Positions 1-64,000 of a stretch of DNA of 64,000 nucleotides are shown here, piece by piece (positions within the stretch are counted from its first letter, which is position 1; the number at the start of each line of letters is the position of its first letter). The DNA is taken from assembly GCF_025152745.1 (NCBI RefSeq), contig NZ_CP104041.1:248001-312000 (forward strand), read 5' to 3'. Source of the DNA: Rhizobium sp. WSM4643. GTDB taxonomy: Bacteria; Pseudomonadota; Alphaproteobacteria; Rhizobiales; Rhizobiaceae. The notes under the pieces were generated by a model that was not told the DNA's origin, did not search any database, and worked only from the letters and a program-made list of their open reading frames with translations. The position numbers and the translations under genes are program-made.

Positions 1-1067
1 AATCCCGCAGCGAGAGCGAGGCAGCGCGCGCCGCAGCCCAGCAGCGCACCGAACGCGAGGCGGAACAGTTGCGCTTCGCGACCACGACATTGGGCGAAGG
101 CCTCCGGCGGCTTGCAGCGGGTGACATATCCTTCCAGCTTTCGGAGCAATTTGCGGCCGAATACGAAGCCTTGCGCGAAGACTTCAACGCTTCGCTCCGG
201 CAATTGGGCGCGACGATCGGCGCAGTGCTTCAAACGGTGCACAGCATCGATAATGGTACCGGTGAAATTGCATCTGCCGCGCAGGATCTTTCCAAGCGTA
301 CCGAACAACAAGCAGCCTCTCTCGAGGAGACGGCTGCAGCCCTGGACGAGATCACCTCGAATGTGACGATGTCGACCAAACGCACCGACGAGGCGCGCAA
401 TGTCGCCAAGGAAGCCGACATCAGCGCCCAGCAGTCGGCAACTGTCGTCTCGCAGGCGGAACAGGCCATGCGACGCATCGAGGACAGTTCACAGCAGATT
501 TCAAACATCATTAGTGCAATCGATGAAATCGCCTTCCAGACAAACCTCTTGGCACTGAATGCCGGCGTTGAAGCTGCCCGTGCGGGTGAGGCGGGCAAGG
601 GCTTTGCAGTAGTCGCACAGGAAGTCCGTGAGCTTGCCCAGCGCGCCGCTCAAGCGGCCAAGGAAATCAAAGGCTTTATTCAAAAGTCGTCAACTGACGT
701 GCAAAATGGCGTGAAACTGGTCCTCGAAACCGGAACATCGCTGAAGTCGATCGGCGAGTATGTCGTGCAGATCAACCAACTCATGGATGCGATTGCCACA
801 TCGGCGCGCGAGCAGTCGACGGGACTTGCCGAGATCAACACAGCAGTCAATCAAATGGACCAGGCGACCCAGCAAAATGCGGCGATGGTCGAGCAGTCGA
901 CGGCTGCCGCCGCCTCATTGTCCTCCGAGGCAGGCCGCCTGCGGGATCTGGTCAACCAGTTTCAATTGGACGGCGACAAAAGCGCGGACGGGCAGCGCAG
1001 CGAACGGACCTTTGAAGGCAACAGGCCCATCCACTTGGTCGCTTCGCGGCGCGTGACGCAAAGATGA
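1..1067 (+). CDS. Methyl-accepting chemotaxis protein, C-terminal part (truncated by window start)
   Basis: The reading frame is open from the left edge (first full codon at base 3), so the N-terminus lies outside the window. The visible part starts with a charged helix, then a HAMP-like segment (around [20 protein letters not shown]) and a long cytoplasmic coiled-coil signalling domain. The hairpin tip that contacts CheA and CheW is present as [19 protein letters not shown], followed by [19 protein letters not shown]. The protein would relay ligand binding, via the receptor-CheW-CheA complex, to the flagellar motor. There is no CheR/CheB-tethering NWETF-type pentapeptide at the C-terminus, which ends in RRVTQR. 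No chemotaxis neighbour is visible, so it looks like an orphan receptor. Family assignment is secure; the ligand cannot be guessed without the sensor domain. Confidence 0.95.
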
Positions 1068-1180
1068 CGCGTAACCGACTTCAAATCACTTACATGAGAC
1101 AACCCTGCCGGCGGTTCCAGTCGCGTTCGTTCCTTGAGCACCGGCCAGAGCTATTTCGATGCCGACGGGTTGGTTTCTGA

Positions 1181-1430
1181 TTACTGCATTGATCCAGCAT
1201 GTGGCCCTGGATCTGTTTTGTCCTGGTAGTCGCGACATCGACTGCCGGCTATCGTCCGATACCGGTCAGCCACGCCGGCTTTTTCCGCATTCTGCCTCGA
1301 CAGCTCCAACACTGCGGCCCAATCGAGGCGTCATTCGATACTGTTCGCCCTCGTTGGTCAGGAAGCCATGGACCACGAGATAGTCGCGGAGGATGCGCAC
1401 CCCGGTCGGCTTGGCGGTGCGATGGAAATA
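1181..1430 (-). pseudogene. Decayed fragment of a SAM-dependent methyltransferase
   Basis: On the minus strand one frame reads KPTGVRILRDYLVVHGFLT followed by NEGEQYRMTP. This resembles the N-terminal winged-helix dimerisation domain of class I O-methyltransferases, which usually continues with a DSAxFLDRxSP-type segment. Immediately after MTP the recognisable sequence moves to another frame, DWAAVLELSRQNAEKAGVAD then RYRTIAG, which resembles the SAM-binding helix region found about 100 residues later in such proteins. It then runs into nonsense and a stop at 1181. The SAM-binding GGG motif region is missing between the two parts. This is an internally deleted, frameshifted relic. The family call rests on remembered sequence patterns. 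Confidence 0.6.
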
Positions 1431-1504
1431 TACACAAATTTGCTTTCGCTTCTCTCCTGATCAGGTACCCCTCCGTTGAGGATCAGCCAGGTCAGTTCCG
1501 GTGA

Positions 1505-1774
1505 CCGCCGCGACAGCTTCAGCAGCGCCTGCATTTTCGTGACAAGCAGCTGAACGAAGTCGATATCGTCATCGAAGACAGAAGAGGGAGGGTTGTCGGT
1601 ATTGAGATAAAAGCGGCAGCATCCGTCTCGAGTTCCGATTTTTCCGGATTGCGAATTTTGGCCGAAGCATGTGGAGAACAATTTGTTTCAGGCATTGTCT
1701 TGTACGATCATAACAAGGTGATTCCATTCGGCGAACGCCTATCAGCCGTGCCAATTTCGGCGTTGTGGCATTAA
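1505..1774 (+). pseudogene. C-terminal fragment of an AAA_14/DUF4143 ATPase
   Basis: After an in-frame stop at 1502-1504, an open stretch without a plausible start ends at the stop codon 1772-1774. It contains LHFRDKQLNEVDIVIEDRRG, then VVGIEIKAAASVSSSDFSGL, and ends PFGERLSAVPISALW. This matches the PD-(D/E)xK-like C-terminal DUF4143 module of the AAA_14/DUF4143 ATPases, where the pattern is EVDFVIE...GRVVGIEVKA...DFxGLRxLAE...PFGDRLxAxPIxxLW. Such proteins are normally near 400 residues; only about 89 remain and the ATPase part is absent. The ancestral role of this family is poorly understood. It is a relic, and the match is strong at motif level. Confidence 0.75.
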
Positions 1775-1976
1775 CGCCTGGGAATTTCGCTTCAATCTCC
1801 AGACGCGAGCATTCCTGAAATTCCGACGGTGTCGATGAAAATGGGCCGCAGGTTCGATTCCCTTCAAGGCGGTCGTCCTGCTTTCTGTCGCAAAACATTA
1901 TGGACGCAGCGATATTCTCATATCCCGCCGCATCCTGTAGGCTCGATGTCTGCAGCCCTCGGAAAATTTCAGATCG

Positions 1977-2366
1977 ATGAAAAAAACTTTCAATCCGGCC
2001 TCGGTGCGCCGGCCTTTCGGAAATTACAATCACGGCCTGCTGGTGCCGCCCGGCGCCGCGCTGCTCGTCACGTCGGGCCAGCTTGGTATTGGTCTCGACG
2101 ATACTGTTCCGAGCGACATCACTGCTCAGGCGGAACTCTGCTTCAAGGCGATCAAGGCGATCCTCGAAGAGGCGGAAATGAGGTTTGCCGACGTCATCCG
2201 CATTTCGGGCTTCGTCACCCGCCGCGAGGATTTCCCAGCCTATATGGCTGTACGAGATCGCTATACGCTCGATCCGAAGCCGGTTTCCACCTTGCTCGTC
2301 ATCGGCGGCTTTACCCGCCCTGAGTTTCTCGTCGAGGTCGAGGTGACGGCTGCGAAAATCTTCTAA
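1977..2366 (+). CDS. RidA/YjgF/YER057c/UK114 family protein
   Basis: A 129-residue protein of the usual RidA length, with the family core (LLVTSGQLGIGLDDTVPSDI, then AELCFKAIKAILEEAEMRFAD, VIRISGFVTRREDFPAYM and a C-terminal LVEVEVTA strand). Classical RidA hydrolyses reactive enamine/imine intermediates made by PLP enzymes, using a conserved arginine (Arg105 in E. coli RidA). In my hand alignment that position is Thr (segment KPVSTLLVIGGF), so this protein probably belongs to a Rid subgroup without the classical deaminase arginine. It lies tail-to-tail with the oxidoreductase at 2363, sharing 4 bp. Its position beside an amidohydrolase and flavoprotein operon suggests a role in degrading a nitrogenous ring or amine. 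Confidence 0.9.
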   Translation: MKKTFNPASVRRPFGNYNHGLLVPPGAALLVTSGQLGIGLDDTVPSDITAQAELCFKAIKAILEEAEMRFADVIRISGFVTRREDFPAYMAVRDRYTLDPKPVSTLLVIGGFTRPEFLVEVEVTAAKIF

Positions 2367-2944
2367 AAGCGCTTCATCGCGTCTCCGACGCGGTCGAGGA
2401 ATTTTGCGCGCGTCTCCGGCGTGCAATTGTTCATGTCGTAATGGGCTAGGAACGTCACCGGCCTCAGCGGATTGATCTGCGCCCTCAGCACGCGCTTGAC
2501 GATTTTCTTCGGCGGGTTGCCGGCGACGAAAGCCCGGAAGGGCGTTGCGCCATAAGTCAGGACGGCTGCGAGCTTGCGGATGTGGCGTAGCCGCGATTCC
2601 ACCTTGCCGTCGACCAGCTCGAAGGAAACGCCCGGCAGCCAGACGCGGTCGAAATATCCCTTCAGGATTGCCGGAAAGCCGAAGTTCCAGATCGGGGTGC
2701 AGATCACCAGCCCCTCGGCCGCCTTCAACCTTTCGACATGCGATTCCACTAGCTTCAGATTTTCCGGATAGTCGTGATAGACGAGCCGGTCGTGGCGCGA
2801 GAGCACCGGATCGAACCGCTCTTCATAGAGGTCGCAGCCATCCACAACATGCCCGGCCTTCTCAAGGCTCTCGACGGTTTGCCGGTAAAGCGCCTTGCCG
2901 TAACTTTCCTCGACCGGGTGAGAGTGGAGGACGAGAACCCTCAT
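2363..2944 (-). CDS. NAD(P)H dehydrogenase (quinone), flavodoxin-like fold
   Basis: This 193-residue protein belongs to the Flavodoxin_2/NQO1-like family of FMN- or FAD-dependent NAD(P)H oxidoreductases. It starts with the family signature LVLHSHPVEESYGKALY, has the acidic CDLYEERFDPVLS segment, and the flavin-contact motif CTPIWNFGFPAILKGYFDRV near residues 80-102. It is cytosolic, with no signal peptide. Its start overlaps the stop of the upstream flavoprotein gene by 4 bp (ATGA type), so the two are translationally coupled in the operon 8421 to 2363. It could recycle reduced flavin or reduce a quinone-like intermediate of the pathway. The substrate cannot be told. Confidence 0.88.
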   Translation of the reverse strand: MRVLVLHSHPVEESYGKALYRQTVESLEKAGHVVDGCDLYEERFDPVLSRHDRLVYHDYPENLKLVESHVERLKAAEGLVICTPIWNFGFPAILKGYFDRVWLPGVSFELVDGKVESRLRHIRKLAAVLTYGATPFRAFVAGNPPKKIVKRVLRAQINPLRPVTFLAHYDMNNCTPETRAKFLDRVGDAMKRF

Positions 2945-4350
2945 GAGGCCTCCATCAGGGCCGCCAGGCCGGGGAAGAGATAGTTCTTGCCGGCGTTGAA
3001 ATCGAAATCGGGATTATCCCATGCGATCATCTTGCCGGGATTGAGCAGGCCCTTCGGATCGGTTTCCTGCTTGAAGGCGAGCTGCACCGCGTCGGTGCGC
3101 TTCATGCCGCCTTCTTCCAGCGTATAGCGGTGCGGGTTGAAAATCGGGCATCCATTGTCCTGGTGGATCTTGATGATCTCCTCCAGCCGCTCCTCGGTGG
3201 TATAGCGCACCAGCGGCAGCCCGGAGCACTGGATCTGTCCGTCGAATTTGATGAATTCGAGATGACCCGGAACTTCGTCACCGAAGATTTCGACCATCTT
3301 CCGAACCTTGGCGACATGATCCGGCCCCGGATATTGCACTTGCAGATAGGTGAAGCTCGGGTCGACCTTCAGCGCACGCAATGTCGTGTGGTTCCAGGCA
3401 AGCTCATAGGCATGCGGGATCCCGCGCATGCTTTCCACCTTGTCGGAGCGGAACATGATCTCGCCCTTCTGCGCCGCTGTGAAGGCAAGAAAAGCATCCA
3501 TGGAGTGCGGCGCGATCATCAGCACGGCGATCGACTGGCCCTGACGGATGTAGGGCTTGTGGCGGGTGAAATAGTCGTAAGGAATGGGAGCGGCAATCGG
3601 TGCGATCTCCTTGACGAGGATCCCGTTGCATTTCGCCAGTGCGTCTGAGAAGCGCACCGCTTCCATGAAGTCGTCGTAACCGACGAGCACATCGACCCAG
3701 TCATAGGCAGGTGCAAGCGGCATCTCGATCTCGGTGATGATGCCGTTGGTGCCGTAGGCGTGGCTCACCTTCTGGAGATCCCAGCCGGTGAGATCGAGGA
3801 CACGCGGTTCGGCTTCCATGGTGACGACGCGCAGGCGCAGGATGTTGCCGAGGTCGCGCAAGCCGCCCCAGGTGATCGAGCCGACGCCGCCGGAACCGCC
3901 GGCGATGAAGCCGCCGACCGTCGCCGTCTGCGCGGTGGAGGGGTGGAAACGCAGCTCCTGGCCGGAATGGGTCTTGGTCTGCTTGTCGAGCTGCGCAAGC
4001 ACGATGCCCGGTTCGCAGATGACGCGGCCGGGATTGATCTCCTTGATCTTGTCCATGGCTGCAAGGTTCAGCACGATGCCGCCGGAAAGCGGCATGGCCT
4101 GGCCGTAATTGCCGGTGCCGGCACCGCGCGGCGTCACCGGCACGCCATGGGCATAGGCGACCTTCAGCGTCCGGATGACCTCTTCCTCGGTCTTCGGCGT
4201 GACGACGAGATCGGCCGTCACATTGTCGAGCTGAGCTTTGAGTACAGGCGAATACCAATAGAAATCCCGGCTCTTCTGGCGAACCAGCGCCGGATTGTCC
4301 TCAACGGCGATGCCTTCGAGTTCCTTTTTGATCTTCTGATAATCGGCCAT
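2941..4350 (-). CDS. FAD-binding oxidoreductase, GlcD/PCMH type
   Basis: A protein of 469 residues when started at the ATG at 4350. An in-frame ATG at 4380 exists inside the preceding gene, but the one at 4350 has GGAG seven bases upstream. The FAD_binding_4 (PCMH) domain is clear: PVTPRGAGTGNYGQAMPLSG near residue 70 and VGGFIAGGSGGVGSITWGGL near residue 145. The C-terminal FAD-oxidase_C-like part ends with NPHRYTLEEGGMK and GLLNPGKMIAW, the latter being a typical end of GlcD-type oxidases. Such enzymes oxidise alpha-hydroxy acids, alcohols or amines through a bound flavin. It sits 1 bp after the amidohydrolase stop and overlaps the next gene by 4 bp, so it belongs to one transcript with the importer. 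The substrate is unknown. Confidence 0.9.
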   Translation of the reverse strand: MADYQKIKKELEGIAVEDNPALVRQKSRDFYWYSPVLKAQLDNVTADLVVTPKTEEEVIRTLKVAYAHGVPVTPRGAGTGNYGQAMPLSGGIVLNLAAMDKIKEINPGRVICEPGIVLAQLDKQTKTHSGQELRFHPSTAQTATVGGFIAGGSGGVGSITWGGLRDLGNILRLRVVTMEAEPRVLDLTGWDLQKVSHAYGTNGIITEIEMPLAPAYDWVDVLVGYDDFMEAVRFSDALAKCNGILVKEIAPIAAPIPYDYFTRHKPYIRQGQSIAVLMIAPHSMDAFLAFTAAQKGEIMFRSDKVESMRGIPHAYELAWNHTTLRALKVDPSFTYLQVQYPGPDHVAKVRKMVEIFGDEVPGHLEFIKFDGQIQCSGLPLVRYTTEERLEEIIKIHQDNGCPIFNPHRYTLEEGGMKRTDAVQLAFKQETDPKGLLNPGKMIAWDNPDFDFNAGKNYLFPGLAALMEAS

Positions 4351-4351
4351 G

Positions 4352-5665
4352 TCAGGCTCCAACGACGTTATCGAGTTCACGGTAATCCGGCAGGCTGCGG
4401 TCGATCACCTTGCCGCGGCGAAGCACGACGCGGTCAGACTGCGGACGGGACAGGAATTCACTCCAGCGCCGCGCGCTGAACAGCACGAGATCGGCCGGAT
4501 CGCCGGCGGCGATGCGGCCCTTGTCCGGCCGTCCGACGATGGCGGCGGGCGAGGTGGTGACGACACGGGCGGCGGTATCGAGCGGGTGGTCGAGATGCAG
4601 AATCCGCACGGCCTCGCGGAAGACCTCCACCGGATCGAGATCGCCATAGGCATAGAACGGGTCGCGGGTATTGTCGGATGCGACCGCGGTCGCGACACCG
4701 GCGGCGGCCAGTTCCTTGAACAGCGTGACGCCGCGCCAGCGCGGGGTGCGGCTGGAAGAGCGATCCTGCAGATACATGTTGCACATCGGCAGTGAAATGA
4801 CCGCGATGCCTGCCTTGGCGACCAACTCGACGGTGCGCGCGGCGGTGTCTTCGTCCTGGCGGGCGAGCGAGCAGCAATGACCGGCGGTCACCTTGCCCTC
4901 GAACCCGTTGCGCAGCACGGCCTCGGCGATTGCCTTCAGTGTTTCCACGCCGCGATCATCCGTCTCGTCGACATGCAGATCGACATTCAGGCCCTGCTCT
5001 GCGGCAGTCCTGAAGAGCGTGTCGAGCTGCCAGACAAGCTCCGGCCCCATCCGGGTGACGCCGCCAAGCAGGCCGCCGTTCTGTCGGATTGTTGTGACGA
5101 GATCGGCAAAGAAGGCGCTGTCTGCCATGGCATCCAGCGGGAAGAGGGCGACCGCCTGCAGCGCGATCCTGTCCTTCCAGACATCCCGGATTTCGGCAAA
5201 AACCTCGAAGGAGATGCGATGCTGGGGCGCAAGCGAATCCAGGTGCGTACGGATCAGGCTGGTGCCATGGGCATAGGCGGAGCGGAGCGAGAATTCCATG
5301 CGCCGTTTGACGTCCGCGGCTGACCAGTTGGCCTCTCGATCGGCCCTGACGGCATCGAGCGCGCCCATGAAGCTGCCGTCGGGATTGGCCTGGCGCGGCC
5401 AGATATGGCCTTTGTCGAGATGGGTATGGACATCGGCAAAGCACGGCCAGACCATACCGTCCTTAAGATCGGTCCTGGCGTAATCGGCGGGTGCGGCGCC
5501 GGCCGGCCGGATGGCGGCAATCGTGCCGTCGCTGATGACGATATCGACCGTGGCCAGACCTTCCGTGACCGGCACGTCGACATGCTCGACGGTGACGGCG
5601 GGCACCGTCGCATTGCTCAGCACGAAGCGGGCCGCATTCGGCGGGGATATGAAGGAATAGGTCAT
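4352..5665 (-). CDS. Amidohydrolase, cytosine deaminase-like
   Basis: A 437-residue member of the metal-dependent amidohydrolase superfamily, nearest in motif to cytosine deaminases. The metal ligands are visible as DVHTHLDKGH (near residue 97), the HVDET motif, AGHCCS and the aspartate in VASDNTRDPF. In cytosine deaminase these bind one divalent metal and activate water to deaminate or hydrolyse a ring amide. An unusual N-terminal stretch of about 25 residues precedes the usual beta-sandwich strand. The start overlaps the permease stop (ATGA), so it is coupled to the ABC importer. Because the importer is of the NMT1/THI5 class, a pyrimidine-like or other N-heterocyclic substrate is likely, but true cytosine as substrate is not shown. 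Confidence 0.88.
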   Translation of the reverse strand: MTYSFISPPNAARFVLSNATVPAVTVEHVDVPVTEGLATVDIVISDGTIAAIRPAGAAPADYARTDLKDGMVWPCFADVHTHLDKGHIWPRQANPDGSFMGALDAVRADREANWSAADVKRRMEFSLRSAYAHGTSLIRTHLDSLAPQHRISFEVFAEIRDVWKDRIALQAVALFPLDAMADSAFFADLVTTIRQNGGLLGGVTRMGPELVWQLDTLFRTAAEQGLNVDLHVDETDDRGVETLKAIAEAVLRNGFEGKVTAGHCCSLARQDEDTAARTVELVAKAGIAVISLPMCNMYLQDRSSSRTPRWRGVTLFKELAAAGVATAVASDNTRDPFYAYGDLDPVEVFREAVRILHLDHPLDTAARVVTTSPAAIVGRPDKGRIAAGDPADLVLFSARRWSEFLSRPQSDRVVLRRGKVIDRSLPDYRELDNVVGA

Positions 5666-6507
5666 CAGTTTTCCCGTTTGATGCTGCTTTCATGCCAGCG
5701 ATGAAGGCTCAGCCAGGCGATGAAGGTGGTGAGGCCGAAGATCGCCACCCCAAGCATGGAGAGCATCAACAGTGCCGCAAAGAGCCGTGGTATGTTCATC
5801 CGGTACTGCGCTTCCAGCAGACGGAAGGCGAGACCGGAGCCGGCACCGGCAGAGCCCGCGGCAAATTCGGCGACGACGGCGGCGATCAGCGCCAGGCCGC
5901 CGCCGATGCGAAGACCGGTCATGAAATAGGGTTGGGCGGCAGGCAGTTTGAGAAAGAGCAGCGTCTGCCAGCGTGAGGCGCCGTAGAGCTCAAAGAGGTT
6001 GATCAGATTGTGGTCGACGCTCTTCAGGCCCTGGACCATGTTCGACAGGATCGGGAAAAAGGCGACGAGGAAGGCGCAGATCAGCAGCGCAACCTGCGTG
6101 GAGGGCGCGTAGATCAGGATCAGCGGCGAGATGGCGACGATTGGCGTTACCTGCAGGATGACGGCAAGGGGATAGAAGGCAAGCTCGACCCAGCGCGACT
6201 GCACGAGAAAGATCGCAAAGCCGACGCCGCCGGCAAGCGCCAGCATCAGTGAGATGAAGGTGATCTTGGTGGTGACCCAGAGGGCAGGGGCAAGCGTAGC
6301 CCAATCCGTCACGAAGGCGTTTGCCACAGCGGCCGGTCCTGGCAGGATATAAGGCGGCACGCCCGACAATTTCACATAGGCGTACCAGACGAGGATCATC
6401 AGGGCGATGACGAGGAAGGGGATGGCGATGCGCAGCGCAAGATCGCGGCGCCTTGCGCTTGCGGTACCCTTAACGAGCAGCGGCGATGTGTCTGTTTCGT
6501 CGCTCAT
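5665..6507 (-). CDS. ABC transporter permease, SsuC/TauC/NrtB type
   Basis: A 280-residue inner-membrane permease with six predicted hydrophobic segments, beginning with a cytosolic tail and a first helix around AIPFLVIALMILVWYAYV. It carries the BPD_transp_1 EAA-type loop (LYGASRWQTLLFLKLPAAQP) that docks on the ATPase. The ATG at 6507 shares its A with the stop of the upstream ATPase gene (TGATG); a longer in-frame upstream extension would lie inside that gene and is not credible. The family serves nitrate, sulfonate, taurine, thiamine-precursor and pyrimidine importers. Here it works with the ATPase (6507-7370) and the NMT1/THI5-like binding protein (7405-8421). Confidence 0.93.
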   Translation of the reverse strand: MSDETDTSPLLVKGTASARRRDLALRIAIPFLVIALMILVWYAYVKLSGVPPYILPGPAAVANAFVTDWATLAPALWVTTKITFISLMLALAGGVGFAIFLVQSRWVELAFYPLAVILQVTPIVAISPLILIYAPSTQVALLICAFLVAFFPILSNMVQGLKSVDHNLINLFELYGASRWQTLLFLKLPAAQPYFMTGLRIGGGLALIAAVVAEFAAGSAGAGSGLAFRLLEAQYRMNIPRLFAALLMLSMLGVAIFGLTTFIAWLSLHRWHESSIKREN

Positions 6508-7370
6508 CAATGATCCCCTGCCGAATTGATCGCCCCGATCAGCGAATGCGACACCGTTTCGCAGGCCTTGCGGTATTCCTCCGAGGTGCGGTAGTGGGCG
6601 TCGCGTTCGAGGCTGGTGATCAGCGGGACGTCGGCATGCACGCGCCCGGGCCTTGCCTTCATCACGACGATGCGGTTCGAGAGATAGGCGGACTCGAAGA
6701 CCGAATGCGTCACGAAAATCACCGTAATGCCGGTCGCTTTCCATAGCCGCAGCACGTCGTCGTTGAGCTTCTGGCGGGTGATCTCATCGAGCGCGGCGAA
6801 AGGCTCATCCATCAGCAGCAGCTTCGGCTTCGTCACCAGCGCACGGGCGATCGAGACGCGCATCTTCATGCCGCCGGAAAGTTCGCGCGGATAGCCCTTG
6901 GCAAAATCCTGAAGGCCGACGGTGGTCAGCACTTCCATGATTTGATCATGCGCGGCTGCCTTCGAAACGCCCCTCAACCTCAGCGGCAGATGGACATTGT
7001 CGAACACGTTCTTCCAGGGCATCAACGTCGGCTCCTGGAAGACAAAGCCGATATCGCCCTCCGGCAGACCTCTGGAATTGATGCGAGAACTCGGCCAGTC
7101 GATCGTTCCCGAGGTGACATCGCCGAGACCGGCTATGATGCGCAGCGCCGTCGACTTGCCGCATCCGGAAGGGCCGAGCAGGCTGACGAACTCGCCGCTT
7201 TCGACCGTGAGCGACATGTTCGAAAGCGCGGCAGTGCCGCTGGAAAAGACCTTCGAGACCGACTGCATGACAACAAGCGGCCGCTTGCGCGTCTCTTTCG
7301 GGGATACCGCCTGGGCGTTTGCTGAGAGCATTGCTGTCTCGTTCATGCGGGAGGATACGGCCCGCCACAT
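6507..7370 (-). CDS. ABC transporter ATP-binding protein, SsuB/TauB type
   Basis: A 287-residue cytosolic ATPase. Walker A is LLGPSGCGKST, the Q-loop is FVFQEPTLMPW, the ABC signature is LSGGMKMRVSIARAL, Walker B is LLLMDEPFAALDE and the switch histidine is in FVTHSVFESAYLS. These features place it with nitrate/sulfonate/taurine/thiamine-precursor importers. The start is uncertain: the ATG at 7370 has GAGG almost touching it, while the ATG at 7346 lacks a good ribosome site. About 35 residues precede the first ABC strand either way. It is the second gene of the operon, 34 bp after the binding-protein gene, and energises import by the permease at 5665. Confidence 0.93.
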   Translation of the reverse strand: MWRAVSSRMNETAMLSANAQAVSPKETRKRPLVVMQSVSKVFSSGTAALSNMSLTVESGEFVSLLGPSGCGKSTALRIIAGLGDVTSGTIDWPSSRINSRGLPEGDIGFVFQEPTLMPWKNVFDNVHLPLRLRGVSKAAAHDQIMEVLTTVGLQDFAKGYPRELSGGMKMRVSIARALVTKPKLLLMDEPFAALDEITRQKLNDDVLRLWKATGITVIFVTHSVFESAYLSNRIVVMKARPGRVHADVPLITSLERDAHYRTSEEYRKACETVSHSLIGAINSAGDH

Positions 7371-7404
7371 CCTCGATGGCGGACCAGGAGAGCCGTCAGT
7401 CGGC

Positions 7405-8421
7405 CTACTTCTTCAGTGCCACGCCGGTGCTCTTGCAGACGAACTTCGTCGTAAAGGCTTTGGTGTAGTCCGTCTCCGGCTTGAAGACCTTGATCGCCAC
7501 CATCTCGTTGAAGAACGTCTTGTAGTGCGCATCGGTGATGCAGCCGATGCCCTTGTCGAGGCTATCACCGGATTCGATGATCCCGTATTCCTTCATCTTG
7601 GCGATGGAGTAGGCGAGCTGGCCATCCGTCATTTCAGGATTATCCTTCTTGATCAGTTCGTTCGCCTTGGCGTTGTCGCCGTAGAGGTAGTTGTACCAGC
7701 CTTCGATCGAGGCATCGACGAAGCGCTGCACGACGTCGGGTTTGCCGTCGATCATTGTCTGCGTCGTCGTGATCATCGTCGAATAGGGCGAGTAGCCGTT
7801 GTCGGCGAGCAGGAAGACCTTCGGCTCGAAGCCTGCCTGCTTCTGGATCTCGTAGGGTTCGGAGGTCAGGTACCCCTGCTGAGCTGAGTCCTTGTCTGCA
7901 AGGAAGGGCGCGGGACTGAAGTTATAGGGCTTGTACTGCTCGTCCTTGAAGCCTTTGAAGTTGGCCTTCATCCATTCGAAATAGGTGAGGTAGCCGTCCT
8001 TGCTGAGGAACAACGTTTTCAGCTTGGCGAGATCCTCGAACTTGTCGATGCCGTTATCCGGATGGGCGATCAGCACCTGGGGATCCTTTTGGAAGATTGC
8101 GGCGACATCGACCAGCGGAATGCCCTGTTCGACGGCGGATACCTCTCCCTGCGGACCGCCCATGTAGAAATCGAGCTTGCCGGAGATCAGCAGCGCGCTG
8201 TTTGCAGCATTCGGGCCGCCCTGCACGATGGTGACGTCGAGGCCATATTTTGCATAGGTGCCGTCGGCGACGGCTTGGTAGAAGCCGCCATGTTCCGCCT
8301 GGGCAAGCCAGTTCGTCCCGTAGCTCACCTTGTCGAGGGCGAGCGCCGGCGAGGCGGCGGCAAGCACCGAGGCGAGGCCGAGGCAGCGCAGGAATTGCAT
8401 CTTCGTCTGTGTTTTCAACAT
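7405..8421 (-). CDS. ABC substrate-binding protein, NMT1/THI5-like
   Basis: A 338-residue periplasmic binding protein, with a signal peptide (MLKTQTKMQFLRCLGLASVL, then AAASPALA and cleavage before LDKVSYG). The mature part begins KVSYGTNWLAQAEHGGFYQA, which is the NMT1/THI5 pattern of proteins binding thiamine-pyrimidine precursors, formylaminopyrimidines and related small molecules. The ATG at 8421 is preceded by AGGGAA; a longer frame to 8583 would run through the promoter and operator region and is rejected. It is the first gene of the operon running left to 2363. The closest cognate signal is the LysR-type operator region just upstream. Confidence 0.92.
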   Translation of the reverse strand: MLKTQTKMQFLRCLGLASVLAAASPALALDKVSYGTNWLAQAEHGGFYQAVADGTYAKYGLDVTIVQGGPNAANSALLISGKLDFYMGGPQGEVSAVEQGIPLVDVAAIFQKDPQVLIAHPDNGIDKFEDLAKLKTLFLSKDGYLTYFEWMKANFKGFKDEQYKPYNFSPAPFLADKDSAQQGYLTSEPYEIQKQAGFEPKVFLLADNGYSPYSTMITTTQTMIDGKPDVVQRFVDASIEGWYNYLYGDNAKANELIKKDNPEMTDGQLAYSIAKMKEYGIIESGDSLDKGIGCITDAHYKTFFNEMVAIKVFKPETDYTKAFTTKFVCKSTGVALKK

Positions 8422-8489
8422 GGTTGGCAGTTCCCTTTTTGAGCCGAGGGAAGCCTTGCTCAGCCCCCTTTTGAGGGAATTTGAGCCAT

Positions 8490-8590
8490 TGCCATGCGCT
8501 TTGAAAAGCATCAAAATTCGTGCGCATTGATGCCTTTTCGGCATCTCTGGGAAAGCTGAAGATAATTTGTGCGCCATGCGCAAAATTTAT
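8490..8590. promoter_or_regulatory. Divergent promoter and putative LysR operator region
   Basis: The 183-bp gap between the binding-protein gene and the LysR gene holds repeated TGCGC(A) boxes. The first element is an imperfect palindrome with arms AAAAGCATCA (8504-8513) and TGATGCCTTTT (8528-8538) around a TGCGCAT core. The second is TGCGC-CAT-GCGCA (8570-8582) flanked by AATTT and AATTT, just upstream of the LysR start. The 15-mer at 8571-8585 recurs exactly on the other strand at 10425-10439, upstream of the creatininase gene, and AAAAGCATCA recurs at 10413. This pattern fits a LysR protein controlling both units and itself. Binding is inferred. Confidence 0.65.
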
Positions 8591-8604
8591 GCATTGGAGA
8601 GATC

Positions 8605-9594
8605 ATGTTGCACTCCAGACGCCTTCTTTACATCAACGAGATCGCCCGTTGCGGTTCGATCCGCAAGGCGGCCGCGCGCCTCAACGTGGCGTCGTCGGCG
8701 GTCAACAGGCAGATTTTGGCGCTGGAGGAGGAGATCGGGGCGCCGCTTTTCGAGCGGCTGCCGCGTGGCCTGCGGCTCACGGCTGCCGGCGAACTCTGCA
8801 TCGAGCATATTCGGGACGTGCTGAAGAATTATGAGCGCCTGGAGGGGCGCATCCGCAGCCTCAAGATGCAGCAGGCAGGCAAGGTGCGCATGGTGACGAC
8901 CGTTGGGCTTGCCGCCGGGCCGCTGCCCGAAATCATCGCGCGCTTTCTTTCAGAGCATCCGCGCGTCTTCGTCCAGCTGCGCAACGATACCGGCGGCACG
9001 ACGGCCAACCCTGTTGTATCAGGCGAGGTGGATATCGGTCTCGGCTTCAACATCCCCGCCATGCCCGGCATCCGCACCCTCGGAAATTTCGATATCCCGA
9101 TCGGTGTCGTGCTGCCGCCGGGGCATCAGCTGATCGGCCCCGGGCCGATCAACCTTGCCGATGTCACCCAGGAAAAACTGGTTCTGGCGCAGCCGGGCAC
9201 CAGCCTGCGCGAGGTGATCAACCTTGCTTTTGCGCGCCTGCCCATCTCGGTCGAGCCGGTGCTGGAAACCAATGCATCGGAGATGCTGAAACAGCTTGTC
9301 AAATGCGGCACAGGGCTGACGCTGCTCAATCCGCTCGACGTCATCACCGAATGCCGGCGCGGTGAACTTGTCTTCCGGCCGATCGCCGAGCCGCATGCGC
9401 GTTACCAGCAGATGAAGCTGTTTGCGCGTGCCCGCGCGCCCCTCGACGCGGCCACCAGCCTTTTCGTCGAATATCTGCTCGCCGAACTGCTCGGCCTGGT
9501 GCAGGAATTGCAGGCCAAGGGTCATATCCCACCGGATGTGAAACCCGCGGCTGAGCCTATTTCACATAGAGATTCGAAAGCGGATAGGCCTTGA
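8605..9594 (+). CDS. LysR-type transcriptional regulator
   Basis: A 329-residue LysR protein. The winged helix-turn-helix occupies about residues 4-64 (RLLYINEIARCGSIRKAAAR, then LNVASSAVNRQILALEEEIG and LFERLPRGLRLTAAG). A linker helix and a LysR_substrate effector domain with GEVDIGLGF and VLPPGHQL follow. The ATG at 8605 follows GGAGA by four bases, and an upstream in-frame ATG at 8569 would start inside the palindrome, so 8605 is preferred. It is transcribed divergently from the ABC-importer operon, the classic arrangement for a LysR activator that senses the pathway substrate. Its 3' end overlaps the converging creatininase gene by 38 bp, an unusually long tail-to-tail overlap. Confidence 0.94.
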   Translation: MLHSRRLLYINEIARCGSIRKAAARLNVASSAVNRQILALEEEIGAPLFERLPRGLRLTAAGELCIEHIRDVLKNYERLEGRIRSLKMQQAGKVRMVTTVGLAAGPLPEIIARFLSEHPRVFVQLRNDTGGTTANPVVSGEVDIGLGFNIPAMPGIRTLGNFDIPIGVVLPPGHQLIGPGPINLADVTQEKLVLAQPGTSLREVINLAFARLPISVEPVLETNASEMLKQLVKCGTGLTLLNPLDVITECRRGELVFRPIAEPHARYQQMKLFARARAPLDAATSLFVEYLLAELLGLVQELQAKGHIPPDVKPAAEPISHRDSKADRP

Positions 9595-10354
9595 GATCGT
9601 GGAGCAGCTCGACAAACCCCTTGACCTGATGGCGGCAGATCGCCTCGCCCTTTTCGGCTGTGGCGATCGAGGCATCGCCGACCACGCCGAAGGGATTGAG
9701 GTCATGCGCGATCCAGGCCAGCGAATGCGGCGGCAGAGGCTGAAGAAATTTCGATTGCTCTCGCATCCCTTCGGCCTTCGAGGCAAAGTTTTGGGCCTTG
9801 TCCATGCGCACCAGTTCGGGGCGGAAGTTGAGCATCAACGACGTCTCGACATCACCGCCGTGGATGCCGTATTTGCTCTCGTGATCGCTGACCATGCCTT
9901 CCGGATGACCGAAACGGCCCCATTGGGTGGAGACCACCGCCATTTGATGGCGCACGCGCAGTTCGCGCGCGACGATGCTCATGATGTCGACATTGCCGCC
10001 GTGGGAGTTGACGATCACCATCTTCCGCAGCCCGGCTTCGGCAACCTTTGCGCCAATCGCCGTCCAGACGGGGATGAGCAGTTCGGCACTGAGCGACAGA
10101 GTGCCGGGGCCGTAGATGTGTTCGTTGGCCTTGCCGATCTCCTGTGTCGGAAGAACCAGGATATCCAGATCCTCCGGCTGCTGCCGCTTCAACTCCGCCA
10201 GCATGCCGGTCGCGATCGCGACATCCGTTGCGACCGGCAGATGCGGGCCGTGCTGTTCGGTCGAGGCGATAGGCAGGATAGCAATCGTGGTCTCGGGGGA
10301 GAGGCCGGCAAAATCATATGTGTTGAGCTCGTTCCAGTAAAACGGCGTGGGCAT
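9557..10354 (-). CDS. Creatininase-family amidohydrolase
   Basis: A 265-residue protein of the creatininase family. Metal and catalytic residues are visible in LPIASTEQHGPHLPVATDVA (Glu and His), in IVNSHGGNVDIMSIVAREL, and in IHGGDVETSLML. The family hydrolyses cyclic amides (creatinine) or removes formyl groups (ArfB of riboflavin/F420 synthesis). The ATG at 10354 is used because the frame further upstream runs through the motif region with no ribosome site; AGGGA precedes 10354. The gene converges on lysR, overlapping it by 38 bp, and carries in its promoter the same 15-mer as the importer/lysR promoter, so it probably belongs to the same regulon. It would open or deformylate the imported compound or its deaminated product; this step is inferred. 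Confidence 0.88.
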   Translation of the reverse strand: MPTPFYWNELNTYDFAGLSPETTIAILPIASTEQHGPHLPVATDVAIATGMLAELKRQQPEDLDILVLPTQEIGKANEHIYGPGTLSLSAELLIPVWTAIGAKVAEAGLRKMVIVNSHGGNVDIMSIVARELRVRHQMAVVSTQWGRFGHPEGMVSDHESKYGIHGGDVETSLMLNFRPELVRMDKAQNFASKAEGMREQSKFLQPLPPHSLAWIAHDLNPFGVVGDASIATAEKGEAICRHQVKGFVELLHDLKAYPLSNLYVK

Positions 10355-10410
10355 GCGGTCATCCCTTTTCGTCACCTGCTTCGATAGGGAGTAGGGAATA
10401 AAGATAAGCC

Positions 10411-10440
10411 GGAAAAGCATCATTTTTTGCGCATGGCGCT
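10411..10440. promoter_or_regulatory. Second copy of the putative LysR operator
   Basis: Upstream of the creatininase gene the plus strand holds AAAAGCATCA (10413-10422), two bases later TTTTGCGCATGGCGC (10425-10439). The latter is the exact reverse complement of 8571-8585, and the former repeats 8504-8513. The remaining gap up to 10669 shows no further gene. It holds an unexplained minus-strand coding-like tail (stop at 10468) and must contain the promoter of the aldehyde oxidoreductase operon. Confidence 0.6.
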
Positions 10441-10669
10441 GCTTTTTTTCGCGCGCATCGGCGGCCGTTACTCCGCGGGCGCTTCAGCATCCAATCCGAC
10501 TTTACTGAATATGTGGCTCGCAGCATCATACGAGCGCGGCTCGGGGAATTCATGAGCTAGATCGATAACCGTATGCAACGGAAAGGGACTAATCAGACGG
10601 CGGAGTTGCACTACCTCAGCAGACGGCGTCGACGCGCGCCTATGTCCAACGAGCAAGGTGGAACACTTC

Positions 10670-11305
10670 ATGCCAAGCCAGACACAACTGGAACTTTCCC
10701 GTCGAGATCTACTTATCTCGTCGGCCGCAGCGATTGCGGTCACCGGAGCCGTCGCGCCCGCAGCGGCACAGTCCCCAGGAAATGAAATGGCCTATACATC
10801 GAAAGTTTCTTTCGCGGTCAACGGCGAGAACCGTGATCTCGAGGTCGACAACAGAACGTCGCTGCTCGACGCGCTGCGCGAGCACCTGCATCTCACAGGC
10901 ACGAAAAAGGGATGCGACCACGGCCAATGCGGTGCATGCACCGTGATGGTCGACGGCCACCGCATCAACGCCTGCCTGACGCTGGCGGTGATGCACGAAG
11001 GCGATCAAATCACCACGATCGAAGGCCTCGGCCAGCCTGAAAACCTTCATCCGATGCAGGCGGCCTTCGTCAAGCATGACGGCTTCCAGTGCGGCTACTG
11101 CACGCCGGGACAGATCTGTTCCTCCGTGGCCGTGCTCGAGGAGATCAAGGCGAACATACCGAGCCACGTCACCGGCGACCTTACGGCTCAGGCGGCTGTC
11201 ACTGCGGCCGAGATCCGCGAACGCATGAGCGGTAACATCTGTCGATGCGGCGCCTATTCCAACATTCTCGATGCCATTTCGGAAGTCGCGGGGATAAGAG
11301 CATGA
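10670..11305 (+). CDS. paoA: Periplasmic aldehyde oxidoreductase, 2Fe-2S subunit
   Basis: A 211-residue small subunit of a xanthine-dehydrogenase-type aldehyde oxidoreductase. The N-terminus has a twin-arginine signal ([18 protein letters not shown], then APAAAQS). The ferredoxin domain binds the first cluster with [20 protein letters not shown] followed by C, and the helical domain binds the second with CGYCTPGQ and CRCGAYSN. This is the PaoA (YagT) pattern: E. coli PaoABC is a Tat-exported trimer that oxidises aromatic aldehydes in the periplasm. The ATG at 10670, with AGGTGGA eight bases upstream, is chosen over a GTG at 10658. It overlaps the next gene by ATGA. The whole operon 10670-16043 encodes the enzyme and its cofactor maturation. 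Confidence 0.94.
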
Positions 11306-12252
11306 GAGCCTTTACCTATGAACGCGCCTCGTCCGTCGAGGCCGCGGCCAAGGCGGCCGCCTTAAATCCTGAGACCAAGTTCATCGCCGGCGGCACCAAT
11401 CTCCTCGACCTGATGAAGCTCGAGATCGAGACGCCGACGCATCTGATCGACGTCAACGGTGTCGGCCTCGACAAGATCGAACCCACGCCGGAGGGCGGGC
11501 TGCGCATCGGCGCCTTGGTCCGCAACACCGATCTTGCCGCCCATGAGACCGTTCGCCGTGACTACGGCCTGCTCTCCAGGGCCCTGGTCGCCGGCGCCTC
11601 CGGGCAATTGCGCAACAAGGCAACCACGGCCGGCAACCTTCTGCAGCGCACGCGCTGTCCCTATTTCTATGACACGAACCAGCCGTGCAACAAGCGGCAG
11701 CCCGGCAGCGGCTGTTCCGCCATCGGCGGCTTCAGCCGCCAGCATGCCGTCGTCGGCACCAGCGAATCCTGCATCGCCACGCATCCGAGTGACATGGCCA
11801 TCGCCATGCGGGCGCTCGATGCTGTTGTGGAAACCGTCAAGGCCGACGGCAGTCGCCGCGCGATTGCGATTGCCGACCTTCACCGGTTGCCCGGCGACAC
11901 GCCCCATTTGGAGACCGTTCTCGAGCGCGGCGAGTTCATCACGGCGGTCCTGCTGCCGCCCCCGATCGGCGGCAAGCACATCTATCGTAAAGTCCGAGAC
12001 CGCGCCTCCTATGCCTTCGCACTCGTCTCGGTCGGAGCCGTAATCCAATCGGACGGCACAGGACGGATCGCCGTCGGCGGCGTCGCCCACAAGCCATGGC
12101 GCATCGAGGCAGCCGAAGCCGAGCTGCCGAAAGGCGCGCGGGCGGCGGCAGGCGTTCTTCTTGCCGATGCCCATCCGACCGAACAGAACCGTTTCAAGGT
12201 CGATCTGGTCGAGCGCACGCTCGGCGCCGTCATTGCCGAAGCAAGGGGTTGA
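11302..12252 (+). CDS. paoB: Periplasmic aldehyde oxidoreductase, FAD subunit with 4Fe-4S insert
   Basis: A 316-residue FAD subunit (E. coli PaoB is about 318). The FAD-binding part shows [20 protein letters not shown] and [20 protein letters not shown]. It then has the insertion typical of Pao[21 protein letters not shown], with a further Cys in [12 protein letters not shown]; in E. coli these cysteines bind an extra 4Fe-4S cluster absent from ordinary xanthine dehydrogenases. The CO_dh_flav_C domain follows. It lacks its own signal peptide, consistent with piggy-back Tat export with PaoA. The start at 11302 is set by the ATGA overlap with paoA; an upstream in-frame start at 11245 lies within paoA. 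Confidence 0.94.
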
Positions 12253-12255
12253 GCC

Positions 12256-14454
12256 ATGCAGTTCGATACGCCAGCGACAACCAACCCGATCGACAATCTG
12301 AAGGTCGTCGGACAGCCGATCCACCGGATCGACGGTCAGCTCAAGACGACCGGGCGGGCAATGTATGCTTATGAGTGGCACGATCCGAATATGCGCTACG
12401 CCTATGGTTATCCGGTTGGCGCGGCCATCGCCAAGGGCCGCATCACCTCCATGGACGTTTCCGCCGCCAAGACGGCTCCGGGTGTGCTTGCCGTCGTGAC
12501 GACACTCGACGTCGGCGAACGGAAGAAGGGCAAGTTCAACACCGCCAAGCTCTTCGGCGGCGACGAGGTTCAGCACTATCACCAGACAGTCGCCGTCGTC
12601 GTTGCCGAGAGCTTCGAGCAGGCGCGTGCCGCAGCCGCTCTGGTCAAGGTCGACTACGCCGAAGAAAAGGGTGTGTACGATCTCGGCCAGGCAAAGGATA
12701 AAGCCGTCAAGCCGGACCAATCGCAGCAGCCCGATACCGCAGTCGGCGATTTCGAGGCTGCCTTCAGGTCAGCGCCCGTCACTCTGGACGCGACCTACAC
12801 GACGCCCGACCAATCCCATTCCATGATGGAGCCGCATGCTTCCATCGCTGCCTGGAGCGGCGATGAACTGACGGTGTGGACGTCAAGTCAGATGATCGAC
12901 TGGTGGCGCACGGATCTGGCGACCACACTCGGCATCGACAAGGAAAAGGTCCATCTGATGTCGCCGTTCATCGGCGGCGGGTTCGGCGGCAAGCTCTTCC
13001 TGCGAGCCGACGCCGTGCTTGCCGCGTTCGGAGCAAAGGCGGTCGGGCGGCCGGTCAAAGTCGCTCTTCCACGACCGCTCATGCCGAACAACACAACTCA
13101 TCGGCCGGCGACAATCCAGCGGATCCGTATTGGAACCGAGCGTGACGGCAAGATAACCGCCATTGCGCACGAAAGTTGGTCCGGCGACCAACCCGGCGGT
13201 CAGCTTGAGACCGCCGTCAATCAGACCCGTCTTCTCTATGCCGGGGCGAACCGCATGACCGCGATGCGGCTGGCAACACTTCACCTTCCAGAGGGCAACG
13301 CCATGCGCGCTCCGGGCGAAGCCCCCGGACTGATGGCGCTCGAAATCGCCATCGACGAGATTGCCGAAAAAGTTGAGATCGATCCCGTGCAGTTTCGGAT
13401 CGTCAACGACACGCAGGTCGATCCGGAGAAGCCGGAGCGGCCTTTTTCCCAGCGCAATCTCATCGGCTGCCTCACGCTCGGTGCAGAGCGGTTTGGCTGG
13501 GGTCAACGGGGAAGACCAGGTTCCAAACGGGAGGGAAACTGGCTGGTCGGCATGGGCGTAGCCGCTGCCTTCCGCAACAACCTCGTGCTTCCTTCCGGAG
13601 CAAGGGTGAAGCTCGACCAAGAAGGCGTCGTGACGGTTGAAACCGACATGACCGATATCGGCACCGGCAGCTACACCATCATCGCCCAGACGGCCGCCGA
13701 AATGATGGGTGTCACGATCGACAAGGTTGCCGTCCAGCTCGGCGACTCGCGTTTTCCTGTTTCGGCAGGCTCCGGCGGACAGTTCGGTGCGAACTCTTCC
13801 ACGTCTGGCGTCTATGCAGCCTGCGTCAAGCTGCGTGAAGCCATTGCCAAGAAGCTCGGCTTCAATTCCGAAGACGTCGTCTTCGAGAACGGAGAGGTCC
13901 GCTCGGGCAATCGTTCGGTGCCCCTTGCCGAGGCTGCCGGTCCGGATGGCCTTGTCGGCGAGGACACGATCAAGTGGGGTGAGCTCACCGAGACCCATCA
14001 GCAATCGACGTTCGGAGCGCACTTCGTGGAGGTTGGCGTCGACATTGCCACCGGTGAGAGCCGCATCCGCAAGATGCTCGCAGTCTGCGCGGCGGGCCGC
14101 ATCCTCAACCCGATCACTGCCCGCGGCCAGGTCATCGGCGCGATGACGATGGGGGCCGGCGCAGCGCTGTCGGAGGAATTGGCGGTCGATACCCGCCGCG
14201 GCTTCTTCGTCAATCACGACCTCGCCAGCTACGAAGTCGCGGTGCATGCCGACATTCCGCACCAGGAGGTGATCTTCATGGACGAGACCGATCCGATGTC
14301 CTCGCCGATGAAGGCCAAGGGCGTCGGCGAACTCGGCCTTTGCGGCGTTGCGGCAGCGATCGCCAACGCCGTTTACAATGCGACCGGCGTCAGGGTTCGG
14401 CACTACCCGCTGAGGCTTGACAAGCTGATCGGCGGCCTGCCGGACGTGGCGTGA
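12256..14454 (+). CDS. paoC: Periplasmic aldehyde oxidoreductase, molybdopterin subunit
   Basis: A 732-residue large subunit. It contains the Ald_Xan_dh_C and molybdopterin-binding domains: VVGQPIHRIDGQLKTTGRAM at the N-terminus, MMEPHASIAAW, SPFIGGGFGGKLFLRADAVL, and the catalytic glutamate motif KGVGELGLCG near residue 695. The enzyme oxidises aldehydes to acids using a Mo-cytosine-dinucleotide cofactor, passing electrons through PaoA and PaoB. The start is 3 bp after the paoB stop. No signal peptide is seen, so it depends on the Tat signal of PaoA. Substrate range cannot be told; a role in detoxifying plant aromatic aldehydes is plausible for a rhizosphere organism. Confidence 0.95.
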   Translation: MQFDTPATTNPIDNLKVVGQPIHRIDGQLKTTGRAMYAYEWHDPNMRYAYGYPVGAAIAKGRITSMDVSAAKTAPGVLAVVTTLDVGERKKGKFNTAKLFGGDEVQHYHQTVAVVVAESFEQARAAAALVKVDYAEEKGVYDLGQAKDKAVKPDQSQQPDTAVGDFEAAFRSAPVTLDATYTTPDQSHSMMEPHASIAAWSGDELTVWTSSQMIDWWRTDLATTLGIDKEKVHLMSPFIGGGFGGKLFLRADAVLAAFGAKAVGRPVKVALPRPLMPNNTTHRPATIQRIRIGTERDGKITAIAHESWSGDQPGGQLETAVNQTRLLYAGANRMTAMRLATLHLPEGNAMRAPGEAPGLMALEIAIDEIAEKVEIDPVQFRIVNDTQVDPEKPERPFSQRNLIGCLTLGAERFGWGQRGRPGSKREGNWLVGMGVAAAFRNNLVLPSGARVKLDQEGVVTVETDMTDIGTGSYTIIAQTAAEMMGVTIDKVAVQLGDSRFPVSAGSGGQFGANSSTSGVYAACVKLREAIAKKLGFNSEDVVFENGEVRSGNRSVPLAEAAGPDGLVGEDTIKWGELTETHQQSTFGAHFVEVGVDIATGESRIRKMLAVCAAGRILNPITARGQVIGAMTMGAGAALSEELAVDTRRGFFVNHDLASYEVAVHADIPHQEVIFMDETDPMSSPMKAKGVGELGLCGVAAAIANAVYNATGVRVRHYPLRLDKLIGGLPDVA

Positions 14455-14509
14455 TTATGTCGACGGCGGTGCGAAAGCCGGACCGTCGTTAATTCCTGTA
14501 GGATTTCCC

Positions 14510-15436
14510 ATGGATCAGACACTTGCACCCGTCACGGCGCCAATTCCCGTCAGAGCCTCGTCCACCGACGACCCTGCGGAACTGCTTCGCTTCGCGATAG
14601 ACGCCCATGGTCTTGGCGCGGCGGCACTTGCCACCCTCGTCGACATCCGGGGCGGGGCTGCACGCGCGCTCGGCGCTCATATGGTGGTCGCCGCAGACGG
14701 GCGGTTCTGCGGCTATGTCTCCGGCGGATGTGTCGAAGCCGCCGTCGCTTCCGAAGCGCTTCTGGCAATGGCGCAAGGGCGCGACCGCATGGTCAAGTTC
14801 GGCGACGGCTCGCCCTTCTTCGACATCGTCCTTCCCTGTGGTGGAGGAATCTCTGTCGCAATCCATGTCCTGAAAGATGTCGCAGCTTTGCGGCATGTGC
14901 TGGAGCGTCTCGAACGCAGGCAGGCAGCCGGCCTTGCATATTCGCCAGAGCGCCAGGCGCTCGAACCGGTAGAACCGCTGCCACGGACGTGCTGGCTCGA
15001 ACGAGATTTCCTGACCGTCTACCGTCCCCGTACCCGCGTCCTCATTTCCGGGCAGACGATCGAAGCGCAAGCCGTCGTACGACTGGCCGAGGCTTCCGGC
15101 TACGACGTGATTGCCGTGCCGCCGGGCGGCGTCCGGCCGGTTGCCGACATCATCGATCCCTTCACGGCCATCGTGCTCCTGCATCATGAGCTTGACGCCG
15201 AAGCTGCCATTCTCGAGACCGCACTTGCCTCGCCTGGGTTCTACATCGGCGCGCTCGGCAGCACCCGGACGCATCGTCGACGTGTCGAGCGGCTGAGAGC
15301 CATGCCTTTCAGACGGGACGACATCGCTCGCATCAAGGCGCCTATCGGGATGTTCGGCCCGACACGGGATGCAACGTCGCTCGCCCTGTCGGTTCTGGCT
15401 GATATCGCCGCGGCAAGACTGGTGGCTTATGCCTAA
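14510..15436 (+). CDS. XdhC/CoxI-family molybdenum enzyme maturation protein (PaoD-like)
   Basis: A 308-residue XdhC-family protein in the place of PaoD. The N-terminal XdhC_CoxI domain contains GAHMVVAADGRFCGYVSGGC, and the C-terminal Rossmann-like XdhC_C domain contains FYIGALGSTRTHRRRVERL and KAPIGMFGP. These chaperones bind the finished molybdenum cofactor, protect and sulfurate it, and insert it into the large subunit. A 55-bp gap separates it from paoC, and its last 8 bp overlap the next gene. It acts in the cytosol before Tat export of the enzyme. Confidence 0.9.
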   Translation: MDQTLAPVTAPIPVRASSTDDPAELLRFAIDAHGLGAAALATLVDIRGGAARALGAHMVVAADGRFCGYVSGGCVEAAVASEALLAMAQGRDRMVKFGDGSPFFDIVLPCGGGISVAIHVLKDVAALRHVLERLERRQAAGLAYSPERQALEPVEPLPRTCWLERDFLTVYRPRTRVLISGQTIEAQAVVRLAEASGYDVIAVPPGGVRPVADIIDPFTAIVLLHHELDAEAAILETALASPGFYIGALGSTRTHRRRVERLRAMPFRRDDIARIKAPIGMFGPTRDATSLALSVLADIAAARLVAYA

Positions 15437-16043
15437 GGCGTCGGTCGCGATCGTCGTTCTCGCTGCCGGCAAGGCAAGCCGGATGGGTGAGGGCGGGAAA
15501 CACAAGTTGCTGGCCGAATTCGACGGCGTGCCGCTCGTGAGGCGGTCGGCATTGATCGCGCTCGGTGCGGATGCCGGATCCGTCATTGTCGTCACCGGCC
15601 ATCGCAGGAGCGAGATCGAGGCCGCGCTCGATGGGCTCGATCTGACTTTCATCGATAATCCCGACTACGCCAGCGGCATGGCGAGTTCGCTGATGGCAGG
15701 TGTCTCATCAAAGTGGGCCGACGGCGCCGACGGCATTCTCGTCATGCTGGCCGATATGCCCGGCCTTTCCACCGCACATCTCGATGCCTTGATTTTCGCA
15801 TTTCGCAATGCGGGCGGCGAGGCTGCCGTGCGCGCCGTCTCACGCGGCAAGCCCGGCAATCCCGTTATTCTGCCGCGTGCTCTCAAACAGGCAGTGCTGA
15901 GACTTGAGGGCGACGTCGGCGCGCGCGATATCATTGCGACGTCAGGGCTGCCCGTGCTCGATGTCGATGTCGGCGATGCGGCTTGCCTCGACGTCGATAC
16001 GCCGGACGATATCGTGGCCGCCGGTGGCGCAATGAAGAACTAG
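15429..16043 (+). CDS. Molybdenum cofactor cytidylyltransferase-like NTP transferase
   Basis: A 204-residue NTP_transf_3 protein of MocA type. It shows the nucleotide-binding start VAIVVLAAGKASRMGEGGKH (nucleotide loop and catalytic Lys/Arg), the metal-binding VMLADMPGLS and the C-terminal CLDVDTPDD. MocA attaches CMP to molybdopterin to give the cytosine-dinucleotide form that aldehyde oxidoreductases of this type require. The ATG at 15429 lies within the end of the XdhC-like gene (8-bp overlap), giving translational coupling. A decayed relative of its last 30 codons lies at 17700-17800. Confidence 0.88.
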   Translation: MPKASVAIVVLAAGKASRMGEGGKHKLLAEFDGVPLVRRSALIALGADAGSVIVVTGHRRSEIEAALDGLDLTFIDNPDYASGMASSLMAGVSSKWADGADGILVMLADMPGLSTAHLDALIFAFRNAGGEAAVRAVSRGKPGNPVILPRALKQAVLRLEGDVGARDIIATSGLPVLDVDVGDAACLDVDTPDDIVAAGGAMKN

Positions 16044-16416
16044 TTCGCGGACAAGGCAGCGAGATGGTGCGGTTGCATTCGGTCTGGAACCACCACGGCT
16101 AAAGGTGGGTCGAGATATGTTTATTCACAGGTGACGTTGACGTCCGTCAGAACACGTCGTCACAGACGGGTTTCGATCCCGCGAAATAATTGTTATTGAG
16201 GACCCGGTTGCAGGTGTGAAAAACCTGCTGCAATGGAGAAGTGAGGACCGGCTCTATGCTCACTGAAGACGCTACTTTTTGGTGCCGGCAAGGCGCCTCC
16301 GCCCTGGACACACACCCTTACCAAACGGGGGCACCGTTTCAACCATTTCGCCCCCAGGTGACACGTACTCCGCCAATACAACGCGAGCCAGCGCGATCTT
16401 TCCATGGTTTGTCCGC
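16044..16416. other. Intergenic stretch without a recognisable gene
   Basis: There is no gene that I can support. On the minus strand an open frame of 48 codons starts at 16417 and overlaps the GFA start region; it has no recognisable motif. The stretch lies between the end of the aldehyde oxidoreductase operon and an isolated GFA gene, in a segment that looks rearranged because a partial mocA-like copy is found further right. Confidence 0.5.
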
Positions 16417-16902
16417 ATGCAGACCGTCGTTCTAACGGGTGGCTGCCAATGTGGCGCCGTGCGGTACGCGCTGGAGGAGCCGCCGCAAAACGTCCATATC
16501 TGCCACTGCCGGATGTGCCAGAAGGCTGTGGGCGGTCCGTTCGCGATCATCTGCCCGGTGATGAAGCCCGCTTTTCGCCTGACGCGTGGCGCAATCAGCT
16601 ATTTTCGCAGCTCGGACGTCGGCCGACGTGGTTTTTGCCGTGACTGTGGCACCCCACTCACCTTCGATTATCCCGATGGTGACGACATCGGAGTTTTGGT
16701 CGGTACCCTCGATGAGCCCGATCGGGCGCCGCCCGAAAACCAATATGGCAACGAGAGCCGGGTATCCTGGTACGCCAACCTGGCCCAAGTGCCGGGCGAG
16801 CGACCGACCTACGCCGACGATCCCCAGATGTTGCACCGGATCAGCAGCACCAATCATCAGCATCCTGACCATGATACCGACCATTGGCCGCCGTCCGGCT
16901 AA
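16417..16902 (+). CDS. GFA family protein (glutathione-dependent formaldehyde-activating-like)
   Basis: A 161-residue zinc protein of the GFA family. The zinc ligands are GGCQCGAVRY near residue 8, CHCRMCQKAVGGPF near residue 33 and GFCRDCGTPL near residue 75. Only a few members are proven to act on S-hydroxymethylglutathione; most are uncharacterised. The ATG at 16417 is used because the GFA domain starts within ten residues of it. It stands alone on the plus strand and faces the deoxyribosyltransferase gene. The C-terminal tail is rich in His and Asp (NHQHPDHDTDHW), which might bind metal. Confidence 0.85.
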   Translation: MQTVVLTGGCQCGAVRYALEEPPQNVHICHCRMCQKAVGGPFAIICPVMKPAFRLTRGAISYFRSSDVGRRGFCRDCGTPLTFDYPDGDDIGVLVGTLDEPDRAPPENQYGNESRVSWYANLAQVPGERPTYADDPQMLHRISSTNHQHPDHDTDHWPPSG

Positions 16903-16999
16903 CTCTCAAACTTGTCCACCCACACAACGCGCGACTGGAGCGGCGACCCCCTCGGGCGGCGTGAAGCGGGCTGCAAGCCGTCGACCGAGCGACTACAGC

Positions 17000-17581
17000 T
17001 TATTGAGCGCCTGAGCGCAGTTTTTCAACGGCGACGGCAAGACAGGCCTTGAACGCGGCAAGATCCGTATAGAGCGCATCCCGCGCCGCGTCTCCGACGA
17101 TGAGGACACCACCGCGCCGCTCGATCCCGGCGTGCAGCATCAGATTGTCGGCCAGGCCGAAATCCTCGACCGCAATTCCATTCGGGTCTCGCAATCGACC
17201 GTCGCCATCATAGGCGATGGCCCCGCCATAAAGATCGCTCACTCGCCCGCTGTGATCGCGAGCCACATTCGTGTAGGCGAATACAGGCTTACCGCTTGCG
17301 CACATAAAGCCGAGTTCGAAGGCTGTCCCTGTATCGGCCGCAATGCCGCGAAAGGGCGTCAGGTTGGCGATGATGGCGTCAGCCTCAATCATCATCTTCT
17401 CGTCCACCGCGTTTATCGCAGCCGCCCGCTCGCGCTTCGAGTTTGTGTGCGGGATTTCCAGATCGCCGGGCGACAGCGGGATAAGTCCCGCCTCACGGGC
17501 AAGTGCCGCCTTGCGGTCGAGCATTTCACGGGCATTGGGAAGGAAGACCTCCGGACCGGCGAGATAAACTTTTTTTGTCAT
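17000..17581 (-). CDS. Nucleoside 2-deoxyribosyltransferase
   Basis: A 193-residue protein of the nucleoside 2-deoxyribosyltransferase family. The N-terminus KKVYLAGPEVFLPNA and the motifs ADAIIANLTPFRGIAADTGT and AFELGFMCASGKPVF match the fold, which transfers deoxyribose between purine and pyrimidine bases through a glutamate nucleophile (probably the Glu in AFELGF). It acts in the cytosol in nucleoside salvage. The ATG at 17581 has AGGTG ten bases upstream. It is monocistronic. A pyrimidine-handling role fits the cytosine-deaminase-like island to the left, but they are 7 kb apart and no shared site was seen. Confidence 0.9.
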   Translation of the reverse strand: MTKKVYLAGPEVFLPNAREMLDRKAALAREAGLIPLSPGDLEIPHTNSKRERAAAINAVDEKMMIEADAIIANLTPFRGIAADTGTAFELGFMCASGKPVFAYTNVARDHSGRVSDLYGGAIAYDGDGRLRDPNGIAVEDFGLADNLMLHAGIERRGGVLIVGDAARDALYTDLAAFKACLAVAVEKLRSGAQ

Positions 17582-17649
17582 AAAATCGCACCTAAAAGGG
17601 ATGGGTTTGGCATCAAAATACCTTCCTCGCTCTACAGCGAAGTAGGATC

Positions 17650-17683
17650 ACAATCCAGTGGGCGAAACCGCCCACTGGATTGT
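17650..17683. repeat. Perfect 15-bp inverted repeat (hairpin)
   Basis: The arms ACAATCCAGTGGGCG (17650-17664) and CGCCCACTGGATTGT (17669-17683) pair perfectly around an AAAC loop. It lies between the epoxide hydrolase stop and the deoxyribosyltransferase start. No T-run follows on either strand, so it is not a standard intrinsic terminator. It could be a dispersed palindromic element or an mRNA-stabilising hairpin. Confidence 0.8.
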
Positions 17684-17699
17684 AAGGGCTGCGTCGGCA

Positions 17700-17800
17700 G
17701 CGCAACGCCATCGCCACATCGGGCCTGCTCGTGCTCGATGTCGAGATTGGCGACGCGGCCCCGCTCGACGTCGACACGCCGGACGGGTATTACCGCCGGT
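17700..17800 (+). pseudogene. Fragment of a second MocA-like gene (3' end)
   Basis: The plus strand reads ATSGLLVLDVEIGDAAPLDV then DTPDG. This parallels ATSGLPVLDVDVGDAACLDV then DTPDD at the end of the intact gene (about 15940-16010), and the DNA is clearly related by eye but not identical. Nothing of the rest of the gene is present. It ends at the stop region of the epoxide hydrolase gene on the other strand. Confidence 0.75.
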
Positions 17801-17803
17801 GTA

Positions 17804-19141
17804 TCAACGCACCGACCGGAACGCCTCTCGCAATTCCTCAGCGAAGAGTTTGGGCTGTTCCCAGGCGGCGAAGTGACCGCCCATATCGACACGGTGGTAA
17901 TAATGCAGCGTGGGATAGGCCTGCTTGCTCCAACTCTCCGGCGCCTGGTAGATCTCCTTTGGGAATACGCTGATGGCCACCGGGATCTTGATCTCTTTGG
18001 TCTTCTGGGCGTCTGCGCTGAAATTGTTGTTGTTGTTTTCCCAATAGAACCGCGACGAGGATGCCCCAGTGTTGGTCAGCCAGTACAGCGTGATGTCATT
18101 CAGCATTTCGTCCTTCGAAAAAACGCGTTCAGGAATGCCCTCACTGTCGCTCCACTGCGCAAATTTTTCGTAGATCCATGCAGCCAGGCCGGACGGCGAG
18201 TCGGAAAGCGAGTAGCCGATCGTCTGCGGACGCGTCACCATCACGGCGCCATAGGCGGCATTCCGGCCGAAGAAGGTGCTCAATGATTCATAGGCATTCC
18301 GCTCGGGCGCTGACAGTTCCGCAGGAGCCGGGTCTCCGCTGTTGATCGCCTTCGTGAGATTGCCCGGAACGGTCGCCGGCATGTTGAGATGGATACCAAG
18401 CAAGCCCTTGGGTGCCTGGCGCGCCAGCGCGTCGGAGATAACGGAGCCGTGGTCGCCACCCTGGGAAACGTAGTGCGCGTAGCCGAGCCGCTTCATCAGG
18501 ATGTCCCATGCTCGGGCAACGCGGTCAGGCCCCCAGCCAAGCTCCGTCGGCTTACCCGAAAAGCCATAGCCGGGGATGGAAGGGATGACGACATCAAATG
18601 CGTCCTCCGCTTTACCGCCATAAGCAGTCGGATCTGTAAGAGGGCCGATCGCCTTGATGAACTCAAAGGTCGAGCCCGGCCAGCCATGGGTCAGAATGAC
18701 CGGAAGGGCGTTGGGATGGCGCGATCGTACATGAATGAACTGGATATCGACCCCGTCGATCGTCGTGATGAATTCCGGAAGTGCATTGAGCTCAGCCTCG
18801 GCTTTGCGCCAATCGTAATCAGTGCCCCAGTAACGCACCAGATCCTGGACACGCGAAAGCTGAATGCCTTGCGAGGCGTCGCTCACCGTCTCCTTGTCTG
18901 GCCATCGCGTTTCGGCAATGCGCCTGCGCAGATCGTCAAGCTGTGACTGCGGAACAAGGATCTGGAACGGACGGATCGTTTCGTCGGCCCCGATCGGCGT
19001 CGCCGCCCCGTCCGATGTGAGGTCGGCGGCACTCGCTGGCACAAGGTAGCCGGCTGAAAACAGCAACATTGGTCCAACCGCCATCACCATTGCTCCGCGG
19101 GCAAGGCGGCGCCAGGCGAGAATATTGTCTATCTTCTTCAT
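17804..19141 (-). CDS. Exported epoxide hydrolase (EHN/alpha-beta hydrolase)
   Basis: A 445-residue alpha/beta-hydrolase with an N-terminal EHN domain. A signal sequence precedes it (WRRLARGAMVMAVGPMLLFS, then PASAAD), so it is probably exported; the double arginine may indicate Tat. The EHN segment starts IRPFQILVPQSQLDDLRRRI and includes ETRWPD. The oxyanion motif is HGWPGSTFEF, the nucleophile aspartate lies in QGGDHGSVIS and the catalytic histidine in MGGHFAAWEQP. The enzyme opens epoxides by an ester intermediate. The ATG at 19141 has GGAG six bases upstream; longer starts are less likely. The gene lies downstream of, and on the same strand as, the TetR gene (190 bp gap), so it may belong to the TetR response. 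Confidence 0.92.
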   Translation of the reverse strand: MKKIDNILAWRRLARGAMVMAVGPMLLFSAGYLVPASAADLTSDGAATPIGADETIRPFQILVPQSQLDDLRRRIAETRWPDKETVSDASQGIQLSRVQDLVRYWGTDYDWRKAEAELNALPEFITTIDGVDIQFIHVRSRHPNALPVILTHGWPGSTFEFIKAIGPLTDPTAYGGKAEDAFDVVIPSIPGYGFSGKPTELGWGPDRVARAWDILMKRLGYAHYVSQGGDHGSVISDALARQAPKGLLGIHLNMPATVPGNLTKAINSGDPAPAELSAPERNAYESLSTFFGRNAAYGAVMVTRPQTIGYSLSDSPSGLAAWIYEKFAQWSDSEGIPERVFSKDEMLNDITLYWLTNTGASSSRFYWENNNNNFSADAQKTKEIKIPVAISVFPKEIYQAPESWSKQAYPTLHYYHRVDMGGHFAAWEQPKLFAEELREAFRSVR

Positions 19142-19330
19142 GAGGCACTCCATGTTGTTGTCGCCCAGGGGCGACATTTCGTGACGGAGTGATGTCTGAC
19201 GGGTCTGCGTATCTGGCATGTTTCAAGAAATGCCGAAAAAGTATCGGAGTGTGGCGGCTACACAGAGGCGGGAACACGATCGTCATGGAACGACCTGGTG
19301 CCACTGCGCCTGAATAGGAAATCAAACACC

Positions 19331-19921
19331 TCATTGCTGCCTGCGGAGGCTCTCCAGCATAGCCTTGAATCCCGCGACCGCCCGCTTCGAAACCCCCTCC
19401 GGATTCTCGGCATTGGCGATCCAAAGCGCCATATGGCTGCTGGCGCCATTGATGAGGCGGGCGGCGGTTTCGGTGTCGATGTCGATGATCTCGCCATCGG
19501 CCTTGAGACGGTCGAGGCTGCGGGAGAGGGCGGCGATACAGCCGGGGGTGTTCTGCCATTGCGAGATGTCGCCGAGGACAGCCGGGCCATCGCGAAACAT
19601 GATACGCCGGATTTCCGGCTCAAGCGCCATTTCGATATAAGCGGAGCACTCGTCGACAAAGCCCTGCCAGCGTGTCGGAGCGGCGGCCGAGACCTCGTTC
19701 AACCGCTCCGTCATCTCAGCGTCGATTTCCATGATGACAGCCTGCAGCAGACCCTTCTTGTCACCGAAGTGGTGATAGAGGGCCCCGCGCGTCAATCCCG
19801 CTTCGCCGGTGAAATCGTCCATCGAGGCTTCCGCGTAGCCGATCGTGCCAAAGGCACGCCGCCCGGCTGCGATAAGTTTGCCGCGGGTCTCTGCGATCAT
19901 CTCCCGGCGCGGTTTGCGCAT
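19331..19921 (-). CDS. TetR family transcriptional repressor
   Basis: A 196-residue TetR regulator. The helix-turn-helix lies at about residues 10-56 (TRGKLIAAGRRAFGTIGYAE, then SMDDFTGEAGLTRGALYHHF and GDKKGLLQAV). The C-terminal domain (LEPEIRRIMFRDGPAVLGDI) resembles the TetR_C subgroup common near drug-efflux genes. It is divergent from an MFS transporter, and three near-identical palindromes lie between them. This points to repression of both genes until an inducer, perhaps a toxic compound exported by the MFS protein, binds. Confidence 0.95.
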   Translation of the reverse strand: MRKPRREMIAETRGKLIAAGRRAFGTIGYAEASMDDFTGEAGLTRGALYHHFGDKKGLLQAVIMEIDAEMTERLNEVSAAAPTRWQGFVDECSAYIEMALEPEIRRIMFRDGPAVLGDISQWQNTPGCIAALSRSLDRLKADGEIIDIDTETAARLINGASSHMALWIANAENPEGVSKRAVAGFKAMLESLRRQQ

Positions 19922-19935
19922 GGCTTCTCCATTGG

Positions 19936-20006
19936 CATACGCCGCGTATCTTTTTCATTGACATACGGAGCGTATGCATTATTTCTGAACACATACGCTC
20001 CGTATA
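19936..20006. promoter_or_regulatory. Three TetR operator palindromes
   Basis: Three copies of CATACG-NNN-CGTAT(G/A/C) stand in the 120-bp tetR/MFS gap: CATACGCCGCGTATC (19936-19950), CATACGGAGCGTATG (19962-19976) and CATACGCTCCGTATA (19992-20006). Their starts are 26 and 30 bp apart. The middle one is symmetric in both 6-bp arms. Such repeated half-sites fit TetR dimers covering both promoters. The assignment to the adjacent TetR is inferred from position. Confidence 0.8.
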
Positions 20007-20041
20007 TAAGTGTTCTATCCGATAGCTGGAAGGATCGTCCC

Positions 20042-21268
20042 ATGTCAAATCCGTATAGGCAAATATTCGCGGCACCTGGGGCCAAGGGCTTCTCCGCAGC
20101 CGGCTTTTTTGCACGCCTGCCCATCGCCATGGCGCCGATCGGCATCGTTGCCATGCTTTCCCAGGCACATGGCGAATATTGGCTGGCAGGCGCCGTATCG
20201 GCGACCTATGCACTCACCAATGCGGTGGTCTCGCCGCAGATTTCGCGAGCGGTCGATCGGTTGGGCCAGACGGCAGTGGTCGTTCCCACAACCGTCGTAT
20301 CGGTGCTGGCGTTCATCGCCCTGATCACCGCGGCCAATCAGAAATGGCCGGTGTGGACCCTCTTTGCCTCAGCCTTCCTCGCGGCGGCTATGCCAAGCAT
20401 TCCGGCGCTGATGCGGGCCCGCTGGACGGAACTCTTTCGCAACCGGCCCGAGCTCAACACGGCCTTCGCGTTCGAAAGTGCCGCGGACGAACTGGTCTAT
20501 ATCGCCGGCGCCTCGCTGTCGGTCGGGCTGGCCGTGGCGCTATTCCCGGAAGCCGGCATGATGGTGAGCACGGCTTTTCTGGCGCTCGGGACGGCCGCCT
20601 TCATCGTGCAGCGCGGCACCGAGCCGAAGGTGCGTCATGTCGCCGGCGCGGCTTCGGTTGGCTCCGCGATCCGCCAGCGTCCGGTGCAGATCATCACACT
20701 CGCGCTGATCTTTGTCGGCGCGATCTTCGCAACCGCTGAAGTGAGTGTTGTCGCCATCACCAAGGAGCTTGGTCAGCCGAATGCGGCAAGCCTTGTCATC
20801 GGTGTCTATGCCCTCGGTTCCTTCCTAGTGGGTTTGACCCTCGGCGCGCTTAATCTGCGCATCCCCTTGCACCGTCAGTTGCTGATCGCTGTTGCGATCC
20901 TCGCACTGACCTCGCTGCCGCTGCTCGTCGCCGGCAGCTCGGTAACCCTGCTTGCTATCGCCGTCTTCGTCAGCGGCATCGCGATCTCGCCGACCTTTAT
21001 AACGGCCTTCGGACTGATTGAGCGTCGCGTGCCGGAATCGGTGCTGACGGAAGGCGTCACCTGGGTGATGACCGGCATCGGCATCGGGATGGCGCTCGGC
21101 GCCTTTGTCTCGGGCTGGGTCGTCGACACCTACGGTCCCCAGAGCGGGTTCTGGGTGTCTGCGGCGGCCGGGGCCGCCACCGTCCTTATCATCGCGCTCG
21201 GTCAGCGTACACTTTCGGGAGAGTGCACCGACGGGGAAGATTGCGCAATGCTGGAGCCGGCGCAGTAG
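20042..21268 (+). CDS. MFS efflux transporter
   Basis: A 408-residue major facilitator protein with about twelve hydrophobic segments (for example LPIAMAPIGIVAMLS, LLIAVAILALTSLPLLVAGS). It has a loop with basic residues between helices 2 and 3 (SRAVDRLGQTAVV) as in the MFS_1 family. The ATG at 20042 is used; the open frame further upstream runs through the operators and into the TetR gene. It is divergent from the TetR gene and carries the operators in its promoter, so it is probably an inducible exporter of a toxic compound. The C-terminal tail ends in a Cys-containing acidic stretch (ECTDGEDCAMLEPAQ). Confidence 0.92.
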   Translation: MSNPYRQIFAAPGAKGFSAAGFFARLPIAMAPIGIVAMLSQAHGEYWLAGAVSATYALTNAVVSPQISRAVDRLGQTAVVVPTTVVSVLAFIALITAANQKWPVWTLFASAFLAAAMPSIPALMRARWTELFRNRPELNTAFAFESAADELVYIAGASLSVGLAVALFPEAGMMVSTAFLALGTAAFIVQRGTEPKVRHVAGAASVGSAIRQRPVQIITLALIFVGAIFATAEVSVVAITKELGQPNAASLVIGVYALGSFLVGLTLGALNLRIPLHRQLLIAVAILALTSLPLLVAGSSVTLLAIAVFVSGIAISPTFITAFGLIERRVPESVLTEGVTWVMTGIGIGMALGAFVSGWVVDTYGPQSGFWVSAAAGAATVLIIALGQRTLSGECTDGEDCAMLEPAQ

Positions 21269-21324
21269 GGTGGGCGATCGAAAGGAACGGCGCAGGAGAC
21301 TTCCGAAACGCAGATGTGACTGAC

Positions 21325-21399
21325 CTTATGCTGCAGGATATTCTGGCGGGCGTTCTGTTGCCCGGAACCAGGCTGAAGCAGATCGATCTGGAGCGCTGA
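21325..21399 (+). pseudogene. N-terminal fragment of a GntR-type regulator
   Basis: The frame reads LMLQDILAGVLLPGTRLKQI then DLER and a stop. This is the start of the winged-helix domain of GntR/FadR-type regulators (pattern LRxDILAGxLxPGxRL). No downstream GntR sequence remains; the next gene, on the other strand, begins within 100 bp. It is a short relic in the otherwise empty 21269-21500 gap. Confidence 0.6.
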
Positions 21400-21500
21400 T
21401 CGACGCCATCGCCGTCTGCATCGAGGAATGCAATCCAACCAAGTCAAAACATCGCCTTCGCCCCGAGAGCAGGGGCGAACAGCGTTCGCCCCTCCCTGGC

Positions 21501-21803
21501 TCATTTCGTGATCGTCTTGCCGCTCGGCAGTTCCACGCTAATGACGTCATCGACACTACCGGCGCCGGTCTCTCCGACGGGTGCGACAGTCGCGGCTGAA
21601 AGAGCGTTCGTGTTGAGGGCATTGGCCGTAATGGCGTTCGCGGTGATGGCGTTGGCCGTTATCGCGTTCGCCGTGATGGCATTCGCGGTAATGGCATTTG
21701 CCGCTATCGCGTTTGCAGTGATGGCATTACTGACGGTCTCCGCAGATGCCGGAACTGCTGACGCGGTGAGAAGTGCGGCAACGACGAGTTGGCGGATTTT
21801 CAT
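21501..21803 (-). CDS. Secreted protein with NAITA pentapeptide repeats
   Basis: A 100-residue secreted protein of no known family. A signal peptide (MKIRQLVVAALLTASAVPAS, cleavage before ETVSN) is followed by nine pentapeptides of the form N-A-I-T-A (variants NAIAA, NALNT, NALSA). A short tail of about 32 residues then ends in VISVELPSGKTITK. At DNA level this is a 15-bp tandem repeat with synonymous drift, so the peptide pattern is under selection. A regular five-residue period suggests a beta-solenoid like pentapeptide-repeat proteins. The ATG at 21803 has AGGA seven bases upstream. It lies 94 bp downstream of the ADYC-domain gene on the same strand. Function unknown. Confidence 0.8.
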   Translation of the reverse strand: MKIRQLVVAALLTASAVPASAETVSNAITANAIAANAITANAITANAITANAITANAITANALNTNALSAATVAPVGETGAGSVDDVISVELPSGKTITK

Positions 21804-21862
21804 GATCATTTCCTTTGGTTGAAGAGAACCGAGGACAATCCAGCGGTTTTGAAATTCCTGCG

Positions 21863-21878
21863 CTTCAAGGATTTGAAG
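21863..21878. promoter_or_regulatory. Palindrome upstream of the NAITA repeat gene
   Basis: CTTCAA-GGAT-TTGAAG is a perfect 6-4-6 inverted repeat, 60 bp upstream of the NAITA repeat start and inside the gap to the ADYC gene. It could be an operator for separate control of the repeat gene. The evidence is symmetry and position only. Confidence 0.4.
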
Positions 21879-21897
21879 ACAGGAAACGGTGTTGCCG

Positions 21898-22746
21898 CTA
21901 GTGGGAGCGGTTGAAAATCAACGCCTTGCCGAACAGTCCGCTTTTGGCGTTCTGTGCCGTGCAAAGCACCGAGCCGAGGCGGTTGGCGAGGCGGGGACAG
22001 GAGCGCTGCAGACCGTCGAGCGTCATCCTGTCCGGGACACGGGTATGAGCCACGCAGACAGCACCCGCGGTACTCCATCCCGCTTCGAAACTCAGCTCAT
22101 CGCTCCCGGAACTCTCGGCCTCGCGTTGGATGCCGCGATCGTCGTAGATGTCGATCTTCATGCCCGTTCGGGTCGTGCCGCGATCGCCGCAATAGTCGGC
22201 ACGGACCATATTGACGCAGGCGCGGTGATACTCCGCCAGATCCGTCCCGTCGGACAGGGTTTTCCAGGGCTTGTAACCGAAGCGGACGCACTTCCCCTGT
22301 GCTCCGGCTGAACATGTAAGGGTAAAACCGGACTGCGAAATCATCTTTCCCTCCGAATTCCATTGCCCCTTGAGCGGAAACATCCAGCGATTTCCATCAG
22401 GATCAGGGTCGCAGAGTTCGACCGGTGTTCGCCCGTCGACAACGGTGACTTTGTGCAGGAGCACCTCGCCGTCGGGATCACGGCTGTCGGTCACGATGTC
22501 ATCAATGCGGACACGGTGGGCAACAGCATCGCCGGACAAGCGTAGCGACAGGGTTGCGCCAACGAGTTCCTTGCCCTGAAGAACTTTGCCGCTCGAGAAG
22601 GTAAATCGGAACGCAGTTCCGACCACCTCGGTTTTCTCGATCCGCTCCGGCGGCGACGCCGCGGCCGCAGCCGGAAGCGAAGAGCTCGCGAACGCCGCGC
22701 AAAAGAGCAGAGCGCCAACAGCCAGTTTCATAAATGTTGCGATCAT
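21898..22746 (-). CDS. Secreted ADYC-domain protein
   Basis: A protein of up to 282 residues (starts at 22746 or 22731; no clear ribosome site decides). The signal peptide is FMKLAVGALLFCAAFASSSL, then PAAAAAS. The body contains the features that define the ADYC domain: VELCDPDPDGNRWMFPLKGQW, FTLTCSAGAQGKCVRFGYKP, AEYHRACVNMVRADYCGDRG, IDIYDDRGIQ and FEAGWSTAGAVCVAHTR. It has six or more cysteines, consistent with disulfides in the periplasm or outside the cell. The domain's function is not known. It is followed by the NAITA repeat gene and is divergent from a LuxR-type regulator. Confidence 0.8.
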   Translation of the reverse strand: MIATFMKLAVGALLFCAAFASSSLPAAAAASPPERIEKTEVVGTAFRFTFSSGKVLQGKELVGATLSLRLSGDAVAHRVRIDDIVTDSRDPDGEVLLHKVTVVDGRTPVELCDPDPDGNRWMFPLKGQWNSEGKMISQSGFTLTCSAGAQGKCVRFGYKPWKTLSDGTDLAEYHRACVNMVRADYCGDRGTTRTGMKIDIYDDRGIQREAESSGSDELSFEAGWSTAGAVCVAHTRVPDRMTLDGLQRSCPRLANRLGSVLCTAQNAKSGLFGKALIFNRSH

Positions 22747-22985
22747 TATGGCCACACGATCACAATAAATACCGCAACGGCTCTTGCGCGTTGGCGCAGT
22801 TGATAGTGGCGGATCCATGGAAGGTCTCGAGATCGAAGTTCTATGAAAGAGCGCGTCGCGCCTTGAGCAACGACGTCTAAAGGACCCTCCCGGCGCCGTC
22901 GTCACCCGCAAGTATGACGTCTTAAGCTTTGTCTCCCGCAGAGCTTGCGCCACGAAAGCTTTCGATTGCATATCTCCCAGTATTC

Positions 22986-23006
22986 CTGCCAGTGTCTGGC
23001 TGGCAG
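22986..23006. promoter_or_regulatory. Palindrome in the ADYC/LuxR divergent gap
   Basis: CTGCCAG (22986-22992) and CTGGCAG (23000-23006) form a perfect 7-7-7 inverted repeat in the 291-bp gap between the divergent ADYC and LuxR-type genes. It is a candidate operator, supported only by symmetry and placement. I see no other gene in this gap. Confidence 0.45.
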
Positions 23007-23037
23007 AGGTGGAAGAAGTGATTGCGCAGGGGACCGC

Positions 23038-24204
23038 ATGAGTAGGCTGGGTGACGAAATACTGTCTTCGATAATCGGCGATATCTATGATTGCGCTTTG
23101 AGCCCGGAAGGCTGGACGGGTGTCATGACCCGCATTACCAGCACCATCGACGCGGCCTATACGACGATTGCACTCACTAGCGTCACGGATAGCCGAGGTA
23201 GATTTGCGGCTCAGTCTCCCTGGGACGCCGAGCAGTTGAGAGCGCTACAGGACTATGAACTCGACGCGATACCGGGCCTGAGGGCCGCGGTCATTGGCGA
23301 CATTGATCTGCCGCAGCGGACATTGTCTCTCGTCAGCGAAGGGGAACTGGAGCAATCCGCATTCTTCCAAGAATGGGCAAAGCCTCAAGGCCTACGCGAG
23401 GCGTGTACGACGAAGTTCGTCCATACTGCCGACCGGATTGGACTATTCAGTACGACGACGTGGGCGAACCGGCCGCCCATCAGCGCCGAAGAACAGCGCT
23501 TTCTGGCCTTGCTTTCACCCCACCTGCGGCGAGCTTCCCTGATTGGCGACCTTTTGGATCAGACGCGCGTCACCACCGGCATGTATCGCGGTGTCCTCGA
23601 CAGCCTCGCAGTTCCCGTCATTCTCACTGGGGCAGATGGGGCGGTTCTTCACGCCAACGCCCATGCGGCAAAATTGCTTGACGAGCGTATACTTCTGCGC
23701 TCGCGAAACGGCGTTCTTCACGCCCAGACACCCATGGTTTCACGTGCTTTGCTGGAAGCAATCGCGGCCGCAGCCCATGCGGACGCGCTGTTGGGGTCGC
23801 GCGGTATCGGCCTTCCGATTTCCACTCCGGGCCAGTCTCCGGCGGTCGCCTATATCCTGCCGTTGAGCGAAGGGACGGCTCGAGCAGCCTTTAGGCCTGC
23901 ATGCGCTGCCGTGTTCGTATCAACCACCATTTCGGCTTCGCCTCCCCCGGAAGAGGTGTTGATCACGCTTTACGATCTGACCCCGGCCGAGGCGCGGGTC
24001 GTCCTGCAGATCGGCAGAGGATTGAGCGCTGCGCAATGTGCTGCAACTCTGGCAATCAGCGAGAATACGCTGAAGACCCATCTTGGCCGGGTCTATGCAA
24101 AGACCTCCACCGCACGTCAGGCCGATCTCGTCGCCCTCGTTTCGACGATCGCATCACCAATCATGCACGGGATGTCGCTGGCGACATCGGCTAACACCAC
24201 GTGA
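23038..24204 (+). CDS. LuxR-family transcriptional regulator
   Basis: A 388-residue regulator. The C-terminal GerE/LuxR helix-turn-helix is clear (YDLTPAEARVVLQIGRGLSA, then AQCAATLAISENTLKTHLGR and VYAKTSTARQADLVALV). The N-terminal 300 residues have a PAS-like segment (VTTGMYRGVLDSLAVPVILT, then GADGAVLHANAHAAKLL) but no acyl-homoserine-lactone domain and no receiver domain. The ATG at 23038 follows AGGGG by five bases. It is divergent from the ADYC gene. A CTGCCAG-N7-CTGGCAG palindrome (22986-23006) lies 32 bp before its start and may be its own or a partner's site. The signal it senses is unknown. Confidence 0.9.
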   Translation: MSRLGDEILSSIIGDIYDCALSPEGWTGVMTRITSTIDAAYTTIALTSVTDSRGRFAAQSPWDAEQLRALQDYELDAIPGLRAAVIGDIDLPQRTLSLVSEGELEQSAFFQEWAKPQGLREACTTKFVHTADRIGLFSTTTWANRPPISAEEQRFLALLSPHLRRASLIGDLLDQTRVTTGMYRGVLDSLAVPVILTGADGAVLHANAHAAKLLDERILLRSRNGVLHAQTPMVSRALLEAIAAAAHADALLGSRGIGLPISTPGQSPAVAYILPLSEGTARAAFRPACAAVFVSTTISASPPPEEVLITLYDLTPAEARVVLQIGRGLSAAQCAATLAISENTLKTHLGRVYAKTSTARQADLVALVSTIASPIMHGMSLATSANTT

Positions 24205-24256
24205 TACGGATTGCAGGGTCGATAGCTCGATCTCACCCAAGGCGACAGTCAAGACC

Positions 24257-25171
24257 TCACGGCACCTGAGCCCCACTCACCGCGACATAGACCGAATAAA
24301 CCGAATGCGTCGCTGCAATAAACAGCCGGTTGCGTCTGGGCCCGCCGAAGGTGAGGTTGGCGACGGTCTGCGGGACGCGGATCTTGCCGATCAGTTTGCC
24401 TGTGGGGTCGAAGCAATGCACGCCATCGGCCGCGCTTGACCAGAGGTTCCCGTTCACGTCTGTGCGAATGCCGTCCGGGATGCCGATGTCGATGAGGCAG
24501 AAGACGCGGCCGTTCGTCAGCTTGTTGCCGTCGACCACGTCGAAAGCGCGGATGTGGCGCGGCAGGCTTTCGTCATGGCTTGCTGCCGAATCCGCCACAT
24601 AGAGGATTGTCTCGTCGGGTGAGAAGGCGAGGCCGTTCGGCTGGATGAAATCCGTGACGACAGCTGCAAGCGCGCCGGTTACCGGATCGAGCCTGTAAAC
24701 GTTGCGCGTCGGCTGTTCCGGCTCGGCGCGAAAGCCTTCATAGTCCGACATGATGCCGTAGGTCGGGTCGGTGAACCAGATCGTGCCGTCTGATTTCACT
24801 ACCACGTCGTTCGGCGAATTGAGCCTGGCGCCGTCAAAACGGTCGGCGAGCACGGTGATCAAGCCGTCGACCTCTGTGCGCGTGACGCGGCGCGTCCCAT
24901 GTTCGCAGGAGATCAGCCGCCCCTGCCTGTCGCGCGTATGGCCGTTGGTGAAGTTGGAGGGTTGGCGATAGACGGAGACGCCGTTCTCCGGCGTCCATCG
25001 CAGCATGCGCTGGTTGGGTATGTCGCTCCACAGCAGCTGGTTGGCGTCGTTGAACCAGACGGGACCCTCCGCCCAGCGGCAGCCGGAATAGAGTTCGTCG
25101 AGAGCGGCACTGGTCACGATCATCTGCCGGAAGCGCGGGTCGTGGATTTCGTAAATGCTGGCCTCGGCCAT
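24257..25171 (-). CDS. SMP-30/gluconolactonase family hydrolase
   Basis: A 304-residue six-bladed beta-propeller of the SMP-30/gluconolactonase/LRE family. Metal ligands can be seen as the Glu in CRWAEGPVWF near residue 34, the Asn in LNSPNDVVVKSDG and the aspartate in FSPDETILYVADS. Such enzymes hydrolyse sugar lactones, as in oxidative sugar degradation. It is cytosolic, with the ATG at 25171. It is the last gene of the ribose-type ABC operon on the minus strand, 14 bp after the second permease. It probably acts on a lactone of the imported sugar or sugar acid. Confidence 0.93.
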   Translation of the reverse strand: MAEASIYEIHDPRFRQMIVTSAALDELYSGCRWAEGPVWFNDANQLLWSDIPNQRMLRWTPENGVSVYRQPSNFTNGHTRDRQGRLISCEHGTRRVTRTEVDGLITVLADRFDGARLNSPNDVVVKSDGTIWFTDPTYGIMSDYEGFRAEPEQPTRNVYRLDPVTGALAAVVTDFIQPNGLAFSPDETILYVADSAASHDESLPRHIRAFDVVDGNKLTNGRVFCLIDIGIPDGIRTDVNGNLWSSAADGVHCFDPTGKLIGKIRVPQTVANLTFGGPRRNRLFIAATHSVYSVYVAVSGAQVP

Positions 25172-25185
25172 GGCGGTCTTCCCGT

Positions 25186-26136
25186 TTATCGCATGCCAGC
25201 CCGGCGACCGCCGGCGAGCATGATGACGCTGATGATGATGAGGCCGGTCAAGATCAGGCGGATGCCCGCGCCGAACCCGTAAGTGTTGAGCATGGAGACG
25301 ACCAGGAACATGAAGAGCGATGCGCCCCAGATCCCCGGCACATTGGAATCGCCGCCGGCAACCGCCGTGCCGCCGATCACCACGACGGCGATCGACATCA
25401 GCAGATATTCCGAGCCCATGTTGAGCGCTGCGCCGCCGGAGAAGCAGGCAAGCAGATAGCCTGCGACCGAGGCGAGCACGGCACAGAAGAGGTAGGTGAC
25501 GAAACGCGTGCCGTCGACGGGTATGCCAGCCATGCGCGCGGCCGGCATGCTCTGGCCGATCGCCGAGATCCAGCGCCCGTAGATCGTCTTCTCGAGCAGG
25601 AACCAGGCAAGGAGCGAGATGAGGAATGCGACGATCGCCGCGTTCGGCATGCCGAGCGTGTTCGACGTCGTGAATTCCGCCAGCACGCTCGGTGGTTTGA
25701 TGCGCAAGCCCCGGTTCGTCCAGATCGCCGCGGACTGGACGATGAAGCTCATGGACAATGTGGCGATGATCGGCGGAATGCGCAGCGCCTTGATGAGCGC
25801 ATAATTGCCGAGGCCGACAACAAGGCCGATGACGATGGCGACAAGAAGGCCCGGCAGGATCATGCCGTTTTCGACATTCATCAGCTTCAGTGCCACCGTG
25901 CCGGCAAGCGTCATGGTGGCGGGAACCGAGAGATCGATATTGCCGGGGCCGAGCGTGATCACGAACATCTGGCCAATGCCGACGATGACCGAAAAGGCGG
26001 CGAAGGTGAGGGCTGCCTGCGACAGGCCGAGCGTGCTGGCGCCGAGTGTGACCATGATCGTCAGGAACCAGACGACAAAGGCGGCAAGCCACGACCAGAT
26101 CCAGGGTTTGCGGAAGAGGCGCGAGAGCCGGGTCAT
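25186..26136 (-). CDS. Ribose-type ABC transporter permease 1
   Basis: A 316-residue inner-membrane permease of the RbsC/BPD_transp_2 family, with a long run of hydrophobic helices and the family motif FVITLGPGNIDLSVPATMTL (compare xGGIDLSVGSxxAL in RbsC). Further motifs are GIPVDGTRFVTYLFCAVLAS and VVVIGGTAVAGGDSNVPGIW. The start overlaps the upstream permease stop (ATGA). Two separate permease genes mean the channel is a heterodimer. It passes the sugar from the binding protein at 28600 to the cytosol. Confidence 0.92.
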   Translation of the reverse strand: MTRLSRLFRKPWIWSWLAAFVVWFLTIMVTLGASTLGLSQAALTFAAFSVIVGIGQMFVITLGPGNIDLSVPATMTLAGTVALKLMNVENGMILPGLLVAIVIGLVVGLGNYALIKALRIPPIIATLSMSFIVQSAAIWTNRGLRIKPPSVLAEFTTSNTLGMPNAAIVAFLISLLAWFLLEKTIYGRWISAIGQSMPAARMAGIPVDGTRFVTYLFCAVLASVAGYLLACFSGGAALNMGSEYLLMSIAVVVIGGTAVAGGDSNVPGIWGASLFMFLVVSMLNTYGFGAGIRLILTGLIIISVIMLAGGRRAGMR

Positions 26137-27080
26137 CGGCGTTTCTCCCGCTTCTCCAGGCGATTCAGCATCAGCCGAAGTGCCAGCACGATGATCAGGA
26201 TCGCGCCCTGAGCCCCGATCTGCCAGTCCGGCGAGATCCGCAGGAAGGACAGGAACGAGCCGGCGAGCGTCAGCGTCAGCGCGCCGATGACGGCACCGAT
26301 CGGGGAGACGCGGCCGCCGATGAACTCGCCACCGCCGAGGATCACGCCGGCGATCGACAGCAGCGTGTAGCGCAGCGCGATATTGGCATCGGCCGAGGTG
26401 GTCAGCCCGACGAGAGCGATGCCGGCGAGCACCGCAAAGAGGCCCGCAAGACCATAGGCGGCAGCGCGCGCGCCGACAATCGACCAGCCGGCGCGCTCGA
26501 CCGAGCGCTGGTTGCCGCCGATGCCACGCATCAGCACGCCGAGCGACGATCGCATGACGAGAAGATGGGCGACCAAGGCGATGACGATGCTGGCAACAAT
26601 CGCCATCGGCGCCAGCGGCGGCTTGACGGTCATCAGCCAGCGCACCCAGTCCGGCGCCTGCCCGCCCGGTGCCGGCAGCAGCAGGACGGCAAGGCCACCC
26701 CAGACGAAGCTCATGCCGAGGGTCACGACAATGGACGGCAGGTTGCGCAGATAGATGACGACGCCGAGGCCCGCGTAAGTTGCGATCGCGCCGGCAAGGA
26801 TCAGCACGCCGGTCACTGGGGCATCCCGCAAAAAGGTCGCGGTGACGCAGGCGACGAAGCTGACGAAGGCGCCCATCGAGAGATCGAGATCGTTGACCGC
26901 CATCACGATCATCTGGGCGATCGTCGCAAGCGCGATCGGCACAGCCAGGTTGAACAGCAGGTTGAGCCCGACATAGCTCATGGCGCGCGGCTGCAGCCAG
27001 AAGACGGCGGCGAGCAGCAGGGTCAGCGACAGGGCGGGAATGGCAAGACGCAGGGCGTCGGACGACAGCCGGAACGTCAT
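26133..27080 (-). CDS. Ribose-type ABC transporter permease 2
   Basis: A 315-residue RbsC-type permease, the partner of the one downstream. It shows IVMAVNDLDLSMGAFVSFVA (the family's IDLS motif), PSIVVTLGMSFVWGGLAVLL and ISIAGVILGGGEF-like sequence (LLSIAGVILGGGEFIGGRV). Its start overlaps the ATPase stop by 4 bp, and its end overlaps the next permease. About ten hydrophobic segments are visible. Confidence 0.92.
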   Translation of the reverse strand: MTFRLSSDALRLAIPALSLTLLLAAVFWLQPRAMSYVGLNLLFNLAVPIALATIAQMIVMAVNDLDLSMGAFVSFVACVTATFLRDAPVTGVLILAGAIATYAGLGVVIYLRNLPSIVVTLGMSFVWGGLAVLLLPAPGGQAPDWVRWLMTVKPPLAPMAIVASIVIALVAHLLVMRSSLGVLMRGIGGNQRSVERAGWSIVGARAAAYGLAGLFAVLAGIALVGLTTSADANIALRYTLLSIAGVILGGGEFIGGRVSPIGAVIGALTLTLAGSFLSFLRISPDWQIGAQGAILIIVLALRLMLNRLEKREKRR

Positions 27081-28540
27081 GCGGCGACCCCTTCGAAGGA
27101 GGCGGCGATGATGTTCTTCTCGTTGACGGCATCACCGGCGAGTTCGGTGGTGATGCGGCCTTCGCGGAAGACGTAGACTCGGTCGCAGAGGCGGACCTCG
27201 TCCATCTCCGTCGAGTACCAGATGAAGGTGCGGCCGCGCGCCGCTTCCTCGCGGATGATCGCGTAGACCTCCTGCTTGGTGCCGACGTCGACGCCGCGCA
27301 TCGGATCGTCCATCAGCACGATTGGCGCGCGCGTCGCCAGCGCGCGAGCAAAGAGCACCTTTTGCTGGTTTCCGCCGGAAAGCGACAGGATGCGGTTGCC
27401 CATATCGGGCGTGCGGATCTCGATCCGCCGCTTCCAGTCGGCGCCCTTTGTCTCCTCTTCACTATCAAGGATGAGGCCGCGCCGGGACAGGTCGCCAAGC
27501 GAGGCGATGGAGAAATTGCGCAGGATGCTCCACAACTCGAAGACGCCGTTGAGGCGGCGGTCGCCGGCGACGAAGGTGACGAGCGGATCGCGCTCGGGCA
27601 GCCAGTTGCCGGACTGGGCGGCATGCAGGGCGAGCAAGAGTTCGGTCTGCCCATGGCCCGCCAGGCCCGCCAGTCCGATGATCTCACCCTTGCGTGCCGC
27701 AAAGGAAAGGCCTTTCGCCTGATGGGACAGAATGAGCGGAGCGCTGGACTGTTCGCGAGCCGAGCGCTGCTTGGTTTCCTCCTTCGCAACGGTGCCCATC
27801 GCTTCGACGAGGCCGTGATGGTCAAAGCCCCGCGCCGGACGCTCGGCGACGACGCGGCCGTCCTTCATGACGACGATGCGATCGGAGGTTTCGAGGATCT
27901 CGTGCAGGATATGCGAGATGAAGATGACGGACCCGCCCGCGGCAATGAAGCGGCGGACATGGTCGAGCATCTGCCGGGCAAGGCTTGCATCGAGCGACGA
28001 GGTCGGTTCATCGAGGATCACCAGCCGCGGCGCAATGCCGGCGTCGGAAAAGGCCATTGATATCTCGACCATCTGCCGCTCGGCGATCGAAAGATCCCCC
28101 ACTGCCCGGCTGCTGTCGATGCCGTGGCCGGGAAAGACGGCGTCGAGGCTCGTCTCGATGATGTTTGCGGCGCGCCTCCGCCAGCCGAAGCCTCCAAGAT
28201 GGCGATGCATGACGCGCGTGTTCTCGACGATCGAAAGGTTGGGGCAGAGCGAAAGCTCCTGGAAGACGCAGCGCACGCCGCGCGCACGCGCCGCGTTGAT
28301 GCCATAGCGCTCCAGCCGCTCGCCGTCGCTCGCCACACTTCCTTCGTGTGGCATGAGGCCGCCGTTGATGACGCTGACGATGGTCGACTTGCCGGCGCCA
28401 TTGTGTCCGACAAGCCCGACGCATTCGCCCGGCATAACGCGGAGGGTCACGCCATCGAGCGCTCTGACCGCGCCGAAGCTCACCTTGGCGCCATCGACGG
28501 CGATCACCGCCTTCACAACGTCATCCATGCTGCCCGCCAT
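27077..28540 (-). CDS. Ribose-type ABC transporter ATPase with two nucleotide-binding domains
   Basis: A 487-residue double ATPase like RbsA or MglA. The first domain has Walker A GLVGHNGAGKST and Walker B RLVILDEPTSSLDA, but its signature is LSIAERQMVEISMA, normal for this family. The second domain has the degenerate Walker A GLAGLAGHGQTELL, usual for RbsA second domains, and LSGGNQQKVLFARALATRAP. Starts at 28540 or 28528 are both possible; upstream reading runs into the binding-protein gene. It energises the heterodimeric permease. The spacing to the binding-protein gene is 59 bp. Confidence 0.93.
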   Translation of the reverse strand: MAGSMDDVVKAVIAVDGAKVSFGAVRALDGVTLRVMPGECVGLVGHNGAGKSTIVSVINGGLMPHEGSVASDGERLERYGINAARARGVRCVFQELSLCPNLSIVENTRVMHRHLGGFGWRRRAANIIETSLDAVFPGHGIDSSRAVGDLSIAERQMVEISMAFSDAGIAPRLVILDEPTSSLDASLARQMLDHVRRFIAAGGSVIFISHILHEILETSDRIVVMKDGRVVAERPARGFDHHGLVEAMGTVAKEETKQRSAREQSSAPLILSHQAKGLSFAARKGEIIGLAGLAGHGQTELLLALHAAQSGNWLPERDPLVTFVAGDRRLNGVFELWSILRNFSIASLGDLSRRGLILDSEEETKGADWKRRIEIRTPDMGNRILSLSGGNQQKVLFARALATRAPIVLMDDPMRGVDVGTKQEVYAIIREEAARGRTFIWYSTEMDEVRLCDRVYVFREGRITTELAGDAVNEKNIIAASFEGVAA

Positions 28541-28599
28541 GCCTGCTTGCAAAAAAATGCCGCGCGGCATCTGTGGCCGCGCGGCAGTCGCCGGGAGAT

Positions 28600-29616
28600 T
28601 TACTTTGCCGACTCGATGACCTTGATTGCGTCTGCCTGCGTGTATTCCACGTTGGCGACGCCGCCGGCCTGGGTATTGGCGAGGTTGGTTTCGAGATTGT
28701 CCTGGTCGATGCGCAGGAAGGGCACGACGAGGTCCTTCTTGACTTGCTTGCCATCGAGGATCTGCTGCGCCACCCAGAAGGCGAGCGTCGAGACACCGGG
28801 CGCGATCGACACGGACATGGTCTCGTAGCCCTTCGCGTCCTTCTGCTCCTTCCACCACTTCAGTTCGTCTTCGCGGTTGCCCATGATAATGACCGGCATC
28901 TTCCGGTCGGTCGCGGCAATCGCCTGTGCGGCGCCATAGCCGTCGCCGCCCTGCGTTACCACGCCGGCGATATCGGGCAGGCTCGGCAGGATGCCGGCAA
29001 CAGCCTTCTGCGCCACATCCTGGGCCCAGTCTCCATGAACGGAGCCGACAACCTTGAACTGCGGGTACTGCTTGACGCCGTCGTGAATGCCGGCCGAGAT
29101 CTCGTCATCGACGAAGACACCGGCAAGGCCGCGGATCTCGAGCAGGTTCCCGCCTTCCGGAAGTTTCTTCGACAGGTACTCGACCTCGCTGCGGCCCATT
29201 TCCTTGAAGTTGACGGCGATGCGCCAGGCGCAGGGTTCGGTGACGATGCCGTCGAAGGACACGACGGTAATGCCGGCATCGCAGGCCTCCTTGACCGCGC
29301 CGTTCAACGCCGTCGGCGACGCGGCGTCCAGCACGATGGCGTCATAACCCTGCAGGATCATGTTCTGGATCTGCGCGGCCTGTTCCGTCGCCTGGTTCTC
29401 GGCAGTGGTGAAGGGGTCGGCTGCAGCAACGGTGCCGGCCTTCACGGCTTCCCCCGTCACCTTGCCCCAGCTCGTCAGCATGGCCTGGCGCCACGAATTG
29501 CCGGCATAGTTGTTGGAAAGGGCGATTTTCTTGGCCGCAGTATCGGCAAAGGCGGAAACGGGCATCGCGGCGCAAGCAATAGCGGCCGATGCCAGAAGCA
29601 TCTTACGGATTGTCAT
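28600..29616 (-). CDS. Sugar ABC transporter substrate-binding protein
   Basis: A 338-residue periplasmic binding protein of the Peripla_BP_4 (RbsB) type. The signal peptide is MTIRKMLLASAAIACAAMPV, then SAFADTAA. Family motifs are KIALSNNYAGNSWRQAML, NMILQGYDAIVLDAASPTAL and GVVTQGGDGYGAAQAIAA. It is the first gene of the sugar-uptake operon and carries the ligand specificity. It is divergent from a two-component system, which may control the operon. The ligand cannot be read from sequence; the SMP-30 partner suggests a sugar that yields a lactone. Confidence 0.93.
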   Translation of the reverse strand: MTIRKMLLASAAIACAAMPVSAFADTAAKKIALSNNYAGNSWRQAMLTSWGKVTGEAVKAGTVAAADPFTTAENQATEQAAQIQNMILQGYDAIVLDAASPTALNGAVKEACDAGITVVSFDGIVTEPCAWRIAVNFKEMGRSEVEYLSKKLPEGGNLLEIRGLAGVFVDDEISAGIHDGVKQYPQFKVVGSVHGDWAQDVAQKAVAGILPSLPDIAGVVTQGGDGYGAAQAIAATDRKMPVIIMGNREDELKWWKEQKDAKGYETMSVSIAPGVSTLAFWVAQQILDGKQVKKDLVVPFLRIDQDNLETNLANTQAGGVANVEYTQADAIKVIESAK

Positions 29617-29653
29617 GTCTTCCTCCCTGATGATCGCGCTGGTCGGCGGATCG

Positions 29654-29689
29654 TTTCACTCCTGCCGGCCCAATTGGGTCCGAGTGAAA
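29654..29689. promoter_or_regulatory. Nested palindromes in the sugar-ABC/kinase divergent gap
   Basis: TTTCACTC (29654-29661) and GAGTGAAA (29682-29689) form an 8-bp inverted repeat that encloses the palindrome CCCAATTGGG (29669-29678). It lies 38 bp before the binding-protein start, in the 280-bp gap between the sugar operon and the histidine kinase. It is a candidate site for the adjacent response regulator or another repressor. The rest of the gap (29690-29880) has several TTTGCG(C/G) boxes but no gene. Confidence 0.5.
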
Positions 29690-29896
29690 ATTGTTCTTGC
29701 ACTGAGCTTCCTCCTCTCAGTAAGGGCAGGATGCGGGAGATCGATCGGCCTGTACAGGGGCAAGGCGGCAATCCGTTTGCGGGATTTGCGCAACAAGCTG
29801 CGGGTTTACGCAAGACGGAGGCGCTCCCGCAGGCGCTTACTGGGAAGGGGGCGCTGCAGGTTGAGGAGCCTGCTGCCGTCACGGGAGGAACTGACG

Positions 29897-31135
29897 ATGC
29901 TGCATCTCGTACCGGCAGCCATGTTCGACCATTATCTCGGCATTTCCCGGCTGCTCGCGGGTCAGCTGGACTTCCGCTCAGCTATCCGTTCCGTCGCGGC
30001 CGAGGTCGCCCATATCATCCCGCACGACCATCTCGATGTCTGCGTGTTGCTTGAGGGCGGCAACTACCACACGGCCTACGAGACGGGCATCGAGACCGCC
30101 TGGGGCGACCTCGCCGGCGCACCTGTTGTCAATAGTCCCATCCGCTCGCTGCTCTGGGGCGAGGTGGATTTTCTGCTGGCGGACGACGCCATGACCGACC
30201 CGCGTTTTCACTTCGAGGGCGCCTTCAAGCGGCCGATCGTCGAACAGTCGCTGAGGAGCCGCTTGCATGTCCCAATGAAGGTGCAGGGCACGATCATCGC
30301 CGCACTTTCCTGTTCGTCGCACAGTTCGGGCGTCTATACGATGGAGGATATCGAACGCGCCCGCATCATCGCCGATCTGCTGACGCCCTATTTCTTCGCG
30401 CTGCAGGCGGCCGAGCAGGCACAACGCTCGGCCATTGTCGAGGCCGAGGCCCGCGCCCGCGAGGAGGGCTTGCGGCAAGGTGCGCTGAAATTGACCGAAG
30501 CCTTGGAGCAGGAACGCCAGCGGATCGGCATGGACCTGCACGACCAGACCCTCGCCGATCTGACGCGGCTCGCCCGCCGGATCGATCGGCTGTCGCGCAA
30601 TGGCGAGGTGGCGCCCGAGGCGCTGGAGCCGATCTCCCGTTCGCTGCAGCATTGCATGCAGGATCTGCGGCAGATCATCGAGCAGGCAAAACCCTCCGTG
30701 CTCCAGCTCTTCGGCCTCGCCCAGGCGATCGAGCATCATCTGGACCGATCGACCCGCGACACGGGATCGGGGATCGAGTGGGGCCTTGTCGACGAGACGC
30801 ATGGCGCATTGGAGCGATTGGAACCGACCGTCAGCGTTGCGCTGTTCCGGATCGCCCAGGAGGCGATCAACAATGCGGTGCGCCATGCCGCGCCGCTCGC
30901 GGTCACGGTACGGCTCGAGGCCGACGAGGAACGGCTGTCGATCGAAATCTCCGACGACGGAATCGGGCTTGCCAAGGCGCGGGGGCGGATCGGCGGCGGT
31001 ATCGACAATATGAAGACCCGTGCGCGGCTGATTTCGGCGCGGTTCACGACCGGGCCCGGTCGCAACAATCACGGGACTGCGGTGCGCGTCGTGCTACCGC
31101 TTGTCCCGCACGACCCGGCAATCGGGGCAAACTGA
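29897..31135 (+). CDS. Sensor histidine kinase (GAF, NarL-type)
   Basis: A 412-residue cytosolic sensor kinase. Residues about 10-170 form a GAF-like domain (FDHYLGISRLLAGQLDFRSA, then SRLHVPMKVQGTIIAALSCS). A coiled-coil linker follows, then a HisKA_3 phosphoacceptor box (RQRIGMDLHDQTLADLTRLA) and a HATPase domain with the N-box EAINNAVRHAAP and the G-box SDDGIGLAKARGRIGGGIDN. There is no membrane segment, so the signal is intracellular. The ATG at 29897 has GGGAGGA eight bases upstream. The response-regulator gene follows 10 bp later. It is divergent from the sugar ABC operon. Confidence 0.92.
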   Translation: MLHLVPAAMFDHYLGISRLLAGQLDFRSAIRSVAAEVAHIIPHDHLDVCVLLEGGNYHTAYETGIETAWGDLAGAPVVNSPIRSLLWGEVDFLLADDAMTDPRFHFEGAFKRPIVEQSLRSRLHVPMKVQGTIIAALSCSSHSSGVYTMEDIERARIIADLLTPYFFALQAAEQAQRSAIVEAEARAREEGLRQGALKLTEALEQERQRIGMDLHDQTLADLTRLARRIDRLSRNGEVAPEALEPISRSLQHCMQDLRQIIEQAKPSVLQLFGLAQAIEHHLDRSTRDTGSGIEWGLVDETHGALERLEPTVSVALFRIAQEAINNAVRHAAPLAVTVRLEADEERLSIEISDDGIGLAKARGRIGGGIDNMKTRARLISARFTTGPGRNNHGTAVRVVLPLVPHDPAIGAN

Positions 31136-31145
31136 GGACAAGGGC

Positions 31146-31871
31146 ATGATGAAGGTTCTGATCGTCGAGGATGACCCGCTGCACCGATCCTATCTGCACG
31201 AGGCAGTCAACGCAGCTCTGCCGGAATGCGATACGGTTATCGAAGCAGAAAACGGAACCGTCGGCGAGAAGCTCGCCCGCGACCACAAGTCGGCGCATAT
31301 CGTCATGGACCTGCAGATGGCGAGCCGCAATGGTATCGAGGCGGCGCGCACGATCTGGAAGGAGCGGCCCGATACCCGCATCCTGTTCTGGTCGAATTAT
31401 TCGGACGAGGCCTATGTGCGCGGCGTCTCCCGCATCGTGCCGGATGGCGCCGCTTATGGCTATGTGCTGAAATCCGCCTCCGACGAGCGGCTGAAGCTTG
31501 CACTGCGCTCGATCTTCATCGAGAGCCAGTGCGTTATTGACCGCGAGGTGCGGGGCCTGCAGCAGAAGAGCCTCGGCCAGACGAACGGCTTCACCGATTC
31601 CGAATACGAGATCCTCGTCGATATTGCTCTCGGCCTCACCGACCGGGCCATCGCCAAACGCCGGGGCCTGTCGCTGCGCAGCGTTCAGAACCGTCTGCAG
31701 CAGCTCTACGACAAGCTCGACGTCTACCAGAGCGCCGGCGACGACCACGAGGATGGCCGCTTCAATCTGCGCGCCCGCGCCGTCACGGTCGCTTTCCTGC
31801 GCAAACTCCTGAACTACAGCGCTCTGGAGCGGGCTGAGGCAGAGCTGCAGGAATGGCTTGATGGAAAGTAG
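31146..31871 (+). CDS. Response regulator, LuxR/NarL type
   Basis: A 241-residue response regulator. The receiver domain begins KVLIVEDDPLHRSYLHEAVN and carries the phosphoacceptor aspartate in AHIVMDLQMASRNGIEAART; the conserved Lys is in YGYVLKSASDERL. The C-terminal helix-turn-helix is present as LTDRAIAKRRGLSLRSVQNR followed by LQQLYDKLDV. The C-terminal extension of about 45 residues is longer than in NarL. ATG codons at 31146 and 31149 are tandem; GAGG precedes them. It forms a pair with the upstream kinase and probably controls the divergent sugar operon. Confidence 0.93.
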   Translation: MMKVLIVEDDPLHRSYLHEAVNAALPECDTVIEAENGTVGEKLARDHKSAHIVMDLQMASRNGIEAARTIWKERPDTRILFWSNYSDEAYVRGVSRIVPDGAAYGYVLKSASDERLKLALRSIFIESQCVIDREVRGLQQKSLGQTNGFTDSEYEILVDIALGLTDRAIAKRRGLSLRSVQNRLQQLYDKLDVYQSAGDDHEDGRFNLRARAVTVAFLRKLLNYSALERAEAELQEWLDGK

Positions 31872-31928
31872 TTCTGGACTTGGGTGGAATGGCTGGGGAC
31901 CAGAGACTTGGGCTGCTGCCCCTGCTTT

Positions 31929-33254
31929 TCACGGCGTATGAGCCAGCGCGATCGCATCGGCGGCTTCCTCGCAGCGATGGCTGAGCGTACTGGTCGCCAC
32001 TCGAATATGACTGCTTGGCATAACGGAGAATTTGCTGCCCGGGTTGACGGCGATATTGCGCGCAGCAAGCGTCACCATTGCGAATGGTTCGGAGACGACG
32101 GGCACCCAGAGGCACAGGCCCTGGCCTGCCGGTATCGGTATTCCCCTTTCGCTGAGCGCATCGGCAAGGGCGTCCCGCCTCTGCTGATAGACCTCGCGCG
32201 CCTCGCCGATAAGCTGCCAGGTTGCCGGATCGCGTAGCAGCCAGGCGGCGGCACCTTGCAGGATGCGGCTGGTCCAGCCGGCGCTGAAGGAGCGGTAAGA
32301 CTGGATCTGGTCGACGATCGGCGCGGAACTCGACAGAACGGCGAGACGCAGATCCGGGCCGAGGCTTTTCGAGAGCGAGATGATATGGATCGTCCGCTCC
32401 GCAAATCGGCCGCCGAGCGACTGCGGATTTGCCGCCGACACGTCGCCGACGCCGTCATCCTCGATGATAAGCGTATCGCTGTCTTCCAGCATATCTCCTA
32501 GCTGATCGAGGCGGGATGAACTGACCGCAACGCCGGTCACCGAGTGCAGCCGCGGCTGGAACAGGAAAGCCGCCGGACGTTGCCGCAATGCGTCGCGCAG
32601 TGAATCCGGCAGGGGGCCTTCGCCGTCGCAGGCGACAGGGATGATTTTCACGCCGAGATCTTCGAGAATATCGAGCAGTCGCATGGCTGTGGGATGTTCG
32701 ATCGCGACCGACGAGCCCGGGGAGACCAGCGCATGCAATATCGTATAGACGGCGTTGTAACCGCCATTGGTGGCGAGAAAGGCTTCAGCCTCATAGGGCC
32801 ATCGCTTGGAAATAGCGTCCTTCAACTCAGGGACGATCCGGCTGCGCTCATAGCTGTTGAGATCATCGACGGACGCGCCATAGGCCATTGCTTCGGCGAG
32901 ACGCGGAAGAAGTGCTGCATCCGGCCCGGCTAAGGTAAGGTCGAGCACACCTGCCCTATAGTTTCCCGAGCTGGCGAGGCGTTCCGGCTTGGCGACAAAG
33001 CGGTCGCCGCTGACCCAGGTGCCGTTGCGCCCCCGGCCGCTGATGATCTTCTGCCGCCGCAATTCGCTCCAGGCTTCGGAGATCGTCGCCGGACTGACAT
33101 GCAATTCGTAAGCGATATCGCGGATCGCCGGCAGGCGCGTCCCAATGGGCAGGACACCGGCACGGATCAGCGCACTGGTTTCAAGAGCAATCCCCCGGAT
33201 GCTGCGGTCGGCTATTTTTTCGGCAAACCAGGAGGCTTCGACCGTGTCGTCCAT
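31929..33254 (-). CDS. MocR-type regulator (GntR HTH fused to aminotransferase-like domain)
   Basis: A 441-residue PdxR/MocR-type regulator. The N-terminal GntR winged helix spans about residues 10-75 (GVLPIGTRLPAIRDIAYELH, then VSPATISEAWSELRRQKIIS). The rest is a fold-type I aminotransferase domain with the PLP lysine in HIISLSKSLGPDLRLAVLSS and an aspartate in TLIIEDDGVGD. Such proteins sense PLP adducts of amino compounds. It is divergent from the ABC cluster, and the gap carries a perfect inverted repeat. The ATG at 33254 is preferred over a GTG at 33263. It probably regulates uptake of an amino-acid derivative. Confidence 0.92.
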   Translation of the reverse strand: MDDTVEASWFAEKIADRSIRGIALETSALIRAGVLPIGTRLPAIRDIAYELHVSPATISEAWSELRRQKIISGRGRNGTWVSGDRFVAKPERLASSGNYRAGVLDLTLAGPDAALLPRLAEAMAYGASVDDLNSYERSRIVPELKDAISKRWPYEAEAFLATNGGYNAVYTILHALVSPGSSVAIEHPTAMRLLDILEDLGVKIIPVACDGEGPLPDSLRDALRQRPAAFLFQPRLHSVTGVAVSSSRLDQLGDMLEDSDTLIIEDDGVGDVSAANPQSLGGRFAERTIHIISLSKSLGPDLRLAVLSSSAPIVDQIQSYRSFSAGWTSRILQGAAAWLLRDPATWQLIGEAREVYQQRRDALADALSERGIPIPAGQGLCLWVPVVSEPFAMVTLAARNIAVNPGSKFSVMPSSHIRVATSTLSHRCEEAADAIALAHTP

Positions 33255-33264
33255 TTTTCTCACT

Positions 33265-33316
33265 TTAAATGTTCAATAACGTAATAACATTTGTACTCTA
33301 TATTTTGAACATTTAA
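33265..33316. promoter_or_regulatory. Inverted repeat in the MocR divergent promoter
   Basis: TTAAATGTTCAA (33265-33276) and TTGAACATTTAA (33305-33316) are perfect 12-bp reverse complements, 40 bp apart start to start, in the 100-bp gap between the MocR gene and the binding-protein gene. The sequence between is AT-rich and includes ATAAC repeated at short distance (ATAACGTAATAAC). MocR proteins are known to bind paired sites in divergent promoters. This would place both promoters between two half-sites. Confidence 0.75.
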
Positions 33317-33354
33317 TTTGCCCCTCGTCGAGCCATTTCAGCGAGTTTTTTTGC

Positions 33355-34317
33355 ATGCCTGTGCCGCTTCGCATCGCCCTTCGAGATTGGGATTACATGA
33401 CACCGCTTGTGCTCGGTGATGTCAGCTCTTCCCGTCTTAATATCAAAGTGGATCGGGTGGGCACGCTGGTCTCCAGCCTCGCCGATGATGAGGCGCATGA
33501 CGCCGCGGAAATGTCCTTCAGCCGCTATTCGCAGATGCGTCATGATGGCGATGATCGGGTTCTGGGCATGCCGAACTTCATCATGCGCGGCTTCCGTCAT
33601 CGCTGCATCATCACCGCCAAGGGGAGTCCGCTCCGCACGCTGTCCGATCTGGCCGGCAAGAACATCGGCGTGACCGGCTGGCGCGATTCCGGAAATACCT
33701 GGACCCGTGCCGCTTTGCGCCGGGAAGGCGTCGGCGTCGAGGATGCGATGTGGTATGCCGGGCGCCTGACCGAGGCTCATCCGATCGTCGACCGTCTCGA
33801 TGGTTTCGGGCGGCCCGGCCGCATCGAGGCTGCTCCCGGCGAGCGCCCTATGGTCGACCTTTTGCTGGATGGAGGGCTCGATGCCGTGTTCACGCCTTTC
33901 ATGCCGAAGGGTTTCTTCGATCAGGAATCGCCGCTCCGCCAGCTGCTGGATGACTTCCGCGCCGCTGAAGTCGCTTACCTCAACGAAGTCGGCTACATCC
34001 CGGGCATGCATCTGATCGGCTTCAAGGCTGATATCGTCAAGGAGCATCCCTGGGTCATGGATGAACTCAGCGAGTTGATCGACGAGTCCCAGCGTCTGTG
34101 GCTGGAGAAGCGCGAGAAATACGCCGACACCACGCCCTGGATGATCGACGAACTGCGCCGCTGCGCGGCCGACCTGCCGCCAAGCTGGAACGTCAGCGGG
34201 CTTGCCGCGAACGAGGCGATGATCGCAGATTTTGCCGAGGAACTCTACGAACAGAAGATCATGCCGCGCCTTTTGACGCCCGCCGATCTGTTTCCGTGGC
34301 ACGCCAAGGCCCGATGA
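33355..34317 (+). CDS. Binding-protein-like protein related to 4,5-dihydroxyphthalate decarboxylase/PhnD
   Basis: A 320-residue protein of the periplasmic-binding-protein fold, similar in pattern to proteins annotated 4,5-dihydroxyphthalate decarboxylase or NMT1-type. It starts PLRIALRDWDYMTPLVLGDV and includes EMSFSRYSQMRHDGDD, RTLSDLAGKNIGVTGWRDSG and LDAVFTPFMPKGFF. No signal peptide is seen, so it may act in the cytosol, as an enzyme or sensor rather than as a transporter partner. The ATG at 33355 has no strong ribosome site. It is the first gene after the MocR operator and precedes a complete type 3 amino-acid importer. The true reaction is unknown. Confidence 0.75.
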   Translation: MPVPLRIALRDWDYMTPLVLGDVSSSRLNIKVDRVGTLVSSLADDEAHDAAEMSFSRYSQMRHDGDDRVLGMPNFIMRGFRHRCIITAKGSPLRTLSDLAGKNIGVTGWRDSGNTWTRAALRREGVGVEDAMWYAGRLTEAHPIVDRLDGFGRPGRIEAAPGERPMVDLLLDGGLDAVFTPFMPKGFFDQESPLRQLLDDFRAAEVAYLNEVGYIPGMHLIGFKADIVKEHPWVMDELSELIDESQRLWLEKREKYADTTPWMIDELRRCAADLPPSWNVSGLAANEAMIADFAEELYEQKIMPRLLTPADLFPWHAKAR

Positions 34318-34391
34318 ACAAAACCCGGTGAAACCTTCAGAGGCCTCATCGTTGAACCACCCACTTTCGCAAACCAAAAAAGGGGAATGAC

Positions 34392-35282
34392 ATGCATTCG
34401 AAACTGATCGCTTCCGCCGCCCTGCTGGGTCTGATGATGACGACGTCGGTCTTCGCTGAGGAAACCGCCGTACCAAAGCAGACCGTCAATGACGCGCTTC
34501 GGGCCCGCCTGCCGGAGAAGATCCGCACCGACGGCAAGATGGTTTCCGTCAACAATGGTTCCTTTCCTCCCTATGAGATCGTCACCGGCACGAAATTGAG
34601 CGGTGCCAGCGCCGACCTGACTGATGCGATCGGCCAGATGCTCGGCGTCGAGATCGACCATGAAACCGTCAGCGGACTGACCGCATTGCTCGCCGGCATC
34701 AATTCCGGCCGATACCAGTTCGCCTTCGGTCCGATCGGTGACTTCAAGACCCGTGAGGAGGCTAATGATTTCGTCGATTGGGTTCAGGAATTCGTGGTCT
34801 TCTCCGTTCAGAAAGGCAATCCGAAGGCCATCGGCTCGCTCGACAGCGCCTGCGGCAATCGCATCGCCGTCATGGCCGGCGGCTCCGCCGAAAAGGTGAT
34901 CCAGGCCCAGGTCGAAAAGTGCAAGGCAGAAGGCAAGCCTGCGCTCGAAGTGCAATCCTACACCGACCAGCCGAGCTCGATCCTGGCTGTCCGCTCCAAA
35001 CGCGCCGACGCCTTCTTCTCCTCGCAGGCGCCGCTGACCTATTTCGTGTCTCAGGCAAACGGCCAGCTGGAACTGAGCGGCGTCGGCCAGAAGAATGGCT
35101 TCGACGATCTCTATCAGGGCGCCGTCGTGCCGAAAGGCTCGCCGCTCGGCCCCGTTCTGCTCGACTCGATCAAGGCGTTGATGGACAACGGCGCCTACGC
35201 CGCCATCATGAAAAAGTGGGGTCTTGAGAACAACATGATCAAGCAGCCCGGCCTCAATCTTGGTGGAGCCCTGCCGAAATGA
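34392..35282 (+). CDS. ABC substrate-binding protein, family 3 (polar amino acid type)
   Basis: A 296-residue periplasmic binding protein with signal peptide MHSKLIASAALLGLMMTTSV followed by FAEET. SBP_bac_3 motifs include KMVSVNNGSFPPYEIVTGTK, LINSGRYQFAFGP-type sequence (LAGINSGRYQFAFGPIGDFK) and GNRIAVMAGGSAEKVIQ. It ends with KKWGLENNMIKQPGLNLGG. It supplies an amino acid or related compound to the permease that begins 4 bp before its stop. AGGGGAATGAC precedes the ATG. The genes up to 36984 form one overlapping unit. Confidence 0.94.
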   Translation: MHSKLIASAALLGLMMTTSVFAEETAVPKQTVNDALRARLPEKIRTDGKMVSVNNGSFPPYEIVTGTKLSGASADLTDAIGQMLGVEIDHETVSGLTALLAGINSGRYQFAFGPIGDFKTREEANDFVDWVQEFVVFSVQKGNPKAIGSLDSACGNRIAVMAGGSAEKVIQAQVEKCKAEGKPALEVQSYTDQPSSILAVRSKRADAFFSSQAPLTYFVSQANGQLELSGVGQKNGFDDLYQGAVVPKGSPLGPVLLDSIKALMDNGAYAAIMKKWGLENNMIKQPGLNLGGALPK

Positions 35283-36208
35283 GCAATGACCGCACGACTG
35301 CCGCACCGCCGTCTGGCGGTGCGGACTTCCGGGATGTTGCCCACGCCCACAAGCCCTTTCAAACCGGCCGGCTCCTCCTGTGGGTGGTCGTGCTCCTGAT
35401 TGCCGCGAACTTCCTCTGGATCGTCGCCCATAATGAGAATTTCGGCTGGCCTGTCGTCGCGGCTTATTTCTTCGATCCGACTGTCATCAGTGGCCTTTAC
35501 GTCAGCCTGGGCCTGACGGTGGTTGCGATGGCCATCGGCATCGTGCTCGGCCTCGGGCTGGCGATCGCCCGGCTTTCGAATGACCGGCTCGCAAGTTCGC
35601 TGGCATCGCTGTTCATCTGGTTTTTCCGCGGCACGCCGCTCCTGGTGCAGTTGATCTTCTGGTACAATCTCTCGACCCTTTTCCCCGAACTTTCGATCGC
35701 CATTCCGTTCGGTCCGACGCTCGCAAGCTGGGAGACCAATTCGGTGATCACGCCGATGACAGCGGCAATCGTCGGCCTGGCCTTGAACGAAGCGGCCTAC
35801 ATGGCCGAGATCATTCGCGGCGGCCTGCTCTCGGTCGATCGCGGCCAGTTCGAGACGGCGGAAGCCTTCGGCATGACCAAGGCGAGGGCGCTGTGGCGGA
35901 TCATCATTCCGCAGGCGATGCGCTCGATCGTGCCGCCGACCGGCAACCAGCTGATCAGCATGATCAAGGCGACCTCGCTCGTCAGCGTCATCGCCATGGC
36001 CGATCTGCTCTATTCCGTCCAGTCGATCTACAATCGCACCTTCGAGATCGTACCGATGCTGCTGGTCGCGGTCCTCTGGTACTTGCTTATCACCTCGATC
36101 CTCAATCTCGGCCAGAGCTATATCGAGGCTTATTACGGCCGCAGCGAACGGCGCAATAGTGTCGCTGCCGCAAAGGCCGAGGCCGTTGTCCAGGAGGCAA
36201 ACCATTGA
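35279..36208 (+). CDS. Amino-acid-type ABC transporter permease
   Basis: A 309-residue HisM/GlnP-type permease. After a soluble N-terminus of about 35 residues there are about five to six hydrophobic segments. The family motifs are [38 protein letters not shown] and [20 protein letters not shown] followed by IIPQAMRS. It overlaps the binding-protein gene and the ATPase gene by 4 bp each. Only one permease gene is present, so the channel should be a homodimer. Confidence 0.94.
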
Positions 36209-36984
36209 CCGCCGCCGAGACCATAAAACCTCTCGTCAGAGCCCGCAACGTCCACAAATCCTTCGACCAGCTCGAGGTGCTGAAAGGAATCGACCTCGAC
36301 GTCATGCCGGGTGAAGTCGTCGTGGTGCTCGGCCCGTCCGGGTCGGGAAAATCCACCTTCCTGCGCTGCATCAATCACCTCGAAGCGATCAATAAGGGGT
36401 TCATCGAAGTCGATGGCGAACAGATCGGTTATCGCCTCCGCAAGGACCGGCTGGAAAAGCTGTCGAGCAACGGGATCGCCCACCAGCGGCGCAAGATCGG
36501 TATGGTGTTCCAGCAGTTCAACCTCTATCCGCATATGACGGTGCTGCAGAACATCATCGAGGCCCCGGTCGGCGTGCACGGAGAAAGCCGCAAGGCCGCG
36601 ACCGAGAACGCCATGCGGCTTCTGGAGCGGGTGGGGCTGTCGGAAAAGGCGGGCAGTTATCCCCGCCAGCTCTCGGGCGGTCAGCAGCAGCGCGTCGCCA
36701 TCGCCCGTGCCTTGGCGATCAAGCCGAAGCTGATGCTGTTCGATGAGCCCACCTCTGCGCTCGACCCGGAACTCGTCGGCGAAGTTCTTTCCACCATGCG
36801 CGATCTCGCCAAGCAGGGCCTGACCATGATCGTCGTGACCCACGAGATCGGCTTCGCCCGCGAGGCGGCAGATCGTGTCGTGTTCATGGACGGCGGCAAT
36901 GTCGTCGAAATGGGCAAGCCCGAGGATGTCATCGGCGATCCGCAACATCCCCGAACTCAGGCGTTTCTCGCCCGTTTTCTCTGA
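36205..36984 (+). CDS. Amino-acid-type ABC transporter ATPase
   Basis: A 259-residue GlnQ/HisP-type ATPase. Walker A is [15 protein letters not shown], the Q-loop is [14 protein letters not shown], the signature is [20 protein letters not shown], Walker B is [14 protein letters not shown] and the switch is [15 protein letters not shown]. An insertion of about ten residues between Walker A and the Q-loop ([16 protein letters not shown]) is common in this subfamily. The start is set by the ATGA overlap with the permease. It is a TTG codon. Confidence 0.95.
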
Positions 36985-37055
36985 CTGGTGTCAGCTTCTG
37001 CTTCGACCCTCCGGGCCGGAGCAATGGTTCCTTTCGATCAAAACTGGATGTTTTC

Positions 37056-38246
37056 ATGCCCACGCTCGACAATGCCTATGCCCGCCTTTCCGATTTCGAA
37101 GCGATGGAGGCGGAGCTGAAGGCGACCCGCCAGTACCTGCATGCCCATCCGGAACTCTCTTTCGAAGAGGCGGAGACGGCGCGCTACGTCGCCGAAAAGC
37201 TGGAAGGCTGGGGTTATCAAGTGACCCGCAATGTCGGCGGACACGGCGTGGTCGCCCGGCTCAGCGCCGGCAAGGGCAGCAGGGGCATCGCCATCCGGGC
37301 CGACATGGATGCGCTGCCGATCGTCGAGGAAACCGGGCTACCCTATGCCAGCAGCACCCCCGGCAAGATGCATGCCTGCGGCCATGACGGCCACACGACC
37401 GTGCTGCTCGGCGCAGCCGAATATCTCGCCCGCACCCGTCGCTTCAGCGGAACGGTGACACTGATCTTCCAGCCGGCGGAAGAGGCGGGCAAGGATAGCG
37501 GCGCCCAGGCGATGATCGCCGACGGATTGTTCGAGCGGTTTCCGTTCGACGCAATCTTTGGCCTCCACAACCACCCCGGCGCTCCCGAAGGCACCATCCT
37601 GCTGCGATCCGGCCCGATGATGGCGGCATCGGATACCGTCGAGATGACTATCAGGGGCAAAGGCGGTCATGCCTCACGGCCGCACCTGACCATCGATCCC
37701 GTGGTCGTGGCCTGCAATCTCGTCGTCTCGCTGCAGACGATCATCTCGCGCAACCTCGATCCGACCCAAACGGCTGTCATCACCGTCGGCACCATCCATG
37801 CCGGCGATGCAGTCAACGTCATTCCGGAATATGCCAAGCTTGCATTGAGCGTGCGCTCCTTCGAGCCCCGCATTCGCGACCTCCTGCAGGAGCGCATCAC
37901 CAAGCTCGCCCGCTCTGTGGCCGAGGGTCACGATGCTGTGATCGAGATCGACTACGATCGCGGCAATCCTGTCGTCGTCAACTCGCCTGCCGAGACGGAT
38001 TTCGCCCGGATCGTGGCGGCGGAACTAGTCGGCGAAGACAAGGTCGCGACCTGCCCGCTCATCCCCGGCAGCGAGGATTTCGCCCACTTTCTCGAGCACA
38101 AGCCGGGAAGCTTCCTGCGTCTCGGCAATGGTATGAATTCCGCCGTCCTGCATAGCGCCAAATACGACTTCGCCGATGCCAGCCTGACGGTTGGCGCGGC
38201 AATGTGGGCAAGGCTTACGGAACGCTACCTCCAGGACGACGCCTGA
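37056..38246 (+). CDS. M20 family metallo-amidohydrolase (hippurate hydrolase type)
   Basis: A 396-residue cytosolic M20D peptidase/amidohydrolase. The family signatures are HPELSFEEAETARYV, IRADMDALPIVEETGLPY, MHACGHDGHTTVLLGAAEYL, FQPAEEAGKDSGAQAMIADG and FGLHNHPGAPEG. The His, Glu and Cys residues that bind two metal ions are present. Members cleave N-acyl amino acids such as hippurate, N-acetyl or auxin conjugates. It lies 71 bp after the ATPase of the amino-acid importer. It is probably the enzyme that releases an amino acid from the imported acylated compound. ATG at 37056. Confidence 0.94.
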   Translation: MPTLDNAYARLSDFEAMEAELKATRQYLHAHPELSFEEAETARYVAEKLEGWGYQVTRNVGGHGVVARLSAGKGSRGIAIRADMDALPIVEETGLPYASSTPGKMHACGHDGHTTVLLGAAEYLARTRRFSGTVTLIFQPAEEAGKDSGAQAMIADGLFERFPFDAIFGLHNHPGAPEGTILLRSGPMMAASDTVEMTIRGKGGHASRPHLTIDPVVVACNLVVSLQTIISRNLDPTQTAVITVGTIHAGDAVNVIPEYAKLALSVRSFEPRIRDLLQERITKLARSVAEGHDAVIEIDYDRGNPVVVNSPAETDFARIVAAELVGEDKVATCPLIPGSEDFAHFLEHKPGSFLRLGNGMNSAVLHSAKYDFADASLTVGAAMWARLTERYLQDDA

Positions 38247-38363
38247 AGTCTCGCGCGCCATGCTTTACAGCGTTGCATTTGGAGCTTGCATTTTCTGGAG
38301 CGCAAAAGGATTTTGTAGCCCCTTGAAGTGAGGATCTCTCGCCGCAATTCCAGGATGTGCAGG

Positions 38364-38843
38364 ATGATTGCCGATTATAACGACGCCGGACTCGACCTGT
38401 CTTACGATCTCCAGTTTTACGCGTTGATGGCGGAAAGCTTCGAACGAAGTGTGGGACGCCGCCTGGCGCCGCAAGGCGAGGGTGCTGAATGGCTATACGA
38501 CCAGTCGCCGGCAGTTGTCCTTGCCCACAACACCGACGCCGATCCGCGCTTTATCTATGCAAACCGCGCGGCCCAGGCTTGCTTCGAATATTCGTGGGAC
38601 GAGTTCATCACTTTGCCATCCCGTCTGTCGGCGGAGGCGCCCGATCGCGCCGAACGTGACAGGCTGTTGAGCGCCGTAACAACGAATGGCTTTATCGCCG
38701 ACTATCGCGGAATTCGCATCGCCAAATCAGGACGGCGTTTCTATATCGAGAAGGCCATCGTCTGGAATCTCGTCGACCGCAGCGGATGCCGTCGCGGTCA
38801 GGCTGCGACATTCGACTCCTGGCAAGACGTGCAGGCGGATTGA
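38364..38843 (+). CDS. MEKHLA-domain protein
   Basis: A 159-residue protein matching the MEKHLA domain, a PAS-related module best known from the C-terminus of plant HD-ZIP III regulators and found alone in bacteria. Features are LMAESFERSVGRRL, WLYDQSPAVVLAHNTDADPR, FIYANRAAQACFEYSWDEFI and the arginine-rich LPSRLSAEAPDRAERDRLL. The end FYIEKAIVWNLVDRSGCRRG is also typical. The start is uncertain (38328, 38355 or 38364); AGGA lies ten bases before the last. There is no partner gene on the same transcript. Function unknown, presumably ligand or redox sensing. Confidence 0.82.
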   Translation: MIADYNDAGLDLSYDLQFYALMAESFERSVGRRLAPQGEGAEWLYDQSPAVVLAHNTDADPRFIYANRAAQACFEYSWDEFITLPSRLSAEAPDRAERDRLLSAVTTNGFIADYRGIRIAKSGRRFYIEKAIVWNLVDRSGCRRGQAATFDSWQDVQAD

Positions 38844-38992
38844 GCGTCGGCTGCCGAGACGCCGACCATGCGCCGCATATGTTTCCGCGACTTTGCAAAC
38901 GATGTCGTTTGCCACTCGGTTGCCAAAAAACCATGATTGCGTCACATAGATCGCATATCGACACTCGGCATTAAGAATTGGATCGACGCTGA

Positions 38993-41107
38993 ATGCGCAT
39001 AGCCTACGTTTTCCTTGGTGCATTTCTTGCAATTGCACAGTCCGCATATGCTGAAGTCGCATCACCGCCTGTTTTGGCGCCGCTGAAGCGACAGGCACAA
39101 GCCGCGGATTTGAGCGCACAATTTCTTTCGCGGTATAGCTACAAGCCCGTTCCACTTGACGACGCCCTGTCGGCCAGGATCATGGATGCGTTCATCAAGT
39201 CACTTGATCCGGACCGCATGCTGTTCCTGCAGACTGATATCGACAGGTTCATGGCTGACCGCAGCGAGATCGACGATGCAATAGAACGGAAGGACTTGAA
39301 GATCCCATTCGCGATTTTCAACGCCTATGAACAGCGCGTTGTCGACCGCATGAACTACGCGCGCGGCCTGCTAAAGCAGGGATTCGATTTCAGTGCGCAG
39401 GAAAATTATTCGGTGCTGCGCGATAAAGCACCGTGGCCACAGTCGGAAGCCGAGAGCAATGAGCTCTGGCGCAAGCGTGTCAAGAGCGACTGGTTGCGGC
39501 TGAAGCTGGGCGGCAAAACCGATGCGGCTATTCGCGAAACGCTCGACAAACGTTATGAAAACACGCTCGAGCGCGCTTACAAGTTTAAAAGCGACGACGT
39601 TTTCCAGTCGTTCATGGACGCCTATTCAAACTCGGTCGATCCGCACACGGACTATTTCGGCGCGGCCGCTTCAGCCGACTTCAACGTCTCGATGAAGCTT
39701 TCGCTGTTTGGTATCGGTGCTGTACTGCAGGAACGCGACGACTACACGACGATCCGCGAGCTCGTGCCGGGCGGGCCGGCGCAGCTGTCCGGCAAGCTCG
39801 CGGTCGGAGACCGCATTACCGGCGTTGGTCAAGGCAAGGATGGGGCGATCAAAGAAGTGGTGGGCACGCGCCTTGATGAAGTCGTGCAGATGATACGAGG
39901 GAAAAAAGACTCCGTCGTGCGGCTGGACATCCTGCCGGCAGATGCCGGAGCAGATGGCACGCATCGGGTCATCAGCCTGGTCCGCGATAAAATCAGTCTC
40001 GACAAGCAGGCCGCCAGGAAGACTGTGCTGTCCGTTAAGGCGGGCGACGCGACGCGTAAAATCGGGATCATCACTCTGCCGGTATTTTATGAGGACTTCG
40101 ACGCCAAGGGCAAAGGGGACCAGGATTACAAAAGTGCAAGCCGCGATGTCGCCAAGCTTCTCGACGAACTGAAGCAAGAAAAGGTCGACAGCGTGCTCAT
40201 CGACCTGCGTAACAATGGCGGCGGTTCATTGGACGAGGCGATTGATTTGACCGGTCTCTTCATCGGCAGTGGCCCAGTCGTTCAGCAACGTGGCAGCAAT
40301 GGCAAGATCGAGGTCAAAAGCGCTGGGTTTGCAGCGCCTGTCTGGACAGGTCCGATGGGTGTCCTGATCAATCGCGGCTCGGCCTCGGCTTCGGAGATTT
40401 TTGCTGCGGCAATCCAGGATTATGGTCGCGGTGTGATCGTCGGCGAACCCAGTTTCGGGAAAGGCACCGTTCAAACCGTCGTCGATCTTGACCAGATTGT
40501 TCGCAACAGCAAACCCGAGTTCGGGGAGCTGAAAGTGACAATTGCCCAGTTTTTCCGGGTCAACGGTGGTACGACGCAGTTGCACGGCGTGACGCCTGAT
40601 ATCAGCTTGCCAGGACTTTCCGATCCGACAAGTTTCGGCGAGACCAGCTATGACAATGCCCTGCCGTGGGCTGAGATCAAGCCCGCGAACTACACGCCCG
40701 CCGATACGATCACGACGTTGCTGCCGACATTGAAAAGCCGCCATGATGCGCGGGTTGAGAGCAATCCGGACTTCCAACGCCTGCTAAAAGACATTGCCGA
40801 CCTCAAGGCGCAGCGCGAGAAAGGAATTGTTTCCCTCAATGAGGCCGAACGTCGCAAAGAAGCGGCTGCTCGCGAGAAACGGTTCAAGGATCGAGCGGAA
40901 GCAGGGGATGGCGAGGATCTTGGAGATGATGGCCTGGAGGCTGGCGAGCGCAGCCTGAGTGCTGACATTGCCATTGAAAATGCTCGCAAGAATGCAAAAG
41001 ACGTCTTGCTGGACGAGACCGTCGCCATTCTTGCCGACGAGGCGAATTTGCAGGAAGGCGCACTAAGGGCAGCCACGAAAGAACCGGGAAACACGAACGG
41101 AAAATAA
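38993..41107 (+). CDS. Large Prc/Tsp-type carboxy-terminal processing protease
   Basis: A 704-residue S41 protease of the long Prc (tail-specific protease) form. The signal peptide is MRIAYVFLGAFLAIAQSAYA. An N-terminal helical domain, a PDZ domain (around IRELVPGGPAQLSGKLAVGD, residue 260) and the S41 catalytic core follow. The catalytic triad inferred by matching to E. coli Prc is Ser465 (in GSASASEIFAAA), Asp476 and Lys490 (in GEPSFGKGT); spacings 11 and 25 agree with E. coli. The C-terminal DUF3340-like region is charged and helical. It would cleave periplasmic proteins from their C-termini. Alphaproteobacteria usually carry a shorter CtpA, so the long form is notable. Confidence 0.93.
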   Translation: MRIAYVFLGAFLAIAQSAYAEVASPPVLAPLKRQAQAADLSAQFLSRYSYKPVPLDDALSARIMDAFIKSLDPDRMLFLQTDIDRFMADRSEIDDAIERKDLKIPFAIFNAYEQRVVDRMNYARGLLKQGFDFSAQENYSVLRDKAPWPQSEAESNELWRKRVKSDWLRLKLGGKTDAAIRETLDKRYENTLERAYKFKSDDVFQSFMDAYSNSVDPHTDYFGAAASADFNVSMKLSLFGIGAVLQERDDYTTIRELVPGGPAQLSGKLAVGDRITGVGQGKDGAIKEVVGTRLDEVVQMIRGKKDSVVRLDILPADAGADGTHRVISLVRDKISLDKQAARKTVLSVKAGDATRKIGIITLPVFYEDFDAKGKGDQDYKSASRDVAKLLDELKQEKVDSVLIDLRNNGGGSLDEAIDLTGLFIGSGPVVQQRGSNGKIEVKSAGFAAPVWTGPMGVLINRGSASASEIFAAAIQDYGRGVIVGEPSFGKGTVQTVVDLDQIVRNSKPEFGELKVTIAQFFRVNGGTTQLHGVTPDISLPGLSDPTSFGETSYDNALPWAEIKPANYTPADTITTLLPTLKSRHDARVESNPDFQRLLKDIADLKAQREKGIVSLNEAERRKEAAAREKRFKDRAEAGDGEDLGDDGLEAGERSLSADIAIENARKNAKDVLLDETVAILADEANLQEGALRAATKEPGNTNGK

Positions 41108-41196
41108 TCGTCGTTGACCGGCGCAACGGTGCGCGCAGCTTTGCGATCCCCTTGGCATAATGGGCCTGGGTTCAGCTCCCTTCAAGGCGAGGGAAC

Positions 41197-42198
41197 TCAT
41201 GCAGTGTCCGAATCAGGCGCTGTGTTGGCGATTTCCGGGTCGGCGTGATGACAGGCGGTCAGAAGACCAGGGGCCGCCGTTCGCGCGGTCAGGGCAGGTT
41301 CCTGTTCTGCGCAGATCGACGTCGCTTTCCAGCAACGCGTTCGAAAACGGCATCCGCTGGGCGGATTGGCGGGGCTCGGCAGATCGCCCTGCAGAACGAT
41401 GCGCTTGCGCTGCGCGCGACGCCTCGGATCGGGTGTCGGGACCGCCGACATCAGGGCCTGCGTGTAGGGATGAGCCGCCGCGCTGAAGATCGATTGCTTC
41501 GGCCCCGTTTCGATGATCTTGCCGAGATACATGACCATCACACGATCCGAGACATGCCGCACGACGGCGAGATCATGCGCGACGAACAGCATCGCCAGAT
41601 TGCGCTCGCGCCTCAATCCGGCCAGCAGGTTGATCACCTGCGCCTGGACCGAGACGTCGAGGGCCGAGACAGGCTCGTCGCAGACAAGAAGTGTCGGATT
41701 AAGCGCGAGAGCGCGGGCAATGCCAAGGCGCTGCCGCTGGCCGCCTGAAAATTCCGAGGGATAGCGGTCCGCATGCTCGGCGCGCAGCCCGACGGATTCG
41801 AGCAGCTTGACCGTCTCTTCACGCCAGTTGCTCTTGGGCACGACCCCCGGCTGCAACGCCCAGGGTTCGGAAATCAGCCGATCGACCCGCATGCGGGGAT
41901 TGAGCGACTGGTAGGGGTCCTGGAAAACGACCTGCATCTTGCGGCGCAATTCACGCAGCCGCCGGCCACTGGCTGTCGTAATGTCCACACCGTCAAGCAA
42001 AGCGCTGCCGCTTGTCGCCGGTCCAAGCTTCAAGAGCGTCCGAACCAGCGAGGTTTTGCCGCAACCACTTTCGCCGACGAGGCCGAGCGTCTCTCCCTTG
42101 GCAATCTCGAAGCTGACATCGTCGACGGCACGCACCGGCGCCGCGGCGCTGCCGAAGTGCCGGGAGAGGTTTTGGACCTTCAGCAGAGGTTCGATCAT
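41197..42198 (-). CDS. Dipeptide/oligopeptide ABC ATPase, OppF/DppF type
   Basis: A 333-residue ATPase with Walker A LVGESGCGKTSLVRTLLKL, the Q-loop VVFQDPYQSLNPRMRVDRLI, the signature FSGGQRQRLGIARALALNPT and Walker B LLVCDEPVSALDVSVQAQV. The C-terminal oligo_HPY domain contains HPYTQALMSAVPTPDPR and two of the usual cysteines (CRFRTRCWKATSICAEQEPA), which in DppD/F bind a 4Fe-4S cluster. It is the last gene of the operon and overlaps the DppD-like gene by ATGA. It pairs with DppD to drive peptide or related import. Confidence 0.94.
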   Translation of the reverse strand: MIEPLLKVQNLSRHFGSAAAPVRAVDDVSFEIAKGETLGLVGESGCGKTSLVRTLLKLGPATSGSALLDGVDITTASGRRLRELRRKMQVVFQDPYQSLNPRMRVDRLISEPWALQPGVVPKSNWREETVKLLESVGLRAEHADRYPSEFSGGQRQRLGIARALALNPTLLVCDEPVSALDVSVQAQVINLLAGLRRERNLAMLFVAHDLAVVRHVSDRVMVMYLGKIIETGPKQSIFSAAAHPYTQALMSAVPTPDPRRRAQRKRIVLQGDLPSPANPPSGCRFRTRCWKATSICAEQEPALTARTAAPGLLTACHHADPEIANTAPDSDTA

Positions 42199-43166
42199 AC
42201 TGGTGATACCGGGAAGTGGCAGGCGGCCTGGCGGCCCGACCCTACGGTTTCAAGAGAGGGGACGACCTCGGCACAGAGCCCTTCGGCGCGTGGACAGCGC
42301 GTTCTGAATGCGCAGCCGGAAGGCAGGGCGACAGGATTGGGTGCGGAGCCGGGGATCGGCACCAATTCGTCTTCATCCGTGTCCATGCGCGGCTGCGAGG
42401 CAAGCAATCCAACGCTGTAAGGATGGCGGGCATCTTCGAACAGTTCGAAGACGCTTGCGGTCTCCACGACGCGGCCGGCATACATGACGGCGACGCGATC
42501 GGCGAGTTCGGCGACGACGCCGAGGTCATGGGTGATGAAGATCATGCCGGCATCGCTGCGTTTGCGGATCGTCTCCAAAAGATCGACCACCTGCGCCTGG
42601 ATCGTGACGTCGAGCGCCGTCGTCGGCTCGTCTGCGATGATGACATCCGGTTCCAGTGCCACGGCCATGGCGATCATGATGCGTTGGCGCATGCCGCCCG
42701 AAAACTCATGCGGATATTGCCTGGCACGACTTTCAGGGTCGGGAATGCCGATGGCCGTCAGAAGGTCGATCACGGCTTCTTCGATACTACCTTTCGGAGT
42801 GCGGCCGTGGATGCGGAACATTTCTGCGATCTGCCAGCCCACGGAGTAGACCGGGTTGAGCGCTGCGAGCGCATCCTGAAAGATCAGGGCGATCCGATCG
42901 CCGCAGAGATCGCGCCGCTCGTTTCGCGAGAGCTGCAACAGCTCGACACCGTCGAATCGAATCGATCCTTGATTGATTTCGCCCGGCGGGTTGGGAACGA
43001 GATCCATGATCGCCGACGCGGTCACCGACTTGCCGGAGCCGCTTTCGCCGAGAAGCGCCAGGACCTCTCCACGCTCGAGCGAAAAGGAAACGCCGTTGAG
43101 CGCCAGAATGCGGCCCGCGGCCGTATCGAAACTGACCTGCAAGTCCTTGACTTCGAGAAGAGCCAT
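42195..43166 (-). CDS. Dipeptide/oligopeptide ABC ATPase, OppD/DppD type
   Basis: A 323-residue ATPase with Walker A LLGESGSGKSVTASAIMDL, Q-loop IFQDALAALNPVYSVGWQIA, signature FSGGMRQRIMIAMAVALEPD and Walker B VIIADEPTTALDVTIQAQV. The C-terminal HPY domain (RHPYSVGLLASQPRMDTDED) is present with several cysteines (CAFRTRCPRAEGLCAE). It overlaps the permease gene upstream and the OppF-like gene downstream, both by ATGA. It belongs to the SBP_bac_5 importer together with 41197-46561. Confidence 0.94.
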   Translation of the reverse strand: MALLEVKDLQVSFDTAAGRILALNGVSFSLERGEVLALLGESGSGKSVTASAIMDLVPNPPGEINQGSIRFDGVELLQLSRNERRDLCGDRIALIFQDALAALNPVYSVGWQIAEMFRIHGRTPKGSIEEAVIDLLTAIGIPDPESRARQYPHEFSGGMRQRIMIAMAVALEPDVIIADEPTTALDVTIQAQVVDLLETIRKRSDAGMIFITHDLGVVAELADRVAVMYAGRVVETASVFELFEDARHPYSVGLLASQPRMDTDEDELVPIPGSAPNPVALPSGCAFRTRCPRAEGLCAEVVPSLETVGSGRQAACHFPVSPV

Positions 43167-44083
43167 CAGCGCCTCCGGCTGACAAGACGCCAGTGCTGCG
43201 ACGGGTCATTGACGATCCGGAACCAGTTGGCGAGGAGATTGAAGGACATGGTCGTGAGCATCACAGCCAGGCCGGGGAAAAAGCCCAGCCACCAGGCGGA
43301 TGACAGATATCCCTGGCCTTGCGCCACCATCAGACCCCAGCTCACGGCAGGCGGCTGGATGCCGAGACCGAGATAGCTCAGCCCGGATTCGAACAGCATG
43401 ACCATGGCGAGATTGACCGAGGCGAGCGTCAGCATCGTGGGAGCGACGCTTGGGAGAATGTGATTGCGCAATATCCAGACAGGCCCGCCGCCGAAGACGC
43501 GCGCCGCATCAACGAAAAGCCTCTCCCGGACTTCCAGAGTTTCGGCTCTTGCGACGCGGATATAGGCAGGCATACGGGTAACGGCGAGCACGATGATGAG
43601 GTTGCCGACGCTCGGGCCGAACAGATAGAGCCCGAAGAGCGCCACCAGCAGCGTCGGGAAACCGAGGATGATGTCGCATATCCGCATGACAAGGTTGCCG
43701 ATGATGCCACCGAAGTAACCCGCGATCACGCCGAGCAGCGTTCCGCCGATCAGGCTCGTCAGAACGGTCACAAGCGCTATGCCGATGGTCGTCGATGCCG
43801 CCTGCATGAGGCGAACGAGGAGTGGGCGCCCAAGGGCGTCGGCGCCCAGCCACAACGTCCAGGACTGGCCGAAATCGAAGGGCGGCAGGTTGCGCGCCTT
43901 CAGCGAAATGCGGTTTCCGCCTAGCAGCGACGATGCATCCGCAAGGATGGCAAGGGCGACGATCAGCAGCCAGATTGTCGCAGCGATCGCCATCGGGTCA
44001 CCCGCGAGCGCGCGCACGAACCACAAGATGCGACGGCTTCGGCGCTCGTCGGCAGGGAGGATGTCGACGGACGTGCTGGTCAT
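43166..44083 (-). CDS. Dipeptide-type ABC permease, DppC type
   Basis: A 305-residue DppC/OppC-type permease. The cytosolic N-terminus of about 35 residues precedes the first helix (PMAIAATIWLLIVALAIL). It has LGADALGRPLLVRLMQAAST, ARAETLEVRERLFVDAARVF and LSYLGLGIQPPAVSWGLMVA, characteristic of the family. The start at 44083 is set by ATGA overlap with the DppB-like gene; the in-frame extension upstream to 44485 would lie in that gene. It pairs with the DppB-type permease. Confidence 0.93.
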   Translation of the reverse strand: MTSTSVDILPADERRSRRILWFVRALAGDPMAIAATIWLLIVALAILADASSLLGGNRISLKARNLPPFDFGQSWTLWLGADALGRPLLVRLMQAASTTIGIALVTVLTSLIGGTLLGVIAGYFGGIIGNLVMRICDIILGFPTLLVALFGLYLFGPSVGNLIIVLAVTRMPAYIRVARAETLEVRERLFVDAARVFGGGPVWILRNHILPSVAPTMLTLASVNLAMVMLFESGLSYLGLGIQPPAVSWGLMVAQGQGYLSSAWWLGFFPGLAVMLTTMSFNLLANWFRIVNDPSQHWRLVSRRR

Positions 44084-45000
44084 TCGACCCTCACGCGCGG
44101 ATCGATCGATGCATAGAGCATGTCGACCAGGATGTTGATGAAGAAGATGACGACGGCGACCGCGAAGATCGATGCCTGGACGATCGCGAAATCGCGCTTC
44201 AGGATGCCGTCGATCAGCAGCTTGCCGATGCCGGGAAACCCGAAAACAACCTCGACGACGCCACCGCCACCGGCGAACTGGGCGGCGAGGTCTCCGGTCA
44301 CGGTCACCGCGGGCAGGAGGGCATTGCGCAACGCATGCACGAAGGTCACCCGGCCGCCGCGCGCGCCCTTGGCCCGCGCGGTCCGGACAAATGTCGCATT
44401 CAGTGCTTCGATCATTGAGCCGCGGACAATCTGCACCAGCGTCCCGAACGGTCTGGCAAAAAGACAGGCAACCGGCAGGATCCAATAGATCGGACCGCCG
44501 AAACCCGATGTCGGCAGAATGCGCAAGGTGACGGCAAACAGCAGGACGCCCATCAGCCCGAGCCAGAAATCCGGCACGCTGGCCGCTGCCTGCGACAGCA
44601 CGTTAATAGCCCGGTCGATCCAGCCGCCGGCGTTCACAGCGGCAATCGATCCAATGATGACGGCAGCGATGAAGGCCAGGGTCAAGGCAATGGCGCCGAG
44701 CGCCAGCGTATTCGGCAACGCCTCAAGGACAACATCCATGGCCGGGCGGTTGTGCCAAAGCGACGTGCCGAAATCGAGGCTCAGCATGTCCCCGGCCCAA
44801 TCGAGGAATTGCCACGGGAGGGAACGATCGAGGCCGAGACGGACGCGCATGGCTTCGCGGGCCGCATCCGAGGCATCGACGGGCAGGTAGAGATTGACGG
44901 GATCGCCCGTCAACCGCACCAGGAAGAAGGCGGATGTCATCAATGCTGCAAGCGCGAGTGCCGCAAAGGCCGCACGTCTCAGGAAGTAGGTGAAGGACAT
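44080..45000 (-). CDS. Dipeptide-type ABC permease, DppB type
   Basis: A 306-residue DppB/OppB-type permease. N-terminal hydrophobic helix FAALALAALMTSAFFLVRLT is followed by the periplasmic loop (RVRLGLDRSLPWQFLDWAGD) and the ABC loop VRTARAKGARGGRVTFVHAL with RNALLPAVTVTG. It ends VDMLYASIDPRVRVE, a typical DppB end. The gene begins 40 bp after the binding-protein gene and overlaps the DppC-like gene. Confidence 0.93.
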   Translation of the reverse strand: MSFTYFLRRAAFAALALAALMTSAFFLVRLTGDPVNLYLPVDASDAAREAMRVRLGLDRSLPWQFLDWAGDMLSLDFGTSLWHNRPAMDVVLEALPNTLALGAIALTLAFIAAVIIGSIAAVNAGGWIDRAINVLSQAAASVPDFWLGLMGVLLFAVTLRILPTSGFGGPIYWILPVACLFARPFGTLVQIVRGSMIEALNATFVRTARAKGARGGRVTFVHALRNALLPAVTVTGDLAAQFAGGGGVVEVVFGFPGIGKLLIDGILKRDFAIVQASIFAVAVVIFFINILVDMLYASIDPRVRVE

Positions 45001-45040
45001 CCGCTCTCCTCAAGGGACGTTCGGCGACCAGTCCGGGCGG

Positions 45041-46561
45041 TCAGCGATAGCTGATCGATTTAAGCTTGATCTCGTTGCCGGCCTGCACATCGGGCGTATA
45101 GGTGACGTTCTCGGCGACGCGGGCAATCGTGACCATGTGGAAGAGCGGGACGATATTGATCGCATCGACCGCGATGTAGCTGAACGCGTCCTCGAACAGT
45201 TTCTCGCGTTCGTCGCCGGTTGCCTTCGACGCGTTGGCAATCATCGCGTCGAGCTTGGCATCGGCGATGGTCGACTGGTTGCCGTCGGTGGTAAAACGGT
45301 TCGGCAGCGTAAATACGGCATCGCCTTCGGTGTTGTCGATCTGCGTCTGCAGGATCGACGGCTGACGTTCCTTGTCCCAAGGTTTCAGCAGCTTCTTCAG
45401 CCACGGGCTCGTTTCAAGCATTTCGAGCCGGGCATTGAAGCCGGCATCCGCGAGCATCGCCTGAATGGCTTCCAGGCTTTCGGACGAATTGGGATAGATG
45501 CCGATGCGGCCGTAGATGACGATTTCCTTGTCGACCGGCACGCCATCGGCTTTCGCCGCGGCGAGCAGGGACTTCGCTTTTTCGGGATCATACATCCAGA
45601 CGGGGATGTCGGGGTTAAAGCCGAAGACGGACGGCGGCACCGCCTGCATCGCCTTTTGGGCATCCTGGTGGAAGATGGTGCCGACAAGGCCGTCCCGGTC
45701 GATCGCAAGATTAAGGGCTTCACGCACGCGTTGGTCGTTGAGCGGCGGAATTTCCGCGTCGATCCTCAGCAGCGAGGTTTCGGCGTTGGGGAAGGCATGA
45801 TCCTGTTCCGTCGTGCCGTCCTGGGGCGCTATTTCATAGGCGATCTGCGCTTCCCCAGTGGCGACCATCGCCGCGCGAACAGCGGATTCGGCGCGCCAGA
45901 TGATGGTTGCGTTCTTGATCGCCGGCTTGTCGCCCCAATAGCCGTCATAGGCCACGAGGTCGACCGATTGCCCGGGCGTCCACGCTGCAAGCTTGTAAGG
46001 TCCGGTTCCAGCCGGGGAGCGCGACTTTCCGTCGTTCGGGGTCGCCGGCGAACCGATGTCCACGGCGGACATCTGGTTCGGCAGGATCGGCTCGACGATA
46101 TCGGTTTTGATGAGGAGGGTGGTCGGGCTCACCGCTTCTGCATTGAACTTGACGCCCTTCAACGTCGCAAGTCCGACTTCGCAGGCCAGTGCCGGATCCT
46201 GCGCCCGCTTGAGAGCGGCAACGACGGCATTGGCATCGAAGGCCTTGCCGTCGTGGAAGGTGACGTCGTCGCGAAGCTTGAATTCCCAGGTCAGTTCGTC
46301 CACTTGCCGCCAGCTGGTGGCAAGGCTCGGGACGACCGATCCGTCGGCCGGACTCAGGTTGACGAGCGCTTCGGTGATGTTGTTGTGCAGAATGCGAGAA
46401 TTGCCCGAAAGGTCGGTATCACAGGGATCGAGCGATTTCGGTTCGTCGGTCACCACCACCGTCAGCTTATCCGAGGCAGCGTCGGCGCGAATTGCGCTGG
46501 CCGGAGCCAGCAGAAATGCCAACCCCATGCTCAGCGCGCCAATACCCTTCATCTTCTTCAT
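45041..46561 (-). CDS. ABC substrate-binding protein, family 5 (dipeptide/nickel type)
   Basis: A 506-residue periplasmic protein of the SBP_bac_5 family. The signal peptide is MKKMKGIGALSMGLAFLLAP, then ASAIRADAAS. Motifs are TVVVTDEPKSLDPCDTDLSG, LTWEFKLRDDVTFHDGKAFD, GTGPYKLAAWTPGQSVDLVA and NDQRVREALNLAIDRDGLVG. The ATG at 46561 has GGAGGAGGG eight bases upstream; the open frame beyond it contains the operator. It determines the importer's substrate, which could be a peptide, opine, glutathione-like or sugar compound. The divergent IclR gene probably controls the operon. Confidence 0.94.
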   Translation of the reverse strand: MKKMKGIGALSMGLAFLLAPASAIRADAASDKLTVVVTDEPKSLDPCDTDLSGNSRILHNNITEALVNLSPADGSVVPSLATSWRQVDELTWEFKLRDDVTFHDGKAFDANAVVAALKRAQDPALACEVGLATLKGVKFNAEAVSPTTLLIKTDIVEPILPNQMSAVDIGSPATPNDGKSRSPAGTGPYKLAAWTPGQSVDLVAYDGYWGDKPAIKNATIIWRAESAVRAAMVATGEAQIAYEIAPQDGTTEQDHAFPNAETSLLRIDAEIPPLNDQRVREALNLAIDRDGLVGTIFHQDAQKAMQAVPPSVFGFNPDIPVWMYDPEKAKSLLAAAKADGVPVDKEIVIYGRIGIYPNSSESLEAIQAMLADAGFNARLEMLETSPWLKKLLKPWDKERQPSILQTQIDNTEGDAVFTLPNRFTTDGNQSTIADAKLDAMIANASKATGDEREKLFEDAFSYIAVDAINIVPLFHMVTIARVAENVTYTPDVQAGNEIKLKSISYR

Positions 46562-46687
46562 GAAATCCCTCCTCCAGATCCAAACGAGCGGCATCCCGTC
46601 CATCGCGGTGCCGTCTGTGTGAAAACCATCCGGTTGCGCACCGCCTGAGCGGGCATCCAATGGCTTTACTTCCTCCGCCAAGCGCGT

Positions 46688-46784
46688 AGTGTCAAATGTG
46701 ACACTCACGCCACTGAGCATGCCCGCTCGGTCCGGCGAAGTCAATATCACATTCTCATTTGGAATTCAAAGTTCATGATTGAAC
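46688..46784. promoter_or_regulatory. Operator palindromes between the binding-protein and IclR genes
   Basis: Two perfect palindromes lie in this 213-bp divergent gap: AGTGTCA-AATG-TGACACT (46688-46705) and GTTCA-TGAT-TGAAC (46771-46784). The second contains the iclR start codon, and an imperfect one, TTTGGAATTCAAA, lies just before it. The first fits control of the importer operon, the second autoregulation. They differ in sequence, so they may not be sites for the same protein. Confidence 0.6.
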
Positions 46785-47560
46785 CAAAACATGGATCACC
46801 TGTCGTCGAAAAGACCGCCCACCTGCTTGAGGCCGTTGCCGATGCGAAGACGGGAATTTCCCTGGCCGCGCTGGTTGATCAGCTTGGAGTTCCGCGTTCG
46901 ACCGTCTATCGGATCCTCAATTCATTGGCAGCGCATGGGCTTGTAGCGCGGGTGAATGGTGGAGCGTCCTACGAGTTGGGGCCAAAATTCGTCGAGCTTG
47001 CGCGGCGCATCTCGCCCGGCGCCGACAGGGCAACGGTAATCGAGGCGGCAAGGCCGATCCTGACGGCTGCGGCTGACCGCATTTTCGAATCCTTTCGGCT
47101 GGCCGCCCCCGAAGGCAACGAGATGATGACGATATTTGCAGCCTCCAGTCCCGGCGATTATTCGCTTTTCATCAAGGTCGGCAGCCGCTCGCGTAAACAT
47201 GTCGGCGCCGCCGGCAAGCTCGCCCTTGCCTATTCGGACTACGGTGACATCGAGGCCTATTGCAGCGGCGGGCTGGAGTCGAAGACGCCATACACGATCA
47301 CCGATCCGGAGGCGCTGAAGGAGGCACTCGTTGAAATTCGGCGCAATGGCTGCGCCGAGGACAATCAGGAATCCAACCTTGGCCTCCGGGCCTTTGCCGC
47401 CCCCGTCTTCGATTCCGAAGGTCGACTCGTCGCGACGATCAGCGTCCCGTTCATTGGTGAAGCGACGCCGGACAGGGCGCGCGCAATCAAGCGCGAGGTT
47501 GTGGAGGGTGCCGCCATCTTGACAAAGGCGATCAATGGCAAGCAGCTATTGTCCAAATAG
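46775..47560 (+). CDS. IclR family transcriptional regulator
   Basis: A 261-residue IclR regulator. The N-terminal winged helix spans residues 8-70 (VEKTAHLLEAVADAKTGISL, then AALVDQLGVPRSTVYRILNS and LAAHGLVARV). The C-terminal effector domain has the expected GSRSRKHVGAAGKLALAYSD and LGLRAFAAPVFDSEGRLVAT. There is no strong ribosome site before the ATG. It is divergent from the peptide-type importer and 70 bp before the RraA-like gene. It probably senses a metabolite of the imported compound. Confidence 0.94.
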   Translation: MIEPKHGSPVVEKTAHLLEAVADAKTGISLAALVDQLGVPRSTVYRILNSLAAHGLVARVNGGASYELGPKFVELARRISPGADRATVIEAARPILTAAADRIFESFRLAAPEGNEMMTIFAASSPGDYSLFIKVGSRSRKHVGAAGKLALAYSDYGDIEAYCSGGLESKTPYTITDPEALKEALVEIRRNGCAEDNQESNLGLRAFAAPVFDSEGRLVATISVPFIGEATPDRARAIKREVVEGAAILTKAINGKQLLSK

Positions 47561-47630
47561 GAAACATAAAATTCTTTATTGAACTATCTTCTCGTTATGC
47601 TAGAGCTTCCACCGGACAATGGAGGATCTC

Positions 47631-48353
47631 ATGACGGCTTTGGACCCATCAGTTTACGCAAAGCTTTTGCGGACGAATTCTGCAAGTCTCAGCACTCTGT
47701 TGCTGAAGCGTGGCCTGAAGAATACCGCGGTTCGCGGCGTGCGGCCGCTGGCGAACGCCGGCAGGCCGATGATCGGCCCAGCGGTCACTGTACGCTATAT
47801 CCCCGCACGGGAAGATATCGACGGTTCGACTTATAGTTCGGATCCATCCAATCAACAGCGCAAGGCCATCGACACGATCCCCGACGGCCATGTCCTCGTC
47901 TTCGATTGCCGCTCCTTGGCGGAAGTCGCCGGCATCGGCGCCATGCTCGCCCGTCGTCTCGTCTATCGTGGCGCCGCCGGTCTCGTGCTCGACGGCGGCG
48001 TCCGCGATACGGCCGATGTCGCGCAGCTGGGGCTCCCGACTTACTGCATGGGACCGGCTGCGCCGGCGAACCTGGTTGCCCACCATGCCTCAGACATGAA
48101 TCAGCCAATCGCCTGCGGCGGCGTCGCCGTTTATCCCGATGACATCATCTTTGGCGACAGCGAAGCGGTGATCGTTATTCCGCGGGAATATGTCGATGAC
48201 ATTGCCGAAGAAGCTGTCGCGATGGAGGAGCAGGAAGAGTTTCTCAAGCTGGAAATCGAGTCAGGCAAATCGACCTTGGGCGTATACCCGCCAAACCAGC
48301 AGACCCTAGAGCGTTATGAGGCCTGGCGCCAAGCGCGTCAAATGACGGCATGA
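47631..48353 (+). CDS. RraA-family protein (aldolase/decarboxylase-like)
   Basis: A 240-residue RraA/demethylmenaquinone-methyltransferase-like protein. Motifs are RPMIGPAVTVRYIPAREDID, GHVLVFDCRSLAEVAGIGAM and LARRLVYRGAAGLVLDGGVR with DTADVAQLGLPTY. The D-G-G-V-R-D motif with the Arg and Asp is shared by 4-hydroxy-4-methyl-2-oxoglutarate (HMG) aldolases and by the RNase E regulator RraA. At 240 residues with a long C-terminal helix it is closer to the metabolic members. The ATG at 47631 has GGAGG five bases upstream. It follows the IclR gene, so it may degrade a product of the imported compound. Confidence 0.87.
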   Translation: MTALDPSVYAKLLRTNSASLSTLLLKRGLKNTAVRGVRPLANAGRPMIGPAVTVRYIPAREDIDGSTYSSDPSNQQRKAIDTIPDGHVLVFDCRSLAEVAGIGAMLARRLVYRGAAGLVLDGGVRDTADVAQLGLPTYCMGPAAPANLVAHHASDMNQPIACGGVAVYPDDIIFGDSEAVIVIPREYVDDIAEEAVAMEEQEEFLKLEIESGKSTLGVYPPNQQTLERYEAWRQARQMTA

Positions 48354-48713
48354 CAGCATTGCTTCAAAGCATTGTCTAAGGCTGTCGTCTGCTCACAGAT
48401 TAACCGGTGCGTTCGTTCTTTTGAAACGCTCTCCGGTGCTGCCGACATTGCAAAGCCGCCGCGGGGATATTAGGGAACGAGCGCCATCAACTAGCGTTGC
48501 TGCTTGACGCTCCATACACGCCACTTCACAATTACTGGGTCGAAGGTGAGTCGGACAGGCTGTACCGTTTTCGCATCCGTTGCTCATCTCAGAGGGAGGC
48601 GTCAGCAGGGTTGCTTGGTCCGTGCCCCGACCGACACCGGTTGATCGCAAATAGGATCGAGATTGATTGAGTTCGAACTCGCAGCCGCTCCTGTTTGCTT
48701 GTGAGGTCGCGCC
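48354..48713. other. Intergenic stretch without recognisable gene
   Basis: About 360 bp between the RraA-like and the next gene. A minus-strand open frame of 85 codons (stop at 48393) has no recognisable motif or ribosome site. I see no clear hairpin with T-run. The stretch GTTCGAACTC near 48670 contains the palindrome GTTCGAAC just upstream of the next gene. Confidence 0.5.
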
Positions 48714-49610
48714 GTGGATAAAGTGCCATCAGCAGTCGATCCTCCTCGCGAAAGTTCACGTTGGCAGCGGGTTTTCCCAATGCCGAGGAACCGCCGGTCC
48801 CTCCTTTGGCCAGGGCTTTTGATATCAATTTTGCTTCTTGCGGGCATCGTTGTTTTTTACCATGAAATCCACGAAGATCTCGGGCGCGTTGACGATCGCG
48901 CTCTCGATGAGGCTGCACGATCATCTCACACAGCCGCCCGCCCGGATCCGGCGGTTCCTTCTCCCCTCCCGTCGACGTCGATATCGCTGCAGCTGATCGA
49001 AGTCCCGAAGCTGGAGCTGGCAAGTCAGTTTATGCGGATGTGGCGCGTCTCGGGGCGGAATATGTGCGGCGCTCTTCGAGAGGCCGGCATCGAGATGAGC
49101 GAGTGGAAAGCCGCATCGATGCGCAATCGCAGCTATGAATGTTATTTTCAGCGCATCTACGAACGGGACGAGGTGCGTCCCACCAGTTCAACCTTCCTTA
49201 AGGTTCGTGGAGATGAAATGGGCAATATTCTTGAGATCCGCGCCAAGATCATTGGGCCGTCGACCGACGCCCAGGGACGTCTCGCCCCGGCGGTCCTGCG
49301 CATATTCGAGATCATTGTGAAGCAGGCGTGCTGGCATGATTTCGAGGATACTCTTGCGTCGATCCAAGACCTTCGAAACGTCGAATACGAACGATTTGGC
49401 TCCTATCTCAGCTTCACGCGCGAAGCCGGCAGCGGAAATAACTTCAATTTTGTGCTTGGTCTTAAGGCGACGTCAGGTCCGCAGGTGAGGACGAAGACCT
49501 ATTTTTCGACTGAGCGCTGGCTAGCCGGAACAAATTCCCGCAATGTTCCCGCAAACCTCATCCTCACGGACCGCTTGGGCGCGTCGAAATCTGCCAATTG
49601 CGCTCAATGA
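48714..49610 (+). CDS. Membrane-anchored hypothetical protein (possibly DUF6030)
   Basis: A 298-residue protein with one N-terminal transmembrane helix (LLWPGLLISILLLAGIVVFY, about residues 30-50). A proline- and serine-rich linker and a globular domain with MWRVSGRNMCGALREAGIEM, YECYFQRIYERDEVRPTSST and RVEYERFG-like sequence (LRNVEYERFGSYLSFTREAG) follow. It has four cysteines outside the membrane segment. I believe related rhizobial proteins carry the name DUF6030, but I am not sure. A GTG at 48714 with GAGG eight bases upstream is used. Topology suggests the domain is periplasmic. No partner is evident. Confidence 0.8.
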   Translation: MDKVPSAVDPPRESSRWQRVFPMPRNRRSLLWPGLLISILLLAGIVVFYHEIHEDLGRVDDRALDEAARSSHTAARPDPAVPSPLPSTSISLQLIEVPKLELASQFMRMWRVSGRNMCGALREAGIEMSEWKAASMRNRSYECYFQRIYERDEVRPTSSTFLKVRGDEMGNILEIRAKIIGPSTDAQGRLAPAVLRIFEIIVKQACWHDFEDTLASIQDLRNVEYERFGSYLSFTREAGSGNNFNFVLGLKATSGPQVRTKTYFSTERWLAGTNSRNVPANLILTDRLGASKSANCAQ

Positions 49611-49768
49611 CGTAGCAAGTGGCAGTCACATCCAGGATCAGGCTGGAGCTTGTCTGAACGTTGACGATTTCAACGTTTCGAGCGATGAGCGTCACGACCT
49701 TTGAGTATGAGACGTGAGACCGCCGGATGATTTCGGCCCTGAATGCTGGGATCAACCAGGAAACTTCT

Positions 49769-49789
49769 TGTACACATACAATGTGTACA
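49769..49789. promoter_or_regulatory. Palindromic operator of the toxin-antitoxin pair
   Basis: TGTACACAT-ACA-ATGTGTACA is a perfect 9-3-9 palindrome 25 bp before the antitoxin start. DUF1778 (RHH) antitoxins with GNAT toxins usually bind such sites to repress their own operon, with the toxin acting as co-repressor. The site overlaps the likely -10 region (TATATT at about 49790). Confidence 0.8.
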
Positions 49790-49814
49790 TTATATTGAGA
49801 CCAAGGAGATAATC

Positions 49815-50093
49815 ATGCCGAGAACCGCGGACAGTAAAACCGAACGCTACCAGCTGCGCATCCCGCCAAAGCAGAAGGCAATGATCGCGCGCGCGGCTGC
49901 CCTCTCGAACAAGGATATGGCCGATTTCATTCTCGATAAGATCGTACCTGAAGCCGAAGCCGTCATCCAGGCTGCGGAAGTTGAGGCCGTTTCGAGCCGC
50001 GATTTCATCCGCATCCTCGATCTGCTTGAACACCCGCCCAAACCGAACGCGAAACTACGCGCCGCGATCTCTGCTCTACCGGATGCCTTGTGA
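49815..50093 (+). CDS. DUF1778 (TacA-like) antitoxin
   Basis: A 92-residue antitoxin of the DUF1778 family. The N-terminal ribbon-helix-helix segment is SKTERYQLRIPPKQKAMIAR then AAALSNKDMADFILD, where the short strand YQLRI binds DNA. The C-terminal part (SSRDFIRILDLLEHPPKPNA) matches the toxin-binding tail, with the usual F-x-x-x-L-x-x-P pattern. AAGGAGATAATC precedes the ATG. It overlaps the toxin gene by 4 bp and has its own operator. Confidence 0.95.
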   Translation: MPRTADSKTERYQLRIPPKQKAMIARAAALSNKDMADFILDKIVPEAEAVIQAAEVEAVSSRDFIRILDLLEHPPKPNAKLRAAISALPDAL

Positions 50094-50617
50094 CCCTCCC
50101 CGTCTGGCATGAAGAGCCGATCGCTAAGTCGCACGATCGGGCCGCATTCGATTGCGGTGATGCGGCAATGAACGAGTTCATTCGGCGCTTCGCTCGGCAG
50201 AGCCATGAGCAGAATGCGGCGAAGACCTTCTGCGCTATCGACAAGGCCCAACCTGATTGCATCCTCGGATTCTACACAGTCGCGCCTTCGGCCGTTACGC
50301 ATGAGGCCGTGCCTCCGAAGATGACGAGAGGCCTCGCGCGCCATGAAGTCGCAGGCTTCAAGCTCGCGCGCCTGGCAACCGACATAAAGGTGGCGGGAAA
50401 AGGTTTAGGCGGCCAGCTCATCGCCGCTGCGGCGCTCCGTTGCCTGCGGCTCGCCAGCGAGGGCGGCGGGATCCTGCTTATCATCGATGCCAAGAGCGAA
50501 CGCGCCGCCCATTGGTATGCCGGCTACGGCGCCGAACCGCTGCAAGGGAAACCGCTCACCCTCGTTATGCCGCTTGCCACCTTCGCCGCCGACTTCAAGG
50601 CCAAGGGGCTCTTGTAG
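50090..50617 (+). CDS. GNAT acetyltransferase toxin (TacT-like)
   Basis: A 175-residue GNAT enzyme. Known relatives (TacT, AtaT, KacT) acetylate the amino acid on charged tRNA and stop translation. The N-terminal FDCGDAAMNEFIRRFARQSH and ILGFYTVAPSAV are typical of the TacT family. The acetyl-CoA loop is DIKVAGKGLGGQLIAAAALR, and the catalytic tyrosine is in AAHWYAGYGAEPL. It begins with a GTG that overlaps the antitoxin stop (GTGA). The pair is complete and looks intact. Confidence 0.94.
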   Translation: MTLPVWHEEPIAKSHDRAAFDCGDAAMNEFIRRFARQSHEQNAAKTFCAIDKAQPDCILGFYTVAPSAVTHEAVPPKMTRGLARHEVAGFKLARLATDIKVAGKGLGGQLIAAAALRCLRLASEGGGILLIIDAKSERAAHWYAGYGAEPLQGKPLTLVMPLATFAADFKAKGLL

Positions 50618-50763
50618 CCGCTTTGGCGCCAAGCGATTGGTTTCGTCCCTTCAGCACGCTGCTCAGGCAATACTCACGGAAGGACCTCGAGACTGCCGAT
50701 TGTTACTGAGCGGGGGCGGTTCGCCCCTTTTCTATCATGCCGATTTTATACGATTGATGATTG

Positions 50764-51108
50764 TTAAATGGCAGCAAATGCAAGCCGACAATACGGATAT
50801 GAAAAGGAAGGTCCCAAGCGGGGAGTGGGATAGCGGCAGGAACGACCAGTCGCCTCGCCGAAGCTGAGGCATCGCCAAGTCGGAAAGGCCGGCTTGCGCA
50901 ACTGCTGCCCGCCCATCGTTAGACCGGTCGCGATCAGCGCGATATGCGCATGGATGAATCCAGACCGGTGGTGTCTTTGCGGCTGCAGAGCCACTCGAAT
51001 CCCGAAAATCGATGCAAGCATCAACAGGATCGTGGCGCTCCAAATTCCAACGCCGGGTACCGCCAAAAGCAGATAGATGGGCTCGCGCATGACCGGAAGT
51101 ACCGTCAT
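50764..51108 (-). CDS. Possible small membrane protein
   Basis: An open frame of 114 codons, starting at 51108 or at ATG 51090. It opens with MREPIYLLLAVPGVGIWSAT then ILLMLASIFG, a clear hydrophobic segment, and has a second one (IHAHIALIATGLTMGG). The last 40 residues look random, which suggests a frameshift or overrun. There is no good ribosome site. It lies 9 bp after another small frame on the same strand. No family is recognised, and it may be a relic. Confidence 0.35.
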   Translation of the reverse strand: MTVLPVMREPIYLLLAVPGVGIWSATILLMLASIFGIRVALQPQRHHRSGFIHAHIALIATGLTMGGQQLRKPAFPTWRCLSFGEATGRSCRYPTPRLGPSFSYPYCRLAFAAI

Positions 51109-51117
51109 ATGCAGCCA

Positions 51118-51237
51118 CTAGGCGGACGCACTTGATGGGTGGCTTTCCAAGAGTGGTATGCTGAGAACGAAGATCGATGCTACCGCGTAAGCCAATGATG
51201 GGGCAAGTCGCATCAGCGTGAAAATAGCGATCCGCAT
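51118..51237 (-). CDS. Possible 39-residue membrane protein
   Basis: A short frame encoding MRIAIFTLMRLAPSLAYAVA then SIFVLSIPLLESHPSSASA. It is almost entirely one hydrophobic helix, and the ATG at 51237 is preceded by GAGGGAA about eight bases upstream. It is close to the next small frame (50764-51108), so the two could be one unit or one broken gene. Function unknown. The surrounding 50618-51441 stretch otherwise holds no recognisable gene. Confidence 0.4.
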   Translation of the reverse strand: MRIAIFTLMRLAPSLAYAVASIFVLSIPLLESHPSSASA

Positions 51238-51495
51238 GCGGCGTTCCCTCTTTGGCCTGGCGAGCAGGTAGGCGACGCTGATTAATTTTCTACGCTGAGA
51301 ATCACTGAGAACAGGATACCAACTTTGAATAGTTGGCATTTATCACCTTGGCGCGTTCCGCGCGAAGACGGTATCTGTCGCTTTTTTGCGACTACTCGCT
51401 TAAATTCTTGAGTTGTTAGGTTTTTTTTATGATGATTTCCGGTGAACACATCCGAGTCTTGGGTAAGAATGTCTGATGGGGGGATCAAGTTGTCA

Positions 51496-52017
51496 ATGTT
51501 GCAAATCAGAGCTGGGACTAAATGCATTGCGTTTTTGATAGCGACTGGCGTGATCTTAGCTGGTTGCCAGTCGTCCAGCGTTGATGGTCTGGCTGCTTAT
51601 GGCGACAGTGCAAAGACCCTCGAGGATGACTCAGCCGTCGCCTTCTATAAGAACGACGAGTTGATAACGACCGGCAAACTGCAGTTTCAGGAAAAGAACT
51701 ACGGAAAATCCTACGCCATTTACAAGCGAGCGGTTGACGTTTTTCCGGAAGATCCGGCCGCCTGGCTAGGCTTGGCAGCCTCCGCCGACATGGTTGCCCG
51801 CTTCGACACCTCCGACCGCGCCTATCAGCAACTCTCGCGCATGATCGGCAACACCCCAGTCTACTACAACAATATCGGATATTCTCACCTGCTGCGCGGT
51901 GACTTGCGCACTGCCAGACGGTATTTCCTGAAAGCCTATGAGCTTGATCCCGGAAACGAAGTCACTGCCCGTAATCTCGAATTGATGAAGAACAGCGTGA
52001 ATTACGCTCAGCGGTGA
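51496..52017 (+). CDS. TadD-like TPR lipoprotein
   Basis: A lipoprotein of about 173 residues. The signal sequence CIAFLIATGVILAGCQSSSV carries a lipobox LAGC. Tetratricopeptide repeats follow: GKLQFQEKNYGKSYAIYKRA, DPAAWLGLAASADMVARFDT and YNNIGYSHLLRGDLRTARRY. In Tad systems TadD is an outer-membrane-attached lipoprotein that helps assemble the secretin. The start is uncertain: ATG at 51496 or TTG at 51490 after GGGGGGA. It is on the plus strand, convergent with the rest of the locus, 211 bp from the coiled-coil gene. Confidence 0.83.
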   Translation: MLQIRAGTKCIAFLIATGVILAGCQSSSVDGLAAYGDSAKTLEDDSAVAFYKNDELITTGKLQFQEKNYGKSYAIYKRAVDVFPEDPAAWLGLAASADMVARFDTSDRAYQQLSRMIGNTPVYYNNIGYSHLLRGDLRTARRYFLKAYELDPGNEVTARNLELMKNSVNYAQR

Positions 52018-52228
52018 TAGGGCTTTCAGCGATCTGCATCGAGACGAGAGTGCCCTTGCCGCGTTGCGAGCATCGGCGCGGCGCCTCTGGCTGCGTCCAG
52101 CGACTGCTTTAAACATTCGCGCAAAATTGTGCAGCGGTTTCGCGACAGGACATACGGAACACAAAGACCTAAAGCACTTCACATGAAGCACGGTTGATGC
52201 GACGTTCTTTGGAGGTGAAGTCGTTGTT

Positions 52229-52789
52229 TTACCGTGCCTTCCGAAGGATGAGCTGGCCCTCCGGCGAAAGGGTTCGTTCGTAACGCGGCAGGTCGTTGAC
52301 TGCAATGCCCCCAGCCGCCATCGACGCAAGACTGCTATCCGGAGTTAGAGTTTCCGCTGGGGCGGCACGGGGTGCGAAAAATTGTGCTGGCTCCTTGCCG
52401 GGTGCGCGAAGGACCAAAGCTGAACCCATGCGAAGACCGCTTGTGTCGTTTCGCCGTTCGTTCATCATAGTCTTTTGCAGCCCATCCATCCCCTGGCGGA
52501 TAAGTGCGACTTCGTCAGCCTTGGCATTATCCGCGATGTTGCGCGACTGCTTTTCCATTTGTCCCCTCAGGCCATCGATGGACCTTTTAAGCGCGGCGAT
52601 GGTCTCGCGGCTCTCGCGAACATCCGCCGAGTTTTTGGCGGTATAGATGAGAACGCCAGCATTCACGGGCAGGAGCATCAGCAGCAAACCGACGAATAGC
52701 GGGCTTTTTGAGCCCCGCTGCTCTATCGCTCGCAAATTGCTTGGTTCTGCGCGGTCTGCTTCGACCTCAATACCCGGAATGCTGGTCAT
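52229..52789 (-). CDS. Membrane-anchored coiled-coil protein of the Tad locus
   Basis: A 186-residue protein with one transmembrane helix at about residues 31-51 (PLFVGLLLMLLPVNAGVLIY). A coiled coil (RESRETIAALKRSIDGLRGQ, then MEKQSRNIADNAKADEVALI) and a variable tail ending with DLPRYERTLSPEGQLILRKA follow. No known family is recognised. It is the last gene on the minus strand of the locus, 79 bp after the AAA+ ATPase. The ATG at 52789 is preferred over that at 52804. It might be a periplasmic spacer or connector of the pilus machine. Confidence 0.75.
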   Translation of the reverse strand: MTSIPGIEVEADRAEPSNLRAIEQRGSKSPLFVGLLLMLLPVNAGVLIYTAKNSADVRESRETIAALKRSIDGLRGQMEKQSRNIADNAKADEVALIRQGMDGLQKTMMNERRNDTSGLRMGSALVLRAPGKEPAQFFAPRAAPAETLTPDSSLASMAAGGIAVNDLPRYERTLSPEGQLILRKAR

Positions 52790-52868
52790 TCGTTTGCCCC
52801 CCATAAGTCATCAAATCTGCGTTGGACACGTAGTCCAGGAACACCCCGTGTCAGTGACAAGCCCGCAA

Positions 52869-54173
52869 TCATTCCGACGTAAATACACCTTCCCACGCCC
52901 GTTCGAGCATACGGAGCGATGCGATCCCGGCTATGCCATTGAACTCGCAGTAAGAACTGACGAAATCCAGAAGATATTTTGGATGATAGCAAGACGCTAG
53001 CACATCGCCACCATACTTGCGATCGTAGAAAAGATTCAGGTCTGGATCACAGACAACCAATCCGGTGCCGCTGGCATAGGATTTGAAGATTCTGATATAT
53101 TCGTCGCGCGACGGAGTGTTCACAAAGATCTTGTATTTGAGGCGCCGCAAGCCCGCCTCGTCGGAAAGGTCCTTCGGTGCGATATTCGTCGAAAATACGA
53201 CCAGCTCGTCAAAGGGAACCCTGAACTTCTTGCCGGTGTGCAGCGTCAGGAAGTCATATCCGCGCTCGAGCGGCACAATCCAGCGATTGATAAGCGCCTG
53301 CGGCGCCACTTGTTGACGCCCGAAGTCGTCGATGATGAAAACGCCGCCTGATGCCTTCAAGTGGATGGGCGCTTCATAGACATTCGGTCCCGCGTTGAAG
53401 GTGAGATCGAGCTGATCGAGGGTCAATTCCCCGCCCGTCTTGATCACCGGACGGCGGCATTCGATCCATCGTTGATCCGCTTTCGGATGGGATTGTGTGT
53501 CAGCCTCCGATACAGGATGATGCACGGCTTCGTCATAGAAACTAATGACATGGCCGCCGACCTCGATGGCATAGGGCACCCAGATTGTTTGACGAAACAG
53601 TTGCGACGTCCGCTCGGCAATGCTCGTCTTTCCGTTTCCGGGTGGTCCGTAGAGCAGGATAGAGCGACCGGAGTTGATGGCCGGGCCGAGCTTTTCGACC
53701 AAGGCGTCTGAGAGCACCAGCCCGTCAAGGCTCTCGGTCAGCCGCTCTGGCGTTACGCGCTCGTCATGGATGGACTGCAAGCCTATTTGCCGGCAGAACG
53801 CGTCCAGCGACACCGGCGCCGGCCCGACATATTGGCTTTGACGGGACGCCGCGTGGGCATATTCGAACCCCTTCATTGAAAGCGCATACCGAATATCGGA
53901 TCTGACATCCTCGCCAGCCAGGCCGCGCGCCTCGAGGTATGCGAGTTTCACGAGTTCCTTGATCAGGATATTGACGATCACTTTCGGCAATTTCATCCGG
54001 TCAGCCAGATGAGATGCCGTGGTTGTATCCTGCTCGGCTGCACATTTTGACGCCAGCCGAAGCAGGAACGACGGATCCAGTCCGGCTTGTTCCATGCTTG
54101 CCGGTGCCATCGGCATACGCGGATCGAGGGAAATGATGGCATCGTTACGATTCTGTTCGAGCGAATACTGCAT
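52869..54173 (-). CDS. AAA+ ATPase with N-terminal winged-helix domain, Tad-locus associated
   Basis: A 434-residue AAA+ protein. The first 100 residues look like a winged helix (LLRLASKCAAEQDTTTASHL then ADRMKLPKVIVNILIKELVK). The ATPase core has Walker A LLYGPPGNGKTSIAERTSQL near residue 175 and Walker B GGVFIIDDFGRQQVAPQALI near residue 275; the sensor 1 region (VVFSTNIAPKDL) follows. It differs from CpaF/TadA. It lies 14 bp after tadC and is the second last gene of the unit. The ATG at 54173 has GAGG five bases upstream. The role is unknown; it might act on a pilus protein or as a regulator. Confidence 0.85.
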   Translation of the reverse strand: MQYSLEQNRNDAIISLDPRMPMAPASMEQAGLDPSFLLRLASKCAAEQDTTTASHLADRMKLPKVIVNILIKELVKLAYLEARGLAGEDVRSDIRYALSMKGFEYAHAASRQSQYVGPAPVSLDAFCRQIGLQSIHDERVTPERLTESLDGLVLSDALVEKLGPAINSGRSILLYGPPGNGKTSIAERTSQLFRQTIWVPYAIEVGGHVISFYDEAVHHPVSEADTQSHPKADQRWIECRRPVIKTGGELTLDQLDLTFNAGPNVYEAPIHLKASGGVFIIDDFGRQQVAPQALINRWIVPLERGYDFLTLHTGKKFRVPFDELVVFSTNIAPKDLSDEAGLRRLKYKIFVNTPSRDEYIRIFKSYASGTGLVVCDPDLNLFYDRKYGGDVLASCYHPKYLLDFVSSYCEFNGIAGIASLRMLERAWEGVFTSE

Positions 54174-54187
54174 ACGACCTCGCTTGC

Positions 54188-55129
54188 TCAACCGCCGGGT
54201 TTCAGGCCGACGAGAAGACTGACGACACGGATAACAATGGGAACGAGAACGATGATAAGGCTTACCGGAAAAAGAAACGCGCCGAGCGGCAGCAGCATCT
54301 TGACCGGCAGGGCGTTTGCCTTTTCCTCTGCGCGAATAATACGGAAGTCGCGCATTTCCTTGCTGTAGACCCGCAGCGTCTGCGTTACGCTGGTCCCGAG
54401 CTCCTCCGATTGGCGGAACAGAACGGATAGGGCCCGGGCCTCGTCGATCCTCAGACGGCTGGCCAGGTTAGCGAGCGCCTCGCGCAATCGCCGGCCGCCC
54501 CGCACTTCCAGCATCATGATCGAGAGATGCAGGCCAAAGTCCTGCTGGTTGTCGACGAATTCCCTGGCAACACGGTTCGCCGACGCCTCGATGCTCATCC
54601 CCGCATCGAGGCAGACGATCAGCATATCCATAAAATCGGGAAAGAGGCGGCGGTACTCCCTCTCCTTGGCAGCGCCCCGCCGGTCGATATAGATATTGAC
54701 GAGAATAAAGGTCATGCCCGCAGCAAACATGGCAACAATCAGCGTTGCTATCTGCGACATGTTGGGCGCGATCCGGTTTATGGCCCAGACCGCCGCGACC
54801 AGCATGCCGATACAAATTACCGCGCGGACAACCTGGAAGGTGGTCACTGCGCCGGCAGCGAAATAGCCCGCTCGGATCAGCCGGTTCTGGGTAGAGTTCA
54901 CATTCGTGTCACGGCGCGTAATCTCGAAATAGCGACGGATCAAGCGGTTTTCCGCCTCGCCGAGATCGGCAATCGTCGTATCGCTAAGATGGAACTCGTC
55001 GCCCGCCGCCGAGCTCTTCGACACACGAACCGAGACCTCACGCTGTCGAAAAAACAGTTCCGAGGCTGCCGCAGAAAATATCAGCACTGCAAAGAAGACG
55101 ATGAGGTAAATTCCATACTCACTCGACAT
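54188..55129 (-). CDS. tadC: Tad pilus inner-membrane protein TadC
   Basis: A 313-residue T2SSF-domain protein. Hydrophobic segments lie at the N-terminus, about 95-140 and at the C-terminus (MLLPLGAFLFPVSLIIVLVP). The T2SSF core includes FPDFMDMLIVCLDAGMSIEA and RQSEELGTSVTQTLRVYSKE. TadB and TadC form the platform in the inner membrane that couples CpaF to pilin. The ATG at 55129 has GAGG six bases upstream, and 7 bp separate it from tadB. Confidence 0.93.
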   Translation of the reverse strand: MSSEYGIYLIVFFAVLIFSAAASELFFRQREVSVRVSKSSAAGDEFHLSDTTIADLGEAENRLIRRYFEITRRDTNVNSTQNRLIRAGYFAAGAVTTFQVVRAVICIGMLVAAVWAINRIAPNMSQIATLIVAMFAAGMTFILVNIYIDRRGAAKEREYRRLFPDFMDMLIVCLDAGMSIEASANRVAREFVDNQQDFGLHLSIMMLEVRGGRRLREALANLASRLRIDEARALSVLFRQSEELGTSVTQTLRVYSKEMRDFRIIRAEEKANALPVKMLLPLGAFLFPVSLIIVLVPIVIRVVSLLVGLKPGG

Positions 55130-55136
55130 GACCGCC

Positions 55137-56090
55137 TCAGTACTCGAAATTGACCATCTTGTAGAGAATGACATTCCCGATGGCCATGACGGCCAGCAGC
55201 ACGCTCACCACGGCCGTTCCGTGACCGCTGTCCCAGACGGGATCGAAGTAGGTCGGCGACAAGGCCTTGATCATCGCGTAGAGAAGAAACGGATAGACCG
55301 ACATGAGGATCGCCGTGATGCGCCCTTCCGAGGAAATCGCCCTGACCTTTGCCTTCAGCATCATCCGGTCTCGCAGCGTCTTCGAAAGGTTCTGCAAGAT
55401 CTCCACGAGATTTCCGCCGGTTCCCGCCTGTACGCTCAACGAAATCGCCAGCAGATTCAGGTCCTCGACGCCGACCCGGTCGGCCAAGTTGACAAGGGCA
55501 TCGTCCAGCGTCACGCCGTAGGTGAGTTCGTCCGAGAGCAGGCCGAACTCGGTGCCGATCGGATCGGGCATCTCGCGTGCCACCAAAGAGATCGCGGCCG
55601 GCAGCGGGTGGCCGGCAGCCAGGCTGCGATTGGCGACGTCGAGCGCTTCAGGAAGCTTCAGTTCGAATTTCTTCATGCGGCGCGCCCGGGCGCGCCAGAC
55701 GACCAGTGCAGGGATGAGGAGGCAGATCAGGAGAAAGACAGGTATTCTAAACAGAGTGCTCGGCACGAGGAACTGAACGACCAGCCACGTCAAGAGTGCG
55801 CCAGCAATCGCGAAGAGAGAAAATCGCCTGGCATCGAACTTTATTCCCGACTGGGCGTAGAACTGCAGCAGCCGCTGCATCATGGGGGTTTGCCGCCAAC
55901 TGTCGCCGGCACCCCGCTCCTTGAGCATATCGCTATAGGTCTTACGATGATCATGGCTGACTTCGAGCAAGCTCAGCCGATGGTTTACAGCGCGGTGGCG
56001 TTCGGATGTCTTGAAGTAGCCGCGCGTGATCGCTTCGACAGCAACAAGGGCCGCGGTGAAAACGGTCGCGTAAAGGAGAAGCAGGATCAT
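55137..56090 (-). CDS. tadB: Tad pilus inner-membrane protein TadB
   Basis: A 317-residue T2SSF-domain membrane protein. The T2SSF signature is LPEALDVANRSLAAGHPLPA with SVQAGTGGNLVEILQNLSKT, and KVRAISSEGRITAILMSVYP precedes the last helices. Starts overlap the cpaF stop by ATGA. Together with TadC it builds the assembly platform. A helix at the N-terminus (ILLLLYATVFTAALVAVEAI) anchors it. Confidence 0.94.
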   Translation of the reverse strand: MILLLLYATVFTAALVAVEAITRGYFKTSERHRAVNHRLSLLEVSHDHRKTYSDMLKERGAGDSWRQTPMMQRLLQFYAQSGIKFDARRFSLFAIAGALLTWLVVQFLVPSTLFRIPVFLLICLLIPALVVWRARARRMKKFELKLPEALDVANRSLAAGHPLPAAISLVAREMPDPIGTEFGLLSDELTYGVTLDDALVNLADRVGVEDLNLLAISLSVQAGTGGNLVEILQNLSKTLRDRMMLKAKVRAISSEGRITAILMSVYPFLLYAMIKALSPTYFDPVWDSGHGTAVVSVLLAVMAIGNVILYKMVNFEY

Positions 56091-57535
56091 TGAACAGGCC
56101 CCGTCTGCAGCGGTTTACCAGGATCAAAAATCGTCACGGGGATCTCGATCCCGAGTTCGGCAAATTCCTCGACGAAGCGCGGCCGGATGCCCGTGGCGCG
56201 AAATTCTCCATGGATTCGCCCGCCTTCATCGGTGCCGAGTTTCTTGAATTTCATAATCTCCTGCATCTGCACGACTTCGCCCTCCATGCCGGTAATCTCG
56301 GAGATCGAGACAACCTTGCGGCTTCCGTCGCTCAGGCGCTGGACCTGCACGATCATGGTGATGGCGGACGATATCTGCGAGCGAATGCTCAACTGCGACA
56401 TCGGCATCCCTGCCATGCCGACCATCTGCTCAAGTCGGCCGACGGCGTCGCGGGGCGTGTTGGCGTGGATGGTCGTCATCGACCCCTCGTGGCCGGTATT
56501 CATCGCCTGCAGCATGTCGAACGCCTCGTCGCCGCGGACTTCGCCGACGATGATGCGGTCGGGGCGCATGCGCAGGGCGTTTTTCAAAAGTTCGCGTTGC
56601 CGGATTTCGTTGCGTCCGTCGAGGGTCGGCGGTCGGGTTTCCAAGCGCCCGACATGCGGCTGCTGCAGTTGAAGCTCGGCCGCATCCTCGATGGTGATCA
56701 GGCGCTCCCTTGGAGAAATCTGCGACGAAAGGGCGTTGAGCAAGGTGGTCTTGCCGGAACCGGTGCCGCCCGAAATGACCATCGATACCTTGCCCTTGAC
56801 CGCGGCGCTGAGAAGGATGCGCATTGCATCGGCCATGGCGCCATATTGCACGAGGCGTTCCATCGTCAGCGGCTTGCGCGTGAATTTGCGGATGGAAACG
56901 AGCGGTCCATCGACCGAGATCGGCCGGATGGCGACGTTGACACGCGAGCCATCCTTGAGGCGGGCGTCGACCATCGGCGTCGACTCGTCGACACGGCGGC
57001 CAACCGCCGAGACGATCTTGTTGATCACCCGAAGGAGATGGTCCTCATCCTTGAAACGGACGGCGGTGCTCTCGAGCTTGCCGCTGCGCTCGACATAGAC
57101 GCTGTTGTAGCCGTTGATGAGAATATCTGCGATTGTGTCGTCGGCCAGCAGCGGCTCGATCGGTCCCAGCCCGAGCATCTCGTCGGTAATATCGCGGATC
57201 AGATCGTTGATTTCCTTAGCATTCAGCGGAAAGTTGTTACTCCGAATATAGTCCTTGACCAACGGCCGGATCTCGGTGGCGATCTCCTCGTTGTCGAGTG
57301 TGTCGAGGATCCCGAGGTTGATGCGATCGAGCAGGTAGCGGTGCAGATTGACCCGCTCGGAAACCATGTCCGGCCCGAGCGAAGCCTCTTCTCCACTCGC
57401 CGTGGCGTTATCAGAGGCCGGTTGGGCAGGCGTGTTCTGAACTGCGCCGAGAGACGGTTCAGCTGCCTCCGGACGGCTTTCAGGCTCCTGCTGCTTGTAG
57501 AATCGCCCCGTGATGCCGTTCGCCATGCTTCCCAC
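56087..57535 (-). CDS. cpaF: Tad pilus assembly ATPase CpaF/TadA
   Basis: A 482-residue type II/IV secretion ATPase. An N-terminal disordered, acidic segment of about 60 residues precedes the domain (YLLDRINLGILDTLDNEEIA). It has LGLGPIEPLLADDTIADILI, Walker A VISGGTGSGKTTLLNALSSQ (about residue 255), the aspartate box LITIEDAAELQL, Walker B RPDRIIVGEVRGDEAFDMLQ and the histidine box AMNTGHEGSMTTIHANTPRD. CpaF powers both extension and retraction of Tad pili. It is translationally linked to tadB. Confidence 0.96.
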   Translation of the reverse strand: MGSMANGITGRFYKQQEPESRPEAAEPSLGAVQNTPAQPASDNATASGEEASLGPDMVSERVNLHRYLLDRINLGILDTLDNEEIATEIRPLVKDYIRSNNFPLNAKEINDLIRDITDEMLGLGPIEPLLADDTIADILINGYNSVYVERSGKLESTAVRFKDEDHLLRVINKIVSAVGRRVDESTPMVDARLKDGSRVNVAIRPISVDGPLVSIRKFTRKPLTMERLVQYGAMADAMRILLSAAVKGKVSMVISGGTGSGKTTLLNALSSQISPRERLITIEDAAELQLQQPHVGRLETRPPTLDGRNEIRQRELLKNALRMRPDRIIVGEVRGDEAFDMLQAMNTGHEGSMTTIHANTPRDAVGRLEQMVGMAGMPMSQLSIRSQISSAITMIVQVQRLSDGSRKVVSISEITGMEGEVVQMQEIMKFKKLGTDEGGRIHGEFRATGIRPRFVEEFAELGIEIPVTIFDPGKPLQTGPVQ

Positions 57536-57542
57536 CCCTGAA

Positions 57543-58115
57543 CTATTTTACAATGACCGTGGAACCGACTTTCACCCTCTTGTAGAGATCGATGACGTCG
57601 GCATTGCTCATGCGAAAACAGCCAGATGAGGCGAAACCGCCGACCGTCGACTGCTCGTTCGTTCCGTGAATGCGGTAGAGCGTGTCTGTACCGCCCTTGT
57701 AGAGATAGATCCCGCGAGCACCCAAGGGATTCAGCGGCCCTGCAGGTACCAGGTCCGGAAGTCCGGCCGAGCGCGCCTTCATCTCGGCAGGCGGACGCCA
57801 GTCGGGCCACTCTGCCTTGCGTCCAACCTTGACGGTACCGCTCCAGCGAAATCCGTCTCGTCCGACTCCGATTTTGTAACGAATCGCGCGTCCTTCGGAG
57901 ATGACGAGATCCAGCGTACGGTTGCCGCTGACGATGACGATTGTCCCAGCCGCATAGCTTTTTTCGATCGTCACCACGGCGCTTGTCGTCGGCCCAAGGC
58001 TTCGTGGTACAAGCCCGGCTGCCGCGGCATTCCCGGCGGCGGCCAGAATTGCCAAAACGGCAAGGCCGGCACCGGCGGCGCGGGATCTTTTACGCCCACT
58101 GTCGATCGCCTTCAT
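57543..58115 (-). CDS. L,D-transpeptidase (YkuD) in the Tad operon
   Basis: A 190-residue protein with a signal peptide (AAGAGLAVLAILAAAGNAAA) and an L,D-transpeptidase catalytic domain. The active site is HGTNEQSTVGGFASSGCFRM, with the catalytic Cys in SSGC and a His upstream; LNPLGARGIYLYKGGTDTLY is also typical. Such enzymes make 3-3 crosslinks in peptidoglycan or anchor proteins to it. Its start overlaps the cpaE stop by 4 bp, and 7 bp separate it from cpaF. It is therefore embedded in the operon. A role in opening or reinforcing the cell wall around the pilus is inferred from this position. Confidence 0.92.
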   Translation of the reverse strand: MKAIDSGRKRSRAAGAGLAVLAILAAAGNAAAAGLVPRSLGPTTSAVVTIEKSYAAGTIVIVSGNRTLDLVISEGRAIRYKIGVGRDGFRWSGTVKVGRKAEWPDWRPPAEMKARSAGLPDLVPAGPLNPLGARGIYLYKGGTDTLYRIHGTNEQSTVGGFASSGCFRMSNADVIDLYKRVKVGSTVIVK

Positions 58116-59254
58116 CGCACCAGTGCTCCAAGTTTACCGACCGCGCCGCAGAAGCGCGCCCGGGAATTCACTTGAAATGGCAGCACGCCACGGTTGACGG
58201 CCTCGCTCAAAGTCTCCCAGTCATCCGCAATGACATGAGTCGGGATCTCCTTGAATATCTTTTCCGTTTGCTGCCGGCGCAGGCCGAGGCCGAAAAGCTT
58301 GGCGCGATATTTGTTGATGACGATGAATATCTGATCCGAACTGCCTCGCAGCCGTACCAGATTGGCAAACAAGTCCTTGGCTTGAGAAAGCGCAGGGACC
58401 GTCATTTCGGTGACGATGCAGATGCTGTTGACCGAACTGAGCACCTCGTATTTCCACGGCGTATCATAATAGGGAATGTCGATGATGGTATGGTCGCTCT
58501 CGAAGGCGGCCACGTCGAGCATACGCAGCACGAGTTCCCCGCCCTTCGGTGCCAGGAGGACCGCTGGCTGCTTGAAGGACAGCAGTGAAAAGCCCCCCGA
58601 ATGACGCTTTCGAACCAGATCGATGAACTCCAGATCGACCCGGGAAGGATTGGCGATGACTGGTTTCAAGTCGTAGTCGTTGACGAGGTTGAGATAATAG
58701 CCAAGCATCCCGGAGGAAAAATCCGTGTCGAACAGGTCAATCCGCGGCGTGGAATTCTTGGTCGGCTGGGCCAGCACATGCGCAAGCGACGAAGCGATCA
58801 TGCTGGCGCCCGCGCCACCGACGGCTGAGACCACGGCATGCACCCGGCTGTCGCTGGCTCCAGTGCCTGGCGCATGGGTCGAAATCATGTCGATCAGGGC
58901 GCGGCGCTCCAGCGGCTTCTTCAGCCAGTCGTTGCCGTTCAGGCGGAAGAGCAGCCGCATCATGTCATCCGGCAGGTCTTCCGAAACGACGACGAGCGGA
59001 ATGTGCCGATAGCTGGTGCGAAATGTGAAGATCTCCGGTTGCTGCAGTAATTCCCCGTTGTCGACGTCGAGAACGATCAGGTTGAACTGCGTCGGATCGA
59101 ACCGGCCCTTTTCTCCGAGTGCCTTCAGCGAGAGATGGCGAACCTCGTAACGCGAAAGTGACCCGAACGTATCGAGCATGAAGCTCGCTGCTGCCGCGTC
59201 GTCGGAGAGAACCAATATCTTGGTGGATGCGGCAATGTTCATGTGAGCTGTCAT
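58112..59254 (-). CDS. cpaE: Pilus assembly protein CpaE/TadZ
   Basis: A 380-residue CpaE/TadZ-type protein. The N-terminal receiver-like domain (KILVLSDDAAAASFMLDTFG, then LIVLDVDNGELL) is followed by a MinD/ParA-like ATPase domain. Its P-loop is altered, VVSAVGGAGASMIASSLAHV, with no Lys at the usual Walker A position, as in other CpaE relatives. It includes PRIDLFDTDFSSGMLGYYLN and IDIPYYDTPWKYEVLSSVNS. CpaE/TadZ places the pilus machine at its site in the cell. The gene is 27 bp after the TadE-like gene. Confidence 0.92.
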   Translation of the reverse strand: MTAHMNIAASTKILVLSDDAAAASFMLDTFGSLSRYEVRHLSLKALGEKGRFDPTQFNLIVLDVDNGELLQQPEIFTFRTSYRHIPLVVVSEDLPDDMMRLLFRLNGNDWLKKPLERRALIDMISTHAPGTGASDSRVHAVVSAVGGAGASMIASSLAHVLAQPTKNSTPRIDLFDTDFSSGMLGYYLNLVNDYDLKPVIANPSRVDLEFIDLVRKRHSGGFSLLSFKQPAVLLAPKGGELVLRMLDVAAFESDHTIIDIPYYDTPWKYEVLSSVNSICIVTEMTVPALSQAKDLFANLVRLRGSSDQIFIVINKYRAKLFGLGLRRQQTEKIFKEIPTHVIADDWETLSEAVNRGVLPFQVNSRARFCGAVGKLGALVR

Positions 59255-59281
59255 TTTCGCTTTCCTACGCGTTATAAGGGG

Positions 59282-59914
59282 TCAGCAGGTTGAGCAGGTC
59301 TTTAGATCTTCCGTCGTGATCGTCACCGGATGGGCCGGGATGGTAATGTCGTTGAGCCCTAACAACCCGCCGAGGATCGGCAGATCGAAGGTGATGTCGC
59401 GCACCTCCAGCCGCATCGTCAGCACAGGCCCTTCCGGCCGACCCCAGTAGCCCAGTCCCGATCGCTGATAGGTGGCGACGACGTTCGTCGCGCCAATCCG
59501 CGGATTGATGTGGCACATTCCGATCTGGGCAACAGAGGCCATATTCGGACAATCTTGCGCGTCCTTTGACCCATAGACAATGCGCCTCAGTTCGGCGCTG
59601 CATCCCGAACCCGTGCAGGTCGCGGAGATGCTCGCATCGTTCGGTGTGGCCTTGCCGTTGTTGAGTGGATCGCTCGCGTCTGTCGGGAAGGCGGTGCTGA
59701 AGGCCGTAGCCGAAAGCAGCGGATCGGATACTGCCGCCAGGCGGGCACCATATTGCAGTGCCTTGACCGTCTGATTCCACTGCGCCATGGCATAGCCGAA
59801 CTCGATGAAGGTGGCGAATACCAGCATGACGATCGGAAAGGTCAGCAATGCTTCGACAAGGCTGACACCACTGCTATCCTGCCAGAATGCCTTGATTGCC
59901 CTAGAGGTCACCAT
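59282..59914 (-). CDS. TadE/TadF-like pseudopilin 1
   Basis: A 210-residue TadE-like protein. The N-terminal segment FWQDSSGVSLVEALLTFPIV with MLVFATFIEFGYAM has the TadE pattern (G-x-x-x-V-E-x, then a hydrophobic helix, probably cleaved by a prepilin peptidase). The rest is periplasmic and has several cysteines (ATCTGSGCSAELRR, ending CSTC). It is a minor pilin-like component needed for pilus assembly. Its start overlaps the neighbouring gene by 7 bp. Confidence 0.87.
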   Translation of the reverse strand: MVTSRAIKAFWQDSSGVSLVEALLTFPIVMLVFATFIEFGYAMAQWNQTVKALQYGARLAAVSDPLLSATAFSTAFPTDASDPLNNGKATPNDASISATCTGSGCSAELRRIVYGSKDAQDCPNMASVAQIGMCHINPRIGATNVVATYQRSGLGYWGRPEGPVLTMRLEVRDITFDLPILGGLLGLNDITIPAHPVTITTEDLKTCSTC

Positions 59915-60387
59915 CCGATGTATCTCTCTTCATGGAAGGAACTGATGGTGATGGCGCCGATTCCCAGAAAGCCGAACACCGGCGAGGTCTGGTAGAGATG
60001 AGCGGTGGAAATGGTGATGTCCCCGTCCGCATCCGGCGCAGTGATGGTGATGTCGGCAGGGTTATTCCAGCCGGGGACGCGGGGTATGGCGCCTGCCGCG
60101 GGTGTTTGCGTTCCGTAAAAGGCGATCGTCTTCGCAGTCGCCTGATTGCATGTCGGCACATAGGTTCCCGACACCGGCCGGCATCGCGAGAGGTAACGCC
60201 CCGCATCGCGCAAGCCTGCGTCGATCTGCATACGCTGCCAGAAGATGCTGCCAAACTCGAGTATACCAGCCGCAAAGATCGTCACAAAGGGGATGGCGAG
60301 CAGCGCTTCGGCAAGCACTGCGCCTTCCTCACGCCGCAAGAAGCCGAGGCAAAGCCGATCCCGTATAAAATTGCGGAGCGCCATCAT
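59908..60387 (-). CDS. TadE/TadF-like pseudopilin 2
   Basis: A 159-residue TadE-like protein. It begins with a short basic tail and REEGAVLAEALLAIPFVTIF, then AAGILEFGSIFWQRMQIDAG. The pattern of a Glu five residues into the hydrophobic helix is that of TadE/F. It has two cysteines (SRCRPVSG, PTCNQAT). ATG codons at 60387 and 60384 are tandem and overlap the stop of the TadG-like gene. A second minor pilin component, in tandem with the one downstream. Confidence 0.87.
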   Translation of the reverse strand: MMALRNFIRDRLCLGFLRREEGAVLAEALLAIPFVTIFAAGILEFGSIFWQRMQIDAGLRDAGRYLSRCRPVSGTYVPTCNQATAKTIAFYGTQTPAAGAIPRVPGWNNPADITITAPDADGDITISTAHLYQTSPVFGFLGIGAITISSFHEERYIGW

Positions 60388-61985
60388 CTGACCAGTTCCG
60401 CTTCTTCCCGCAGCAATTCGTCTGCCGTACCGCGACCACCCTTGCCGGTGATGTCGATCATCTCCAGGGAAAGGTATCGTTCGCTGGAATCCTTTATCGC
60501 CGGCTTGGTCAGGAACATGCGCGCGAAGGCCACGGCGCGTGTGGCCTTGTGACCGTTTAAATGGCCGACCGAGGCTTCATAGCCACAATTGACAATGGCG
60601 GAGAAGATTTCGCGGCGATCACCATATTCGGCCGCCGTATAGTTCGAAAGGTCCGGGCCGGTATAGCACTGGCCGCCCATTACCGGTTTGCCGGTCTCGC
60701 CATTCGCCGAGGCATGGTTGATCAGAGATGCGTTGGCAAGCTCGTAACGATAAACATCGTATGCGGAGGGTCGGCTTGGTGTTCCAGTCGCCTGCGGGGG
60801 ATAACTGGAGTAGTTGCTGAGGACCGTGCTAACCGATGGCGCAGCCGTGCCCTGCGAGACGTTCCAATAGGTCGTGTAATCCCAATTGTTGCTGCTGCTG
60901 ATCTTGCCGCCGGAAAGCAAGGCCATGGCCGCTCCGTAGCCGAGCGGCAAAGCCTTGGTCGCATCGCCGACAACCTCTCCGACCTTGACGGGATCATAGG
61001 TGTCGCAGCCCGCCTTTCCCTTGGTGATTGCCCGAGCGGAGCGTACGTTTTGGGCAGGACGGTATCGATAATCTCCCTTCGACTTGTTGAAGGAGGAGGA
61101 GTAATAGCCGAAGCGCGTATTCACCCCGTCCTCGATCGGCCCCGCCATTCCGCCGGTCTCCGTATCGAGGTTGTCCTGTGTATAGCAGGCGCCGGGATTG
61201 CCGGTGGCAAGAGCCTCCGCCAGCACGGACGCACCATTGCCCAAGGGGGTACGCAAGAACCCGAAATTGCCGGGACCGGGATTGGACACCGAGGTGCTGT
61301 GAAGCTCGATCTGTCGCCCGTAGAGATTGCCGGCGGCAAAATTGGTGTGTAGGGCCGTTGCTGCAGTTTCGCTGGCGCTTTCACTCGTGTTCCCTGCGGG
61401 CTCGAACGGATTGCAGATAAAGATCGGCGTCACGTCGCAGGCGCTGGCATGGTATACGGCCACGGCATCGGCAGCGATATTGATCGTACTGCGGGTGAAC
61501 CCAACCGGAACCGGAAAGATCGTCTGCATCGCTTGCGGCTTGGCGATGACCCAGGCGTAGGACGCTTCGCTGGCCACTGTCGTTTCCATGGAAGACGGGA
61601 TTGATGTATCGTCGCTGGCCGGGATGTTCTTCAAAAAGAACACGGTGACCGTGCTGCCGGCGTCATTTCCGGCGTTATAGGTCATGCTGATGTGCGAGCC
61701 GAGCGACATGCCGGTTCCGCCGCCGGAAAAAGCCGCGCTATTGGCGATTTTCTCGATCGCGGTCTGCGCCCTCGAAATGGCATCATCGCGGCCATCGAGT
61801 TCGCGGGCTCCGGCCAGCGCCATTGCATCGACCGCGTTCTGGAGATCGGTGTGCAGGTTGCTGCTGCGGCCGACATCGATGACCAGCAGCGAAAAGCCGA
61901 GAAGCATTGGCATGGCGATGAGCGTCAAGGCGATGACATAGCCACGATGATCGTTCCAGAACCGTCTGACAACCCTGCTCAGCAT
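60384..61985 (-). CDS. TadG-like pilus assembly protein
   Basis: A 533-residue protein with a TadG N-terminal helix: FWNDHRGYVIALTLIAMPML, then LGFSLLVIDVGRSSNLHTDL and QNAVDAMALAGARELDGRDD. The large periplasmic part has many cysteines and no clear von Willebrand A domain (no DxSxS motif seen). It is thought to link the inner membrane complex to the pilus. Starts at 61991 and 61985 are possible; GGGGG lies seven bases before the second. It overlaps the downstream TadE gene by 3 to 4 bp. Confidence 0.88.
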   Translation of the reverse strand: MLSRVVRRFWNDHRGYVIALTLIAMPMLLGFSLLVIDVGRSSNLHTDLQNAVDAMALAGARELDGRDDAISRAQTAIEKIANSAAFSGGGTGMSLGSHISMTYNAGNDAGSTVTVFFLKNIPASDDTSIPSSMETTVASEASYAWVIAKPQAMQTIFPVPVGFTRSTINIAADAVAVYHASACDVTPIFICNPFEPAGNTSESASETAATALHTNFAAGNLYGRQIELHSTSVSNPGPGNFGFLRTPLGNGASVLAEALATGNPGACYTQDNLDTETGGMAGPIEDGVNTRFGYYSSSFNKSKGDYRYRPAQNVRSARAITKGKAGCDTYDPVKVGEVVGDATKALPLGYGAAMALLSGGKISSSNNWDYTTYWNVSQGTAAPSVSTVLSNYSSYPPQATGTPSRPSAYDVYRYELANASLINHASANGETGKPVMGGQCYTGPDLSNYTAAEYGDRREIFSAIVNCGYEASVGHLNGHKATRAVAFARMFLTKPAIKDSSERYLSLEMIDITGKGGRGTADELLREEAELVR

Positions 61986-62076
61986 CGGCATACCCCCATC
62001 ACGGCGCTATCGCCGCGACGCCCCGTTTCGTGCATTTTCCCTTCCGGCGCTGCCGCCGTTCATGCCTTTCGAATGG

Positions 62077-62385
62077 CTACTGGCTGACAGTGGCCCCACT
62101 GGACGCGCCATTCGCCCCCATGGCCGGCGACGGCTGAACAACGCCCGCCCCACCGTTCTGATATTGAGTGACCACCCTGCGGATCACCTTGCCGTCGCTT
62201 GCGATTCGGGTTCGCTGGGCTTCCGGCGGGAAGGGGTCCTCGATATGGATGGCCTTGTTTGCTTCCACGGCATTGCCGAGCCCGAAGGTGATCGAGTCGC
62301 GATGGTTCATGTAGTCGGCACAGCCGGAAGCGAGGCCGGCGGCTGCAAGCACGAGAAGGGCGCGTTTAGCGTTTTGTAACAACAA
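62077..62385 (-). CDS. Small Tad-locus lipoprotein
   Basis: A 102-residue lipoprotein. The signal sequence LLQNAKRALLVLAAAGLASG precedes the lipobox Cys (ASGCADYMNHRD). The body is SITFGLGNAVEANKAIHIED with PFPPEAQRTRIASDGKVIRR, which I associate with small proteins found after the secretin in rhizobial Tad loci; it is too short to be CpaD/RcpB (about 220 residues). A TTG start at 62385 with GGAGG five bases upstream overlaps the secretin gene by 20 bp. It is probably a secretin helper (pilotin-like); this is inferred. Confidence 0.82.
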   Translation of the reverse strand: MLLQNAKRALLVLAAAGLASGCADYMNHRDSITFGLGNAVEANKAIHIEDPFPPEAQRTRIASDGKVIRRVVTQYQNGGAGVVQPSPAMGANGASSGATVSQ

Positions 62386-63853
62386 CCTGGCCTCCCTGAT
62401 TCAGGTCGAGACGATGGCCATAGGGCCCGGTCACACCTTCGCCATTGCGAAAGCGGCGGAGCATGTCCTTGTCGACTTCCAAGACACCGAGTGCGAAAAG
62501 CTCGACGTCATTGGACGAACGTGTCTGATCGAGCGGACTATAGAGGTCCTCACCCGGGCGGGCCGGTCGCACGATGTGCGGGGTAACGACGATAACCAGG
62601 TCGGATTCTTTCTTCTGGAAACTGGTCGAACGGAACAGCGCGCCGAGGATCGGTATCTTCCCGAGGCCCGGCAACTGCTGGATGTCTTTGGCATTGATCG
62701 ACTGCAGCAGGCCCGCCATGGCAAAACTCTGGCCGTCGCGAAGCGCTACCGTGGTGCTGGCAGCGCGCGAGATGAAACCCGGATTGCCGTTGACGTTGAT
62801 CGATGGATCAAGCTCGGAAACTTCAGGCTCGATCTCCAGATTGATGACGCCGTCGTCAAGCACCACCGGCTTGAATGTCAGCCGCACGCCGAAGGGGCGA
62901 TAGTCCGTCTCGGTGGCGACTGTCGTGCCGTTGTTCGTCGTCTTCAGGATCGGCACTTCGCCGCCGGCATGGAAGCTGGCGGTCGAGCCGCTCATTGCGA
63001 TGAGGTTCGGCTGGGCAAGGCGACGCACCAATCCCTTCTGCTCGAGCGCATTGATGACCACGTCGATGCGGCCGCCCGAGATTTCCAGCACCTTGGCGAT
63101 CAACTGGCCGAAGGGCAGCATACCGGTTGCCGCACCCTTGGGGTCAAGGAGGGAACGGGCCAGGTTGCCGTCATCGTCTACGGTGATACCCTGGCTGGTC
63201 GTCGCCTTGCCGATGCCGTTGTTGCCGTGCCCTGACCAACCGATCCCGAGGTCACGACCGGTCTGGCGCGAGGCTTCGATGACACGGACCTCCAGCATCA
63301 CCTGCTGGCTGTCACTGACGCGCAACTGGTTCAGCACCGGCTGGTCGGAATAGGACTGGGCGACTTCCATCACCCGCTGCAATTCGATGCCGTCACGGAC
63401 CATGCCTGTCAGGCGAATGCGATCGTTGGAGTTGACCACCGTGACCCGGGCCGAGGGCGCGGCAGAGCGAATGGCGGCGGCGACTTCGGTGAAATCGCTG
63501 GCAACGCGGATGTCGATGACGCCGAGAAGCGACTTGTCGTCGCCATAGACCGAGATATTGGTGGCGCCGATTTTCTTGCCGCGAATGAACAGCGAGTGGT
63601 CGGAAAGCGGCACCACGTCGATCATGTCGGCGCTGCCGATGACGAGATCGCCGAAGGGCTGGCCGGTATTGAGCGTCAGCGTCGCGTTCGGAGGCAACGT
63701 CACACGCTGGACCGATTTGCCTAAGATGACCGACTTTTCCTGTGCGTTGACGCAGCCGGCAAATCCGGGTCCTAAACACACACAGGCCGAAAACACTGCC
63801 GCGAGTGCCGCAAGGCTTTTCGTCCCTGCGATTCTTCTCTTGCCGTTCGCCAT
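62366..63853 (-). CDS. cpaC: Tad pilus secretin CpaC/RcpA
   Basis: A 495-residue outer-membrane secretin. A signal peptide (SLAALAAVFSACVCLGPGFA) is followed by the T2SS-T3SS_pil_N domain (VQRVTLPPNATLTLNTGQPF, then GSADMIDVVPLSDHSLFIRG), a BON-like or secretin N1-like segment (DRIRLTGMVRDGIELQRVME) and the secretin core. That core has LEVRVIEASRQTGRDLGIGW, VVINALEQKGLVRRLAQPNL and VALRDGQSFAMAGLLQS, ending in ESDLVIVVTPHIVRPARPGE. The ATG at 63853 is used, although an upstream extension is open. It forms the outer membrane pore through which the pilus leaves. Confidence 0.94.
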   Translation of the reverse strand: MANGKRRIAGTKSLAALAAVFSACVCLGPGFAGCVNAQEKSVILGKSVQRVTLPPNATLTLNTGQPFGDLVIGSADMIDVVPLSDHSLFIRGKKIGATNISVYGDDKSLLGVIDIRVASDFTEVAAAIRSAAPSARVTVVNSNDRIRLTGMVRDGIELQRVMEVAQSYSDQPVLNQLRVSDSQQVMLEVRVIEASRQTGRDLGIGWSGHGNNGIGKATTSQGITVDDDGNLARSLLDPKGAATGMLPFGQLIAKVLEISGGRIDVVINALEQKGLVRRLAQPNLIAMSGSTASFHAGGEVPILKTTNNGTTVATETDYRPFGVRLTFKPVVLDDGVINLEIEPEVSELDPSINVNGNPGFISRAASTTVALRDGQSFAMAGLLQSINAKDIQQLPGLGKIPILGALFRSTSFQKKESDLVIVVTPHIVRPARPGEDLYSPLDQTRSSNDVELFALGVLEVDKDMLRRFRNGEGVTGPYGHRLDLNQGGQVVVTKR

Positions 63854-63906
63854 GCCTGCTGTTGCCCCCTCATTCGGCTCGCCGCACCTGCGGCATGCCG
63901 CAAATA

Positions 63907-64000
63907 TTACTGGACCAGGCCGACTCTGTGCTCCTCGCGCTTCGTCGTGTTCCAGACCCCCACCGTCACCCACTTCGGCTCGACCGGCAATACCGGCTCG
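63907..64000 (-). CDS. cpaB: Pilus assembly protein CpaB/RcpC, C-terminal end (truncated by window end)
   Basis: Only the last 31 residues are visible: PVLPVEPKWVTVGVWNTTKR, then EEHRVGLVQ and a stop at 63907. The pattern T-V-x-V-W-x-x-x-x-R-E-E is the end of CpaB/RcpC proteins, which act in the periplasm next to the secretin. It lies 53 bp upstream of the secretin gene. Its position in the locus supports the call; CpaA and the Flp pilin should follow further right. Confidence 0.72.
   Translation of the reverse strand, partial: EPVLPVEPKWVTVGVWNTTKREEHRVGLVQ

Follow-up and report, generated by a model that had tools for sequence, protein, structure and literature searches.

Within the window that we analysed, a stretch of 64,000 nucleotides from Rhizobium sp. 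WSM4643, a lysR gene lies between a predicted six-gene ABC-importer operon and a creatininase-family gene (Table 1). The boundaries of the importer-operon genes are those annotated in a relative (L156). The product of lysR has both domains of a LysR-type regulator (N-terminal PF00126, E = 2.1e-19; C-terminal PF03466, E = 1e-38), and it is the sole DNA-binding protein, according to Pfam, among the ten proteins that we scanned. The initial annotation had proposed a LysR regulon of at least seven genes; the importer operon plus the creatininase gene fit this number, and with lysR there are eight.

Table 1. Genes and regulatory features of the locus (positions within the window).
Feature	Positions	Strand	Remarks
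Flavodoxin-fold NAD(P)H-dependent oxidoreductase	2363..2944	-	final gene of predicted operon
FAD-binding oxidoreductase (FAD_binding_4)	2941..4350	-	importer operon
Amidohydrolase annotated "cytosine deaminase" (NCBIfam PRK07583)	4352..5665	-	importer operon
ABC permease	5665..6507	-	importer operon
ABC ATP-binding protein	6507..7331	-	importer operon
NMT1/THI5-like solute-binding protein	7405..8421	-	importer operon, gene 1
Predicted importer-operon promoter	8479..8507	-	-35 TTTTCA (8502-8507), 17-bp spacer, -10 TCAAAT (8479-8484), start ~8472
Shared operator, importer copy	8502..8539	-	reads GAAAAGGCATCAATGCGCACGAATTTTGATGCTTTTCA on the - strand; own-genome model E = 3.1e-10
Right half-site GATGCTTTTC, importer operator	8503..8512	-	overlaps predicted -35; proposed activation site
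GATGCC-N5-GGCATC dyad	8529..8545	.	proposed LysR recognition site; centre 8537, ~-65 of predicted importer start
Predicted lysR promoter, TCGGCA-N17-GATAAT	8538..8566	+	9/12 consensus matches
15-mer, copy 1	8571..8585	+	at predicted lysR transcription start; outside shared operator
lysR, proposed regulator	8605..9594	+	LysR HTH and substrate-binding domain
Creatininase-family gene	9557..10354	-	start 10354 inferred from relatives
Shared operator, creatininase copy	10411..10448	-	reads AAAAAAGCAGCGCCATGCGCAAAAAATGATGCTTTTCC on the - strand; own-genome model E = 1.9e-6
Right half-site GATGCTTTTC, creatininase operator	10412..10421	-	overlaps predicted -35 (10411-10416); predicted -10 10388-10393, start ~10381
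15-mer, copy 2	10425..10439	-	mainly spacer between the two half-sites; conservation 0.59
Left half-site AAAAAGCAGC, creatininase operator	10438..10447	-	conservation in text

The gaps that precede the importer operon and the creatininase gene have a 38-bp element in common, AAAA(A/G)GCAKC-N16-GATGCTTTYC. Its half-sites have their centres 21 bp apart, or about two helical turns, and both copies are plasmid-borne. The 10-mer AAAAGCATCA, which the initial annotation had reported in both gaps, has exact copies at 8504-8513 and 10413-10422, each on the + strand; it is one half of this element and lies inside it in both gaps. Across the genome (6.44 Mb), the core pattern has two perfect matches, both at the present locus, and the best hit of the own-genome model after these two sites has E = 0.08. 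None of the six one-mismatch matches to the pattern is among the model's ten hits at E ≤ 10. With up to two mismatches allowed, there are 66 matches, compared to 39 for the same pattern reversed, which suggests that these weaker matches arise mostly by chance. Neither the pattern nor the model searches found a convincing third site in the genome, and hence they found none near the RidA or deoxyribosyltransferase genes, where a further site would have extended the regulon.

The left and right half-sites are in the same register in every gap that we compared (81/81 on the importer side and 80/80 on the creatininase side), and the exact core GCAKC-N16-GATGC is present in 76 and 78 of these, respectively. 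We measured conservation as the mean share of the window's base among loci outside the R. leguminosarum complex. By this measure, the importer-side element is conserved at 0.95, whereas the stretches that separate it from lysR are at 0.43-0.71. The half-sites on the creatininase side reach 0.97 (right) and 0.86 (left, 10438-10448), versus 0.39 upstream. We also built weight matrices from one kind of gap, leaving out the R. leguminosarum complex, and applied them to the other kind, with five letter-shuffles of each gap. The claimed site was the top match in 80/80 gaps one way and in 81/81 the other; the lowest real scores were 13.3 and 24.5, versus shuffled maxima of -1.0 and -9.8. Among 14 further loci, from nine genera, the element was present with at most one half-site mismatch in 13 of the importer gaps and 13 of the creatininase gaps. 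(One of these loci, G203, is from another family, and its LysR is 69% identical.)

The element also co-occurs with this LysR. Among 199 genomes of the family, 16 encode the LysR (E ≤ 1e-100), and a match to the motif (E ≤ 1e-3) is found in precisely these 16. Among 120 genomes of the genus, 103 encode the LysR; all 103 have the motif, and 100 of them have exactly two copies. This co-occurrence is in part a consequence of the gain or loss of the cluster as a block. For the motif model, the training loci were from Rhizobium and had been aligned on the right half-site.

The importer-side gap contains a T-N11-A box with dyad symmetry, TGCC-N5-GGCA at 8531-8543, within the longer dyad of Table 1. 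This dyad is retained in L137, and the more distant L140 has its TGCC-N5-GGCA core in each of the two gaps, plus two further matches to it elsewhere. In a cluster whose LysR is 40% identical, GTTGCC-N5-GGCAAC is present in the lysR gap and in the creatininase/importer gap. In two distant clusters (G085 and G215, whose LysR proteins are 43% and 39% identical), neither of two exact patterns matched in the stretches that we fetched. No such T-N11-A dyad is present in the creatininase-side gap, where conservation covers just the GGCAKC half and the corresponding position has no conserved T.

We predicted the importer-operon promoter from the conservation of alignment columns. A scan for consensus promoters found neither this promoter nor one for the creatininase gene; it did find the lysR promoter and, on the + strand, one other candidate at 8489-8517. 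The predicted lysR promoter overlaps the dyad, with its -35 inside it, which suggests autoregulation. Given the starts predicted from alignment columns (~8472 and ~10381), both copies of the element would have a recognition part near -65 and an activation part at -35.

We think it very probable that the element shared by the two gaps is an operator of the LysR encoded between them. In the mechanism that we propose from this arrangement, a LysR tetramer would anchor on the left part of the element, at about -60 to -65. This part is the TGCC-N5-GGCA dyad before the importer operon and just one GGCAKC half before the creatininase gene. With inducer bound, the tetramer would contact GATGCTTTTC over the -35, and this contact would activate the importer/catabolic operon and the creatininase gene. 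Since the predicted -35 of lysR lies in the dyad, LysR would repress its own gene. Either the compound taken up or a product of its breakdown probably serves as the inducer. The described LysR layout combines a T-N11-A site near -65 with another site at the -35 (PMC8407307). Our locus resembles that general layout in having lysR divergent from a target operon, a T-N11-A site about 65 bp upstream of the predicted start, a second site over the predicted -35, and a predicted lysR promoter that overlaps the dyad. It differs from the layout in that a second promoter lies 1.9 kb off, beyond lysR, and has the same element with only half of the dyad.

Alternatively, the 38-bp element might be the site of another, unlinked regulator, with LysR acting elsewhere. 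The creatininase copy, without its canonical dyad, fits this idea, as does genome G404. There, the LysR is encoded, but the operator on the importer side is degenerate (at best 3 mismatches of 10), and the model misses the creatininase copy, although the half-sites and their spacing are present. The model's hits in G404 lie elsewhere, and the better one precedes a gene for a Rieske oxygenase, with other LysR genes alongside. However, the element tracks this LysR through both sets of genomes, Pfam shows no DNA-binding domain in any other scanned protein of the locus, and one would expect an unlinked regulator to have more targets than the two sites in this genome. We consider an unlinked regulator improbable. 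The other odd sites we read as putative relics: a third site in G487 precedes a second creatininase-like reading frame that has no ORF of at least 200 amino acids; a third site in G462 is followed by an ATG from which no ORF of at least 80 amino acids extends; and the single site in G454, which lacks a LysR match at E ≤ 1e-100, matches only positions 1-26 of the model.

The initial annotation had tied the importer, lysR, and the creatininase gene together by a 15-mer, GCGCCATGCGCAAAA, rather than by the 38-bp element. The letters and positions of its two copies are correct. There are no other matches in the window with fewer than three mismatches, and the genome (6.44 Mb) has two exact sites and two with one mismatch. 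If the 15-mer were itself the LysR operator, this would explain why its only exact sites are in the two gaps, and the lysR-side copy with its preceding base does form a T-N11-A palindrome (8570-8582). Both copies are also present in two further, near-identical plasmids (L155 and L156, 99.5% and 99.0% identity). But R. johnstonii 3841 and R. brockwellii CC275e have only the creatininase-side copy, and the 15-mer is exact in just 1 of 81 lysR gaps, which is the window itself, and in 7 of 80 creatininase gaps. Its arrangement differs as well: in the first gap it is on the + strand, 57 bp from the 10-mer, while in the second it is on the - strand and 2 bp away. Also, the lysR-side copy sits at the predicted start of transcription. 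Because the 15-mer is not conserved across the gaps compared, we rejected it as the operator; such a role is very unlikely. The lysR leader around it is moderately conserved (0.65-0.71, versus 0.43-0.53 alongside), so it may have some role. The true partner of the creatininase-side operator is the element at 8502-8539, not the lysR-side 15-mer. A long exact repeat between gaps can thus indicate the right regulon yet mark the wrong bases: the proposed LysR regulon is supported via the shared element, but the 15-mer is not its marker.

The length of the 15-mer is unremarkable, since the window contains 25 exact repeats of at least 15 bases (6 direct and 19 inverted, the latter including two self-overlapping palindromes). 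These repeats notwithstanding, the likeness of the two gaps has a negligible probability of being chance or functionless inherited sequence, as the half-sites and their spacing are kept in nine genera while their surroundings diverge.

That the importer operon, lysR, and the creatininase gene have one regulatory element in common, most likely that of LysR, is well supported by these comparisons. The best reading is a compact local LysR regulon, comprising the importer operon, the creatininase gene, and lysR, that would serve the use of a nitrogen compound. Control by a shared LysR operator is of an ordinary bacterial kind. In the cyanuric-acid regulon AtzR/atzDEF, a LysR-type gene and an operon for a nitrogen heterocycle are reportedly transcribed divergently; the enzymes of our cluster differ, as it encodes an ABC importer, an amidohydrolase, two flavoproteins, and a creatininase-family enzyme. 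We somewhat favor the view that this is an undescribed, self-contained regulon of Rhizobiaceae for the uptake and breakdown of a ring nitrogen compound. In this view, a single LysR would read the 38-bp element at two promoters that flank its own gene, and just one of these would require the full dyad. We found no literature that joins creatininase, cytosine deaminase, and LysR in Rhizobium, or that joins at least four of creatininase, cytosine deaminase, ABC transporter, LysR, and RidA. The analysis provides an exact operator and a list of two target promoters for an orphan catabolic cluster. Because so many genomes of the genus have the LysR gene of the cluster (103/120), an operator-reporter could be used to find the substrate.

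As to that substrate, the amidohydrolase scores 699 bits against the NCBIfam equivalog for cytosine deaminase (PRK07583; cut-off 403). About 400 of its residues can be aligned to E. coli cytosine deaminase (PDB 1k6w), and it shares the HxH and HxxE motifs of the metal site. The idea of a pterin deaminase was not supported: among solved structures, the amidohydrolase matched cytosine deaminase, isopropylammelide amidohydrolase, and one dihydroorotase. Two positions that we take to have roles in the active site (SDN/GHDD and FPQE) differ from 1k6w, and we lean towards a substrate other than cytosine. At the position that follows the catalytic Asp, where 1k6w has GHDD, Asn (SDN) is present in every one of the 87 loci in which the pattern could be read, out of 97 tried. 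The FPL/FPQ pattern matched in 47 of these 87, so we used this site for the window only; there, the amidohydrolase has Leu aligned to the Gln of FPQE in 1k6w.

The importer operon and the creatininase gene share a 38-bp element, our proposed LysR operator, which in both kinds of gap reads AAAA(A/G)GCAKC-N16-GATGCTTTYC in the direction of the target gene. To compare relatives, we took as loci the best 80 of 102 hits from a LysR protein scan (L005-L084); the neighboring genes, RidA excepted, are present in all 80 as far as the contigs reach. This gave 81 divergent gaps (80 loci and the window) and, without L013, which extends beyond its contig here, 80 creatininase gaps. Gaps were aligned on the right half-site, and the left half, read afterwards, is in the same register in 81/81 importer gaps and 80/80 creatininase gaps. 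GCAKC-N16-GATGC is letter-perfect in 76/81 and 78/80, respectively. The exceptions are GCTGC at the right half in five importer gaps and left-half GGCAAC and GGCACC in one creatininase gap each. A matrix built from one kind of gap ranks the claimed site top in the other kind (80/80 and 81/81). On sequence comparison, the locus is a conserved local LysR regulon, ordinary in kind, which putatively comprises the importer operon, the creatininase gene, and lysR. We found no earlier description of it in the literature that we searched for one.

Features of the locus (window positions)
Feature	Position	Strand	Details
Importer operon	8421 to 2363		solute-binding protein, ATPase, permease, amidohydrolase, FAD oxidoreductase, flavodoxin-fold oxidoreductase
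RidA gene	1977-2366	opposite to operon	
Creatininase CDS	9557-10354 (more likely start; 9557-10423 by one relative's annotation)		
Shared element, importer copy	8502-8539		
Shared element, creatininase copy	10411-10448		
Dyad	8529-8545		
10-mer AAAAGCATCA	8504; 10413		exact
15-mer GCGCCATGCGCAAAA	8571-8585	+	exact
15-mer GCGCCATGCGCAAAA	10425-10439	-	exact
Candidate lysR promoter	8538-8566	+	TCGGCA-N17-GATAAT; consensus scan
Second promoter candidate	8489-8517	+	consensus scan
lysR leader	8561-8604		

The initial annotation had linked these genes through the 15-mer and the 10-mer; it arrived at the right regulon, but the 15-mer was a partly misleading clue. Both words do occur exactly at both places. 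Their joint presence in two gaps had been considered improbable by chance. The window has 25 repeated exact words of at least 15 bases, so repeats of this length are not rare. Across the 6.44-Mb genome, the 15-mer has two exact sites, both in the window, and two further sites with one mismatch. It lies on opposite strands in the two gaps, 57 bp from the 10-mer in the divergent gap versus 2 bp in the creatininase gap, so the two words have no single arrangement. The 10-mer is the right half of the shared element in both gaps; before the creatininase gene, the 15-mer falls mostly within the spacer of the element. Among the 81 divergent gaps, only the window has the exact 15-mer: near relatives have one or a few letters changed, and others more. 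In the creatininase gap it is exact in 7/80. Two additionally fetched plasmids (99.5% and 99.0% identity) have the 15-mer in both gaps; in R. johnstonii 3841 and R. brockwellii CC275e, it occurs in the creatininase gap only.

For loci outside the R. leguminosarum complex, we averaged the share that has the window base: this mean is 0.95 over 8502-8545, 0.71 over 8561-8570, and 0.65 over the divergent-gap 15-mer, with 0.43 and 0.53 in the stretches flanking the last two. On the creatininase side, the right half-site averages 0.97 and the left 0.86; the 15-mer has 0.59, and the sequence immediately upstream 0.39. In the lysR leader, TGTGCG and ATGCA are kept in many relatives, extending past the promoter.

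We also compared 14 further loci, from 13 genomes of the family and G203 of another family (LysR 69% identical); these span nine genera, including the window's own. The ten half-site letters of the importer-gap element are exact in 10/14 and one letter off in three (L137, L143, and L153); the element is degenerate in genome G404. For the creatininase gap, 11/14 loci have an exact element, two are one letter off, and L148 is two off. Genome G171 has a LysR of only 40% identity and a different gene order. There, GTTGCC-N5-GGCAAC is found in the lysR gap and again in the creatininase/importer gap; two other matches to TGCC-N5-GGCA lie elsewhere within the 19 kb. This core has the form of the T-N11-A box that LysR proteins are expected to recognize.

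Genome-wide, the pattern GCAKC-N15-YGATGCTTTYC is matched perfectly at exactly two sites, both at this locus. None of its six one-mismatch matches is among the ten hits (E <= 10) of a motif model built from 61 distinct sites, 18 from importer gaps and 43 from creatininase gaps, whose best E-values in this genome are 3.1e-10, 1.9e-6, and then 0.08. Among 199 genomes of the family, 16 encode the LysR (E <= 1e-100) and the same 16 have the motif (E <= 1e-3); 12 others have weak matches alone (E 0.002-0.009). The pair flanks lysR as in the window in 14 of the 16, and G365 has one match. The matches in G404 are elsewhere than beside lysR: a same-spacing element (G404:C48:14638-14671) lies about 70 bp upstream of a VanA_C-type Rieske oxygenase gene, beside which are an isochorismatase-family gene and two further LysR genes. 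It is possibly an extra target, or the site of a paralogous regulator that shares the code.

Among 120 Rhizobium genomes, the LysR is found in 103, and the motif in all of these plus G454, where positions 1-26 alone match. Exactly two sites are present in 100 of the 103, one in G444, and three in G462 and G487; site positions were examined for the named genomes, and the remainder are counts. The third sites look like relics. The one in G487 (G487:C17:18710-18744) precedes a second creatininase-like frame, apparently truncated. This co-occurrence supports ownership of the motif by the LysR, short of proof, because the 120 genomes overlap in kind with the model's training loci, stricter filters were applied in runs over 40 genomes, and genes of a cluster travel together.

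Consensus scans of the gaps did not find promoters for the importer operon or the creatininase gene; such scans commonly miss activator-dependent promoters. Assuming a promoter of the form TTTTC(A/G)-N17-hexamer, from conserved columns of both gaps, transcription would start at ~8472 and ~10381, respectively. The dyad would be centered at -65 of the importer start, and GATGCTTTTC would span -40 to -31 relative to the predicted start. According to PMC8407307, the DNA bound by LysR proteins is usually 50-60 bp long; it has a T-N11-A site, often around -65, and an activation site that covers the -35/-10 region. The candidate lysR promoter overlaps the dyad, so lysR is predicted to repress itself. 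This promoter would also place the divergent-gap 15-mer at the lysR start.

Genes of the importer operon overlap or are separated by at most ~73 bp. A further site near RidA, which would have extended the regulon, was not found, and RidA is on the other strand. Among L005-L084, its orientation varies: it is opposite to the operon in 53/80 loci, follows the last gene at 4-89 bp on the same strand in 10/80, and was not found in 17/80, where some loci stop at the end of a contig. The best solved relative of the solute-binding protein is an uncharacterized binding protein (4nmy, E = 2.6e-8), and the next, weak structure matches are binders of pyrimidine precursors. The amidohydrolase scores above the NCBIfam cut-off for cytosine deaminase; we lean towards a substrate other than cytosine, given the Asn that follows an Asp we take to be catalytic.

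One relative's annotation starts the creatininase CDS at an upstream ATG, which corresponds to 10423 and lies within the operator. A start at 10354 is more likely, as the distance from half-site to ATG is 62-70 nt across relatives. This gene and lysR are convergent, with 3' ends that overlap by 38 bp (9557-9594).
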